Shown: in pieces, positions 1 through 34,965 of the stretch
Layout of the letters: each line of letters begins with the position of its first letter
How positions within the stretch are numbered: position 1 is the first letter of the stretch
From: a virus
Virus record (IMG/VR): IMGVR_UViG_3300027509_000002
Coordinates: 64,001-98,965 of that record
DNA: 34,965 bases
Strand: one strand, 5' to 3'
The notes under the pieces: generated by a model
Database searches by the model: none
Told to the model about the DNA's origin: nothing
What the model saw: only the letters and a program-made list of their open reading frames with translations
Program-made: the position numbers and the translations under genes

Positions 1-303
1 GACAATGCAATTGGCGTAGGTGATTATTCTAAGTTGATACATAGCAAGCTAGAATTAGAATGCAGTAAGACGTTCGGTAGAAATAAATTGTATGAGTATT
101 TAAGAGAAAAAGAAGTGCTACAGACTAAAGAAGATTATAATACCCCATTCCAAAAATATATCAAAGCTGGCTGGATGGAAGTGAATGCAGTTGTAAAAAA
201 CAATAAGTCATATAAAGTAGTCAAGATAAGGCCAAAAGGTCAAATAAAGATTTTAGAAATGATCAATAAAGATTACGGTACATCAATTTCATTTAAAAAA
301 TAA
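1..303 (+). CDS. KilAC-type antirepressor, C-terminal part (5' end cut by window)
   Basis: The frame is open from base 1 to the TAA at 301-303, giving 100 residues without an N-terminus, so this is a partial gene; the TTG at 34 is probably not its start. The pattern is that of the phage antirepressor KilAC (ANT) domain: a short helix-turn-helix-like stretch, then 'GRNKLYEYLREKEVL', then 'PFQKYIKAGWMEV', then basic strands ending in 'IRPKGQIKILEMI'. In that family the domain binds DNA and usually sits behind a variable N-terminal Bro, Ant or Rha domain, which is not visible here. It lies 4 bases before the next gene and heads the small-gene operon. Confidence 0.7.
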   Translation, partial: DNAIGVGDYSKLIHSKLELECSKTFGRNKLYEYLREKEVLQTKEDYNTPFQKYIKAGWMEVNAVVKNNKSYKVVKIRPKGQIKILEMINKDYGTSISFKK

Positions 304-307
304 AGAT

Positions 308-634
308 ATGGAAAAAATAATGCGAATAGAAAAGCCAGTAGAATTTGTGACTCTTACTGAACGTAGAAGAATATTAAAGGTGTTGTGTGCAATGCAGGTG
401 GCCTTAGATGACTTTGAACACATAGAAGATCAGGATTTATACTTGCAGAAGATAAAGTATCACGGAAATCAGTTTGCTAAGGCGTTATCTGAGCGTACAA
501 AATACGTACTAGATAAGGCAGAGGATAAAAAGATGTTGAATGAGATGCTGAATGGCCATAGCCAATTGACAGATTTGGTTGATAAGGTTGTGAGCTATGC
601 CTTGGCAGATAGATTAGAAATCAAGGAGATATGA
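308..634 (+). CDS. hypothetical protein, 108 aa
   Basis: I do not recognise this protein. It is predicted to be mostly helical and charged, with no membrane segment or signal peptide. The first ATG (308) follows the antirepressor stop by four bases, and an in-frame ATG at 320 is an alternative start. Its TGA stop overlaps the next gene's start in an ATGA junction, so it is probably co-transcribed and translationally coupled with the three genes after it. Likely a small cytoplasmic early-type phage protein. Confidence 0.7.
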   Translation: MEKIMRIEKPVEFVTLTERRRILKVLCAMQVALDDFEHIEDQDLYLQKIKYHGNQFAKALSERTKYVLDKAEDKKMLNEMLNGHSQLTDLVDKVVSYALADRLEIKEI

Positions 635-879
635 TAGAACAGATAGAGTGGGTGAGTGTAAAGGATAGGTTGCCAGATGCCACTGTGCAGCATGCAATGA
701 CTCTAGCCAGTTATCCAGTACTTACAAGACTAAGTGATGGAGAGATGGAGTTTAACGAGTATTTCATGACTTTTCAGGATAGTGAGTTAGGACAGAGGGT
801 ATCTGAAAAGGGATGGATAGATGAAGATAAAGAATATCCAGTAACACATTGGGCAACAATTAAAGGGCCAAAGATATGA
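631..879 (+). CDS. DUF551-like protein, 82 aa
   Basis: The protein opens with 'WVSVKDRLPD' and closes with 'VTHWATIKGPKI'. These match the two ends of the DUF551 family, small proteins common in phages whose function is unknown to me (typical forms are W-x-S-x-x-D-x-L-P at the front and V-T-H-W-x-P at the end). Length fits the family. The start overlaps the upstream stop (ATGA) and the end overlaps the next start in the same way, so it lies inside a tightly coupled small-gene operon. Confidence 0.7.
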   Translation: MIEQIEWVSVKDRLPDATVQHAMTLASYPVLTRLSDGEMEFNEYFMTFQDSELGQRVSEKGWIDEDKEYPVTHWATIKGPKI

Positions 880-1103
880 TTAGAAAAGCATTTTTAGATA
901 AAATATACGCCCGTAAGGCGGACGTGATGTCTGAAATACATAGGCTACACACCAAATCTAATTTACCAGTAGCTAAGTGCTGTGATGACATGGAATATAA
1001 GTCAGAAGATAAAGTAAGGTTAAATTCTCGCAGAAAAGAACTATTAAATATTAATCTGATAATACAGGACTATTTAGACATACATGATAATAACAATATA
1101 TGA
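876..1103 (+). CDS. hypothetical protein, 75 aa
   Basis: Small, basic, probably helical protein without recognised motifs. Two adjacent cysteines ('KCCDD') lie near residue 35, but there is no second Cys pair to suggest a zinc site. Start and stop are both embedded in ATGA overlaps with neighbouring genes, which supports it as a real coding gene. Function unknown. Confidence 0.65.
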   Translation: MIRKAFLDKIYARKADVMSEIHRLHTKSNLPVAKCCDDMEYKSEDKVRLNSRRKELLNINLIIQDYLDIHDNNNI

Positions 1104-1282
1104 GCAGATCGTTAGAGGGCAAGTATATCATTATTAATGCAGACATGAATGACTATTTTAAAAATGAAGACGGCAGCTTTAGGTTATTTGACACCAAAGC
1201 TGAGGCATGTATGGCTGCTGGTCTATATGAACTTGATCATTCAATGGTTGTAAAAATCGAATATTATCATATAGAGAATTAA
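1100..1282 (+). CDS. hypothetical protein, 60 aa
   Basis: Last gene of the four-gene overlapping series, starting in an ATGA overlap. The sequence 'LFDTKAEACMAAGLYELD' resembles the helix of small phage proteins that carry a 'TKAEA...A' segment, but I cannot name a family. It ends 29 bases before the two-component operon and just before a late-type promoter motif, so it probably belongs to a different transcription unit from the genes that follow. Confidence 0.65.
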   Translation: MSRSLEGKYIIINADMNDYFKNEDGSFRLFDTKAEACMAAGLYELDHSMVVKIEYYHIEN

Positions 1283-1295
1283 TCGTTTGAATTCC

Positions 1296-1306
1296 TTATT
1301 TTTATA
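1296..1306 (+). promoter_or_regulatory. late-type promoter motif TTATTTTTATA upstream of two-component operon
   Basis: Exact copy of the 11-base motif found before many structural genes in this window. The motif ends 5 bases before the ATG at 1312. It contains TAnnTTTA, a one-base variant of the Bacteroidetes -7 box TAnnTTTG. Its promoter role is inferred from recurrence and position. Confidence 0.5.
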
Positions 1307-1311
1307 GTATC

Positions 1312-1719
1312 ATGTTAAATGCAGTTAAAAATATGTTTTCGTTCAGTAAAAAGCAAAAAAGATTAGATGTCTTGATCATAGAAGATTCAGATGCTTATGT
1401 GTTTCTATTAACACAAAAGTTCAACAAGCATCCCAATGTATTCATAGATTCAATCGATAGTGTAGAAAAGGCTACATGGATGCTCACAGATAAAGAGTAT
1501 GGGCTTGTCTTATTAGATAATTCTTTAAATGGCATGGATGGTGAATTCAGCTTGCCCATTATCAAAGATTTAGTAGGTGATGTTAAAATCGTTATTATGA
1601 CTTCAAGTGAAGAGGGTGCAAAAAGATTAGATCGCATCTACAAGAATGTCGTACACAAAGAAGAAATCACAGATGAGTTTATTTCTTCATTAATAAATGA
1701 CAGCAATGGTTCAAAATAG
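1312..1719 (+). CDS. response regulator receiver-domain protein (single domain)
   Basis: A stand-alone CheY-like receiver of 135 residues. The acidic pair is E24-D25, the probable phospho-acceptor is D69 ('LVLLDNSLNGMDG'), the conserved Thr is T97 ('IVIMTSS') and the conserved Lys is K116 ('VVHKEEI'), so all switch residues are present. There is no DNA-binding or enzymatic output domain. It is the first gene of a three-gene operon with a histidine kinase and a second receiver; its end overlaps the kinase start by 14-23 bases. It probably exchanges phosphate with the kinase or with a host phosphorelay partner. A phage origin for such a gene is unusual. Confidence 0.88.
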   Translation: MLNAVKNMFSFSKKQKRLDVLIIEDSDAYVFLLTQKFNKHPNVFIDSIDSVEKATWMLTDKEYGLVLLDNSLNGMDGEFSLPIIKDLVGDVKIVIMTSSEEGAKRLDRIYKNVVHKEEITDEFISSLINDSNGSK

Positions 1720-2815
1720 CACAAATAACTTTAGGTTTTTAATTAAGCACGTACCAGCAGCAGTAGCTATGTTCAATGAGAATATAGAGTATATTGCATA
1801 TAGTGACAGATGGCTCAAAGATTATGAGCTAGGCGATCAAGATTTACACGGTAGATCTCACTATGAAGTATTTCCAGATATTTTAGAACGCTGGAAACAA
1901 GACCATCAAGATACTTTGCGTGGCAAGGTATGGAGGTCAGAAGAAGAAGAATGGGTAAGAGACGATGGATCAATAGTATATATCAGAGCTGAGCTTAGAC
2001 CATGGAGAAACAACTTAGATGAGATCAAAGGAATTATTATGTTCACAGAAGTTATTACTGATCAGGTTGTAACAAGAAAAGAGTTGGAAAAGAAAAATGA
2101 GGCTTTAAAGAATAAGATAAGCGATTTAAGACAAAAGAATAAAGAAGTAGAAGAATTTTCCTACATCGCTTCACATGACTTGCAAGAGCCATTGAGAATC
2201 ATTCAGTCTTATTGCGACTTCATTATAGATGAGTATAAAGACAAATTAGATGAGACAGGTAAAAAGAGTTTAGAATTCGTAGCCGACTCTACTGTTCGTA
2301 TGAGTAAATTAATTAAGGGCATATTGGCTTATTCTAAGTTAGGTAGGTCGCCATTATCTAATGCCATTAGCTGTAATAACTTAGTGAAGTCTGTTATTGA
2401 CTTTTCTATTGACAAAGGTGAAGTAGGTATTGAATCAAATATCAAAGTAAAAAGTCTACCAACGGTAAAGGGTTATAGATTAGAGCTACAAATGCTCTTT
2501 CAAAATCTCATATCTAATGCCATTAAGTATGTTAGAGAGGGCGTTACACCAGAGATAGAGATTTCCTGTATTGACAAGGAAGACCATTATGAATTCTGCG
2601 TATCAGATAACGGCATCGGAATTCCAAAAGAACATCAAGACAGGGTGTTTAAATTATTCCAGAGACTACATGATAGACATGCGTATGCAGGTATAGGTAT
2701 TGGACTATCACATTGTAAAAAAATAGTTTCTTTACATGACGGCAATATATGGGTAAAGGGTAATAAAATAGGTGGATCAGATTTCTTTTTCACCATAAAC
2801 AAACAACTGGAATGA
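1697..2815 (+). CDS. PAS-domain sensor histidine kinase (cytoplasmic)
   Basis: A 372-residue kinase with an N-terminal PAS domain (about residues 10-125), a coiled-coil linker (128-153), a HisKA dimerisation domain with H-box 'FSYIASHDLQEPLR' (phospho-acceptor H160), and an HATPase_c domain: N-box around N274 ('LFQNLISNAIKYV'), G1 box 'DNGIGIP' (304-310), F-box 'FKLFQRLH' and G2 box 'GIGIGL'. All catalytic boxes look intact. There is no membrane segment, so it should be cytoplasmic. The H-box and F-box resemble the bacteriophytochrome (Cph1-type) kinase group, but no chromophore-binding GAF domain is present. An internal ATG at 1706 is an equally possible start. The stop overlaps the next gene in ATGA. 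Confidence 0.93.
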   Translation: MTAMVQNSTNNFRFLIKHVPAAVAMFNENIEYIAYSDRWLKDYELGDQDLHGRSHYEVFPDILERWKQDHQDTLRGKVWRSEEEEWVRDDGSIVYIRAELRPWRNNLDEIKGIIMFTEVITDQVVTRKELEKKNEALKNKISDLRQKNKEVEEFSYIASHDLQEPLRIIQSYCDFIIDEYKDKLDETGKKSLEFVADSTVRMSKLIKGILAYSKLGRSPLSNAISCNNLVKSVIDFSIDKGEVGIESNIKVKSLPTVKGYRLELQMLFQNLISNAIKYVREGVTPEIEISCIDKEDHYEFCVSDNGIGIPKEHQDRVFKLFQRLHDRHAYAGIGIGLSHCKKIVSLHDGNIWVKGNKIGGSDFFFTINKQLE

Positions 2816-3225
2816 TAAATCGTATAGAATCAATAATGCTCGTAGATGACGATGAGGCCACTAATTTCTTAAATAAGATATTAATTAAGGACTCATCTGT
2901 AACTGTAGATGAAATAAGGGTAGCTTATAACGGATTAGAGGCAATTAACCATATAAAAGACTGCCATGCACATGGTGAACCGCTACCATCACTTGTGCTT
3001 CTGGATATAAATATGCCAGTAATGAATGGATGGGAGTTCTTAGATGAGTTCATAGCATTACCTTATTCAGATAAAATTACCTTAATTGCCATGGTGAGTA
3101 ACTCGTATGACGATGCTGACATTAAAAAAGCAAAAGCATTTAAACAAGTTGGTAGTTTCCTTAGAAAGCCCTTATCTAAGACCAAGATGCACAAAATCAT
3201 TCAGGATTACGTAGATTCTCTATAA
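2812..3225 (+). CDS. response regulator receiver-domain protein (Rcp1/CheY-like)
   Basis: A 137-residue stand-alone receiver. The acidic cluster is D12-D14 ('LVDDDEATNF'), the phospho-acceptor is D65 ('LVLLDINMPVMNGWEF') and the conserved Lys is K119 ('LRKPLS'); the Thr/Ser position is S96. It resembles the Rcp1-type receivers that partner phytochrome-like kinases and the single-domain receivers frequent in Bacteroidetes genomes. The start overlaps the kinase stop (ATGA), so kinase and regulator are coupled. With no output domain, it must act by protein-protein contact or as a phosphate shuttle or sink. Confidence 0.9.
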   Translation: MINRIESIMLVDDDEATNFLNKILIKDSSVTVDEIRVAYNGLEAINHIKDCHAHGEPLPSLVLLDINMPVMNGWEFLDEFIALPYSDKITLIAMVSNSYDDADIKKAKAFKQVGSFLRKPLSKTKMHKIIQDYVDSL

Positions 3226-3244
3226 TTTTATTTAAGTTTGTTTC

Positions 3245-4153
3245 ATGGAATTTAACAAATACCAAAGCCTTTGTAGGTTAGGAACAACAGAAGTGAATGG
3301 AATATTGGACGGTAAGTGCTATATATTTCCAAAACTGGATGGAACAAATGCATCAGTGTGGAAAGATATAACGGGCATTACTAGAGCTGGATCAAGAAAT
3401 AGAACATTAGAGCTAGGAGAAAGAGATAATAGAGGCTTCTATGGGTACGTGAGTGAGCATGCTGGTATCAATTTATTGTTACATCACTATCCAGCATTAA
3501 GGGTATTTGGTGAATGGCTCGTGCAGCACAGTTTCAAGAATTACAGAAAAGAAGCATTAAATAAGTTCTATGTATTCGATGTAGTAGAAGATAATCCAGA
3601 TGGGTCATATAGGTATTGGACATATGAAGAGTACCAGCCATTATTAGAAGAATACCAGATAGATTACATTCCACCAATCAAGATATTATCATTTCCATCA
3701 GAAGATGACATAATATTTCAGGCAAAATACAATAATAAATTCTTAGTAGAAGATGGAAAAGGAGTTGGAGAGGGTGTAGTAGTGAAGCGTTATGGTTACG
3801 TGAATAAATACGGTAGAGTCACGTGGGCTAAGTTTGTCACCTCTGAGTTCAAAGAAGTGCATACAAAGACTATGGGAGCACCAGAAGTGGAATTTGTGCC
3901 AGTGGAAAGAAAGATAGTGGACAAATACGTGACTAAAGCCCTCTGTGAGAAGATTCAGGCCAAGATAGAGAATGATATGGGTGATTGGAGTAGTAAATAC
4001 ATTCCAAGGCTCTTAAACACGGTCTATTACGATCTAGTGAGAGAAGACTGCTGGAATTTCATAAAAGAGCACAAGAATCCAACAATAGATTTTAAGAGAT
4101 TGCTTAACTGTACGATCAGTAAAGTGAAGGAACATTTACCAATGGTATTTTGA
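3245..4153 (+). CDS. RNA ligase (nucleotidyltransferase superfamily)
   Basis: A 302-residue protein with the ordered motifs of ATP-dependent RNA ligases: motif I 'KLDGTN' with the adenylated lysine at K30, motif III 'RVFGEWLV', motif IIIa 'KFYVFDVV', motif IV 'GEGVVVKRYG', and motif V 'TWAKFVTSEFKE'. The C-terminal ~90 residues form a separate helical domain, as in Rnl2-like ligases. It would seal breaks in RNA, for example tRNA or rRNA cleaved as a host defence, as known for T4 ligases; the substrate here is inferred. It follows the two-component operon by 19 bases without a clear promoter motif and precedes a small protein by one base. No partner kinase (Pnkp-like) is visible in the window. 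Confidence 0.88.
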   Translation: MEFNKYQSLCRLGTTEVNGILDGKCYIFPKLDGTNASVWKDITGITRAGSRNRTLELGERDNRGFYGYVSEHAGINLLLHHYPALRVFGEWLVQHSFKNYRKEALNKFYVFDVVEDNPDGSYRYWTYEEYQPLLEEYQIDYIPPIKILSFPSEDDIIFQAKYNNKFLVEDGKGVGEGVVVKRYGYVNKYGRVTWAKFVTSEFKEVHTKTMGAPEVEFVPVERKIVDKYVTKALCEKIQAKIENDMGDWSSKYIPRLLNTVYYDLVREDCWNFIKEHKNPTIDFKRLLNCTISKVKEHLPMVF

Positions 4154-4154
4154 T

Positions 4155-4427
4155 ATGAAGTGGTGGCAAAAGAGAGTTAGAGGTTGGACAGTACCTTTTT
4201 GGTTTACTTGGACACCCATATATAGCAAACTGTATGTGAAGCTCAGCAAATTTACTGACATTTCAAAAGCAGTTAGTGATCAAAGAAACGGTAAGAATCC
4301 ACAAGGATTGCTCACATTTGATAAGGAATTAACCAAAGAACAGTTAGATGAGCTCAAAAAAGCATTCAAAGAAAGCGGACAAATCTTCTACAAAGAAGAA
4401 AAAAAGCAGAATGATCAATCCTCATGA
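4155..4427 (+). CDS. hypothetical protein, 90 aa
   Basis: Not recognised. The N-terminal third is rich in Trp and aromatic residues ('WTVPFWFTWTP'), too polar overall for a clear membrane segment; the C-terminal half is a charged helix ending in Lys/Glu repeats. The ATG lies one base after the RNA ligase stop (TGATATG), so the two are probably translated from one message. Its last 17 bases overlap the next small gene. Confidence 0.6.
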   Translation: MKWWQKRVRGWTVPFWFTWTPIYSKLYVKLSKFTDISKAVSDQRNGKNPQGLLTFDKELTKEQLDELKKAFKESGQIFYKEEKKQNDQSS

Positions 4428-4503
4428 TGGATCGTTAAAGGCTTCTACTCAGGTACATAAGGATAAGAAGAAGTACACAAGAAAGAAAAAGCATAAAGAG
4501 TAG
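4411..4503 (+). CDS. small basic peptide, 30 aa
   Basis: A short reading frame from the ATG at 4411 to TAG at 4501-4503, followed at once by a second TAG. The product is very basic in its C-terminal half ('KDKKKYTRKKKHKE'), with a polar 'NPHDGSLKAS' front. It overlaps the previous gene in another frame. The composition suggests a nucleic-acid-binding or RNA-polymerase/ribosome-associated peptide, but this is only inference. Its small size makes chance a real alternative. Confidence 0.4.
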   Translation: MINPHDGSLKASTQVHKDKKKYTRKKKHKE

Positions 4504-4511
4504 TAGTAATT

Positions 4512-4552
4512 TTGTCGCAAATATCGTAACAATATGCGACAATAATTGTTAC
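4512..4552. repeat. two interleaved perfect inverted repeats
   Basis: Arm A TTGTCGCA (4512-4519) pairs with A' TGCGACAA (4535-4542). Arm B GTAACAAT (4526-4533) pairs with B' ATTGTTAC (4545-4552). The order A-B-A'-B' means the two stems exclude one another or form a pseudoknot if transcribed; as DNA they could be two overlapping operators. B' runs into the promoter-like motif of the next gene. Confidence 0.65.
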
Positions 4553-4559
4553 ATTTATA
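4549..4559 (+). promoter_or_regulatory. late-type promoter motif variant TTACATTTATA
   Basis: One mismatch from TTATNTTTATA; ends 17 bases before the ATG at 4577. It overlaps the last arm of the interleaved inverted repeats, which would let a bound protein or RNA structure control it. Confidence 0.35.
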
Positions 4560-4576
4560 CTCAATCAAAACATAAC

Positions 4577-4810
4577 ATGGAATACAAACATTTAAGAAAG
4601 CATTTAAGCCCAGATGAATTGGCTAATATAGATAAGCATTTAGAGACATTAGCCACCAATAGAAATAAAATAGTTGGTAGAAATCAATCTAAAAAAGATA
4701 TTCATGACTTATATGCCCTTGAAGAAATTTGTGCTATGAACTGTTATACAGTAAATAAATCATATGCCATTGAAACATGGCCAGAGTTTTACCCAAACGA
4801 ACAACAATGA
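4577..4810 (+). CDS. hypothetical protein, 77 aa
   Basis: Not recognised. A charged, helical small protein ('LRKHLSPDELANIDKHLETL') with no membrane segment. It is the first gene after the interleaved inverted repeats and a promoter-like motif. Its TGA stop overlaps the start of the HD-domain gene (ATGA at 4807), so the pair is probably coupled. It might modulate or partner the hydrolase, an inference from linkage only. Confidence 0.65.
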   Translation: MEYKHLRKHLSPDELANIDKHLETLATNRNKIVGRNQSKKDIHDLYALEEICAMNCYTVNKSYAIETWPEFYPNEQQ

Positions 4811-5316
4811 CTGATCTTCTAAAAGCGTTCAAATTAGCTACTCAGTACCATGGAAACCAAATGTACGGTAATAAGCCGTACATATATCATTTAAGTCAAG
4901 TGGTAGGGGTCTTAATGAAATGGAATGCAACAGAAGATGAAATAATAGCAGGAGCTCTTCATGACATCCTAGAAGATACAGGTATTCATTGGTTTGATTT
5001 AGTAGATGCATGTCCCAATACTGAGACGGCAGCAATCATATGTGACGTAACTGATGAAGATGGTGAGCATCGGAAGGATCGAAAGTTAAAAACATACGCA
5101 CATCTCATTAATAATGAGTCCGCATTGATAGTTAAATTAGCGGATCGATATTGTAATTTAAGGTATTCATGGAAGTCTGGAAATAAAAAGAAGCTAGATA
5201 TGTATCTCAAAGAACATCAGTTCTTTGTTGACTGCCTGTATAGAGAGTATCACAGCGTTAGAATACAAAAGGCGTGGATGGCAGTCACTACTCTACATGG
5301 ATCTATCTTGAAATGA
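4807..5316 (+). CDS. HD-domain phosphohydrolase, SpoT/MESH1-like
   Basis: The start is set at 4807 because this ATG overlaps the upstream stop (ATGA); a frame-internal ATG at 4777 would add ten residues inside the previous gene. The 169-residue product has the metal-binding layout of the (p)ppGpp hydrolase HD domain: H28 ('PYIYHL'), H52-D53 and E56-D57 ('GALHDILEDT'), and D113 ('IVKLADRYCNLR', compare KLADRxxNxR). No synthetase (RelA) or regulatory TGS/ACT domain follows, so it is a small alarmone-hydrolase type. It could remove (p)ppGpp or a related alarmone during infection; the substrate is inferred from family. Confidence 0.82.
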   Translation: MTDLLKAFKLATQYHGNQMYGNKPYIYHLSQVVGVLMKWNATEDEIIAGALHDILEDTGIHWFDLVDACPNTETAAIICDVTDEDGEHRKDRKLKTYAHLINNESALIVKLADRYCNLRYSWKSGNKKKLDMYLKEHQFFVDCLYREYHSVRIQKAWMAVTTLHGSILK

Positions 5317-5339
5317 ATGAGTACATAATTCACTCATTC
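5315..5339. terminator. inverted repeat after HD hydrolase gene (weak terminator or operator)
   Basis: GAATGAGT (5315-5322) pairs perfectly with ACTCATTC (5332-5339) around a 9-base loop. It begins at the stop codon of the HD gene and is followed by A/T-rich sequence rather than a clean T run, so a terminator role is uncertain. Confidence 0.35.
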
Positions 5340-5348
5340 TCATAATAA

Positions 5349-5359
5349 TTATATTTATA
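5349..5359 (+). promoter_or_regulatory. late-type promoter motif TTATATTTATA
   Basis: Exact match to TTATNTTTATA, ending 13 bases before the ATG at 5373, at the boundary between the non-structural and tail regions. Confidence 0.5.
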
Positions 5360-5372
5360 TAAATAAATTGTT

Positions 5373-5726
5373 ATGACAAAAAAAGATATTATTCGTGAAT
5401 TACAATACTTAGGTATTGATTTTGATCCAAAAAGCACAAAGCAAGAGTTATTTGATGTACTTAATAGTCAGTCTCTTACATCAACTTCAAACGATGCAGA
5501 CAGTCTGCATAAAGTAGAAGAAGTGCAGCCATTGGCAGCAGAAATGGCGTTGGAAGAATTTGCAGGGGTAGAAATAAAAGACTATATGCCCATGTCTGCT
5601 TTTGATTTTTGTAAACAAGCAAATATTCGTGGATTCAATAAGAACTTCTTAGTAAAGAAGTATTCAATGCATCAATTTCCAATAGAAGAATGGAAAGCGA
5701 TTATGACAAAAGAAAAACTAAGCTAG
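5373..5726 (+). CDS. HeH/SAP-like small protein, 117 aa, upstream of tail sheath
   Basis: The N-terminal 30 residues ('KKDIIRELQYLGIDFDPK' then 'TKQELFDVL') resemble the helix-extension-helix HeH/LEM/SAP-like fold that occurs in many small phage structural or assembly proteins. The middle is Ser/Thr/Asp-rich and probably flexible; the end is again helical. It sits alone between two late-type promoter motifs, immediately upstream of the sheath gene, so a role in the virion or head-tail joining is plausible but not shown. Confidence 0.65.
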   Translation: MTKKDIIRELQYLGIDFDPKSTKQELFDVLNSQSLTSTSNDADSLHKVEEVQPLAAEMALEEFAGVEIKDYMPMSAFDFCKQANIRGFNKNFLVKKYSMHQFPIEEWKAIMTKEKLS

Positions 5727-5749
5727 AGCACCCAAAACACATAAGTTTT

Positions 5750-5770
5750 GCTTTAGTTATTTTTATATTA
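5750..5770 (+). promoter_or_regulatory. late-type promoter of tail sheath gene
   Basis: Contains exact TTATTTTTATA at 5757-5767. The 21 bases 5750-5770 are identical to 10755-10775 before the metalloprotease gene, the longest shared stretch among the motif sites. A small hairpin (CAAAAC 5733-5738 with GTTTTG 5745-5750) lies just upstream and may end the preceding transcript. Confidence 0.55.
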
Positions 5771-5792
5771 CAAACTTTTCAAACGATTATAG

Positions 5793-7430
5793 ATGGCAAC
5801 AAGTTTCAATTTTAATGGAAATACGATAAAAATTCCAGGTGTTTATTCAAACATCAAATCAGGTATTAAAAACCCTACACTCAATTTACCTTATGGCAAT
5901 GTAGTAGTCATTGACACAGGATCGGGAGCAGGTTTTGGTGGTGGTGCTGGAATTCAAGGACAATTAGAAAGCGGTAAAAAAGCCGTATATGAATTCGATA
6001 ACATTCAAGACTTTAGAGAATTTACTAAAGGTGGACTTTGGTGGTTATTGGCTTCCCCATTATTTAGGCCAGCAGGTTTAAATTTCTCAGGGATTAGTAA
6101 ATTAACTTATATCAGAGCAGCAGCTACTACAGCAGCAGAAATTGGATTAACGTTTACTGGTGCAAGTGACTCTTCTGCTGGTACAGAGGGTGGTTCAATC
6201 ACTCTTCAAGTAACTGATGAGGGGTTGGGTGCAAATGGTGTATTAAATGCAACAGATGAACTAATAAAGGGTTTTGCAACTAAGATGACTACAGGGTTAA
6301 TCGATAGCTCTAAGTTCATGATGAAGTTTTATGTAGGATCTTACACTGGATTAGATGAGAATGGACTTCCTTATGATAATATCAGTGAAGCAGATTCTAA
6401 GCCAAGATTATTGATCAGCTCACCTGAATTCAATAATATTGAAACACTTATTACATGGATGAAGACTGACTCTGAATTCCAAAAGAACTTTAAAGTAAAG
6501 GCATCTACAGTAACGGGTGATGGATCTATTGGTTCAGATGACTTAGATGCTTATGTTGACTATGAATTAGCGACAGGGGGAACAGAGGATTATGCAGTAT
6601 CAGGAATTATTGAAGATGCCTTAGAAGCAATCAAAGATGATCAAAGTTCATATATACTTGCAGACCAATGGGGTGCAGATGCTCAAAGTGCATTAAACTT
6701 TAGATTAGCTGAATTCATTAATAATGAGTCAGTATTTAAACCTGAGCTTGTAGTAGCTGGTGGTAAAGATAGAAATGAGTTTGCTCTTTCACTTGCTACA
6801 GCCCAATTCTACGATAACGATAGAGTAACAGTTGTTCATGGTGGCCCAAGACAAATAACAAGACAAGGATTAAAACTTTACAGTGCAATGTACACAGCAG
6901 CAGCCGTATTAGGTCGTGAAGCTGGAATAGCACCACAAGTGCCATTGACGTTTAAAAACATCAATGTAGATTCTTTACAGCATGATTTAACTGACAAAGA
7001 AGTTACTCAGGCATTAGATGCAGGTGTAGTAGTGGTTAGATTAGATGGAGCTTCATTTGACGTTATTAAGGGCGTGAATACATTACAAAAGAATACATTC
7101 TTAGTAAATGAAGATGGAACGACTCATTCTAAGCAGATCAGAAGAATTGCGAGACAGTTAAATAAGGAGATTATCATTAATGCTAAGCAGCAACTATGCA
7201 AGAACCCAGTGGGAACTAACAGAAACACTCTTTCACCAGAAGATGTGAAGGCATGGTTAACTGGATATTTGAGAACAAAGAAAGCATTACCTGGATCAGA
7301 TAATCTAATCCTAGACTTCTATGACATCACTGTTAGTAGAAATCAAGATGCTTATTCTGTTCAATATAAGTTTGTACCGAATAGTGAGATCAACTTCATA
7401 TTCTTCACAGGATTAATAGTTGAAGTTTAA
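5793..7430 (+). CDS. contractile tail sheath protein
   Basis: A 545-residue protein beginning with the typical sheath entry 'IPGVYS' near residue 15 and a Gly-rich 'GSGAGFGGGAGIQG' turn. The C-terminal half carries the conserved sheath core: 'LVVAGGKDRNEFALSLATAQFYDNDRV...', 'AAVLGREAGIAPQVPLTFKNI' (split here), a 'GVVVVRLDG' strand and a final part ending in 'EINFIFFTGLIVEV'. The length suits gp18-like sheaths of contractile phages. It would form the contractile outer cylinder. It has its own late-type promoter with a 22-base leader, and the tube gene follows after an intervening homing endonuclease. Confidence 0.88.
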   Translation: MATSFNFNGNTIKIPGVYSNIKSGIKNPTLNLPYGNVVVIDTGSGAGFGGGAGIQGQLESGKKAVYEFDNIQDFREFTKGGLWWLLASPLFRPAGLNFSGISKLTYIRAAATTAAEIGLTFTGASDSSAGTEGGSITLQVTDEGLGANGVLNATDELIKGFATKMTTGLIDSSKFMMKFYVGSYTGLDENGLPYDNISEADSKPRLLISSPEFNNIETLITWMKTDSEFQKNFKVKASTVTGDGSIGSDDLDAYVDYELATGGTEDYAVSGIIEDALEAIKDDQSSYILADQWGADAQSALNFRLAEFINNESVFKPELVVAGGKDRNEFALSLATAQFYDNDRVTVVHGGPRQITRQGLKLYSAMYTAAAVLGREAGIAPQVPLTFKNINVDSLQHDLTDKEVTQALDAGVVVVRLDGASFDVIKGVNTLQKNTFLVNEDGTTHSKQIRRIARQLNKEIIINAKQQLCKNPVGTNRNTLSPEDVKAWLTGYLRTKKALPGSDNLILDFYDITVSRNQDAYSVQYKFVPNSEINFIFFTGLIVEV

Positions 7431-7433
7431 TAA

Positions 7434-8057
7434 ATGATTGTTTACTGTACCACTAATTTAGTTAACGGAAGAAAATACATAGGGCAGGATTGCAATGACA
7501 ATCCTGCCTATTATGGTTCTGGAACATTAATTAAAAAAGCAATAAATAAGTACGGTAAAGAGAATTTTAAAAAAGAAATCTTAGCTCATGCAGAAGACTC
7601 TAGTCAATTAAATGATTTGGAAAAATACTATATAGAGTACTATGGTGCTGACCAATCTAGCTTGTTCTACAATATAGAATCTGGTGGCAAATCAAGCCCA
7701 TGTGCTGCTTCTACAAAAGAGAAATTAAGAATATATAATACAGGCAAAAAGCATTCGCAGGAAACTAAAGATAAGGTGTCCAAGGCATTTAAAGGAAGAG
7801 TGTCGCCAACAAAGGGCATGAAGATGTCAGAAGAGACAAAGCGTAAAATATCACTTGCAAATCAAGGCAAGAAAAGGACTGATGGGTTTAAAAGGCGAAT
7901 GAGGGAGATTCATTTAGGGCGAAAAGCAACTGATGAGCAAAAAACCAAGATGTCCATTAGTGCAAAAAAAAGATGTGCTAGGGGTATATCGGAGGAAACA
8001 AGAAAAAAATTGTCGGAAGCATCCAAGAAAAGTTGGGCTGCAAGAAAGAAGAAATAA
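7434..8057 (+). CDS. GIY-YIG homing endonuclease with NUMOD3-like repeats
   Basis: A 207-residue protein. The N-terminal GIY-YIG nuclease domain (about 1-90) shows 'IVYCTTNLVNGRKYIGQ', 'YYGSGTLIKKAINKYG', 'LEKYYIEYYG' and 'YNIESGG'. It is followed by four NUMOD3-like DNA-binding repeats of the type 'SEETKRKISLANQGKK', ending in a Lys/Arg-rich tail. It starts three bases after the sheath stop and ends just before the tube promoter, so it is a free-standing mobile gene placed between two structural genes without breaking either. It would cut related phage genomes lacking it, probably in the neighbouring sheath or tube gene (inference from known SegA-like behaviour). Confidence 0.9.
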   Translation: MIVYCTTNLVNGRKYIGQDCNDNPAYYGSGTLIKKAINKYGKENFKKEILAHAEDSSQLNDLEKYYIEYYGADQSSLFYNIESGGKSSPCAASTKEKLRIYNTGKKHSQETKDKVSKAFKGRVSPTKGMKMSEETKRKISLANQGKKRTDGFKRRMREIHLGRKATDEQKTKMSISAKKRCARGISEETRKKLSEASKKSWAARKKK

Positions 8058-8068
8058 TTATATTTATA
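8058..8068 (+). promoter_or_regulatory. late-type promoter motif TTATATTTATA before tail tube gene
   Basis: Exact match to TTATNTTTATA; ends 22 bases before the ATG at 8091. It begins directly after the homing endonuclease stop, so tube transcription can be independent of the insert. Confidence 0.5.
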
Positions 8069-8090
8069 ATAACATTAAAAGAAAAAAGAT

Positions 8091-8612
8091 ATGTCAAATC
8101 AGGTTTTGCACGGTGGGATAGCCATCATTAAAGTAAGAGGGCAAGTTGTCGGTCTTATGAGAGATGTAAGAATCTCTGATTCATTCCAACGTGCCGATAT
8201 TAGAGGATTAGGAACTATTTTACCACAGGAAGCACCTGTGACTCAATGGAGTGGATCATTAACATGTTCGTTCTATATGATTGATTACAGAAAGACTGGT
8301 ATTCCAGGTGCGGTAAGACGTGATGTAGGAATATCCAATGCAGCTTCACAAGTGGCAAATGGAATCAACACTTCAAACTTTGAAGATAATCTTACATTAG
8401 ATGACATAGGAGTACAGATTGATCTTTATAAGAAGATTGCTGATGCTGGTTCACCTGATCCTAACACAGGATTAATTATACCAACGTCTGAGCCATTGGC
8501 TACTGTGACAAGATGTTTCATTGAAAGTGAAAACATTAATATATCAGAGGGAGTTGTTTCTGGTAAAGATCAGAGTTTCAGATATTTAGATCCTATTGTG
8601 TATAACCCATAG
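8091..8612 (+). CDS. tail tube protein
   Basis: A 173-residue beta-rich protein that follows the sheath, separated only by the mobile endonuclease. Its content matches small tube proteins (gp19/FII-like): 'GIAIIKVRGQVVGLMRDV', 'RGLGTILPQEAPVTQWSG', 'TCSFYMIDYRK'. It would polymerise into the inner tube beneath the sheath. The reading frame has its own promoter motif and a 22-base leader, and is followed by a strong terminator hairpin at 8651. Family assignment rests mainly on size, composition and gene order. Confidence 0.8.
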   Translation: MSNQVLHGGIAIIKVRGQVVGLMRDVRISDSFQRADIRGLGTILPQEAPVTQWSGSLTCSFYMIDYRKTGIPGAVRRDVGISNAASQVANGINTSNFEDNLTLDDIGVQIDLYKKIADAGSPDPNTGLIIPTSEPLATVTRCFIESENINISEGVVSGKDQSFRYLDPIVYNP

Positions 8613-8650
8613 TAGATTAACTACTCTAATATGAGATATTATTAGACCCT

Positions 8651-8683
8651 AGCCTCTATCATTTATTTGGTAGGGGCTTTTTT
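8651..8683 (+). terminator. rho-independent terminator after tail tube gene
   Basis: AGCCTCTATC (8651-8660) pairs with GGTAGGGGCT (8669-8678), including two G-T pairs, around an 8-base loop and followed by a T run to 8683. Confidence 0.8.
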
Positions 8684-8700
8684 ATTAGAAAAAAATGTTA

Positions 8701-8708
8701 TATATTTG
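8701..8708 (+). promoter_or_regulatory. Bacteroidetes-type -7 box TATATTTG in gap 8613-8864
   Basis: Matches TAnnTTTG exactly, but no TTTG lies at the usual -33 spacing. It sits between two strong terminators, so a transcript from here would be about 100 bases and end at the hairpin at 8787-8813. Apart from these sites and the next promoter I see nothing else in this 252-base gap. Confidence 0.3.
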
Positions 8709-8786
8709 ATTTATGGTTTTGGACTCATGTTTTTGTTTCATGATTGTTCTTTATTTTTCATATTTTTTATTTGTTAAGAGCAAATT

Positions 8787-8813
8787 AGCCCCTATTGCAA
8801 TAGGGGCTTTTTT
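8787..8813 (+). terminator. rho-independent terminator (perfect 11-bp palindrome)
   Basis: AGCCCCTATTG (8787-8797) and CAATAGGGGCT (8798-8808) form a perfect inverted repeat followed by six T bases. It is the second terminator between the tube gene and the small membrane protein gene. Confidence 0.85.
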
Positions 8814-8829
8814 GTTTCAAATAGTTTAC

Positions 8830-8837
8830 TATATTTG
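8830..8837 (+). promoter_or_regulatory. Bacteroidetes-type promoter -7 box TATATTTG
   Basis: Exact TAnnTTTG box 27 bases before the ATG at 8865. A TTTG at 8811-8814 is closer (15 bases) than the usual 19-20, so the -33 element is weak. The leader is A-rich. Confidence 0.5.
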
Positions 8838-8864
8838 CATTGTAACTAAACACAAAAATTAACA

Positions 8865-9098
8865 ATGGAAACATTAAACAAAGTATGGGCTTGGATTCAA
8901 GGCCAAAGTAAAGGAACAAAGACAGCAGTAGCAGTAATTGCAGTAGTGGGCGTAATAGCTTACTTCTTAATTCCAGATTTTAAAGAGACAGTAAATGATA
9001 AATTGAATATTGGAGATAGTACCGTAGTAGATACGGCAATTGTAATGCCAATTGATACAGTGATCAATGATACTATAGTAGTAGATACAGTGAAATAA
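8865..9098 (+). CDS. small membrane protein with Asp-Thr-rich tail, 77 aa
   Basis: A single membrane segment (about residues 20-36, 'TAVAVIAVVGVIAYFLI') follows a short polar N-terminus. The remaining 40 residues are Val/Ile/Asp/Thr-rich with 'DTVINDTIVVDTVK', like the DTT linkers of Bacteroidetes surface proteins and of the metalloprotease encoded at 10775. It is a single-gene unit: own -7 box upstream and terminators on both sides. Topology is uncertain; a holin or envelope-modifying role is possible, but a real holin would usually be shorter on the tail side. Confidence 0.7.
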   Translation: METLNKVWAWIQGQSKGTKTAVAVIAVVGVIAYFLIPDFKETVNDKLNIGDSTVVDTAIVMPIDTVINDTIVVDTVK

Positions 9099-9121
9099 GT
9101 TTACTATTAACTGTAAACAGT

Positions 9122-9154
9122 AAAGCCCCTTGGAGAAATCCTTGGGGCTTTTTT
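9122..9154 (+). terminator. rho-independent terminator after small membrane protein gene
   Basis: AAAGCCCC (9122-9129) pairs with GGGGCTTT (9144-9151); an inner GGA/TCC pairing extends the stem across a two-base mismatch; a T run follows. It ends one base before the convergent minus-strand gene ends at 9156. Confidence 0.8.
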
Positions 9155-9155
9155 G

Positions 9156-9479
9156 TTATGAACGAATTTGCATGGGTACAGTATCAATGCAATATTTTTT
9201 ATCATTGGAGCAGTAGTATTCGATCTGCTTATCAAGATTTTTCATCTTTAAATTCAATCGACTCGATTCTTTTAGATAGTAATCGTATTCATCTGCATTG
9301 AAATTTTCCTCTAATTCTTCCTTTAGTCTCTTGCAATGATACCATGCACATTCTATTTGTTCTCTAGCATTTAGAGCATCGAAGGCGTAACTACAGTGAT
9401 TTTCTACTTCCCATAGATGTGTAGATGTATTTTTAATTGCCCTTTTATAGAGGCGTATTTTGTGTTTTTTTATCTGCAT
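9156..9479 (-). CDS. hypothetical protein, 107 aa
   Basis: Not recognised. A basic N-terminus ('QIKKHKIRLYKRAIKN') is followed by a helical, Glu/Lys-rich body with several cysteines (for example 'ECAWYHCKRLKEE' and 'EYYCSNDKKYC'). No membrane segment. It is the last gene of the four-gene minus-strand operon 10698 to 9156, starting 6 bases after the stop of the thymidylate-synthase-like gene. Confidence 0.65.
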   Translation of the reverse strand: MQIKKHKIRLYKRAIKNTSTHLWEVENHCSYAFDALNAREQIECAWYHCKRLKEELEENFNADEYDYYLKESSRLNLKMKNLDKQIEYYCSNDKKYCIDTVPMQIRS

Positions 9480-9485
9480 GTGTAA

Positions 9486-10073
9486 TTAGGTAGTTAAGTT
9501 GTCAATAGAAAAATGAATTTGTTTTAATCTCATCGATAAAGATCTGGCCACCATTTGTGAAAATTGTAAAATCAATAAAGACTCATGTAGGAACTCATTG
9601 TGGACAGAAAAGGACTTGATGTGTACATTTACATGTAATTTGTTATTAACTGCCTGAAAACCGATAGAAAGTATGTTAGGCGAGTCGTAAGCATGTTGAG
9701 ATTGCTCTTTACCGTCATATATAGTTACATAAGCATCTAATGAATCAGGATTATGTAAAAGTTTCTCTGTAGCAATATCAAACTGCATAGCCCTTTTCAT
9801 TTGCCATCCATAGTTAGAATTCACCTTGCCTATCTCATTTATTAAATGCTCATAGTGATGTCGTAGTGATGGAGGTACAGATAAATCACCATTCATATAG
9901 AAATCTAATTTAGCAGTTACAATTTCTTTAATGTCATAAGGTATGTCACTACTATCTGGATCTGTAATAGTTAATGACATATTATATTTATGTACATCAT
10001 TATGATCTATTGTGGATTCTTTAACAATGGTTTTTAAATCTTCAAAAGCCGTATTTATTGTAGGCGTATTCAT
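9486..10073 (-). CDS. degenerate thymidylate-synthase-like protein
   Basis: A 195-residue protein that can be aligned by eye with the second half of ThyA: 'YGWQ' at 88-91 (ThyA YGKQ), 'NPDSLDA' at 108-114 (ThyA DPDSRRI), 'SPNILSIGFQAVNNKLHVNV' from 131 (ThyA '[20 protein letters not shown]'), 'IKS' at 152-154 (ThyA QRS), then a helix 'LQFSQMVARSLSM' like ThyA 'ALLVHMMAQQCDL'. The catalytic Cys of the P-C-H motif is Asn133, and the phosphate-binding RR pair is Leu-Asp, so synthase activity is unlikely. It is shorter than ThyA (264) and lacks its C-terminal end. It may bind a nucleotide or a protein partner. Its start overlaps the upstream stop (ATGA). Confidence 0.6.
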   Translation of the reverse strand: MNTPTINTAFEDLKTIVKESTIDHNDVHKYNMSLTITDPDSSDIPYDIKEIVTAKLDFYMNGDLSVPPSLRHHYEHLINEIGKVNSNYGWQMKRAMQFDIATEKLLHNPDSLDAYVTIYDGKEQSQHAYDSPNILSIGFQAVNNKLHVNVHIKSFSVHNEFLHESLLILQFSQMVARSLSMRLKQIHFSIDNLTT

Positions 10074-10339
10074 TGTTCGTTTTTTAATGATAATATTTCT
10101 TGATTTAAGCCATCAATTTCATCTTCTAATCTTTGATTGGTTCTATCCAGCTCACATATCTCCGACTCTAATCCATCTATCTCTATTACGGCTTCATTGT
10201 ATAGATCTTCATAACTATCTTCTGTAATTGCTTCTTTTTTAGATCTTAACATATCATTCGCCTTTTCTTTGAAGGTCATCATGTCAAACTTTTGAGCATA
10301 TATGGCCAGAGTTGTTAATTCGTCTTCTGTAAATTCCAT
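10070..10339 (-). CDS. coiled-coil protein, 89 aa
   Basis: Residues about 42-88 form a clear heptad coiled coil ('IDGLESEICELDRTNQRL' and onward). The N-terminal 40 residues are helical and acidic. No membrane segment. It overlaps the thymidylate-synthase-like gene in an ATGA junction, and 8 bases separate it from the gene before. Such small coiled-coil proteins are common in phage early regions; function unknown. Confidence 0.7.
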   Translation of the reverse strand: MEFTEDELTTLAIYAQKFDMMTFKEKANDMLRSKKEAITEDSYEDLYNEAVIEIDGLESEICELDRTNQRLEDEIDGLNQEILSLKNEQ

Positions 10340-10347
10340 CGTTTTAT

Positions 10348-10698
10348 TTATTGTTGTTTAACATCTCGTTGTTTAAATCCCCCTTTTTCATCTATTAACA
10401 TGAATCCATCGCCATTCTTAGCACTTACATGAAGATTGGCTAAATCATAGAGTCTATCATATATTCTAACATAGTGAATATTAAAGATAGGGTCTTTCAA
10501 TTCGTCTCCAATGATTGATTCTGTATATAGGTCATTATTAATTAATGTTTTCATTCCCAAAACACTGCCTATTCTCTTCATGAGAACTCTTTTCCCAACA
10601 TTGTGTTTCATTACATATGCAAAAATTAATCGGTCATGCCATTTTAATTTCCCCTTTATAAAGGTATATATGTCCTTTTTTCTTTGATCCTTATGCAT
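10348..10698 (-). CDS. hypothetical protein, 116 aa (first gene of minus-strand operon)
   Basis: Not recognised. Basic N-terminal half ('MHKDQRKKDIYTFIKGKLKW', 'KHNVGKRVLMKRIGSVLG') followed by a mixed alpha/beta half. No membrane segment. Its start faces the divergent protease gene across 76 bases that also hold the protease promoter motif. On the minus strand this spacer has only poor matches to TAnnTTTG, so the operon promoter is not clear. Confidence 0.65.
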   Translation of the reverse strand: MHKDQRKKDIYTFIKGKLKWHDRLIFAYVMKHNVGKRVLMKRIGSVLGMKTLINNDLYTESIIGDELKDPIFNIHYVRIYDRLYDLANLHVSAKNGDGFMLIDEKGGFKQRDVKQQ

Positions 10699-10754
10699 TC
10701 TCTTATATTTTGCGTTTAAAAAAAACTAAGATACTAAAAAAATCAATGCGATCA

Positions 10755-10775
10755 GCTTTAGTTATTTTTATATTA
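10755..10775 (+). promoter_or_regulatory. late-type promoter motif overlapping metalloprotease start
   Basis: Identical over 21 bases to the sheath promoter region 5750-5770, with exact TTATTTTTATA at 10762-10772. The ATG at 10775 lies only two bases after the core, so if this is a -7 element the message is nearly leaderless. Confidence 0.5.
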
Positions 10776-12028
10776 TGAACATTCTATTATTCCTACCATT
10801 ACTCTTTACGAATCCAGACACCAATGAATACGTTACTTGCTTAGAGGGTGAGATCGATACTTCACTAAATCACGTATCAGAACCACTATATTATAGTTTT
10901 GCAGAAGACTGTAGAATTGTTGATTACTTTGCAGTAGCCGATTATCAAATGTATTTAGATTTTGGATCAAACGTAAGTGCTGTAGTGAACCATATAGAAA
11001 CTGTTACGGCTTTAAGTAATGACGATTATCAAAATGCATTTAGTACTGAAATTCAATTGAATTTAGTTGGAACATATGTTTCTACCAGCCCATCGGCTGA
11101 TTTATGGAATGATTCTACGCCCACTAGCATTATTAATCAATTATCCCAATTTAGATCATGGGATCAGTCAGGTGGAATTACAGTGCCACATGAATTGGCA
11201 TCTCTATGGACAGGTACGGATTATTCAGGAAGTGTTATTGGCATTGCGTATGTAGGTGGCGTATGTAGAGGCGTACCGTATAATGTATTAGAATACTACA
11301 ATACTGATCCAAATATGCTAAGACAGTTAATGACACATGAGATCGGACATAATTTTTCTGCTGGACATGATCCATCTGGAACTTCATTTATTATGTCGCC
11401 ATTGGTATCAGGAACAAATTTATGGAGCTCTGCAAGTATAGTAGAAATAAGTGAATTTATAGATGACAACAATTCATGTTTAACTGAATGCACAACAACA
11501 ATAGACCCAGAAGAACCAGATACATGTATAGGTGATGTAACTATATACGATACTACATTTATTCCAGTGAACATTCCAGTAACAATGTATGACACTACTA
11601 TTATACCTGTACAGATAGATGACACTACATATAACGATGTAATTGTAAATGTGTATGACACTAATGTGATTATAGTTCAAACACATGATACCATTATTAC
11701 ACAGATCAATATTAATGAGTACGACACGAACATTACGATCATTAATGTGGTAGATACTACTTACAACAACATTATCGTAGTTGTAGAGGTTACAGAATAC
11801 GATACGATTATCGAATACATCTATGTAACAGATACCATTATAGTAGATACTATCTACATAACAGATACAATATGTGATTTTACAACGGGATTTGGAACGC
11901 CAATAAGCCCAGAAAATGCACCACCTCATGTGAGGGGTACATATACTATTCTAGGCCAGCAAATAGGAGCAATAAGGAAATCAGGCTACTATATTATTGA
12001 TGGGGTATTGTATTATGTGAGCTTTTAG
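10775..12028 (+). CDS. secreted metzincin zinc protease with Asp-Thr-rich stalk and possible T9SS-like C-terminus
   Basis: A 417-residue protein. A short hydrophobic N-terminus ('NILLFLPLLF') may be a minimal export signal. The protease domain (about 45-235) carries the metzincin zinc site 'THEIGHNFSAGHD' (H188, E189, H192, H198) and a Met-turn 'SFIMSP' (M207), as in reprolysin-like M12B peptidases. Residues about 255-365 repeat 'YDTT...' units of roughly 12-25 residues, a linker type seen in Bacteroidetes exported proteins. The end, 'GTYTILGQQIG' then 'KSGYYIIDGVLYYVSF', resembles a shortened T9SS type A sorting domain. It shares its promoter sequence with the sheath gene, so it is probably expressed late. 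Its target (host surface layer, exopolymer-associated protein, or capsid) is unknown. Confidence 0.82.
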   Translation: MNILLFLPLLFTNPDTNEYVTCLEGEIDTSLNHVSEPLYYSFAEDCRIVDYFAVADYQMYLDFGSNVSAVVNHIETVTALSNDDYQNAFSTEIQLNLVGTYVSTSPSADLWNDSTPTSIINQLSQFRSWDQSGGITVPHELASLWTGTDYSGSVIGIAYVGGVCRGVPYNVLEYYNTDPNMLRQLMTHEIGHNFSAGHDPSGTSFIMSPLVSGTNLWSSASIVEISEFIDDNNSCLTECTTTIDPEEPDTCIGDVTIYDTTFIPVNIPVTMYDTTIIPVQIDDTTYNDVIVNVYDTNVIIVQTHDTIITQININEYDTNITIINVVDTTYNNIIVVVEVTEYDTIIEYIYVTDTIIVDTIYITDTICDFTTGFGTPISPENAPPHVRGTYTILGQQIGAIRKSGYYIIDGVLYYVSF

Positions 12029-12201
12029 GAAGAGCGTTGTGCTCTTTCCTCTGCCATCATTTGCTCCAATCTTTCCATTCTTCTAATGGCTATTGAAGCC
12101 TTACTTTCAAGGTAAGTTAATGTAACGTGAGATTTACAGGCTTCAATGTCTTTAAGTAATTCTGCTTTATTCTTTGCTTTTAATTCTTCTGGACTCATCA
12201 T
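12025..12201 (-). CDS. hypothetical protein, 58 aa
   Basis: An open frame from the ATG at 12201 (a second ATG follows directly) to TAA at 12025. The product is a single charged helix or coiled coil: 'SPEELKAKNKAELLKDIE', ..., 'RRMERLEQMMAEERAQRSS'. It fills the only sizeable gap downstream of the minus-strand operon and overlaps the convergent protease stop by four bases. Position and protein-like composition support it; its shortness leaves some doubt. Confidence 0.6.
   Translation of the reverse strand: MMSPEELKAKNKAELLKDIEACKSHVTLTYLESKASIAIRRMERLEQMMAEERAQRSS
12027..12050. terminator. hairpin at convergent gene ends (weak)
   Basis: AGGAAGAGC (12027-12035) pairs with GCTCTTTCCT (12041-12050) with one bulged base. 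It begins at the protease stop and lies inside the 3' end of the minus-strand gene. Neither side has a good T run, so termination is uncertain. Confidence 0.35.
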
Positions 12202-12254
12202 AACGATTATTTTAGGTGGTTTCTAAGTACATTAACGGGAGAAAAATAAAAAGG

Positions 12255-12539
12255 TTACAAAAAATCTGTAATTTTATCTAATCTTTTAAACACATCATCC
12301 ACTTTTAGTGGCTTTTCCAGACTATATCCACACTTACTTAATCCATTGCAAACATTCTCCATGGTTTTTTTCAATTGATCCCTAATTTCTTCTCTTGTAA
12401 AGAGCTCTTGATCATTATCAGCAGTTTGCTCTTTATTCTGTAATAGAAATATATCTACGTCTGCCATAGTCATGGCCACTAAGAATTTAAGATTCAATAA
12501 TGTTTCTGATATACCCTCTTGTTCGTGTGTGATGTTCAT
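12255..12539 (-). CDS. hypothetical protein, 94 aa
   Basis: Not recognised. Helical, acidic protein; a middle hydrophobic stretch ('NLKFLVAMTMADVDIFLL') is amphipathic rather than a clear membrane segment. It is separated by one base from the preceding gene (12541), showing that it belongs to the minus-strand operon starting at 13852. Confidence 0.65.
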   Translation of the reverse strand: MNITHEQEGISETLLNLKFLVAMTMADVDIFLLQNKEQTADNDQELFTREEIRDQLKKTMENVCNGLSKCGYSLEKPLKVDDVFKRLDKITDFL

Positions 12540-12540
12540 A

Positions 12541-12765
12541 TTAGCTTCTTTTTAATAATTGATCTTCTGATACATCTGGAATGGTTAATTCTTTTCTATC
12601 CATAAATTCATCATTGAATGGAACGAATACTGCACCCATTGGCTTATCTTCTAAGTAGTGTTCATATATCCATCCACCAGGCACTCTTATAGCCCAAGTG
12701 TCTTGATCTATCTCTGTTCTCTCATGTAATTTAAGATCGTATATTTTCTTTTCTTTTGTACTCAT
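12541..12765 (-). CDS. hypothetical protein, 74 aa, 'RVPGGWIY' type
   Basis: Small protein with the core 'WAIRVPGGWIYEHYLED' and 'AVFVPFNDEFMDRKE'. I recall this RVPGGWIY...FVPF pattern from small uncharacterised phage and prophage proteins, but cannot give a family name. No membrane segment or catalytic motif. It lies two bases after the preceding gene and one base before the next, within a compact operon. Confidence 0.65.
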   Translation of the reverse strand: MSTKEKKIYDLKLHERTEIDQDTWAIRVPGGWIYEHYLEDKPMGAVFVPFNDEFMDRKELTIPDVSEDQLLKRS

Positions 12766-12767
12766 GA

Positions 12768-13154
12768 TTAATGGTTAAATGTGTGCTTTAATTGTTTTAG
12801 AACTGTTTTTAAATGTTTCTTATTGTCATACATATTTATGAATTGCTTAGAAGGATCTGTAACGGTAAACAATGCCTTGCTAAAGAATCCATTGAAAAAT
12901 CTGGATTGCGTTTCACAAAGCATCTCTAAACAGTCTTCTTTAGAAGTCATAAGGCCACATAGCCATTCATCTTCACGTTTCTCTAATAAGACATACGGGT
13001 GCTTAAATACTGGATGCATAAGTACATCACCAACTTTAGGAGTGTCTGGATTCATCTTTGTGCTTGATCCTGGTAGTGACCTGATCCATCCAATCAATTG
13101 CTCTTGATTTGGCATTTTTTCTTTTATTTTTTCTACAATTTCTAATTTATTCAT
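12768..13154 (-). CDS. possible PemK/MazF-fold protein, 128 aa
   Basis: The start is placed at 13154 because this ATG overlaps the upstream phosphoesterase stop (ATGA); an earlier in-frame ATG at 13202 lies within that gene. The middle section ('KVGDVLMHPVFKHPYVLLEK', 'LCGLMTSKEDC', 'QSRFFNGFFSKALFTV') has the order of short beta strands seen in PemK-like proteins (G-D-V, H-P-x-V-L, L-T/M-T-S, S-R-F-F). This is a weak resemblance by eye, and no antitoxin gene is evident. It could equally be a distant small nucleic-acid-binding protein. Confidence 0.5.
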   Translation of the reverse strand: MNKLEIVEKIKEKMPNQEQLIGWIRSLPGSSTKMNPDTPKVGDVLMHPVFKHPYVLLEKREDEWLCGLMTSKEDCLEMLCETQSRFFNGFFSKALFTVTDPSKQFINMYDNKKHLKTVLKQLKHTFNH

Positions 13155-13852
13155 ATCTCTATAAATATTGGGGGGTTTACGCATTTGTATTGCAAATTGC
13201 AATTAGATGCATTAATAAATTTAGTTCTTACTCCATCAATCATTTTAAGTCCATAATTAAATACATTTGATTCATCGTGTATATGTCCAAATAAACTGTA
13301 TTCTGGATTCACGTCTCTAATGCGATTTAAGAGACTTTTACAGCCCACTTGCTCATAACGCCTCATCTCTATGGATTCAGTTAAGTCAAGTATGCCTTTA
13401 GGTGGCCCATGCGTTACAACGATGTCAATATTGTCTGGAATAATTTGTTTCCATATTCTATCCAGCTTGTTACGTGCTTTATTATAAGCCCAGCCAGTTC
13501 CAAAAGTAGGTGTATAAGGAGAGCCAAAAATCCTAACATCAGGTTGCCCATTATTCGGTCTTGAAATTTCGATAGTTTCATTTATTAAAAAGTCAATTGT
13601 TTTAAATTGTGTGGGATGTATGAATCCATGTTGTATAGAGGTGTCATGATTCCCAGGCACGAATATCTTATGATCTATATCCAATCCCTCATACCATCTC
13701 AAAAATTCCATCATGGGATGCTGATTAAAAGCTGGACTCTTATGATTGGCAGCATCACCACAGTGGATTATGACATCTGGTTTACCAGAAAGTATTTGTT
13801 CAGTCAAGTCTTGATGTTTTTCATGAGTATCGGATATTACGCAAATTTTCAT
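13151..13852 (-). CDS. calcineurin-like metallophosphoesterase
   Basis: The start is set at 13852, twelve codons into the longest open frame, because 'MKICVISDTH' is the usual beginning of the family and a -7 box lies just upstream. The 233-residue product has the full metal-site series: D8 and H10 ('SDTH'), D33 ('HCGD'), 'GNHD' (67-70), H148 ('THGPP') and 'GHIH' (189-192). This is the UPF0046-like or YfcE-like class of small phosphodiesterases or phosphatases. The natural substrate is unknown; 2'-3' cyclic phosphate or cyclic nucleotide cleavage is possible. It heads the operon that runs to 12025, and the next gene starts in an ATGA overlap. Confidence 0.9.
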   Translation of the reverse strand: MKICVISDTHEKHQDLTEQILSGKPDVIIHCGDAANHKSPAFNQHPMMEFLRWYEGLDIDHKIFVPGNHDTSIQHGFIHPTQFKTIDFLINETIEISRPNNGQPDVRIFGSPYTPTFGTGWAYNKARNKLDRIWKQIIPDNIDIVVTHGPPKGILDLTESIEMRRYEQVGCKSLLNRIRDVNPEYSLFGHIHDESNVFNYGLKMIDGVRTKFINASNCNLQYKCVNPPIFIEI

Positions 13853-13861
13853 ACCATATAT

Positions 13862-13898
13862 TTCGCCAAATATACATATTTTTGACAATTTTGGCGAA
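13862..13898 (-). promoter_or_regulatory. operator-like inverted repeat over the metallophosphoesterase promoter
   Basis: TTCGCCAAA (13862-13870) and TTTGGCGAA (13890-13898) are perfect 9-base inverted arms with a 19-base spacer. Read on the minus strand, one arm overlaps the -7 box TATATTTG (13867-13874) and the other lies near the -33 position, where no TTTG is present. This layout fits binding by a dimeric regulator. Confidence 0.6.
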
Positions 13899-13910
13899 CT
13901 ATGAATTGAT

Positions 13911-14123
13911 TTATCTATCAGTATTAAGAAATCTATCGTTTATTTTTTCCACCACTTCTTTAGTTTTTGATACCAGCATTAAAATGTAACCCCTGTGGGT
14001 ATTTAGTTCAACTAACTTGGACACCATTCCTACAACTTCTACCTTATCCTTTCCTGAGACATTAATAACAATTATATCTCCAAACTTATTTTCGATTAAT
14101 GCTATGTATTTTGCTTCACTCAT
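13911..14123 (-). CDS. hypothetical protein, 70 aa
   Basis: Small alpha/beta protein ('YIALIENKFGDIIVINVSG', 'RGYILMLVSKTKEVVEKI'), not recognised. It lies between the operator-like repeat (downstream) and an A/T-rich inverted repeat (upstream), so it is probably transcribed separately from the phosphoesterase operon. Its ATG is preceded by 'AGGAAATC' on the minus strand, a possible weak ribosome-binding site. Confidence 0.6.
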   Translation of the reverse strand: MSEAKYIALIENKFGDIIVINVSGKDKVEVVGMVSKLVELNTHRGYILMLVSKTKEVVEKINDRFLNTDR

Positions 14124-14149
14124 GATTTCCTGATTTTCTTATGTAAACA

Positions 14150-14171
14150 ATATTATAAAATATTATAATAT
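14150..14171. repeat. A/T-only inverted repeat in minus-strand intergenic spacer
   Basis: ATATTATAA (14150-14158) and TTATAATAT (14163-14171) are perfect 9-base arms around a 4-base loop. A 12-base palindrome AAATTATAATTT follows at 14190-14201, across the lysin stop codon. With no G or C the hairpin is weak; a protein site or simple A/T drift are alternatives. Confidence 0.4.
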
Positions 14172-14192
14172 GAAGCAAGTAATTATAATAAA

Positions 14193-14585
14193 TTATAATT
14201 TAATATTTTTTAATTTACTGATATACAGTGTATCTTCTGCATATCTTTTACAACTATCACTATCTCTATAGATGCATTTTAAAAAAGAATAATAGTCACC
14301 ATCACAATAATGGGCGTATTGCCATCTCTTATACCATCTAATAGACTCTTTCCAAGATGTAAAGGTAAGATACTGCCCTTTGCCATTAGTAGCACCAAAA
14401 AGATTCTTGCGATGTGTAAATGAGTATGAGGTGAAGTGTCCTGTTTCTAGTACGGCCTGTTTATACACAATATCAGGATTCTTGATACCTTGCATCTCTA
14501 TGAAGCAGTAAATATCCATTCTATCCTGTGCTTTAAGAGGGGAAGTGAGATAAAAAAGCATGATTATCGCTAGGGATCTTTTCAT
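14193..14585 (-). CDS. secreted glucosaminidase-type peptidoglycan hydrolase (endolysin candidate)
   Basis: Start chosen at 14585, residue 41 of the longest frame, because 'MKRSLAIIMLFYLTSPLKAQ' is a good Sec signal peptide with a plausible cleavage after Ala19 or Gln20. The mature part (~110 residues) has the FlgJ/Bacteroidetes glucosaminidase core: 'NPDIVYKQAVLETGHF' with the probable catalytic E47, then 'NLFGATNGKGQY', then 'SWKESIRWYKRWQ'. It would hydrolyse glycan strands in the periplasm, either for lysis or for DNA entry. It is transcribed opposite to the surrounding tail genes and diverges from the chaperone gene at 14687. The short length and export signal suggest a signal-type endolysin. 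Confidence 0.75.
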   Translation of the reverse strand: MKRSLAIIMLFYLTSPLKAQDRMDIYCFIEMQGIKNPDIVYKQAVLETGHFTSYSFTHRKNLFGATNGKGQYLTFTSWKESIRWYKRWQYAHYCDGDYYSFLKCIYRDSDSCKRYAEDTLYISKLKNIKL

Positions 14586-14653
14586 AACTGGTGTAAAATT
14601 AATCATTATATAGATACAAGTCAAAAAGATTAGTGTTTTTCGACTTCCTTTAA

Positions 14654-14664
14654 TTATTTTTATA
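14654..14664 (+). promoter_or_regulatory. late-type promoter motif TTATTTTTATA before tail chaperone operon
   Basis: Exact motif ending 22 bases before the ATG at 14687, in the divergent spacer between the lysin and the first tail assembly gene. Confidence 0.5.
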
Positions 14665-14686
14665 CATAACATTAAACACAAATTGT

Positions 14687-15070
14687 ATGCAATTTCCAGA
14701 TTCACAGATTGAAATTACCGTAAAGGACAGAAAATTTACCATTGATTACCCAAATACGGGTCAACTCATTGATATTGAACGAATGAAAGCTACTATAGCA
14801 GGAGGTCGATATGAATCAATAGCTAAACAAGGCTCTAATTCTAGTACTTATTCTAAGTTTTTAATTGACATGACATCGTTTTTTAACGTATTGTGTCCAC
14901 AATTAATTGAGTCATTAAAAGTGTCTTCATTATTAGAGCTAAAGGCTCAGGACAGTAACATGTTACTTAGAATATATGTTAAAGATATTTTACCATGGTT
15001 AATGAAGTGGGAAGATTTACTTTCATCTGATCCAGAAGAAACAGTGAATGAAGAAGCAGGAGAAGAGTAA
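14687..15070 (+). CDS. putative tail assembly chaperone, 127 aa
   Basis: The small protein directly upstream of the tape measure is usually a tail assembly chaperone in phages. This one has a beta-strand N-terminus ('DSQIEITVKDRKFTIDYPN'), a helical body and a Glu-rich end, and would be consistent. Assignment rests on gene order, not on a recognised motif. It starts 22 bases after a late-type promoter motif and overlaps the next gene by 23 bases in a different frame. Confidence 0.6.
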   Translation: MQFPDSQIEITVKDRKFTIDYPNTGQLIDIERMKATIAGGRYESIAKQGSNSSTYSKFLIDMTSFFNVLCPQLIESLKVSSLLELKAQDSNMLLRIYVKDILPWLMKWEDLLSSDPEETVNEEAGEE

Positions 15071-15389
15071 TATAGAGCTACTTAAAAGATTTATTGTAGG
15101 TTGGAACAATACGTTCCCCTACGATAAATTATTTCGCAATAAGTACAAGATACCATTCAATAGCTCAAAGCATCGTGAATTGTCTCAAATAGATATTTAT
15201 ACAGAAATATTAGAAGACAAAATGATGGAGAAACATTATAGTGATCAAGAAAACAAAAGAGCGTTACTTGATAGTTATAAGGAAACTGGTGAATTCTTAT
15301 TAGATAAAGATCATGATTGGTCAGAAGAAGATAAGGACGATGCATTTGACAAGCTAATGGCAAGTGTGAAACAAATGAATGATAAGTAA
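15048..15389 (+). CDS. putative second tail assembly chaperone, 113 aa
   Basis: Helical, highly charged protein with no recognised domain. It starts at an ATG 23 bases inside the previous gene, shifted by one base relative to it. Pairs of overlapping chaperone frames before the tape measure are typical (lambda G/T-like), where the second is made by frameshift; here a proper ATG is present and I see no standard slippery heptamer, so independent initiation is the simpler reading. Its stop overlaps the tape measure start (TAATG). Confidence 0.55.
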   Translation: MKKQEKSNIELLKRFIVGWNNTFPYDKLFRNKYKIPFNSSKHRELSQIDIYTEILEDKMMEKHYSDQENKRALLDSYKETGEFLLDKDHDWSEEDKDDAFDKLMASVKQMNDK

Positions 15390-17341
15390 TGGCTGAAAGC
15401 AAAAAAATAATATTTGAAGGTGTAGATAAAGGTGTCTCATCTTTTTACGACAAGATTCAGAAAAGAGCTTCTGAGGCCAACAATTCTATTATTCGTGATG
15501 CTAAAAAGCATAGTGAGTCTCTAAAAGAGCAATTGCGTTTTATGGAAGATTCCATAAAGGCTATTGAAAAACAAAATAATTTATACGAGAAACAACAAAG
15601 GTTACTCTTACAAGGTGGTCAACAAAGAGAATTGGCTGGTGCTCGTACACAGTCACAAAAAGATGAAATATCTGCTTCATACTCACAGAAGTTTTCAGGA
15701 TTAAAAGAAGACTCTAATTCAGATAAGACTATTGTAACAACGCTAAAACAGATGCTAGAAGTATCTAAAGAGCAATTACGAATAGATAATTCACAGGAGC
15801 ATATAAAAAAGCAGGAGCAAGCCCAAATCAATGATAGATGGGAAGCTCAAAGAAGCCTTTGGGAGCAAGAGGCTAAAGAAGATAAAGATGGCGTAAGAAG
15901 TAAGATTTCAAGGGCTAGGAGCTCTAATTTTGCAGGAATGTCTCAGCATGATAAAGACAAGCTGACATATCAAGAAAACATTGTAGGTGATCCAGCCCCA
16001 AAACAAAAGGGGGTATTTAAAGATGTACTGGCAGCCAACTTAGTTGCTGATGCCATTAAGAATATAATGGGTGGCTTAGGTCAGGTAGGCTCATCACTCG
16101 CTGGTGCTCAGGATGATACTAAGTTCATGGGTGCACTTTATGGCGGTATTGCTGGTGCAATACCATTTATGTCTGGAATAGCACCATCAATTCAGCAAGC
16201 AAAAGACAGAGAAGAAAACGCTAAAAAAGAACAGCAAATGTCTCGTCTAAAAACCAGAATGACGACTGGGGCTAATGTGGGTTCTGCTGTAGGGCTTGGT
16301 TTAACGGGTGCAGAAGCTAACGAATATGCATTACAGATAGCTACAGCACAGGGAAGCAATAAAGGGCTTAATAGCGGTGTTAGGAACTTAACTGGACTTA
16401 AATATGGCTATGGATTAGATGACAGTGATATAATGGGGCAATTATCCACAGGTCGTATGACGGGCACTGGTGGTGGTCAGAATATAGCCAATGTTATAAA
16501 TGCCATGAAGCGAAGCGGTGCTATTAAAGGCAATGACTATACTCAGTTATCAGAGATGCTAGGTACTCAGGATTCATTAGCTAGAGAATCGGCACAGAAT
16601 AAAAATTCACCTGATGCCAATATGATTACTGGCATTGTTTCTACGTTTGCTCAGATTGGAGGTCAATTTAAAGGAGAGAGAGCAAGTCCATCGATTAGTA
16701 AGATTAATTCAGCGTTGCAGAACCCAACTGATGACTTCAATAGAGCTCAAAACTTTGCTGCCCTAAGTGCTCTACCAGAAGCACAGGGGGCTAGTTATTT
16801 TGATATGATTCAAATGGAAGCTAAAGGACTAGAGCAAGAAGGCTTTTTTGGACAACGATTAAAGCAGATGCAAGAACAAACGGGTGGTGGAGATGATCTT
16901 TCTTTAGCTATCATGGAGGGTTTTGGATTGAATCCTGATGCAGCAGAAGATGTTAGAAGGGCTTTTGAGGTCGATCCTACACGATTTGATGAAATGTCAT
17001 TCAAAGATAATAAGTCAATAGAGGCTACGGTAGCAGGTCGTGTCGGAGAAATGGGCACGAGTGGCGTGTCAAGATATGAAGTGGCAGCAGCAGATATAGA
17101 ACAAAGTTTTTCAAATGGAGCTGCCGATGGTGTATTAAAGGCAGCAGAATATGCAGGAGCTAAGTTCTCAAAGACATTGATGGATGCATTTGTGGATGCA
17201 TTAGGAGGCAAATTTAAAGAAGACGTGAAGACAGTTAATCAGGATATTAAGAAGAACAAGGTTATTCACGGTGTAGCAATGACAGAAGACTTTAAAGCAG
17301 ATATAACTAAGATAGACCGCATGGGCATGGGTGCAAAATAA
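15389..17341 (+). CDS. tail tape measure protein
   Basis: A 650-residue protein placed between chaperones and hub. Residues about 1-190 are a charged coiled coil ('DAKKHSESLKEQLRFMEDSI', 'LEVSKEQLRIDNSQ'). The middle is Gly/Ala-rich with moderately hydrophobic stretches ('GALYGGIAGAIPFMSGIAPS', 'NVGSAVGLGLTGAEAN'), as in tape measures. It would set tail length and pass into the host during injection; at roughly 1.5 angstrom per residue the tail would be near 100 nm (estimate from known length rules). Short for a large myovirus. It begins in a TAATG overlap. Confidence 0.75.
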   Translation: MAESKKIIFEGVDKGVSSFYDKIQKRASEANNSIIRDAKKHSESLKEQLRFMEDSIKAIEKQNNLYEKQQRLLLQGGQQRELAGARTQSQKDEISASYSQKFSGLKEDSNSDKTIVTTLKQMLEVSKEQLRIDNSQEHIKKQEQAQINDRWEAQRSLWEQEAKEDKDGVRSKISRARSSNFAGMSQHDKDKLTYQENIVGDPAPKQKGVFKDVLAANLVADAIKNIMGGLGQVGSSLAGAQDDTKFMGALYGGIAGAIPFMSGIAPSIQQAKDREENAKKEQQMSRLKTRMTTGANVGSAVGLGLTGAEANEYALQIATAQGSNKGLNSGVRNLTGLKYGYGLDDSDIMGQLSTGRMTGTGGGQNIANVINAMKRSGAIKGNDYTQLSEMLGTQDSLARESAQNKNSPDANMITGIVSTFAQIGGQFKGERASPSISKINSALQNPTDDFNRAQNFAALSALPEAQGASYFDMIQMEAKGLEQEGFFGQRLKQMQEQTGGGDDLSLAIMEGFGLNPDAAEDVRRAFEVDPTRFDEMSFKDNKSIEATVAGRVGEMGTSGVSRYEVAAADIEQSFSNGAADGVLKAAEYAGAKFSKTLMDAFVDALGGKFKEDVKTVNQDIKKNKVIHGVAMTEDFKADITKIDRMGMGAK

Positions 17342-17346
17342 GTATT

Positions 17347-20300
17347 ATGGCAGAAAAAACGGAATATTATTTATACACAAACACGAATGCAAGTCATACG
17401 ACTGTAGGTGTGTTTTTAAGAGATCAGGCATCTATAGCATTTAATATAGGCTTAGATCCAAAAACATTGTTAGAATATACAGGATCAGATACAGATCAAA
17501 ATGGTAAGGTCATTTACGATACACTCTTTTCAGACGATAAGCAACTTGCTAGTAAATATAAAGATCAATTACTGAGTCCATCTGACTTTAGTGCTGAGAC
17601 ATTGAAGAACGTACCGTTTCCAATTGGAGCTAAAATAGCATTGCCATTTGATAAGATCGATGGTAGTTTTGGGGTGATTCAAAGCACCAATTTTATAGAT
17701 AGTGCTGATTATGAGGGATTTATGGCTAAAAAGCTATTTGATTTACTAAATGATAAATCGTATCGATCAGACACCGAAAACAGGGCTACATCAATCAATT
17801 CTGTTTCAGATATATTCAGTAATGTTTCTGTATGGGTGTGGAGTAGGGCACTAAGCACAGACATTAGTACAGGCAAAATGGAAGATGTATTGCTGGACAT
17901 TACACCATTTGTAGGTTCACTAAACACAAGTGTGACGGAAACGGGGGGTAATTTCACCTTTGATCTAGCACCAGCCTTGGCAGAATTTAATGGAGATTGG
18001 GGTATAGATTTAAAAAGCATTAAACGTACAGCCAACAATGAAGTAGTCTTAGATACTTTCTTTCACGTTCCAGATGAAAACAATAATCTAAAAAGAAGAT
18101 GTACATACTTTAAAAATGTATTGAGCCAAAACGATGTAGTGTTTTTAAGGTTCGAGAAACTAGAGGTGGAAAATGATCGATCTCCAATTGATTATTCTTT
18201 TGAAGTAGATAAGGCAGATCTACCTAATAAGGTATATGACATGATTGGCCTTATTGATAGTGTAGATGAAGATTTTGATGGAACATCGAATAATTTATCA
18301 CTTACGGTTACAGGTAGAGATTTGATAAAGTTATTTATAGAAGATGGTGTTTATTTTTACCCATTTGAATTCACAAGTGAATCAATGTTTGCTAATCTCA
18401 ATAGTAAATCGGGTGCTACCAGTGAGCAATTATTGAGGTTTAAGGGTCAAATAAGAAGTAGATTTCAGAACTTTCAAAGAAGCATTGATAGTACAATGAA
18501 GTATGTCATTAATGCATTATCTACGATTCAAATATGCTCGGACACGTTATTTAATGCGTATGGAGACAAGCGTACCAATGCCTATCAATTAACTACAGAT
18601 GAAAAAGTTAAAGAGGATCAAGCTAATAAGGATTTAGAAAAGAATAAACAAGAAACATATGCTCTTATTGAAAAGGCGAGAAAAAAAGATAGTCTGCGAA
18701 AATACAACAGTGTACCCAATATAGAAATATATCGACATATTGGTGATTTTTTGATAAGAGTCAAAGAGGGGGGTCATGCAATAGAAAAAGGCGGTAAGCT
18801 AGTGGGGTGGAAACCATTTAAGAATGACAATGAGTTCATTAGAAAACCGTCACGATTACCCTTTCAATTAGATAACGAACTGTATAGGGCAGCATATGGG
18901 TACAGAAGTGTAACTGGAAAAGTATTAACAAGTTCTGAAAAAGATAAGGAAAGTTTAGAATTTGCAGCAAATGTTAAGCGAGAGTGTGCGAAGATATTAA
19001 AAGAGATCAAGCGATTACGACAGGGCATTAAAGACATACCTTTAACAGATGAAGAACAAAACTACCGAGATACATTGGATGCTGCTGCAAACGCTACCTT
19101 AGATGGTGATGATGTAAACAGTGAAGATAGAAAAACATTGGATTTCAAGGCTGCTGCACAAGATATGAATGCTTTTCACAAGAAACAATTGGCAAAGGCT
19201 AGAGAACCGATTGATCAAATAAGCAATACAGCAGAAGTGTCAGGCGTATCAAATGTACAATTGAATGAAAAGATTCTGAACAGCAAGATAAATGCCATAC
19301 AAGATCTTGAAGATCAATATGATAGGCTAATGCGATCAAAGCCCTCCTTTGGTATTGTAGCTGTACCAGAGAACTTTGCAACAATGCCTAATACATTTGC
19401 TAAGCAAGCAATTCAAAAAGTATGGGAACAAATAAAGAATATTAATACTGTTAATAAAAATAGAGAGCTGGGTGCAGTAAGAGGTATTTGGCAAATCATA
19501 AAACTTACAGTAGATGACTCTGTAGCAAATAGAAGAATGTCGGATTCTAGCATTGGCAATGAGCACGGTTCATTATTAAATGCAATGAATAAGATATGTT
19601 TAAAGCCATTTGTTGAATTTTTTACAGATACATACGGTGATCAATTTAATTTGGTAGTGAGAAAACCGCCATTTGACAGAAAAAGTATAGTATCATACTT
19701 ACATAAATCGGTCAATTTTAAAGCAGATGAACCAGCTACTCAGATTTCGGACACTAATGACTTTAGTGCCTACAAAAGCATAGAAACTAGCCCTGAGTCA
19801 GATTCCATTGTTAGATCGGTGAAAGAATCAGATGTAATCTCTACATCTCTATCTTTTGACACAACAGCTTATTCATGGTATAAATTAGATATTTCCCCGA
19901 TATTACCTGGTACGACAAAACAAATGTCACAGGCGTTTTTAAAGGCAGTCTATTTTCCAGAATATGCAGAAATATTTGGTTCAAAGCCAATGGATAGAAT
20001 GACAAACTATATACCCTTTTATCCTGTTAAAGATAAGAATGAAAAGACCCCTAATGCGTATTTCATAAGACAAGGAATGCTGGATCTTCTTTATATGATA
20101 GAGTCCAGTGCCTATTTGCCTTTTACAAGAATGGGCACTATAGTTATTAATGGAGATCGTACTATAAAGCGTGGAAACTTTATCAAGCTAGAGTCCACAG
20201 GTGAGATATATTATGTAGATTCAGTATCAAATAACTTCACGATTAGTGACACCAATATAGATAGAACCACTACTTTACAGGTAAGCAGAGGTATGAGGGA

Positions 20301-20619
20301 AGACTATATTAAGGGCATCACTGTAGATGGCGTAAGATATTCGTATTTTGATTTATGCCATGTGCCTTATGACGAATCTGTGTTCAACAACAACAATAAA
20401 GATGCAACAAATTTTAGTGAAATGGTGGCATCTGACTGGCACGTGAATAAGCCAGTATTTAATTTCTTTGTCAAAGGATTACAGTGTTTACCTAAAGAAG
20501 AGGCTTTTAAATTCCTTGGTGGCGTACACGACAATACTCTTGGTAGAAATTTAGATGCCAAGGGCAATGACATTGATGACTTATCCTTTGACAGAACAAA
20601 CATATATAGAAGATTTTAA
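17347..20619 (+). CDS. large baseplate hub protein
   Basis: A 1090-residue protein following the tape measure. The N-terminal part contains a hub-like beta domain ('VWVWSRALSTDISTGKMEDV', 'SLNTSVTETGGNFTFDLAPA') and 'IDSVDEDFDGTSNNLSLTVT' followed by 'GRDLIKLFIED', a pattern of gpD/gp27-type tail hub proteins. A long helical insertion with coiled-coil character spans about residues 415-690. The end again matches hub proteins: 'GTIVINGDRTIKRGNFIKLE', 'YYVDSVSNNF', 'LQVSRGMREDYI'. It would form the ring that joins the tube to the central spike. The length is about three times the minimal hub, so it may carry added domains. Confidence 0.7.
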   Translation: MAEKTEYYLYTNTNASHTTVGVFLRDQASIAFNIGLDPKTLLEYTGSDTDQNGKVIYDTLFSDDKQLASKYKDQLLSPSDFSAETLKNVPFPIGAKIALPFDKIDGSFGVIQSTNFIDSADYEGFMAKKLFDLLNDKSYRSDTENRATSINSVSDIFSNVSVWVWSRALSTDISTGKMEDVLLDITPFVGSLNTSVTETGGNFTFDLAPALAEFNGDWGIDLKSIKRTANNEVVLDTFFHVPDENNNLKRRCTYFKNVLSQNDVVFLRFEKLEVENDRSPIDYSFEVDKADLPNKVYDMIGLIDSVDEDFDGTSNNLSLTVTGRDLIKLFIEDGVYFYPFEFTSESMFANLNSKSGATSEQLLRFKGQIRSRFQNFQRSIDSTMKYVINALSTIQICSDTLFNAYGDKRTNAYQLTTDEKVKEDQANKDLEKNKQETYALIEKARKKDSLRKYNSVPNIEIYRHIGDFLIRVKEGGHAIEKGGKLVGWKPFKNDNEFIRKPSRLPFQLDNELYRAAYGYRSVTGKVLTSSEKDKESLEFAANVKRECAKILKEIKRLRQGIKDIPLTDEEQNYRDTLDAAANATLDGDDVNSEDRKTLDFKAAAQDMNAFHKKQLAKAREPIDQISNTAEVSGVSNVQLNEKILNSKINAIQDLEDQYDRLMRSKPSFGIVAVPENFATMPNTFAKQAIQKVWEQIKNINTVNKNRELGAVRGIWQIIKLTVDDSVANRRMSDSSIGNEHGSLLNAMNKICLKPFVEFFTDTYGDQFNLVVRKPPFDRKSIVSYLHKSVNFKADEPATQISDTNDFSAYKSIETSPESDSIVRSVKESDVISTSLSFDTTAYSWYKLDISPILPGTTKQMSQAFLKAVYFPEYAEIFGSKPMDRMTNYIPFYPVKDKNEKTPNAYFIRQGMLDLLYMIESSAYLPFTRMGTIVINGDRTIKRGNFIKLESTGEIYYVDSVSNNFTISDTNIDRTTTLQVSRGMREDYIKGITVDGVRYSYFDLCHVPYDESVFNNNNKDATNFSEMVASDWHVNKPVFNFFVKGLQCLPKEEAFKFLGGVHDNTLGRNLDAKGNDIDDLSFDRTNIYRRF

Positions 20620-20624
20620 CTGCT

Positions 20625-21503
20625 ATGGTTAGTAAAAACAATATTGGATCTCGACATTCTTCTGGAATTGCATACGTTATAATACCAGAAGGAGTAGAAA
20701 GAAATAAATATGTTCGATTCTGTTATTCTACAGGAACGGTCAGCATTGTTATGGAAAATGGTGGCTTAATGGAAAACGTATTGATGTCCAAGCACTTATG
20801 GGATCACATTGTGTTTCCAGACACCACAGATACTTTAGGTAGCATGGTGTCGTGGAATAATATACCGAGTAACAATGCACCTGTGATCGTAGGGGTATTC
20901 AGTAAAAAAGGTGAAGTGATACAACAAGGGGAGGGGCAGGCTTCTTTTTATAGAGACAATAAACAAAATTCAGGTGATTTTACGGTTGATGAAAATACTG
21001 GTGATGTCTTTATAAACGCCAATGCTTTAGTGAGGGAAGGGGGTAATATTTATATTAAATCAAAAAATGGAGGGCTCGATAGCATTGTTAAAATAGCCTC
21101 TTCTGGCTCGATAGAGCTATCTTCACAACAATTTAGTATAGATGTATCAGATGAGCTTAATATTACCATAGACAATCCCGAAATTGATGAAAATAATACT
21201 ACGATAGCTTACAAAAAAGGCGAAGGTTTTACTTATGAAGATGAATTTGACAATAAAATTGAAATATCAGATGGCAAGGTGGACATCGACAGCGAAAATA
21301 TTAATTTGGGAGCAAGCGATGCTAATGAGTCAATGCTCTTGGGAGACACTACAGTAGATCTATTGCAAGATCTCATTGATATTTTATCAAAAACACAAGT
21401 GCCCACATCCATTGGTCCTCAATTTTTCATCAGTGCACCACAATTAGCTGCCCTTTTGCCCACACTAGAAAGTCTTAAAAGTAAAAAACATAAAATAGAA
21501 TAA
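20625..21503 (+). CDS. baseplate central spike protein (gpV/gp5-like)
   Basis: A 292-residue protein with an N-terminal OB-like region, a mid-section of regular polar beta strands ('DGKVDIDSENINLGASD' type), and the C-terminal layout common in spike/assembly V proteins: 'LLGDTTVDLLQDLIDIL', 'VPTSIGPQFF', 'LAALLPTLESLKSKKHKI'. It would form the trimeric membrane-puncturing needle below the hub. No lysozyme domain is seen. It starts five bases after the hub gene and is followed after one base by the next gene. Confidence 0.75.
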   Translation: MVSKNNIGSRHSSGIAYVIIPEGVERNKYVRFCYSTGTVSIVMENGGLMENVLMSKHLWDHIVFPDTTDTLGSMVSWNNIPSNNAPVIVGVFSKKGEVIQQGEGQASFYRDNKQNSGDFTVDENTGDVFINANALVREGGNIYIKSKNGGLDSIVKIASSGSIELSSQQFSIDVSDELNITIDNPEIDENNTTIAYKKGEGFTYEDEFDNKIEISDGKVDIDSENINLGASDANESMLLGDTTVDLLQDLIDILSKTQVPTSIGPQFFISAPQLAALLPTLESLKSKKHKIE

Positions 21504-21504
21504 T

Positions 21505-21759
21505 ATGCCATTAGTTCCAACAGTATTAGAAAAAGCATTAGAATTACAATTAACAAGAATAGGTAAGGCCATTGAGGGTGGATCTATCAAGCCAGAAAAT
21601 GCTATAGCTGAATTAGCCAAGGCCATTGCAAGTGAGGTGACTACGTATATTAAGACGGCTACGGTTACTGTACCACCTGGCATTGCAGTCACCACAGCAG
21701 GAACAGCAGTGGCTCAAACAGGAGCTACCACAGCACCAGCTACGGCCATTATTAGCTAA
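21505..21759 (+). CDS. conserved small baseplate-region protein, 84 aa
   Basis: A helical front ('VLEKALELQLTRIGKAIEGG', 'ENAIAELAKAIASEVTTYIK') is followed by a Val/Thr/Pro/Gly tail ('TVTVPPGIAVTTAGTAVAQT'). I recall this type of small protein ('...VTVPPGxAV...AGTxxAQTGxT...') next to spike genes in phages and contractile systems; its role is not known to me. The Gly/Thr-rich end might cap or fold against the spike tip like a PAAR-type protein, but the sequence lacks PAAR motifs. Confidence 0.7.
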   Translation: MPLVPTVLEKALELQLTRIGKAIEGGSIKPENAIAELAKAIASEVTTYIKTATVTVPPGIAVTTAGTAVAQTGATTAPATAIIS

Positions 21760-21782
21760 CCCATTAAACCCATTACATTTAA

Positions 21783-21793
21783 TTATTTTTATA
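21783..21793 (+). promoter_or_regulatory. late-type promoter motif TTATTTTTATA one base before a start codon
   Basis: Exact motif with the ATG at 21795 one base after it. If it is a -7 element the transcript would start at or within the start codon, implying a leaderless message or a later start. Confidence 0.45.
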
Positions 21794-21794
21794 C

Positions 21795-22526
21795 ATGGCA
21801 GTTTCAGATACTCTTAATAGATATAAAGGCTTACTTAGTACAGTAGGTAGGCCAGCCGTAAATGCGTTGTTCCCCAATGACATTGAAATGTATGCGGTGG
21901 CATTAGAGTTGGTTAATTCTAAAGATGAAACTGTGGAGTATTTTTTATTTCCCATAAACCCTAAAGAAATAAGAGAATCCTATAGTCCCATTATGAACGT
22001 TAAGAAAACAGCAGGGGGTATTACAACTATATCTACTCAAACATTTGTGCCCACAGATATTACTTTACAGGGTAATTTTGGTAGACAATTCAAATTCTTA
22101 GTTGGAAAAGAAGTAGTGTCATTTTCTGCATTCTCTTTTTCTAGTGTATCTGGACAAGTGAATGGTAATAGAGTACAAGATTTTTCACCTAGCATTAAAA
22201 CAGGGTATGGCTGTAGCAAGATCTTAGAGAGAATTGTGAAGACGGCCTCACAATTAGATGATAACAATGCACCTCATAAACTATATTTTTACAACTTAGC
22301 GTTGGGAAATAACTACATTGTAAAGCCAATGGGTATAGATTTTACTCAAAATGAATCCCATAATATGATTTGGGACTACAATCTACAGCTAAAGTCACTG
22401 GCTAGAATAGAAGATCTTGCTAGTCCAGATGATCAAAGAGCATTAACAGCTACATTGTCAGCAAATAATATTATACAAAAGGCAGGAAATTCGGTATTAA
22501 ATGAAATTAAAAGTGCTTTATTTTAA
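21795..22526 (+). CDS. baseplate/tail protein, 243 aa (possibly gp53/LysM-adapter-like)
   Basis: The N-terminal section 'EMYAVALELVNSKDETVEYF' with 'LFPINPKEIRESYSPIM' is typical of phage baseplate proteins that begin with a beta domain of the type 'F-P-x-x-P-x-x-I'. Later parts include 'GYGCSKILERIVKTAS' and a C-terminal amphipathic helix. I cannot name the family with confidence. Its position between spike and wedge proteins fits a baseplate adapter. The start at 21795 follows a promoter motif by one base; M32 at 21888 is an alternative. Confidence 0.6.
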   Translation: MAVSDTLNRYKGLLSTVGRPAVNALFPNDIEMYAVALELVNSKDETVEYFLFPINPKEIRESYSPIMNVKKTAGGITTISTQTFVPTDITLQGNFGRQFKFLVGKEVVSFSAFSFSSVSGQVNGNRVQDFSPSIKTGYGCSKILERIVKTASQLDDNNAPHKLYFYNLALGNNYIVKPMGIDFTQNESHNMIWDYNLQLKSLARIEDLASPDDQRALTATLSANNIIQKAGNSVLNEIKSALF

Positions 22527-22528
22527 AT

Positions 22529-23464
22529 ATGCCAAACTTAAATCCACAAATATTAGAAGAATTCCAAAATAAAACGAGTTTCAGAATTAGAGATTTGTTC
22601 AATAAGGTGGCTGTATTTGCAGATAGGCATTATCAAAATGTCGTATCATTCTATAGAGGTGAAACAAAAACCATGAATACCGTATCTTTTCAATTAATGA
22701 AAGAGATTGAAACAGACATAGAAAGCTATTTTGAAACAATTAGACTACAAAGTGACAATTTAAGAAACTTTAAATTCTGGATTCTTACTGAGAATGTGGA
22801 AAATATCTACACGTGGATATTAAATGTCAAGAATGCACCAAAATGGTCACGAAGTACATTCAATGGAACAAATTACAACGGTTATTTGCCAGTAGAAATC
22901 CCATTAAAGCAGGGTCAAACATTAGAGTCATTGTCTTCTGATATTTTAAATTCTACCAATAGCGATAATGATTGGACTGATTTAGCCATTCAGAATGAAT
23001 TAACAGAAGAGTCCTATACGTCTGAGGGAGGTAATATTATCAAAGCGAACCTAAATAACGGCAACAGGAGAGTAACTATCAAGAGCGTTGTATCTACACT
23101 AGAAGATGACAATGTGTTAGGTAGAGATTTTGCCAATACAATTTCCTTTGAAGATGACGATATTAAAACATTATCGCCAACTGACACCTTTGCTCAAACG
23201 ATAGAAACATTAATTAATGTTAAAAAAGGCGATAATCCAGAATTTAAAACTGATGGCATTAACCCTAAATTCATAGTGGGTTCAAACGTCAATAATGTCA
23301 CCTATCCAATTATATTTAGAGACCTTACTAATTTATTCTCGACAGATGACTCTATAAAGTCTTTTTCTATTGTAGACATTAATAGAACGGCTGATTCTGT
23401 AGAGATTAGTTTTGAAGTTGAGAATAGAAAAGGTGAGATCAGTAATACGTCTGCCTCTTTCTAA
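22529..23464 (+). CDS. baseplate wedge protein, C-terminal gp25-like domain
   Basis: A 311-residue protein. The first ~110 residues are helical; the C-terminal ~105 residues follow the GPW/gp25 wedge pattern: a helix ('TDTFAQTIETLINVKKGDNP'), 'EFKTDGINPKFIVG', a loop, then 'FRDLTNLFSTDDSIKSFSI' and final strands ('ADSVEISFEVENRKGEI'). gp25-like proteins join wedge units to the inner baseplate. It starts two bases after the previous gene and precedes the J-like protein, as in T4/Mu-like baseplate orders. Confidence 0.6.
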   Translation: MPNLNPQILEEFQNKTSFRIRDLFNKVAVFADRHYQNVVSFYRGETKTMNTVSFQLMKEIETDIESYFETIRLQSDNLRNFKFWILTENVENIYTWILNVKNAPKWSRSTFNGTNYNGYLPVEIPLKQGQTLESLSSDILNSTNSDNDWTDLAIQNELTEESYTSEGGNIIKANLNNGNRRVTIKSVVSTLEDDNVLGRDFANTISFEDDDIKTLSPTDTFAQTIETLINVKKGDNPEFKTDGINPKFIVGSNVNNVTYPIIFRDLTNLFSTDDSIKSFSIVDINRTADSVEISFEVENRKGEISNTSASF

Positions 23465-23473
23465 GGTATTTAA

Positions 23474-23484
23474 CTATTTTTATA
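23474..23484 (+). promoter_or_regulatory. late-type promoter motif variant CTATTTTTATA
   Basis: One mismatch from the exact motif; ends 13 bases before the ATG at 23498. Confidence 0.45.
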
Positions 23485-23497
23485 TAAATAAGATAGT

Positions 23498-24706
23498 ATG
23501 CCAATTAACATAAGTCCAAGTACGCTAGAAGAAAGAAAAAAACTATTTGCAGAGCTTTTACTAAATAAAACCGATAAGGTTAGTAAAATATCTAATCATA
23601 GTGCCCTTAGTGGTATTGCTTATGGTGTAGCAAAAGTAGCAGGTAAGGCCGAAAAAGATATTGTTATTGCTCTATCTCAATTATTTCCAGACTTAGCCTT
23701 TTCTTCCCAATTAGATACAACAGCAGAAATATATGGGATTGCACCTAGATTTGGATCATCTGAATCATCGACATACATACGTGTAGTAGGAGATGAAGGA
23801 ACAGAGTATTTAGCTGGTACGCACATATTTGAGTCGCTAGATGGCGTACAGTTCGATATAGAAATATCTACAACTATAGGTGAAGCAGGATTCTCTTATG
23901 TAAAGGCTAGGAGTGTCGATAGGGGAGTGAGCATGAATGTTGCACCAGCTTCTATTAACAAGGTATCACCTGAGCCAGCAGGGCATCGTTATTGCGTAAA
24001 TGAATACCAAGCGATAGGTGGAAGAGATGTAGAATCGGATGAAGAATTTAGAAAAAGAATCAAGGATGGCCCAAATATCCTAGCTACAGGAACTCTAGCT
24101 ATGGTAGAACAGGCATTCATGAAAATAAACAATAATATATTGAGAGTTATCTTTCAGGGTTTCAATGACTTAGGCCAACTTAGGTTGGCTGTGGTGACAG
24201 TAAACGGAATTGATCTAACGACATTAGAGCTGAATAATTTACTTGTTGAAGGTGAAAAGTTCTTTGCATTTACTGAATTGAGGCCAAATGGTAAGCAATC
24301 TTATGGAATGGAGGTCAAAAATATCGAATGGCAAGCGGTGGACATGTCTTTTAGAGTAGATATTTTTTCATCTTTTAGTGTAGATGATGTTAGAATTGAA
24401 ATACAAACTAAAATAGCTAAGTACTTGGATTTTAGATACTGGAATGCAGGTTCAGATGTGATTGAGTGGGATAATTTATTGAACATTGTCAAAAACACAA
24501 AGGGTGTAAGATATGTTGCTGATCAATTCTTTACGCCAAAAGTAGATATAGCTACTGATAAAAATAAATTACCACGACTAAGGGCGTTTAGAATGCTAGA
24601 TCTTAACGGAGCGATTATTCAAGACCTTAGTGGCAATTTATTGCCTAGTTTTTATCCAAATGTAGCTGATGTTTCATTGCAAGCAAGCGTACTTAGAAAT
24701 ATATAA
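23498..24706 (+). CDS. baseplate J-like (gp6-like) wedge protein
   Basis: A 402-residue protein with the baseplate J layout: 'AEIYGIAPRFGSSESSTYIR' (N-terminal part), a beta domain with 'YLAGTHIFESLDGVQFDIE' and 'VAPASINKVSPEPAG', then the signature 'GGRDVESDEEFRKRIK' (family: G-G-x-D-x-E-S-D-E-E-x-R-x-R), and a C-terminal domain 'DVIEWDNLLNIVKNTKGVRY'. It forms the wedge arms of contractile baseplates. It starts after a promoter motif and its stop overlaps the next start (TAATG). Confidence 0.9.
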   Translation: MPINISPSTLEERKKLFAELLLNKTDKVSKISNHSALSGIAYGVAKVAGKAEKDIVIALSQLFPDLAFSSQLDTTAEIYGIAPRFGSSESSTYIRVVGDEGTEYLAGTHIFESLDGVQFDIEISTTIGEAGFSYVKARSVDRGVSMNVAPASINKVSPEPAGHRYCVNEYQAIGGRDVESDEEFRKRIKDGPNILATGTLAMVEQAFMKINNNILRVIFQGFNDLGQLRLAVVTVNGIDLTTLELNNLLVEGEKFFAFTELRPNGKQSYGMEVKNIEWQAVDMSFRVDIFSSFSVDDVRIEIQTKIAKYLDFRYWNAGSDVIEWDNLLNIVKNTKGVRYVADQFFTPKVDIATDKNKLPRLRAFRMLDLNGAIIQDLSGNLLPSFYPNVADVSLQASVLRNI

Positions 24707-25026
24707 TGGCAGAAACAACAAGCATACCAGTAGTTACTTCCCTTAGAACCGAGGGCAATACTATTTTTATAAAGACTGAATACTTTGAGGCTGGAATACT
24801 GCCAAATACAATTCAGGCTTTTATTGCTAGTCTAGCCAATAATATAGACAGCATATCGTACATCGGAGGCGAACTTGTTATACAAATGCAAGATCATCCA
24901 GAAGCTATTGATTATTATATCAATGATATAGGTGAATTAATTATATTATCAAATACAGGCGATTTTGATAATTATTTTATTAATGAGAACGGTCATCTCT
25001 TCTGGGAAGGAGACGACTTAACATAA
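24706..25026 (+). CDS. hypothetical structural protein, 106 aa
   Basis: A small beta-rich protein between the J-like wedge protein and the fibre. Start overlaps the J-like stop. It contains two similar beta-hairpin segments near its end ('AIDYYINDIGELIILSNTGD' and 'FDNYFINENGHLFWEGDDL'), suggesting a short repeat. Gene order suggests a wedge-to-fibre connector; this is inference. Confidence 0.6.
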   Translation: MAETTSIPVVTSLRTEGNTIFIKTEYFEAGILPNTIQAFIASLANNIDSISYIGGELVIQMQDHPEAIDYYINDIGELIILSNTGDFDNYFINENGHLFWEGDDLT

Positions 25027-25037
25027 AAAGAAAATAA

Positions 25038-26525
25038 ATGGCGTTTCAAAGTAAAAATTTAGGCTTAGTTAAAGCGATTCATGTGGGTACGACTGCACCG
25101 TCTAATACTCAGTTGATTTGGTATAACGATAATGTAGGAGAAAAGCAGCATTATGTGTACAATGCCGTTACAAGTGCATGGGAAACTCTTGCGAAAGTAG
25201 TGAATTCTATCAATGATAATTCAGATGTTGATATTACAGGCATCACTAATGGACAGTTTTTGACTTGGGACGGTACAAATCTAGTACCATCTGATCCTGT
25301 TACAGTAGGTGGCGGATTAACCCCAAAAGGCACTTGGAACGCAACCACTAACACACCTTCCTTAGCTGATGGAGTCGGAGATGTAGGCGACTACTATCGA
25401 GTAAGTGCGGACGGCTCAACAAGTTTAGATGGCATTACAGATTGGAAAATAGGAGATCACTTATTTTTTGGAGACGACTCTAAGTGGTACAAGGTAGATA
25501 ATACAGATGCAGTAGCAACAGTCAACGGTCAAACAGGAACAGTAGTATTGACTACTACAGATCTGGCAGAGGGTACGAATAAATATTATACTGAAACTAG
25601 AGTAGCAGCTAACGCTGCGGTAGTCTTAAATACTGCTAAAGTAAGTGCTGCTGGTTCTGTTGGAACACACAGTGATGTTAATTTGCCTGGTGCAAAGATA
25701 AACGGACGAGGATTGATTTGGAGCGATAGCACGTTTAAGTTTGAGATGGCGGAGTTTCCAAAAACTGAAACGCTTAATGAGTTGACAGATGTTGACACAA
25801 CAACCACAGCACTTGCCGATGGTGATGGTCTTGTGTATGATGGTACTGAGTTTTTCAACAAACCAATTTGGGTAAAAAATACTTTTTCAGCCCTCACAAT
25901 ATCAAGCGGCAATGTTAACTGGAATGTTTCAGAGGGTTACAATAGAACACTTGACATAAATACCAATGTGGCTCTATACATGAACAGTTTTGCTTCAGGT
26001 GATGAGGGTACAATTGTTGTTACACAAGATGGTACTGGTGGGCATGAAATTGCCTTTCCTGCTGCCTTCAAGTCAACAAGAGGCACGGCACAGGCTGACA
26101 TGATTGACACTGATGCGAATGCTGTCACAATATTAGAATTTAAATATGAGGGCACTGACATTTACTTTACAGAGTATCATTCTAATTTATCATCAGGTGG
26201 TGTAGCTTGGCAACCCTATACTGTTTTAACATACGGAGCAACAACAACAATAGATACCTCTGTGAGTGTTAACGGAAAAGTAACCTTAACAGGAGATACA
26301 GCAATTGCAATTACAGGAGCTACTGATGGAATGCAGGGAGAGTTAATTGTAATTCAAGACTCCACAGGAGGATTTAATATTACATCCCTTCCCTCTCCAA
26401 GTAAAGTGATTGAGAGCACTCCTGTATCAAATTTATTAACTACAGGAGCAGATGATATTACCATCTTATCATGGAGATTTGCAGGAACGACTTACTTCTG
26501 GGATTATGGCAAAAACTTTGGATAA
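25038..26525 (+). CDS. tail fibre protein
   Basis: A 495-residue fibre-type protein with an attachment-like N-terminus ('LGLVKAIHVGTTAPSNTQLI'), a carbohydrate-binding-like 'GTWNATTNTPSLADG...GDYYRVSADG' region, and 'VNGQTGTVVLTTTDLAEGTN' (a stretch very common in phage fibres). The last ~190 residues are two copies of an ~85-residue beta domain ('LDINTNVALYMNSF...GTIVVTQDGTGGHEIAFP' and 'VNGKVTLTGDTAIAI...GELIVIQDSTGGFNITSLP'). It probably binds the receptor together with the next gene. The stop overlaps the next start (TAATG). Confidence 0.85.
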   Translation: MAFQSKNLGLVKAIHVGTTAPSNTQLIWYNDNVGEKQHYVYNAVTSAWETLAKVVNSINDNSDVDITGITNGQFLTWDGTNLVPSDPVTVGGGLTPKGTWNATTNTPSLADGVGDVGDYYRVSADGSTSLDGITDWKIGDHLFFGDDSKWYKVDNTDAVATVNGQTGTVVLTTTDLAEGTNKYYTETRVAANAAVVLNTAKVSAAGSVGTHSDVNLPGAKINGRGLIWSDSTFKFEMAEFPKTETLNELTDVDTTTTALADGDGLVYDGTEFFNKPIWVKNTFSALTISSGNVNWNVSEGYNRTLDINTNVALYMNSFASGDEGTIVVTQDGTGGHEIAFPAAFKSTRGTAQADMIDTDANAVTILEFKYEGTDIYFTEYHSNLSSGGVAWQPYTVLTYGATTTIDTSVSVNGKVTLTGDTAIAITGATDGMQGELIVIQDSTGGFNITSLPSPSKVIESTPVSNLLTTGADDITILSWRFAGTTYFWDYGKNFG

Positions 26526-28234
26526 TGTTTTTTAAGAAATACGCAAGATTATATTTGACAACTGATAGTGACACAGGCACTACATTTGACCCTACAATAA
26601 ATGCAGGGGCAAGCAATGTTGTTTGGTGGTTAAATGGTAATGAGTCTAAGGTAACAGGTTCATCAATATTCCACACCTTTGCCAGCTCAGGAGATAAGCC
26701 AGTGGAGGTTTCTTTTGATGATGAAACAGGTGTAACTGAAATGACAATGCCGTCTGATGGGTTGAAAGGTGATTTAGATTTCAGACCTTTTGTAAATGTT
26801 TTGATTTACACGTTTAATGGAAATACAAGTATTGAGGATGTTTTATTTCCAACAACCACAGCCCTAGTAACAAGTATAAATTTTAGTGGTGCAGGGATTA
26901 CAGGTAATGTTGATCTGTCTGGAATGACTCAATTGGGTGGTAGTATAAACTTTTCAAACGGCAATGATATTTCAACTATATCTTTTCCAAGTACCAGTGT
27001 GGCAATCACATCAATATCAATGCAAAGTGGTTTTGATGGTACGGTTTTAGATTTTAGCCCTATCTCAAATATGCAGGGTGGTATGAATATAAGAACAAAC
27101 TCAAACCTGCAAACAGTAACCTATCCAAGTGGTGGTAAATTAACTTCTGTTACAGCTTACAGTTGTGATATTGCGGGGGTGCAAGACTTTACAGATATTG
27201 ATGACCTTGATTGTTCTTTTGAAATGAACAACAATGACATCACAGGGTTTACTTTTCCTGCCAGCACAAAGATCAATAAGTTTATTGTACATAGCAATCC
27301 ATTAACAGCACTTGATTGGAGCAATGTGATTCACTTCTCAGGCACATTAAACCTATCAAGCTGCACAAGTGCATTCACACCAGTTACGGCAAATGCAACA
27401 ACAGGCACAGTTACGTTTATAAACACAAGGGCAGCAGGTATAACAGGTACTTTTGACTTGAGTGGGTTGAATGATATTTCAGGATCAGTGCAATGCGATA
27501 TAATGGCTAACTGTACAAAGTTTTTATTTCCAACAACAAACGGTTCAATCGTATCATTCCAAATTGATAATTGTGACATCACAGGCACACAAGACCTCAG
27601 TCCTCTTGAAAATTTATCAGGTACGGTCGATGTTTCACAGAACCCTAACATGACAGGCTTGACATGGCACACTAGCTCAGGCAATATTTCAAACCTATCA
27701 ATTATAAATACAGGATTAACAACTTGTGATATTTCTGATTTAACCTTGTCTGGAACGATTGATATAAGTGCAAATGATGACTTGACAACAATTACGTTTC
27801 CTACAACCGTTTCAAATAGTGTGACGGTGTTGTATTTAGACAGCAATGACATTACAGGCACTCTTGATTTAACACCGTTTACAAATTTAAGTGGTGCGTT
27901 GTTCTTGAAGTTTAATTCATTAATGACAGGATTGACCATGCCCACCTCAACAGGCGTAATCACTTCATTAAATGTAGGCTCAACAGATGTGGGTTATGTA
28001 GATTTAACGGGTGTAACTCTTTCAAATACTTGTAGTTTAAACTTCGTTAATTGTGGTATGAGTGTAGCTAATGTAAATCAATTATTGGTAGATGCTGATG
28101 CAAGTGGAAAAACAGGATTGGTGATAGAAACGAACGGGAATAGTGCCACACCAGACACTACAACAGGAGGGTTTAATGGGAGTGCTGCAAAGACAAGTTT
28201 AATTGCAAAGGGGTGTACAGTAACAACTGACTAA
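26525..28234 (+). CDS. leucine-rich-repeat-like tail fibre / receptor-binding protein
   Basis: The start is placed at 26525, inside the TAATG overlap with the fibre gene; an earlier ATG at 26471 lies in the fibre gene. The 569-residue product has a short N-terminal adapter (residues 1-75, 'LYLTTDSDTGTTFDP'), then about ten repeats of roughly 45 residues. Each carries a 'xDLSpLxnLSGtxxxxxN' and 'LTxxxFPTTxgxxTSLxIxxcDITG' pattern, which would form an LRR-like or beta-solenoid stack. The end is 'GKTGLVIETNGNSATPDTTT'. Repeats of this kind bind glycans or protein receptors. The next gene may be its folding partner. Confidence 0.75.
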   Translation: MFFKKYARLYLTTDSDTGTTFDPTINAGASNVVWWLNGNESKVTGSSIFHTFASSGDKPVEVSFDDETGVTEMTMPSDGLKGDLDFRPFVNVLIYTFNGNTSIEDVLFPTTTALVTSINFSGAGITGNVDLSGMTQLGGSINFSNGNDISTISFPSTSVAITSISMQSGFDGTVLDFSPISNMQGGMNIRTNSNLQTVTYPSGGKLTSVTAYSCDIAGVQDFTDIDDLDCSFEMNNNDITGFTFPASTKINKFIVHSNPLTALDWSNVIHFSGTLNLSSCTSAFTPVTANATTGTVTFINTRAAGITGTFDLSGLNDISGSVQCDIMANCTKFLFPTTNGSIVSFQIDNCDITGTQDLSPLENLSGTVDVSQNPNMTGLTWHTSSGNISNLSIINTGLTTCDISDLTLSGTIDISANDDLTTITFPTTVSNSVTVLYLDSNDITGTLDLTPFTNLSGALFLKFNSLMTGLTMPTSTGVITSLNVGSTDVGYVDLTGVTLSNTCSLNFVNCGMSVANVNQLLVDADASGKTGLVIETNGNSATPDTTTGGFNGSAAKTSLIAKGCTVTTD

Positions 28235-28235
28235 T

Positions 28236-28583
28236 ATGATACAAAGCAGAACAGACACATACAAATTGATTTATGAAAATGGTGTTGCTATTGCAATACT
28301 GGGTAAGGGTGCAAAGACTGAGACCGTTAAAAGTCTTTATGAGAGTGAGTACATGGGTAATGTTGTGAATCATGTTGTGAACAACTCAATTGACATTGCA
28401 CCACTATTCAAAACATTTGACTTTAATTTCTTTGACTTTACAATTGATTTGGATTATCAAATAAGTTTAATTGAGGATGTGGTTGAGCGTTCTTATTATG
28501 AGAAACTAAAGAAGAGAACTTTGGCAGATGACTTGCCTGAGATTGAATTATTGAAAAAATATATTGACAAAGTAAAGGTTTAG
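28236..28583 (+). CDS. hypothetical protein, 115 aa (possible fibre chaperone)
   Basis: Not recognised. The ATG lies one base after the LRR-like fibre stop. Composition is mixed alpha/beta with a charged C-terminal helix ('YYEKLKKRTLADDLPEIELL'). Small genes directly after tip-fibre genes are often chaperones of trimerisation or attachment; this position is the only evidence. Confidence 0.6.
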   Translation: MIQSRTDTYKLIYENGVAIAILGKGAKTETVKSLYESEYMGNVVNHVVNNSIDIAPLFKTFDFNFFDFTIDLDYQISLIEDVVERSYYEKLKKRTLADDLPEIELLKKYIDKVKV

Positions 28584-28627
28584 TGTGTATCAGGGAGGAG
28601 TCTGAAAAAACATTAATAAAATAAGAC

Positions 28628-28945
28628 ATGAATATAGAAGAAACCGTACAAAAACCAGCCATACAGAAGACAGTATCGGTATTAGTGGGAGCAATTTTAG
28701 GAGCATGTTTGGCACTCATTCCATTTTATTATTCGACAAATAACAGGCTAGATAATATTGAAAAGCAGACTATTATTTACGATGAGGGGTTAAGAGATAT
28801 TCAGGATTTGAAGCTACATCCGATTAGAGTAAATGCAAAACTTGACAATATTGGTGATGGAATGAAGAATATGAAAGAGCAAATTAAACTTGTATATGAA
28901 CGACAAGAAAAAACGTATGACTTAATTCTTAAAGAGAGAAACTAA
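28628..28945 (+). CDS. inner-membrane protein, possible i-spanin or tail membrane protein, 105 aa
   Basis: A single membrane segment (about residues 16-34, 'VSVLVGAILGACLALIPFYY') is followed by a charged helical ectodomain, 'IRVNAKLDNIGDGMKNMKEQ' and 'IKLVYERQEKTYDLILKER'. This N-in, C-out layout with a coiled-coil ectodomain is that of an inner-membrane spanin, and the next gene encodes a lipoprotein that would supply the outer-membrane partner. The stop overlaps the next start (TAATG). Function is inferred from topology and pairing only. Confidence 0.65.
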   Translation: MNIEETVQKPAIQKTVSVLVGAILGACLALIPFYYSTNNRLDNIEKQTIIYDEGLRDIQDLKLHPIRVNAKLDNIGDGMKNMKEQIKLVYERQEKTYDLILKERN

Positions 28946-29718
28946 TGAAATATATACCGTTTTTTTTAGTATTCTTTGCAGGATGCATCGTAGATCAAGA
29001 CCCTATAGAAACCGTGATTGAACAATCAGTCACTAAGGACAGCGTAATCGTATCATTGAAAAATGAAATACGTATCATGGAATTAACCATTGATAGCCTA
29101 GAGTCACAGGCGGTGGTAGATACAGATCAAATTTTACGTATCATGGCTAAGCTAGATGGAGCAAAATTTAAGAATGTCGTTAATCAAGATATTGAAATTC
29201 GCCTATCTAATGCCAAAAAAAGAGTCGAATATTTAGAATATAAAGTGAATCTTGTCAAAAAAGAGAGTCAAAAAGAAAAAGTGCTGGAATTAAGAGATAG
29301 TTTAGAAAAATCGGATTCAGTCATTGTTGTTTTAAAACACGATATTGTCGAATTAGAACAAGTAATGAGCAGTGAGCATCTTTCTATTGTAGGATTGCAC
29401 GTGAAGGCTCTAAAAAAAACAGGTACATTTTCCAGACGTGAAGTATCAAAAGCACATAAGGCGGATATTCTGTATTGCTCATTTTCTGTGCCTGAGAGCA
29501 ACGTAATTGAACACAAGGAGTACTATGTTAACTTTAAGGTGCATAGTGTCTTAGATTCTTCTTTTATAGCAGCAAAACAAAAAATTAAGTATAAAGGGGA
29601 GTCACAAAAAATAGAAGTCAATATACCTCTGACAAAAGAATTAATGAAGGGTGCTCGAAACGTGAGTGTCGAGATAGAAGGAAACGATACTTCTATTTCC
29701 AAGATCTACCTTAAATAA
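28945..29718 (+). CDS. lipoprotein with coiled coil, possible o-spanin, 257 aa
   Basis: A signal peptide with a lipobox ('FFLVFFAGC', lipidated C14) is followed by a long coiled coil (about 28-150, 'LKNEIRIMELTIDSLESQAV') and a C-terminal beta-rich domain of ~110 residues. Long for an o-spanin, which are usually under 150 residues, so it may instead be a surface lipoprotein (superinfection exclusion or receptor-masking) encoded with a membrane partner. The start overlaps the upstream stop. It is followed by a promoter motif for the next structural gene. Confidence 0.65.
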   Translation: MKYIPFFLVFFAGCIVDQDPIETVIEQSVTKDSVIVSLKNEIRIMELTIDSLESQAVVDTDQILRIMAKLDGAKFKNVVNQDIEIRLSNAKKRVEYLEYKVNLVKKESQKEKVLELRDSLEKSDSVIVVLKHDIVELEQVMSSEHLSIVGLHVKALKKTGTFSRREVSKAHKADILYCSFSVPESNVIEHKEYYVNFKVHSVLDSSFIAAKQKIKYKGESQKIEVNIPLTKELMKGARNVSVEIEGNDTSISKIYLK

Positions 29719-29719
29719 A

Positions 29720-29730
29720 TTATATTTACA
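29720..29730 (+). promoter_or_regulatory. late-type promoter motif variant TTATATTTACA
   Basis: One mismatch from TTATNTTTATA; ends 10 bases before the ATG at 29741. Confidence 0.4.
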
Positions 29731-29740
29731 ATATAGCTTT

Positions 29741-31519
29741 ATGGCAATTATCAAAAATACAACAACTGAAAACGGAGATGTTCTGATCATAAAATCAGAA
29801 GTCCCCATTATTGGTTTAATTGCTTTAGTTTCATTTTTAGATGAAGTAGATGGGGAAACCATTAATAGATACTTTGATAAAGAATTCAGATATTCTATAG
29901 ATGGCATCACATATTCTGATTTTTTACCTCTTACGACAGCAAATGTGGAGGCGATACAGATTCATTCCAGCGACACTTTCTATGTAGAATATAGATATAA
30001 AAGAGAGGGCTCGGATAATACAGGTACATTAGGATTTAACTCTATAGAATTGGAAGGTGAATATCAATTTCTGACACCTGGACAGCCATGGGACGATTCC
30101 AATTTCAGCACCTATGTAGACTACAATGGTGTATGTACTATCTCATGGGCAGTAAACGTATTAGAAAAGATATATAAAAAGGGGCTACTTCCTAAATACT
30201 TGGATAGAGGAACGGATGGAACAAATACCAGAGATAGGGATTTTTTAGATTTCTGGCGTAGCATTACCCATTTTTATGGATGGTATGTATGTTTAGCGAG
30301 ATATTACAGATTCTTTTATCGTGATCCAGAATTATTAGAAGAATATATTGTCCAAAGAGGCATAAATGTATGTAGAACATCTACTGATATTGAACAATTG
30401 TTCTATTTAATGCAGAATGCTTTAGATGAGGTTAGACATAGAGGAACGATTCAGATTATCAAGGAAAAGGGATATGATCACCCAGGTTCTAACGATTCCT
30501 CCACCTCATCCAGCCTAAGCAATAGTTCCATCACTGATATAAAGCAGGTAGATGGAGAATTCTTGCGTTTAATATGCAGAAACGTCATTGATGAATTCTG
30601 TTTTATTTTAAATAGAGATGAAAATGTAGGGTGGAATATTGGAAACAGTTCACCACTATATAAAACCATCGATGCGGAAAAATACCCAATAGATACTATT
30701 GCGGAAATCGCTGATTTTAATCTATATCCAGACGGAGACATTAGCATTAATGAAGGTGCTTTGTTGATTGAAAATGTTCCAAGTGGGGAAACTGGTGGTA
30801 TTGGGGGGTTTAGTGAACAACATTTTATAAAAGTAAATCCATATCTTGACTATGAAGTGTCATTTGAGGTAAAACAAGATGTGAACGTAGGTAACTTAAC
30901 TTTTGGAATAAGTGCTTTTGATCTTAATAATAATCCGACTGATTTACTTAATGTGCAAAATAATACTGCTCAAAACGAATTTTTTACAGAACAACAACTC
31001 AATACAACGTCTTTTCAGAAGGTTTCAGGAACTATATATGGAGTAGGTAGGGTTCAGCAATATAATGCCGTAGGAACGACATATGGGGCCAATACAATCG
31101 TATCATGGCTTAGTAGCTATTTTAAAGCTACAAGAGATGTACCAGAAACAATTGATCCATCTGATGCAACGTATTGGCAGGTCATCGATGCTTCTGAGGC
31201 TCAAAGAGTATTAAAGACATCTGGTTATTTAGGAGACAATTTAACATTCCAAAATACTGTGGTTAAAATACTACCATCAATTACACTTGATAATACAAGT
31301 GGAGCTGGTGGTGAATTAGAAGTTAGGAATATATCTATAAAGCCCATAAATACTGATTATAGCAAGGGATTTATACAGACACCAAACATACTAGAGTTTT
31401 GGGGTGTAAATAGAAATCTACAAAGATCTAATGATACAGTAGAAAAAGAGGCTACAAAGTACTTATTTCCATACAATGTAACCTCTATATTTAAGTGGGT
31501 TCAAGCCCCAGGCAGTTAA
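29741..31519 (+). CDS. large virion structural protein, 592 aa (baseplate-related)
   Basis: Not assigned to a named family. The first ~110 residues are beta-rich; residues about 125-235 are aromatic-rich helices ('FLDFWRSITHFYGWYVCLAR', 'YYRFFYRDPELLEEYIVQRG') and a Ser-rich turn follows; the rest is beta-rich with 'GIGGFSEQHFIKVNPYLDYE' and 'NLTFGISAFDLNNNPTDLLN', a carbohydrate-binding-like section. Its position after the fibre and envelope genes and its size suggest a baseplate wedge or peripheral structural protein. A promoter motif precedes it, and it converges with the minus-strand island at its end. Confidence 0.65.
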   Translation: MAIIKNTTTENGDVLIIKSEVPIIGLIALVSFLDEVDGETINRYFDKEFRYSIDGITYSDFLPLTTANVEAIQIHSSDTFYVEYRYKREGSDNTGTLGFNSIELEGEYQFLTPGQPWDDSNFSTYVDYNGVCTISWAVNVLEKIYKKGLLPKYLDRGTDGTNTRDRDFLDFWRSITHFYGWYVCLARYYRFFYRDPELLEEYIVQRGINVCRTSTDIEQLFYLMQNALDEVRHRGTIQIIKEKGYDHPGSNDSSTSSSLSNSSITDIKQVDGEFLRLICRNVIDEFCFILNRDENVGWNIGNSSPLYKTIDAEKYPIDTIAEIADFNLYPDGDISINEGALLIENVPSGETGGIGGFSEQHFIKVNPYLDYEVSFEVKQDVNVGNLTFGISAFDLNNNPTDLLNVQNNTAQNEFFTEQQLNTTSFQKVSGTIYGVGRVQQYNAVGTTYGANTIVSWLSSYFKATRDVPETIDPSDATYWQVIDASEAQRVLKTSGYLGDNLTFQNTVVKILPSITLDNTSGAGGELEVRNISIKPINTDYSKGFIQTPNILEFWGVNRNLQRSNDTVEKEATKYLFPYNVTSIFKWVQAPGS

Positions 31520-31728
31520 GCCTCTTCATTCAATGCATGCTCTAATCTCAATATTTTTGTCCTAACAGGGCATAAATGCTTATGATCTTGTTGTATAGAT
31601 TCCTTATTTGGCTCAGCATCAATGTATTTGCACCAATAATAATTGCTTTTATATGATTTAAGATCAGCAAGCTCTTTTTTTAATTCTCTTCTGGCATCTC
31701 CTGATATTTTATATGGCGACTTATTCAT
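31516..31728 (-). CDS. hypothetical protein, 70 aa
   Basis: Small basic helical protein, not recognised. It is the last of four tightly packed minus-strand genes and overlaps the convergent structural gene by four bases. Its start overlaps the upstream stop (TAATG on the minus strand), which supports the reading frame. Confidence 0.6.
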   Translation of the reverse strand: MNKSPYKISGDARRELKKELADLKSYKSNYYWCKYIDAEPNKESIQQDHKHLCPVRTKILRLEHALNEEA

Positions 31729-32051
31729 TATTTAGATTTAATATTAAAATTACCGAGCTCTATTGCTTCTAATGTAGACTGATAAGCCCCCTCTAGTATC
31801 TCTAGTGTGTAATGGCTATTCATGGTGGTGAATTCAATTTTGTTTTTAGCATCTTCAACAATCTTCACAACTTCTGTAGTTTGCCATGTGTACGCTGGAT
31901 TAAATGGTGATAACAACAAACTTCTACCTACAGCTATTTCATTATGAGAGGTGGGGTTCATGCCGTTCTTATCGTATTCAAGCCACTTGTGATCACTTGA
32001 CATTTTAGTGAGGCCATCACCCTTTCTGGTTAATTTTCTATGTGTTTCCAT
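31728..32051 (-). CDS. hypothetical protein, 107 aa
   Basis: Not recognised. A polar N-terminus ('KLTRKGDGLTKMSSDHKWLE') leads to a short alpha/beta body ('WQTTEVVKIVEDAKNKIEFT', 'LEILEGAYQSTLEAIELG'). No membrane segment. Both ends form one-base TAATG overlaps with neighbouring genes, so translation is coupled. Confidence 0.6.
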   Translation of the reverse strand: METHRKLTRKGDGLTKMSSDHKWLEYDKNGMNPTSHNEIAVGRSLLLSPFNPAYTWQTTEVVKIVEDAKNKIEFTTMNSHYTLEILEGAYQSTLEAIELGNFNIKSK

Positions 32052-32263
32052 TAAAATACGACTTTAATTGTTACGTTCTTATTTGGAGTCATGTAGTCTT
32101 CTTTGTCGCCTACGGGCACGTTCTTGGTTAAAAAGATGCATTCTACATCGACATTAAATTTTTTTTCCATCTTATCCACCATTTGAGATATTTTGCTGGC
32201 CATCTCTTCTTTGTCAGCATTGAGTTCACTTATGGCTTCCTGTATTGACTTACGTTTAATCAT
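32051..32263 (-). CDS. hypothetical protein, 70 aa
   Basis: Helical N-terminal two-thirds ('SIQEAISELNADKEEMASKI') and a short beta end ('MTPNKNVTIKVVF'). Not recognised. It overlaps the upstream gene by 8 bases and the downstream gene by one base, in the middle of the minus-strand island. Confidence 0.6.
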   Translation of the reverse strand: MIKRKSIQEAISELNADKEEMASKISQMVDKMEKKFNVDVECIFLTKNVPVGDKEDYMTPNKNVTIKVVF

Positions 32264-32522
32264 CTTGCATTAGTTTATTTACTGTTCTTAAAAACCTACT
32301 GGTCACATTCTGTGACAGGTTATCTTTTTTCCAAAGAATCATTGCACCAGAAATCGATAATAAATCTCGACTCCCATCTTCTAATTCCATATAGTGTGCT
32401 CTACACTGATTACCCTTATAATTAAAGGTAAAATCTTTCACAACAGGGTATTTGATTTTTATTTCATATTCTCTTTTAGTGTTATTATTCATAGACCAAA
32501 AGATTCTTCTAGGATCATTCAT
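32256..32522 (-). CDS. hypothetical protein, 88 aa (first gene of minus-strand island)
   Basis: The longest open frame reaches 32567, but a good -33/-7 promoter lies at 32559-32528 inside its first codons, so translation must start at or after 32522. The ATG at 32522 would be at the predicted transcript start (leaderless); the ATG at 32492 (78 residues) would have a ~30-base leader with AGAAGAA in it and is a serious alternative. The product is a basic alpha/beta protein ('EYEIKIKYPVVKDFTFNYKG'), not recognised. Confidence 0.6.
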   Translation of the reverse strand: MNDPRRIFWSMNNNTKREYEIKIKYPVVKDFTFNYKGNQCRAHYMELEDGSRDLLSISGAMILWKKDNLSQNVTSRFLRTVNKLMQDD

Positions 32523-32527
32523 GAGGG

Positions 32528-32559
32528 CAAATATATACAAAGTAATAACATACGGCAAA
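32528..32559 (-). promoter_or_regulatory. Bacteroidetes-type promoter TTTG-N20-TATATTTG
   Basis: On the minus strand TTTG (32559-32556), a 20-base spacer and TATATTTG (32535-32528) match the Bacteroidetes housekeeping consensus TTTG-N19/20-TAnnTTTG. It is the best host-type promoter in the window and drives the island 32522 to 31516. Confidence 0.65.
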
Positions 32560-32575
32560 TTGAACACGGATTTAA

Positions 32576-32586
32576 TTATTTTTATA
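32576..32586 (+). promoter_or_regulatory. late-type promoter motif TTATTTTTATA
   Basis: Exact motif ending 20 bases before the ATG at 32607, in the divergent spacer with the minus-strand island. Confidence 0.5.
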
Positions 32587-32606
32587 ATACTAATTAGATA
32601 GATAAA

Positions 32607-34556
32607 ATGGGTAGTTTAAAATTCAGCACAGGTTTATTTTTAGAAAAAGCGGAACTGAACAGATTTAAGGAATTTGTTCAAGATGAAGGATATGTAAAAT
32701 ACTTTCAGCAAAATTCATTGACTTTTGGTTTAATCGACAATGAAGGTTCTAGTTTATTTGAAAACGGCAAAATCACAGAAGGGTCTTCATTGGAGATCAA
32801 TCACAATGAAATCAGAGCATTTGACAGTAATGGTAAGTTTATATACAAGCCAGCTACAAACGCTATCACTGTACCAAATGACGATGTATGGTATTGGGTA
32901 AAAATCAGCTACGCCATAGCTAATGAAGAAATAGGGACATTTTCAATAGACATCAATGGCAATCTTACATGTTCTACATCAAATGGAACATTAACACAAG
33001 TACTTAGGGGTCAGCCAAACTTTCCATCAAGGGTAAAACTCATTGATTCTACAAATAACCTATTGGAGTACGATGTATTAGAGGTTGTGGACGACAACAA
33101 TGCAGTATTACAGGGTAATTTTGTAGCGGAAACTGACTTGAAGTTAGTTGTGGTTGGGACGTTCGCACCAGGTTCAGTACCCACCTCAACTGAAAAAGAT
33201 ATATTCAACTACGATTCCTGTAACCTAGAATTTGTAGCAGAAACAACAGTGAATACGCCACCGACATTTACAACAGGTGAAGATTTTTTCTTAGCTAGAG
33301 TAAAGAATGACGGCACTATATTAGAAATAGAAGATAAACGTGTAGATTACAAGTATAAGTCAGTAGACAATGGATTACTGACAAATTTTAACAAAGCCAT
33401 TAACCCTGTAATTGGAGTTGAAAGCATTAAGTATGATGTTAATTTAGGGCCTCGATTTAACAATATTGTTCATGCATCGTGGGGATTAAGGTCAAGCAAC
33501 TGGTCCTTTAACTCTAAATTAAATAGAATCACATTTAATGCTGCACAAGGAGGTAGATACAAAGCTAATGATGTAACTCTTTTCTCTAATGGTGATTTAG
33601 ATGGTTGGAGAATATATAATGAGGCAGGAGAATATGTGAATGTGAAGAACAGCTCTAAATCAGGTAGTCAATTAAACTTTGATCTTGATGCAGCGAATCC
33701 CGATGACTTTAGTGACACTACACAGCAATTGCTGGTTGTGCCAAATGCTGATGAAATAGAATTAATATTCAAATCTAATCCAGACGACAATGTAGAATTA
33801 CCTGATGTAGTTGTCAACTACCCTATCAATAGAGATGTAGTAAAAGTTCCATTGTCAGTATATAAGGCCACAGGCACATCCTATGTATTTACGTACAGAT
33901 ATAAGCAGTTCCTAGAATATTCGCCATCTTTCTTACCACAAGATGATGCTATTGGTTTTTACAATGAAGGTCAATTTGACGATAATGGAGTATTCATTGC
34001 ATCGCCATCTCAAACGCCATATACATCTAGCGACACGGTAGGGTTTATTCCACTATCTATGGCTACTGCTTCTTATTTTAATACCATTGGGTCTCTGATT
34101 ACTGGCGATCTATTTGGAGTGAGCACAACGCAATTAAACAATGCGTTCCCAACTAAAAATTTAGTTGTCGGTTCAAGCAAGCAGTATCAAATTATTGAAG
34201 GTACAATTACACTTGGAACGAACCACTACATTAACCTATCCACAATAGATGCTCAGGAAGGCAATGTGTTTTGGATTCACTTTAAATTTAATTTAACGAG
34301 GGATGGGAACAATCTATTTATAGTTCAGGATTTTGTGTCGTCTGGTAGTCCAGGAACGATACTACGAGAATTCACCAATCGTGATGAAGATTACATTTCA
34401 CCTGATCACGGACTTTGGTTAAGAGCCATATTTGATGACGAAGGTAATTGGAGGCTCACTGGATTTTTAGAAAAAACAGCAGGTTTTACAGGGCTTGTGC
34501 CTGAATCCGACATCAATGATCAAGGCGATAATACTAACTTAACATTTTACTCATAA
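32607..34556 (+). CDS. large virion structural protein, 649 aa
   Basis: No named family. The first ~210 residues carry a polar, beta-rich part beginning 'MGSLKFSTGLFLEKAELNRF' and 'YWVKISYAIANEEIGTFSID', like proteins near the phage baseplate that handle 'G..L.v' repeats. The middle and end are beta-rich with Asn/Asp/Ser-rich loops, typical of fibre or wedge proteins. A late-type promoter precedes it, and the next structural gene starts inside its stop codon (TAATG). Probably part of the baseplate periphery or a second fibre. Confidence 0.65.
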   Translation: MGSLKFSTGLFLEKAELNRFKEFVQDEGYVKYFQQNSLTFGLIDNEGSSLFENGKITEGSSLEINHNEIRAFDSNGKFIYKPATNAITVPNDDVWYWVKISYAIANEEIGTFSIDINGNLTCSTSNGTLTQVLRGQPNFPSRVKLIDSTNNLLEYDVLEVVDDNNAVLQGNFVAETDLKLVVVGTFAPGSVPTSTEKDIFNYDSCNLEFVAETTVNTPPTFTTGEDFFLARVKNDGTILEIEDKRVDYKYKSVDNGLLTNFNKAINPVIGVESIKYDVNLGPRFNNIVHASWGLRSSNWSFNSKLNRITFNAAQGGRYKANDVTLFSNGDLDGWRIYNEAGEYVNVKNSSKSGSQLNFDLDAANPDDFSDTTQQLLVVPNADEIELIFKSNPDDNVELPDVVVNYPINRDVVKVPLSVYKATGTSYVFTYRYKQFLEYSPSFLPQDDAIGFYNEGQFDDNGVFIASPSQTPYTSSDTVGFIPLSMATASYFNTIGSLITGDLFGVSTTQLNNAFPTKNLVVGSSKQYQIIEGTITLGTNHYINLSTIDAQEGNVFWIHFKFNLTRDGNNLFIVQDFVSSGSPGTILREFTNRDEDYISPDHGLWLRAIFDDEGNWRLTGFLEKTAGFTGLVPESDINDQGDNTNLTFYS

Positions 34557-34965
34557 TGGCAACAACTGCAAACATATTAGATATAGTTGAAGGAACTAAT
34601 TACTATAAGCTAACAAACACTAATGCATCTAATCCTTTATTAATCATACGACTAGAGCCACACACTAATCAAAAGCATGGCGACACAGTGTATTTGGATC
34701 TATATTCAGAAGTAGGTGTATCTTCTGGTAGAATAACATTGGTCAATAGCTCATCCACCAGCATGTCATCTTATCCAGAAAACAATATTCGATTAAATAC
34801 TTTGGGCAACGATACAGATACCGATCTCATAAGCATTGAAGACACCTCTGATGGTGCAAGGCGAGTATTGAAGTTCATTTATCTTGAAACACTTCATGGA
34901 GGCACATCACAGTCATCAGGTGGAAATGATTACGAATGGTATGTTGTAGAAGATAATTTATATAC
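34556..34965 (+). CDS. structural protein, N-terminal part (cut by window end)
   Basis: Open frame from the ATG at 34556 (TAATG overlap with the previous stop) to the window end, 136 complete codons. The visible part begins 'MATTANILDIVEGTNYYKLT' and is beta-rich and Ser/Thr/Asn-rich ('NSSSTSMSSYPENNIRLNTL'), similar in style to the previous structural protein. Probably continues the virion gene series. Family and full length cannot be judged. Confidence 0.7.
   Translation, partial: MATTANILDIVEGTNYYKLTNTNASNPLLIIRLEPHTNQKHGDTVYLDLYSEVGVSSGRITLVNSSSTSMSSYPENNIRLNTLGNDTDTDLISIEDTSDGARRVLKFIYLETLHGGTSQSSGGNDYEWYVVEDNLY

Follow-up and report, generated by a model that had tools for sequence, protein, structure and literature searches.

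A myophage genome carries three overlapping genes that are, by every sequence feature examined, a two-component system: an output-free receiver (REC1), a soluble PAS histidine kinase (HK) and a second output-free receiver (REC2). Taken as a whole, the findings are best explained by a three-gene phage two-component cassette that would be made late and act by protein contact, a reading held with slightly better than even confidence. Accounts of how phages influence host two-component systems usually involve inhibitors or lone genes. The novelty here lies in a three-gene form carried by a phage, with receivers of two classes, together with its repeated acquisition; no paper on phage two-component cassettes was found in the open-access literature searched.

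The operon and its genomic setting

The stretch of DNA analysed (34,965 nucleotides, hereafter the window) comprises positions 64001-98965 of a 98,965-base IMG/VR virus record. The contig has a 127-base terminal repeat, and a second IMG/VR contig (IMGVR_UViG_3300005654_000003) crosses the contig-end junction and is identical over the stretches compared, namely the 21-kb operon region and the junction side, which together indicate a circular genome of ~98.8 kb. Encoded on the contig are sheath, baseplate, portal, head protease, DNA polymerase, a DnaB-type helicase, a UvsX-like recombinase and a DNA-transfer family protein (T5 A1-like). Conserved phage genes lie on both sides of the operon, and gene order and content parallel those of Chryseobacterium phage MA9V-3, making a Bacteroidota host likely. 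The source of the window is a circular myophage of ~98.8 kb related to MA9V-3. The first-pass annotation, made from the sequence alone, had named a bacterial chromosome or an assembly chimera as what would overturn its reading; both are ruled out by the circularity, the second identical contig and the MA9V-3-like gene order. Elsewhere on the contig (41414-42895; L010:1414-2892), a 493-aa protein is matched weakly by families of head maturation protease and of ADP-ribosyltransferase.

The operon consists of three ORFs of 135, 372 and 137 aa (Table 1), with an overlap of 23 bases between REC1 and HK and of 4 bases between HK and REC2. ORFs and Pfam domains thus bear out the receiver-kinase-receiver arrangement that the first-pass annotation had proposed, and the catalytic residues it had picked, H160, D69 and D65, are correct. 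All Pfam assignments exceed the curated cut-offs: Response_reg (PF00072) for REC1 (1.3e-9) and REC2 (5.9e-13), and PAS_4 (2.6e-7), HisKA (3.9e-10) and HATPase_c (5.2e-24) for HK. By Pfam and alignment, the H, N (N270/N274), D-x-G (D304), F and G2 (G332/334/336) boxes of HK are intact. With domains and residues intact, the set is complete, as had been claimed. Pfam reveals no transmembrane or DNA-binding domain in the three proteins, in agreement with the earlier statement that a DNA-binding output is lacking. The GC content of the operon is 0.343, against 0.347 for the contig.

Table 1. Window coordinates of the operon, its key residues and neighbouring features
Feature	Position	Strand	Basis
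Accessory block, window part	1..5726	+	neck gene and sheath adjacent or nearly so in relatives compared
Late-gene motif TTATTTTTATA, likely a phage late promoter element	1296..1306	+	5 bases before REC1 ATG
REC1, output-free receiver (D25, D69, T97, K116), class B with moderate strength	1312..1719	+	Pfam, fold, receiver tree
REC1 phospho-acceptor D69 codon	1516..1518	+	sequence, alignment
HK, soluble PAS_4-HisKA-HATPase_c histidine kinase	1697..2815	+	Pfam, core identity, tree
PAS domain of HK, aa 11-121, 3LUQ subtype	1727..2059	+	E 6.9e-30
HK phospho-acceptor H160 codon (SHDLQEPLR)	2174..2176	+	invariant in kinase alignment
REC2, output-free class A (Rcp1-like, KP) receiver	2812..3225	+	Pfam, receiver tree, PDB
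REC2 phospho-acceptor D65 codon	3004..3006	+	sequence, alignment

The two receivers are of different kinds, class A denoting Rcp1-like receivers and class B the type usually joined to an output (GGDEF, PAS, GAF-HisKA_2 or a coiled coil). From sequence and alignments, REC2 has the acidic pocket (D12-14), D65, S95 and K118, and carries a KPL motif. It falls inside starred Bacteroidota class A receiver sets (95-99) of the receiver tree, and its best PDB match is 3ILH, followed by Rcp1 types. REC1 likewise has its acidic pocket (E24/D25) along with the remaining receiver residues, but its alpha4-beta5 stretch is short and hence it first looked doubtful. The AlphaFold2 model is that of a complete (beta-alpha)5 receiver (mean pLDDT 85) with K116 directly after beta5, and the best fold matches are ordinary receivers, led by that of a REC-sensory box-GGDEF protein (3H5I and its fusions). 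REC1 has neither the Rcp1/Bacteroidota grouping of class A nor the KP motif (its K is followed by E, not P), and the receiver tree places it with class B, a placement of moderate strength because of its long end branch (2.98). Its chain ends at residue 135, after alpha5, with no C-terminal output domain. With such high divergence, REC1 may be taking on a different role.

A 12.5-kb block (contig 57208-69726) separates the neck gene from the tail sheath; besides small ORFs it contains an HNH endonuclease, an AntA-KilAC antirepressor, the operon itself, an RNA ligase and a SpoT-like HD protein. Among the relatives compared (MA9V-3 and sheath-related IMG/VR contigs), the homologue of the gene at contig 56368 adjoins the sheath, with short ORFs only between. 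Neither such a kinase nor a receiver was detected in the sheath-related records (19 scanned, excluding the second contig of the window phage; some are fragments), and no kinase of this kind occurs in MA9V-3, MT835500 or the RNA-ligase relatives. The HATPase matches in the contigs G008 and G021 are ORFs of 725-753 aa, probably topoisomerase. An orthologous operon in sister phages was therefore rejected, since the sheath and RNA-ligase relatives scanned lack this kinase, and the absence of block, kinase and receivers from relatives marks the operon as lineage-specific cargo.

Several neighbours deserve mention in their own right. The AntA-KilAC gene (window 1-303, contig 63521-64303) is upstream of the operon within the block. 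The RNA ligase gene (phrog_548; window 3245-4153) begins ~20 bases after REC2 and has relatives in the unrelated phage contigs G002 and G003; within 1 kb of the G003 relative is a single orphan receiver-fold ORF (L017 11638-12045, minus strand), which may be of the cRec type considered below. Directly 3' of the sheath gene is a NUMOD3/SegE-like GIY-YIG homing endonuclease (window 7434-8057). PADLOC profiles for anti-phage defence proteins gave weak partial matches of the operon to candidate families only.

The window holds 6 copies of the 11-base motif TTATTTTTATA, where 0.22 would be expected, and 0 of 100 shuffles reached that count. Across the contig there are 11 copies on the plus strand and 1 on the minus strand; 10 of the 11 plus-strand copies are followed within 45 bases by the ATG of an ORF that is 60 aa or longer (the fraction by chance being 0.23). 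Besides the operon, the genes it precedes include the portal gene at contig 29181, the sheath gene at 69793, the reprolysin-like metalloprotease gene at 74775, two genes at 78687 and 85795 (both in the tail/baseplate region by MA9V-3 synteny) and one at 96607, and it is nearly as close to the REC1 ATG as to the starts at 74775 and 85795. Position and enrichment thus uphold the earlier remark that operon and tail genes are preceded by the same motif, which is likely to be a late promoter element. Exact copies are mostly lacking in the relatives tested, so that the promoter role is argued from position and enrichment. The reprolysin-like (M12B) metalloprotease gene behind the motif (window 10775-12028) belongs to another insertion, 6 kb long and flanked by tail genes, which is likewise absent from relatives.

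Recurrence of kinase-receiver cassettes in viruses

Two pattern-based IMG/VR scans with kinase alignments, together with a domain survey, identified 17 distinct viral lineages, the window and a Microcoleus phage included, in which a kinase and two receiver genes are clustered. The receiver-kinase-receiver order, for which the first-pass annotation had suggested searching, does recur, being found in 8 lineages including the window; the order is HK-REC-REC in 9, with one ORF between the two receivers in L162/L163. The receiver tree divides each of the 17 cassettes alike, with one receiver in class A and the other in class B. Among annotated phages (50,697 records) there is one convincing parallel, Microcoleus phage My-WqHQDG. 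The claim that complete sets are rare in phage genomes does not hold given the 16 other lineages in IMG/VR and the phage collection, and should be replaced by the statement that such sets are rare in annotated phages and recurrent in large uncultivated ones.

The cassette of My-WqHQDG (OR578706, WOL31350-31352) also consists of overlapping phage-borne genes for HK, a class A and a class B receiver. However, its order is HK-A-B, its B receiver is tailed, a coiled-coil-like gene with a hydrophobic segment follows the receivers, and its kinase is not close to the window HK. The cassettes of G427, G433, G439/G441, G440 and G455 have the same order as the window, namely class B receiver, PAS kinase and class A receiver, but their B receivers are of 301-350 aa with a C-terminal extension, whereas that of the window is bare. 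The output of the class B receiver varies more widely: it is GGDEF in two lineages, PAS in one and none in the window and L163, while in G427 and G433 the receiver carries a coiled-coil-like region with a hydrophobic C-terminus. An XhlA-like identity for this coiled-coil output was a guess, with no Pfam match, and was set aside. In L113 and L114 (contigs of 133 and 153 kb), HK and a receiver accompany a REC-GGDEF protein, making virus-encoded cyclic-di-GMP synthesis possible. In L106, L112 and L118, a coiled-coil-like protein whose C-terminal segment is hydrophobic is either fused to the class B receiver or encoded after it, an arrangement suggestive of a membrane-linked output. Among phages described in the literature, Clostridioides phage phiCDHM1 likewise carries a histidine kinase, but this is an AgrC-type quorum-sensing kinase in a phage with no response regulator (PMC3901668), in contrast to the two receivers of the window.

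Confidence that these contigs are phages differs among them. A terminase profile also matches bacterial genomes, and a terminase match alone is thus not taken as proof. Phage status is well supported for G427 (portal, terminase and major head protein) and for G433, which has 51 proteins in common with G427, among them a major head protein at 93% identity. Long terminase ORFs also support it well for G439/G441, G442, G443/G444, G455, G432, G457 and the Microcoleus phage, and it is less certain for G440, G446/G447, G451/G452, G453/G454, G428, G434 and G435. Two groups were not counted. Many Listeria and Staphylococcus 'phage' matches lie on small contigs that lack annotation and probably represent bacterial DNA carried along in phage preparations, and L100, which the kinase tree shows as a viral row near HK, is an 8-kb provirus-like contig with a methyltransferase and a terminase-like ORF, beside a leucine-rich gene.

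In the kinase tree, HK falls within a starred set of 11 bacterial rows and one viral row. A single viral ancestor for all viral kinases is rejected (p-AU 0.0001); a constrained clade of the window HK with the G427 and G433 kinases is not (p-AU 0.12). The receivers of the G427, G433, G439/G441, G440 and G455 cassettes belong to a lineage apart from those of the window, as do their kinases in the free tree. Judged from such sequence comparisons, the three-gene cassette has entered phages more than once.

Bacterial relatives and origin

Matches to HK at E<=1e-40 are present in 123 of 396 Bacteroidota genomes, the best being 37% identical over nearly the full length (43-47% in the kinase core). 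At 22 of the 30 best Bacteroidota kinase loci a receiver gene is adjacent, and at 11 of the 30 (12 if one ORF between is allowed) the order HK-REC-REC forms a single run, the third gene encoding REC-GAF-HisKA_2 in both such loci scanned. Bacteroidota chromosomes thus show a similar kinase-A-B order, and the cassette is bacterial in kind. Their PAS kinases and Rcp1-like receivers share the HK-receiver adjacency of the window, with receiver identity of at most 42%, but the kinases are often longer, with extra sensor domains, and the second receiver is downstream, with GAF-HisKA_2 where tested, whereas REC1 is bare and upstream. The cyanobacterial Cph1-Rcp1 and bacteriophytochrome-BRR pairs (PDB 1I3C, 1JLK, 5BRJ) likewise combine a soluble kinase with an output-free class A receiver; the window HK, however, has PAS only and lacks the phytochrome chromophore domain, and the window adds an extra receiver.

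Capture of HK and REC2 from a Bacteroidota-like source is supported by these comparisons. The earlier suggestions of capture from a host, and of similar single-domain receivers in flavobacteria, therefore stand in part: the Bacteroidota trees favour the former for HK and REC2, and the latter fits REC2. Neither extends to REC1, which has no close relative and no match at E<=1e-10 in the 396 Bacteroidota genomes.

A captured Bacteroidota kinase-receiver operon could instead be cargo of a hypervariable insertion site, acquired along with other ORFs, with no phage role and heading to decay. Such an outcome would fit an operon within a block that relatives lack, and sheath-related records in which no receiver and only two HATPase matches, in other, longer ORFs, were found. 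It is unlikely, however, as each of the three genes keeps an intact frame and intact catalytic residues and the overlaps between them are preserved, the GC content fits the phage, the late motif is correctly placed and the same type of cassette recurs in unrelated viruses. In addition, HK is at most 47% identical to any bacterial core seen, so that the capture does not look recent.

Proposed working of the cassette

In the late, contact-acting cassette favoured here, the operon would be made late in infection, the PAS domain would read an intracellular ligand or state, and HK would autophosphorylate at H160 under PAS gating. Energy or redox sensing and the timing of lysis, which the first-pass annotation had raised, are conjectural. 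Phosphate would pass to D65 of REC2, D69 of REC1 or both, with one receiver the effector on a host or phage protein and the other a competing phosphate sink or second effector. Receivers that lack output domains point to action by contact, and a Bacteroidota host rich in kinases and receivers of the same kind suggests that the set probably biases host phosphosignalling during virion assembly rather than switching phage transcription directly. No Hpt was found in the phage contig, so that any relay would need host proteins; an Hpt-like gene, read by eye, is present at one close bacterial kinase locus, and the cassette may be linked into host relays. Most economically, a kinase-A-B cassette of Bacteroidota type would have been retained by the phage with its sensor, kinase and receivers but lacking the B output, so that the bare receivers would act on partners.

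More broadly, phages, above all those with large genomes, may repeatedly maintain a cassette of one kinase, one class A and one class B receiver in which the B output is interchangeable (GGDEF, PAS, a coiled coil whose C-terminus is hydrophobic, or no output at all); the window would then carry a minimal, independently acquired version under late control. The chances that phages in this manner run their own phosphosignalling in infection are judged to be about even. Equipped with a full cassette and a sensor of its own, a phage could gauge the state of the infected cell and respond late in infection. Since a kinase with both receiver classes recurs across 17 viral lineages, the question is testable and fairly general.

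The output-free receivers would also suit a decoy, whereby they bind or drain phosphate from host kinases and HK works mainly as a phosphatase, so that stress or defence signalling of the host is silenced. The abundance of related kinases in the host phylum, the Hpt-like gene noted above and the best NCBIfam match of REC1, a weak one (3e-6) to the receiver part of PorX, are in keeping with this. A kinase whose ATP-binding domain and PAS sensor are intact would, however, be superfluous in a pure decoy, and other viral cassettes retain B-receiver outputs (GGDEF, PAS), leaving the decoy a doubtful explanation.

It is very improbable that the receivers are cRec-type cyclic-phosphate-processing domains acting in RNA repair with the neighbouring ligase, a role proposed for divergent receivers of jumbo phages whose genes are reported to be linked, as here, to RNA ligases (PMC7824862), since cRec domains are described as never co-occurring with histidine kinases (PMC7824862), whereas in the window HK lies between the receivers, and since REC1 and REC2 each match classical Response_reg, with no match of either to PF20274 (cREC_REC) at 1e-3. 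A few genes past the RNA ligase, window 4777-5316 encodes a 179-aa HD_4 protein that matches the N-terminal hydrolase part of RelA/SpoT (TIGR00691, 4e-14) and is a possible phage alarmone hydrolase.
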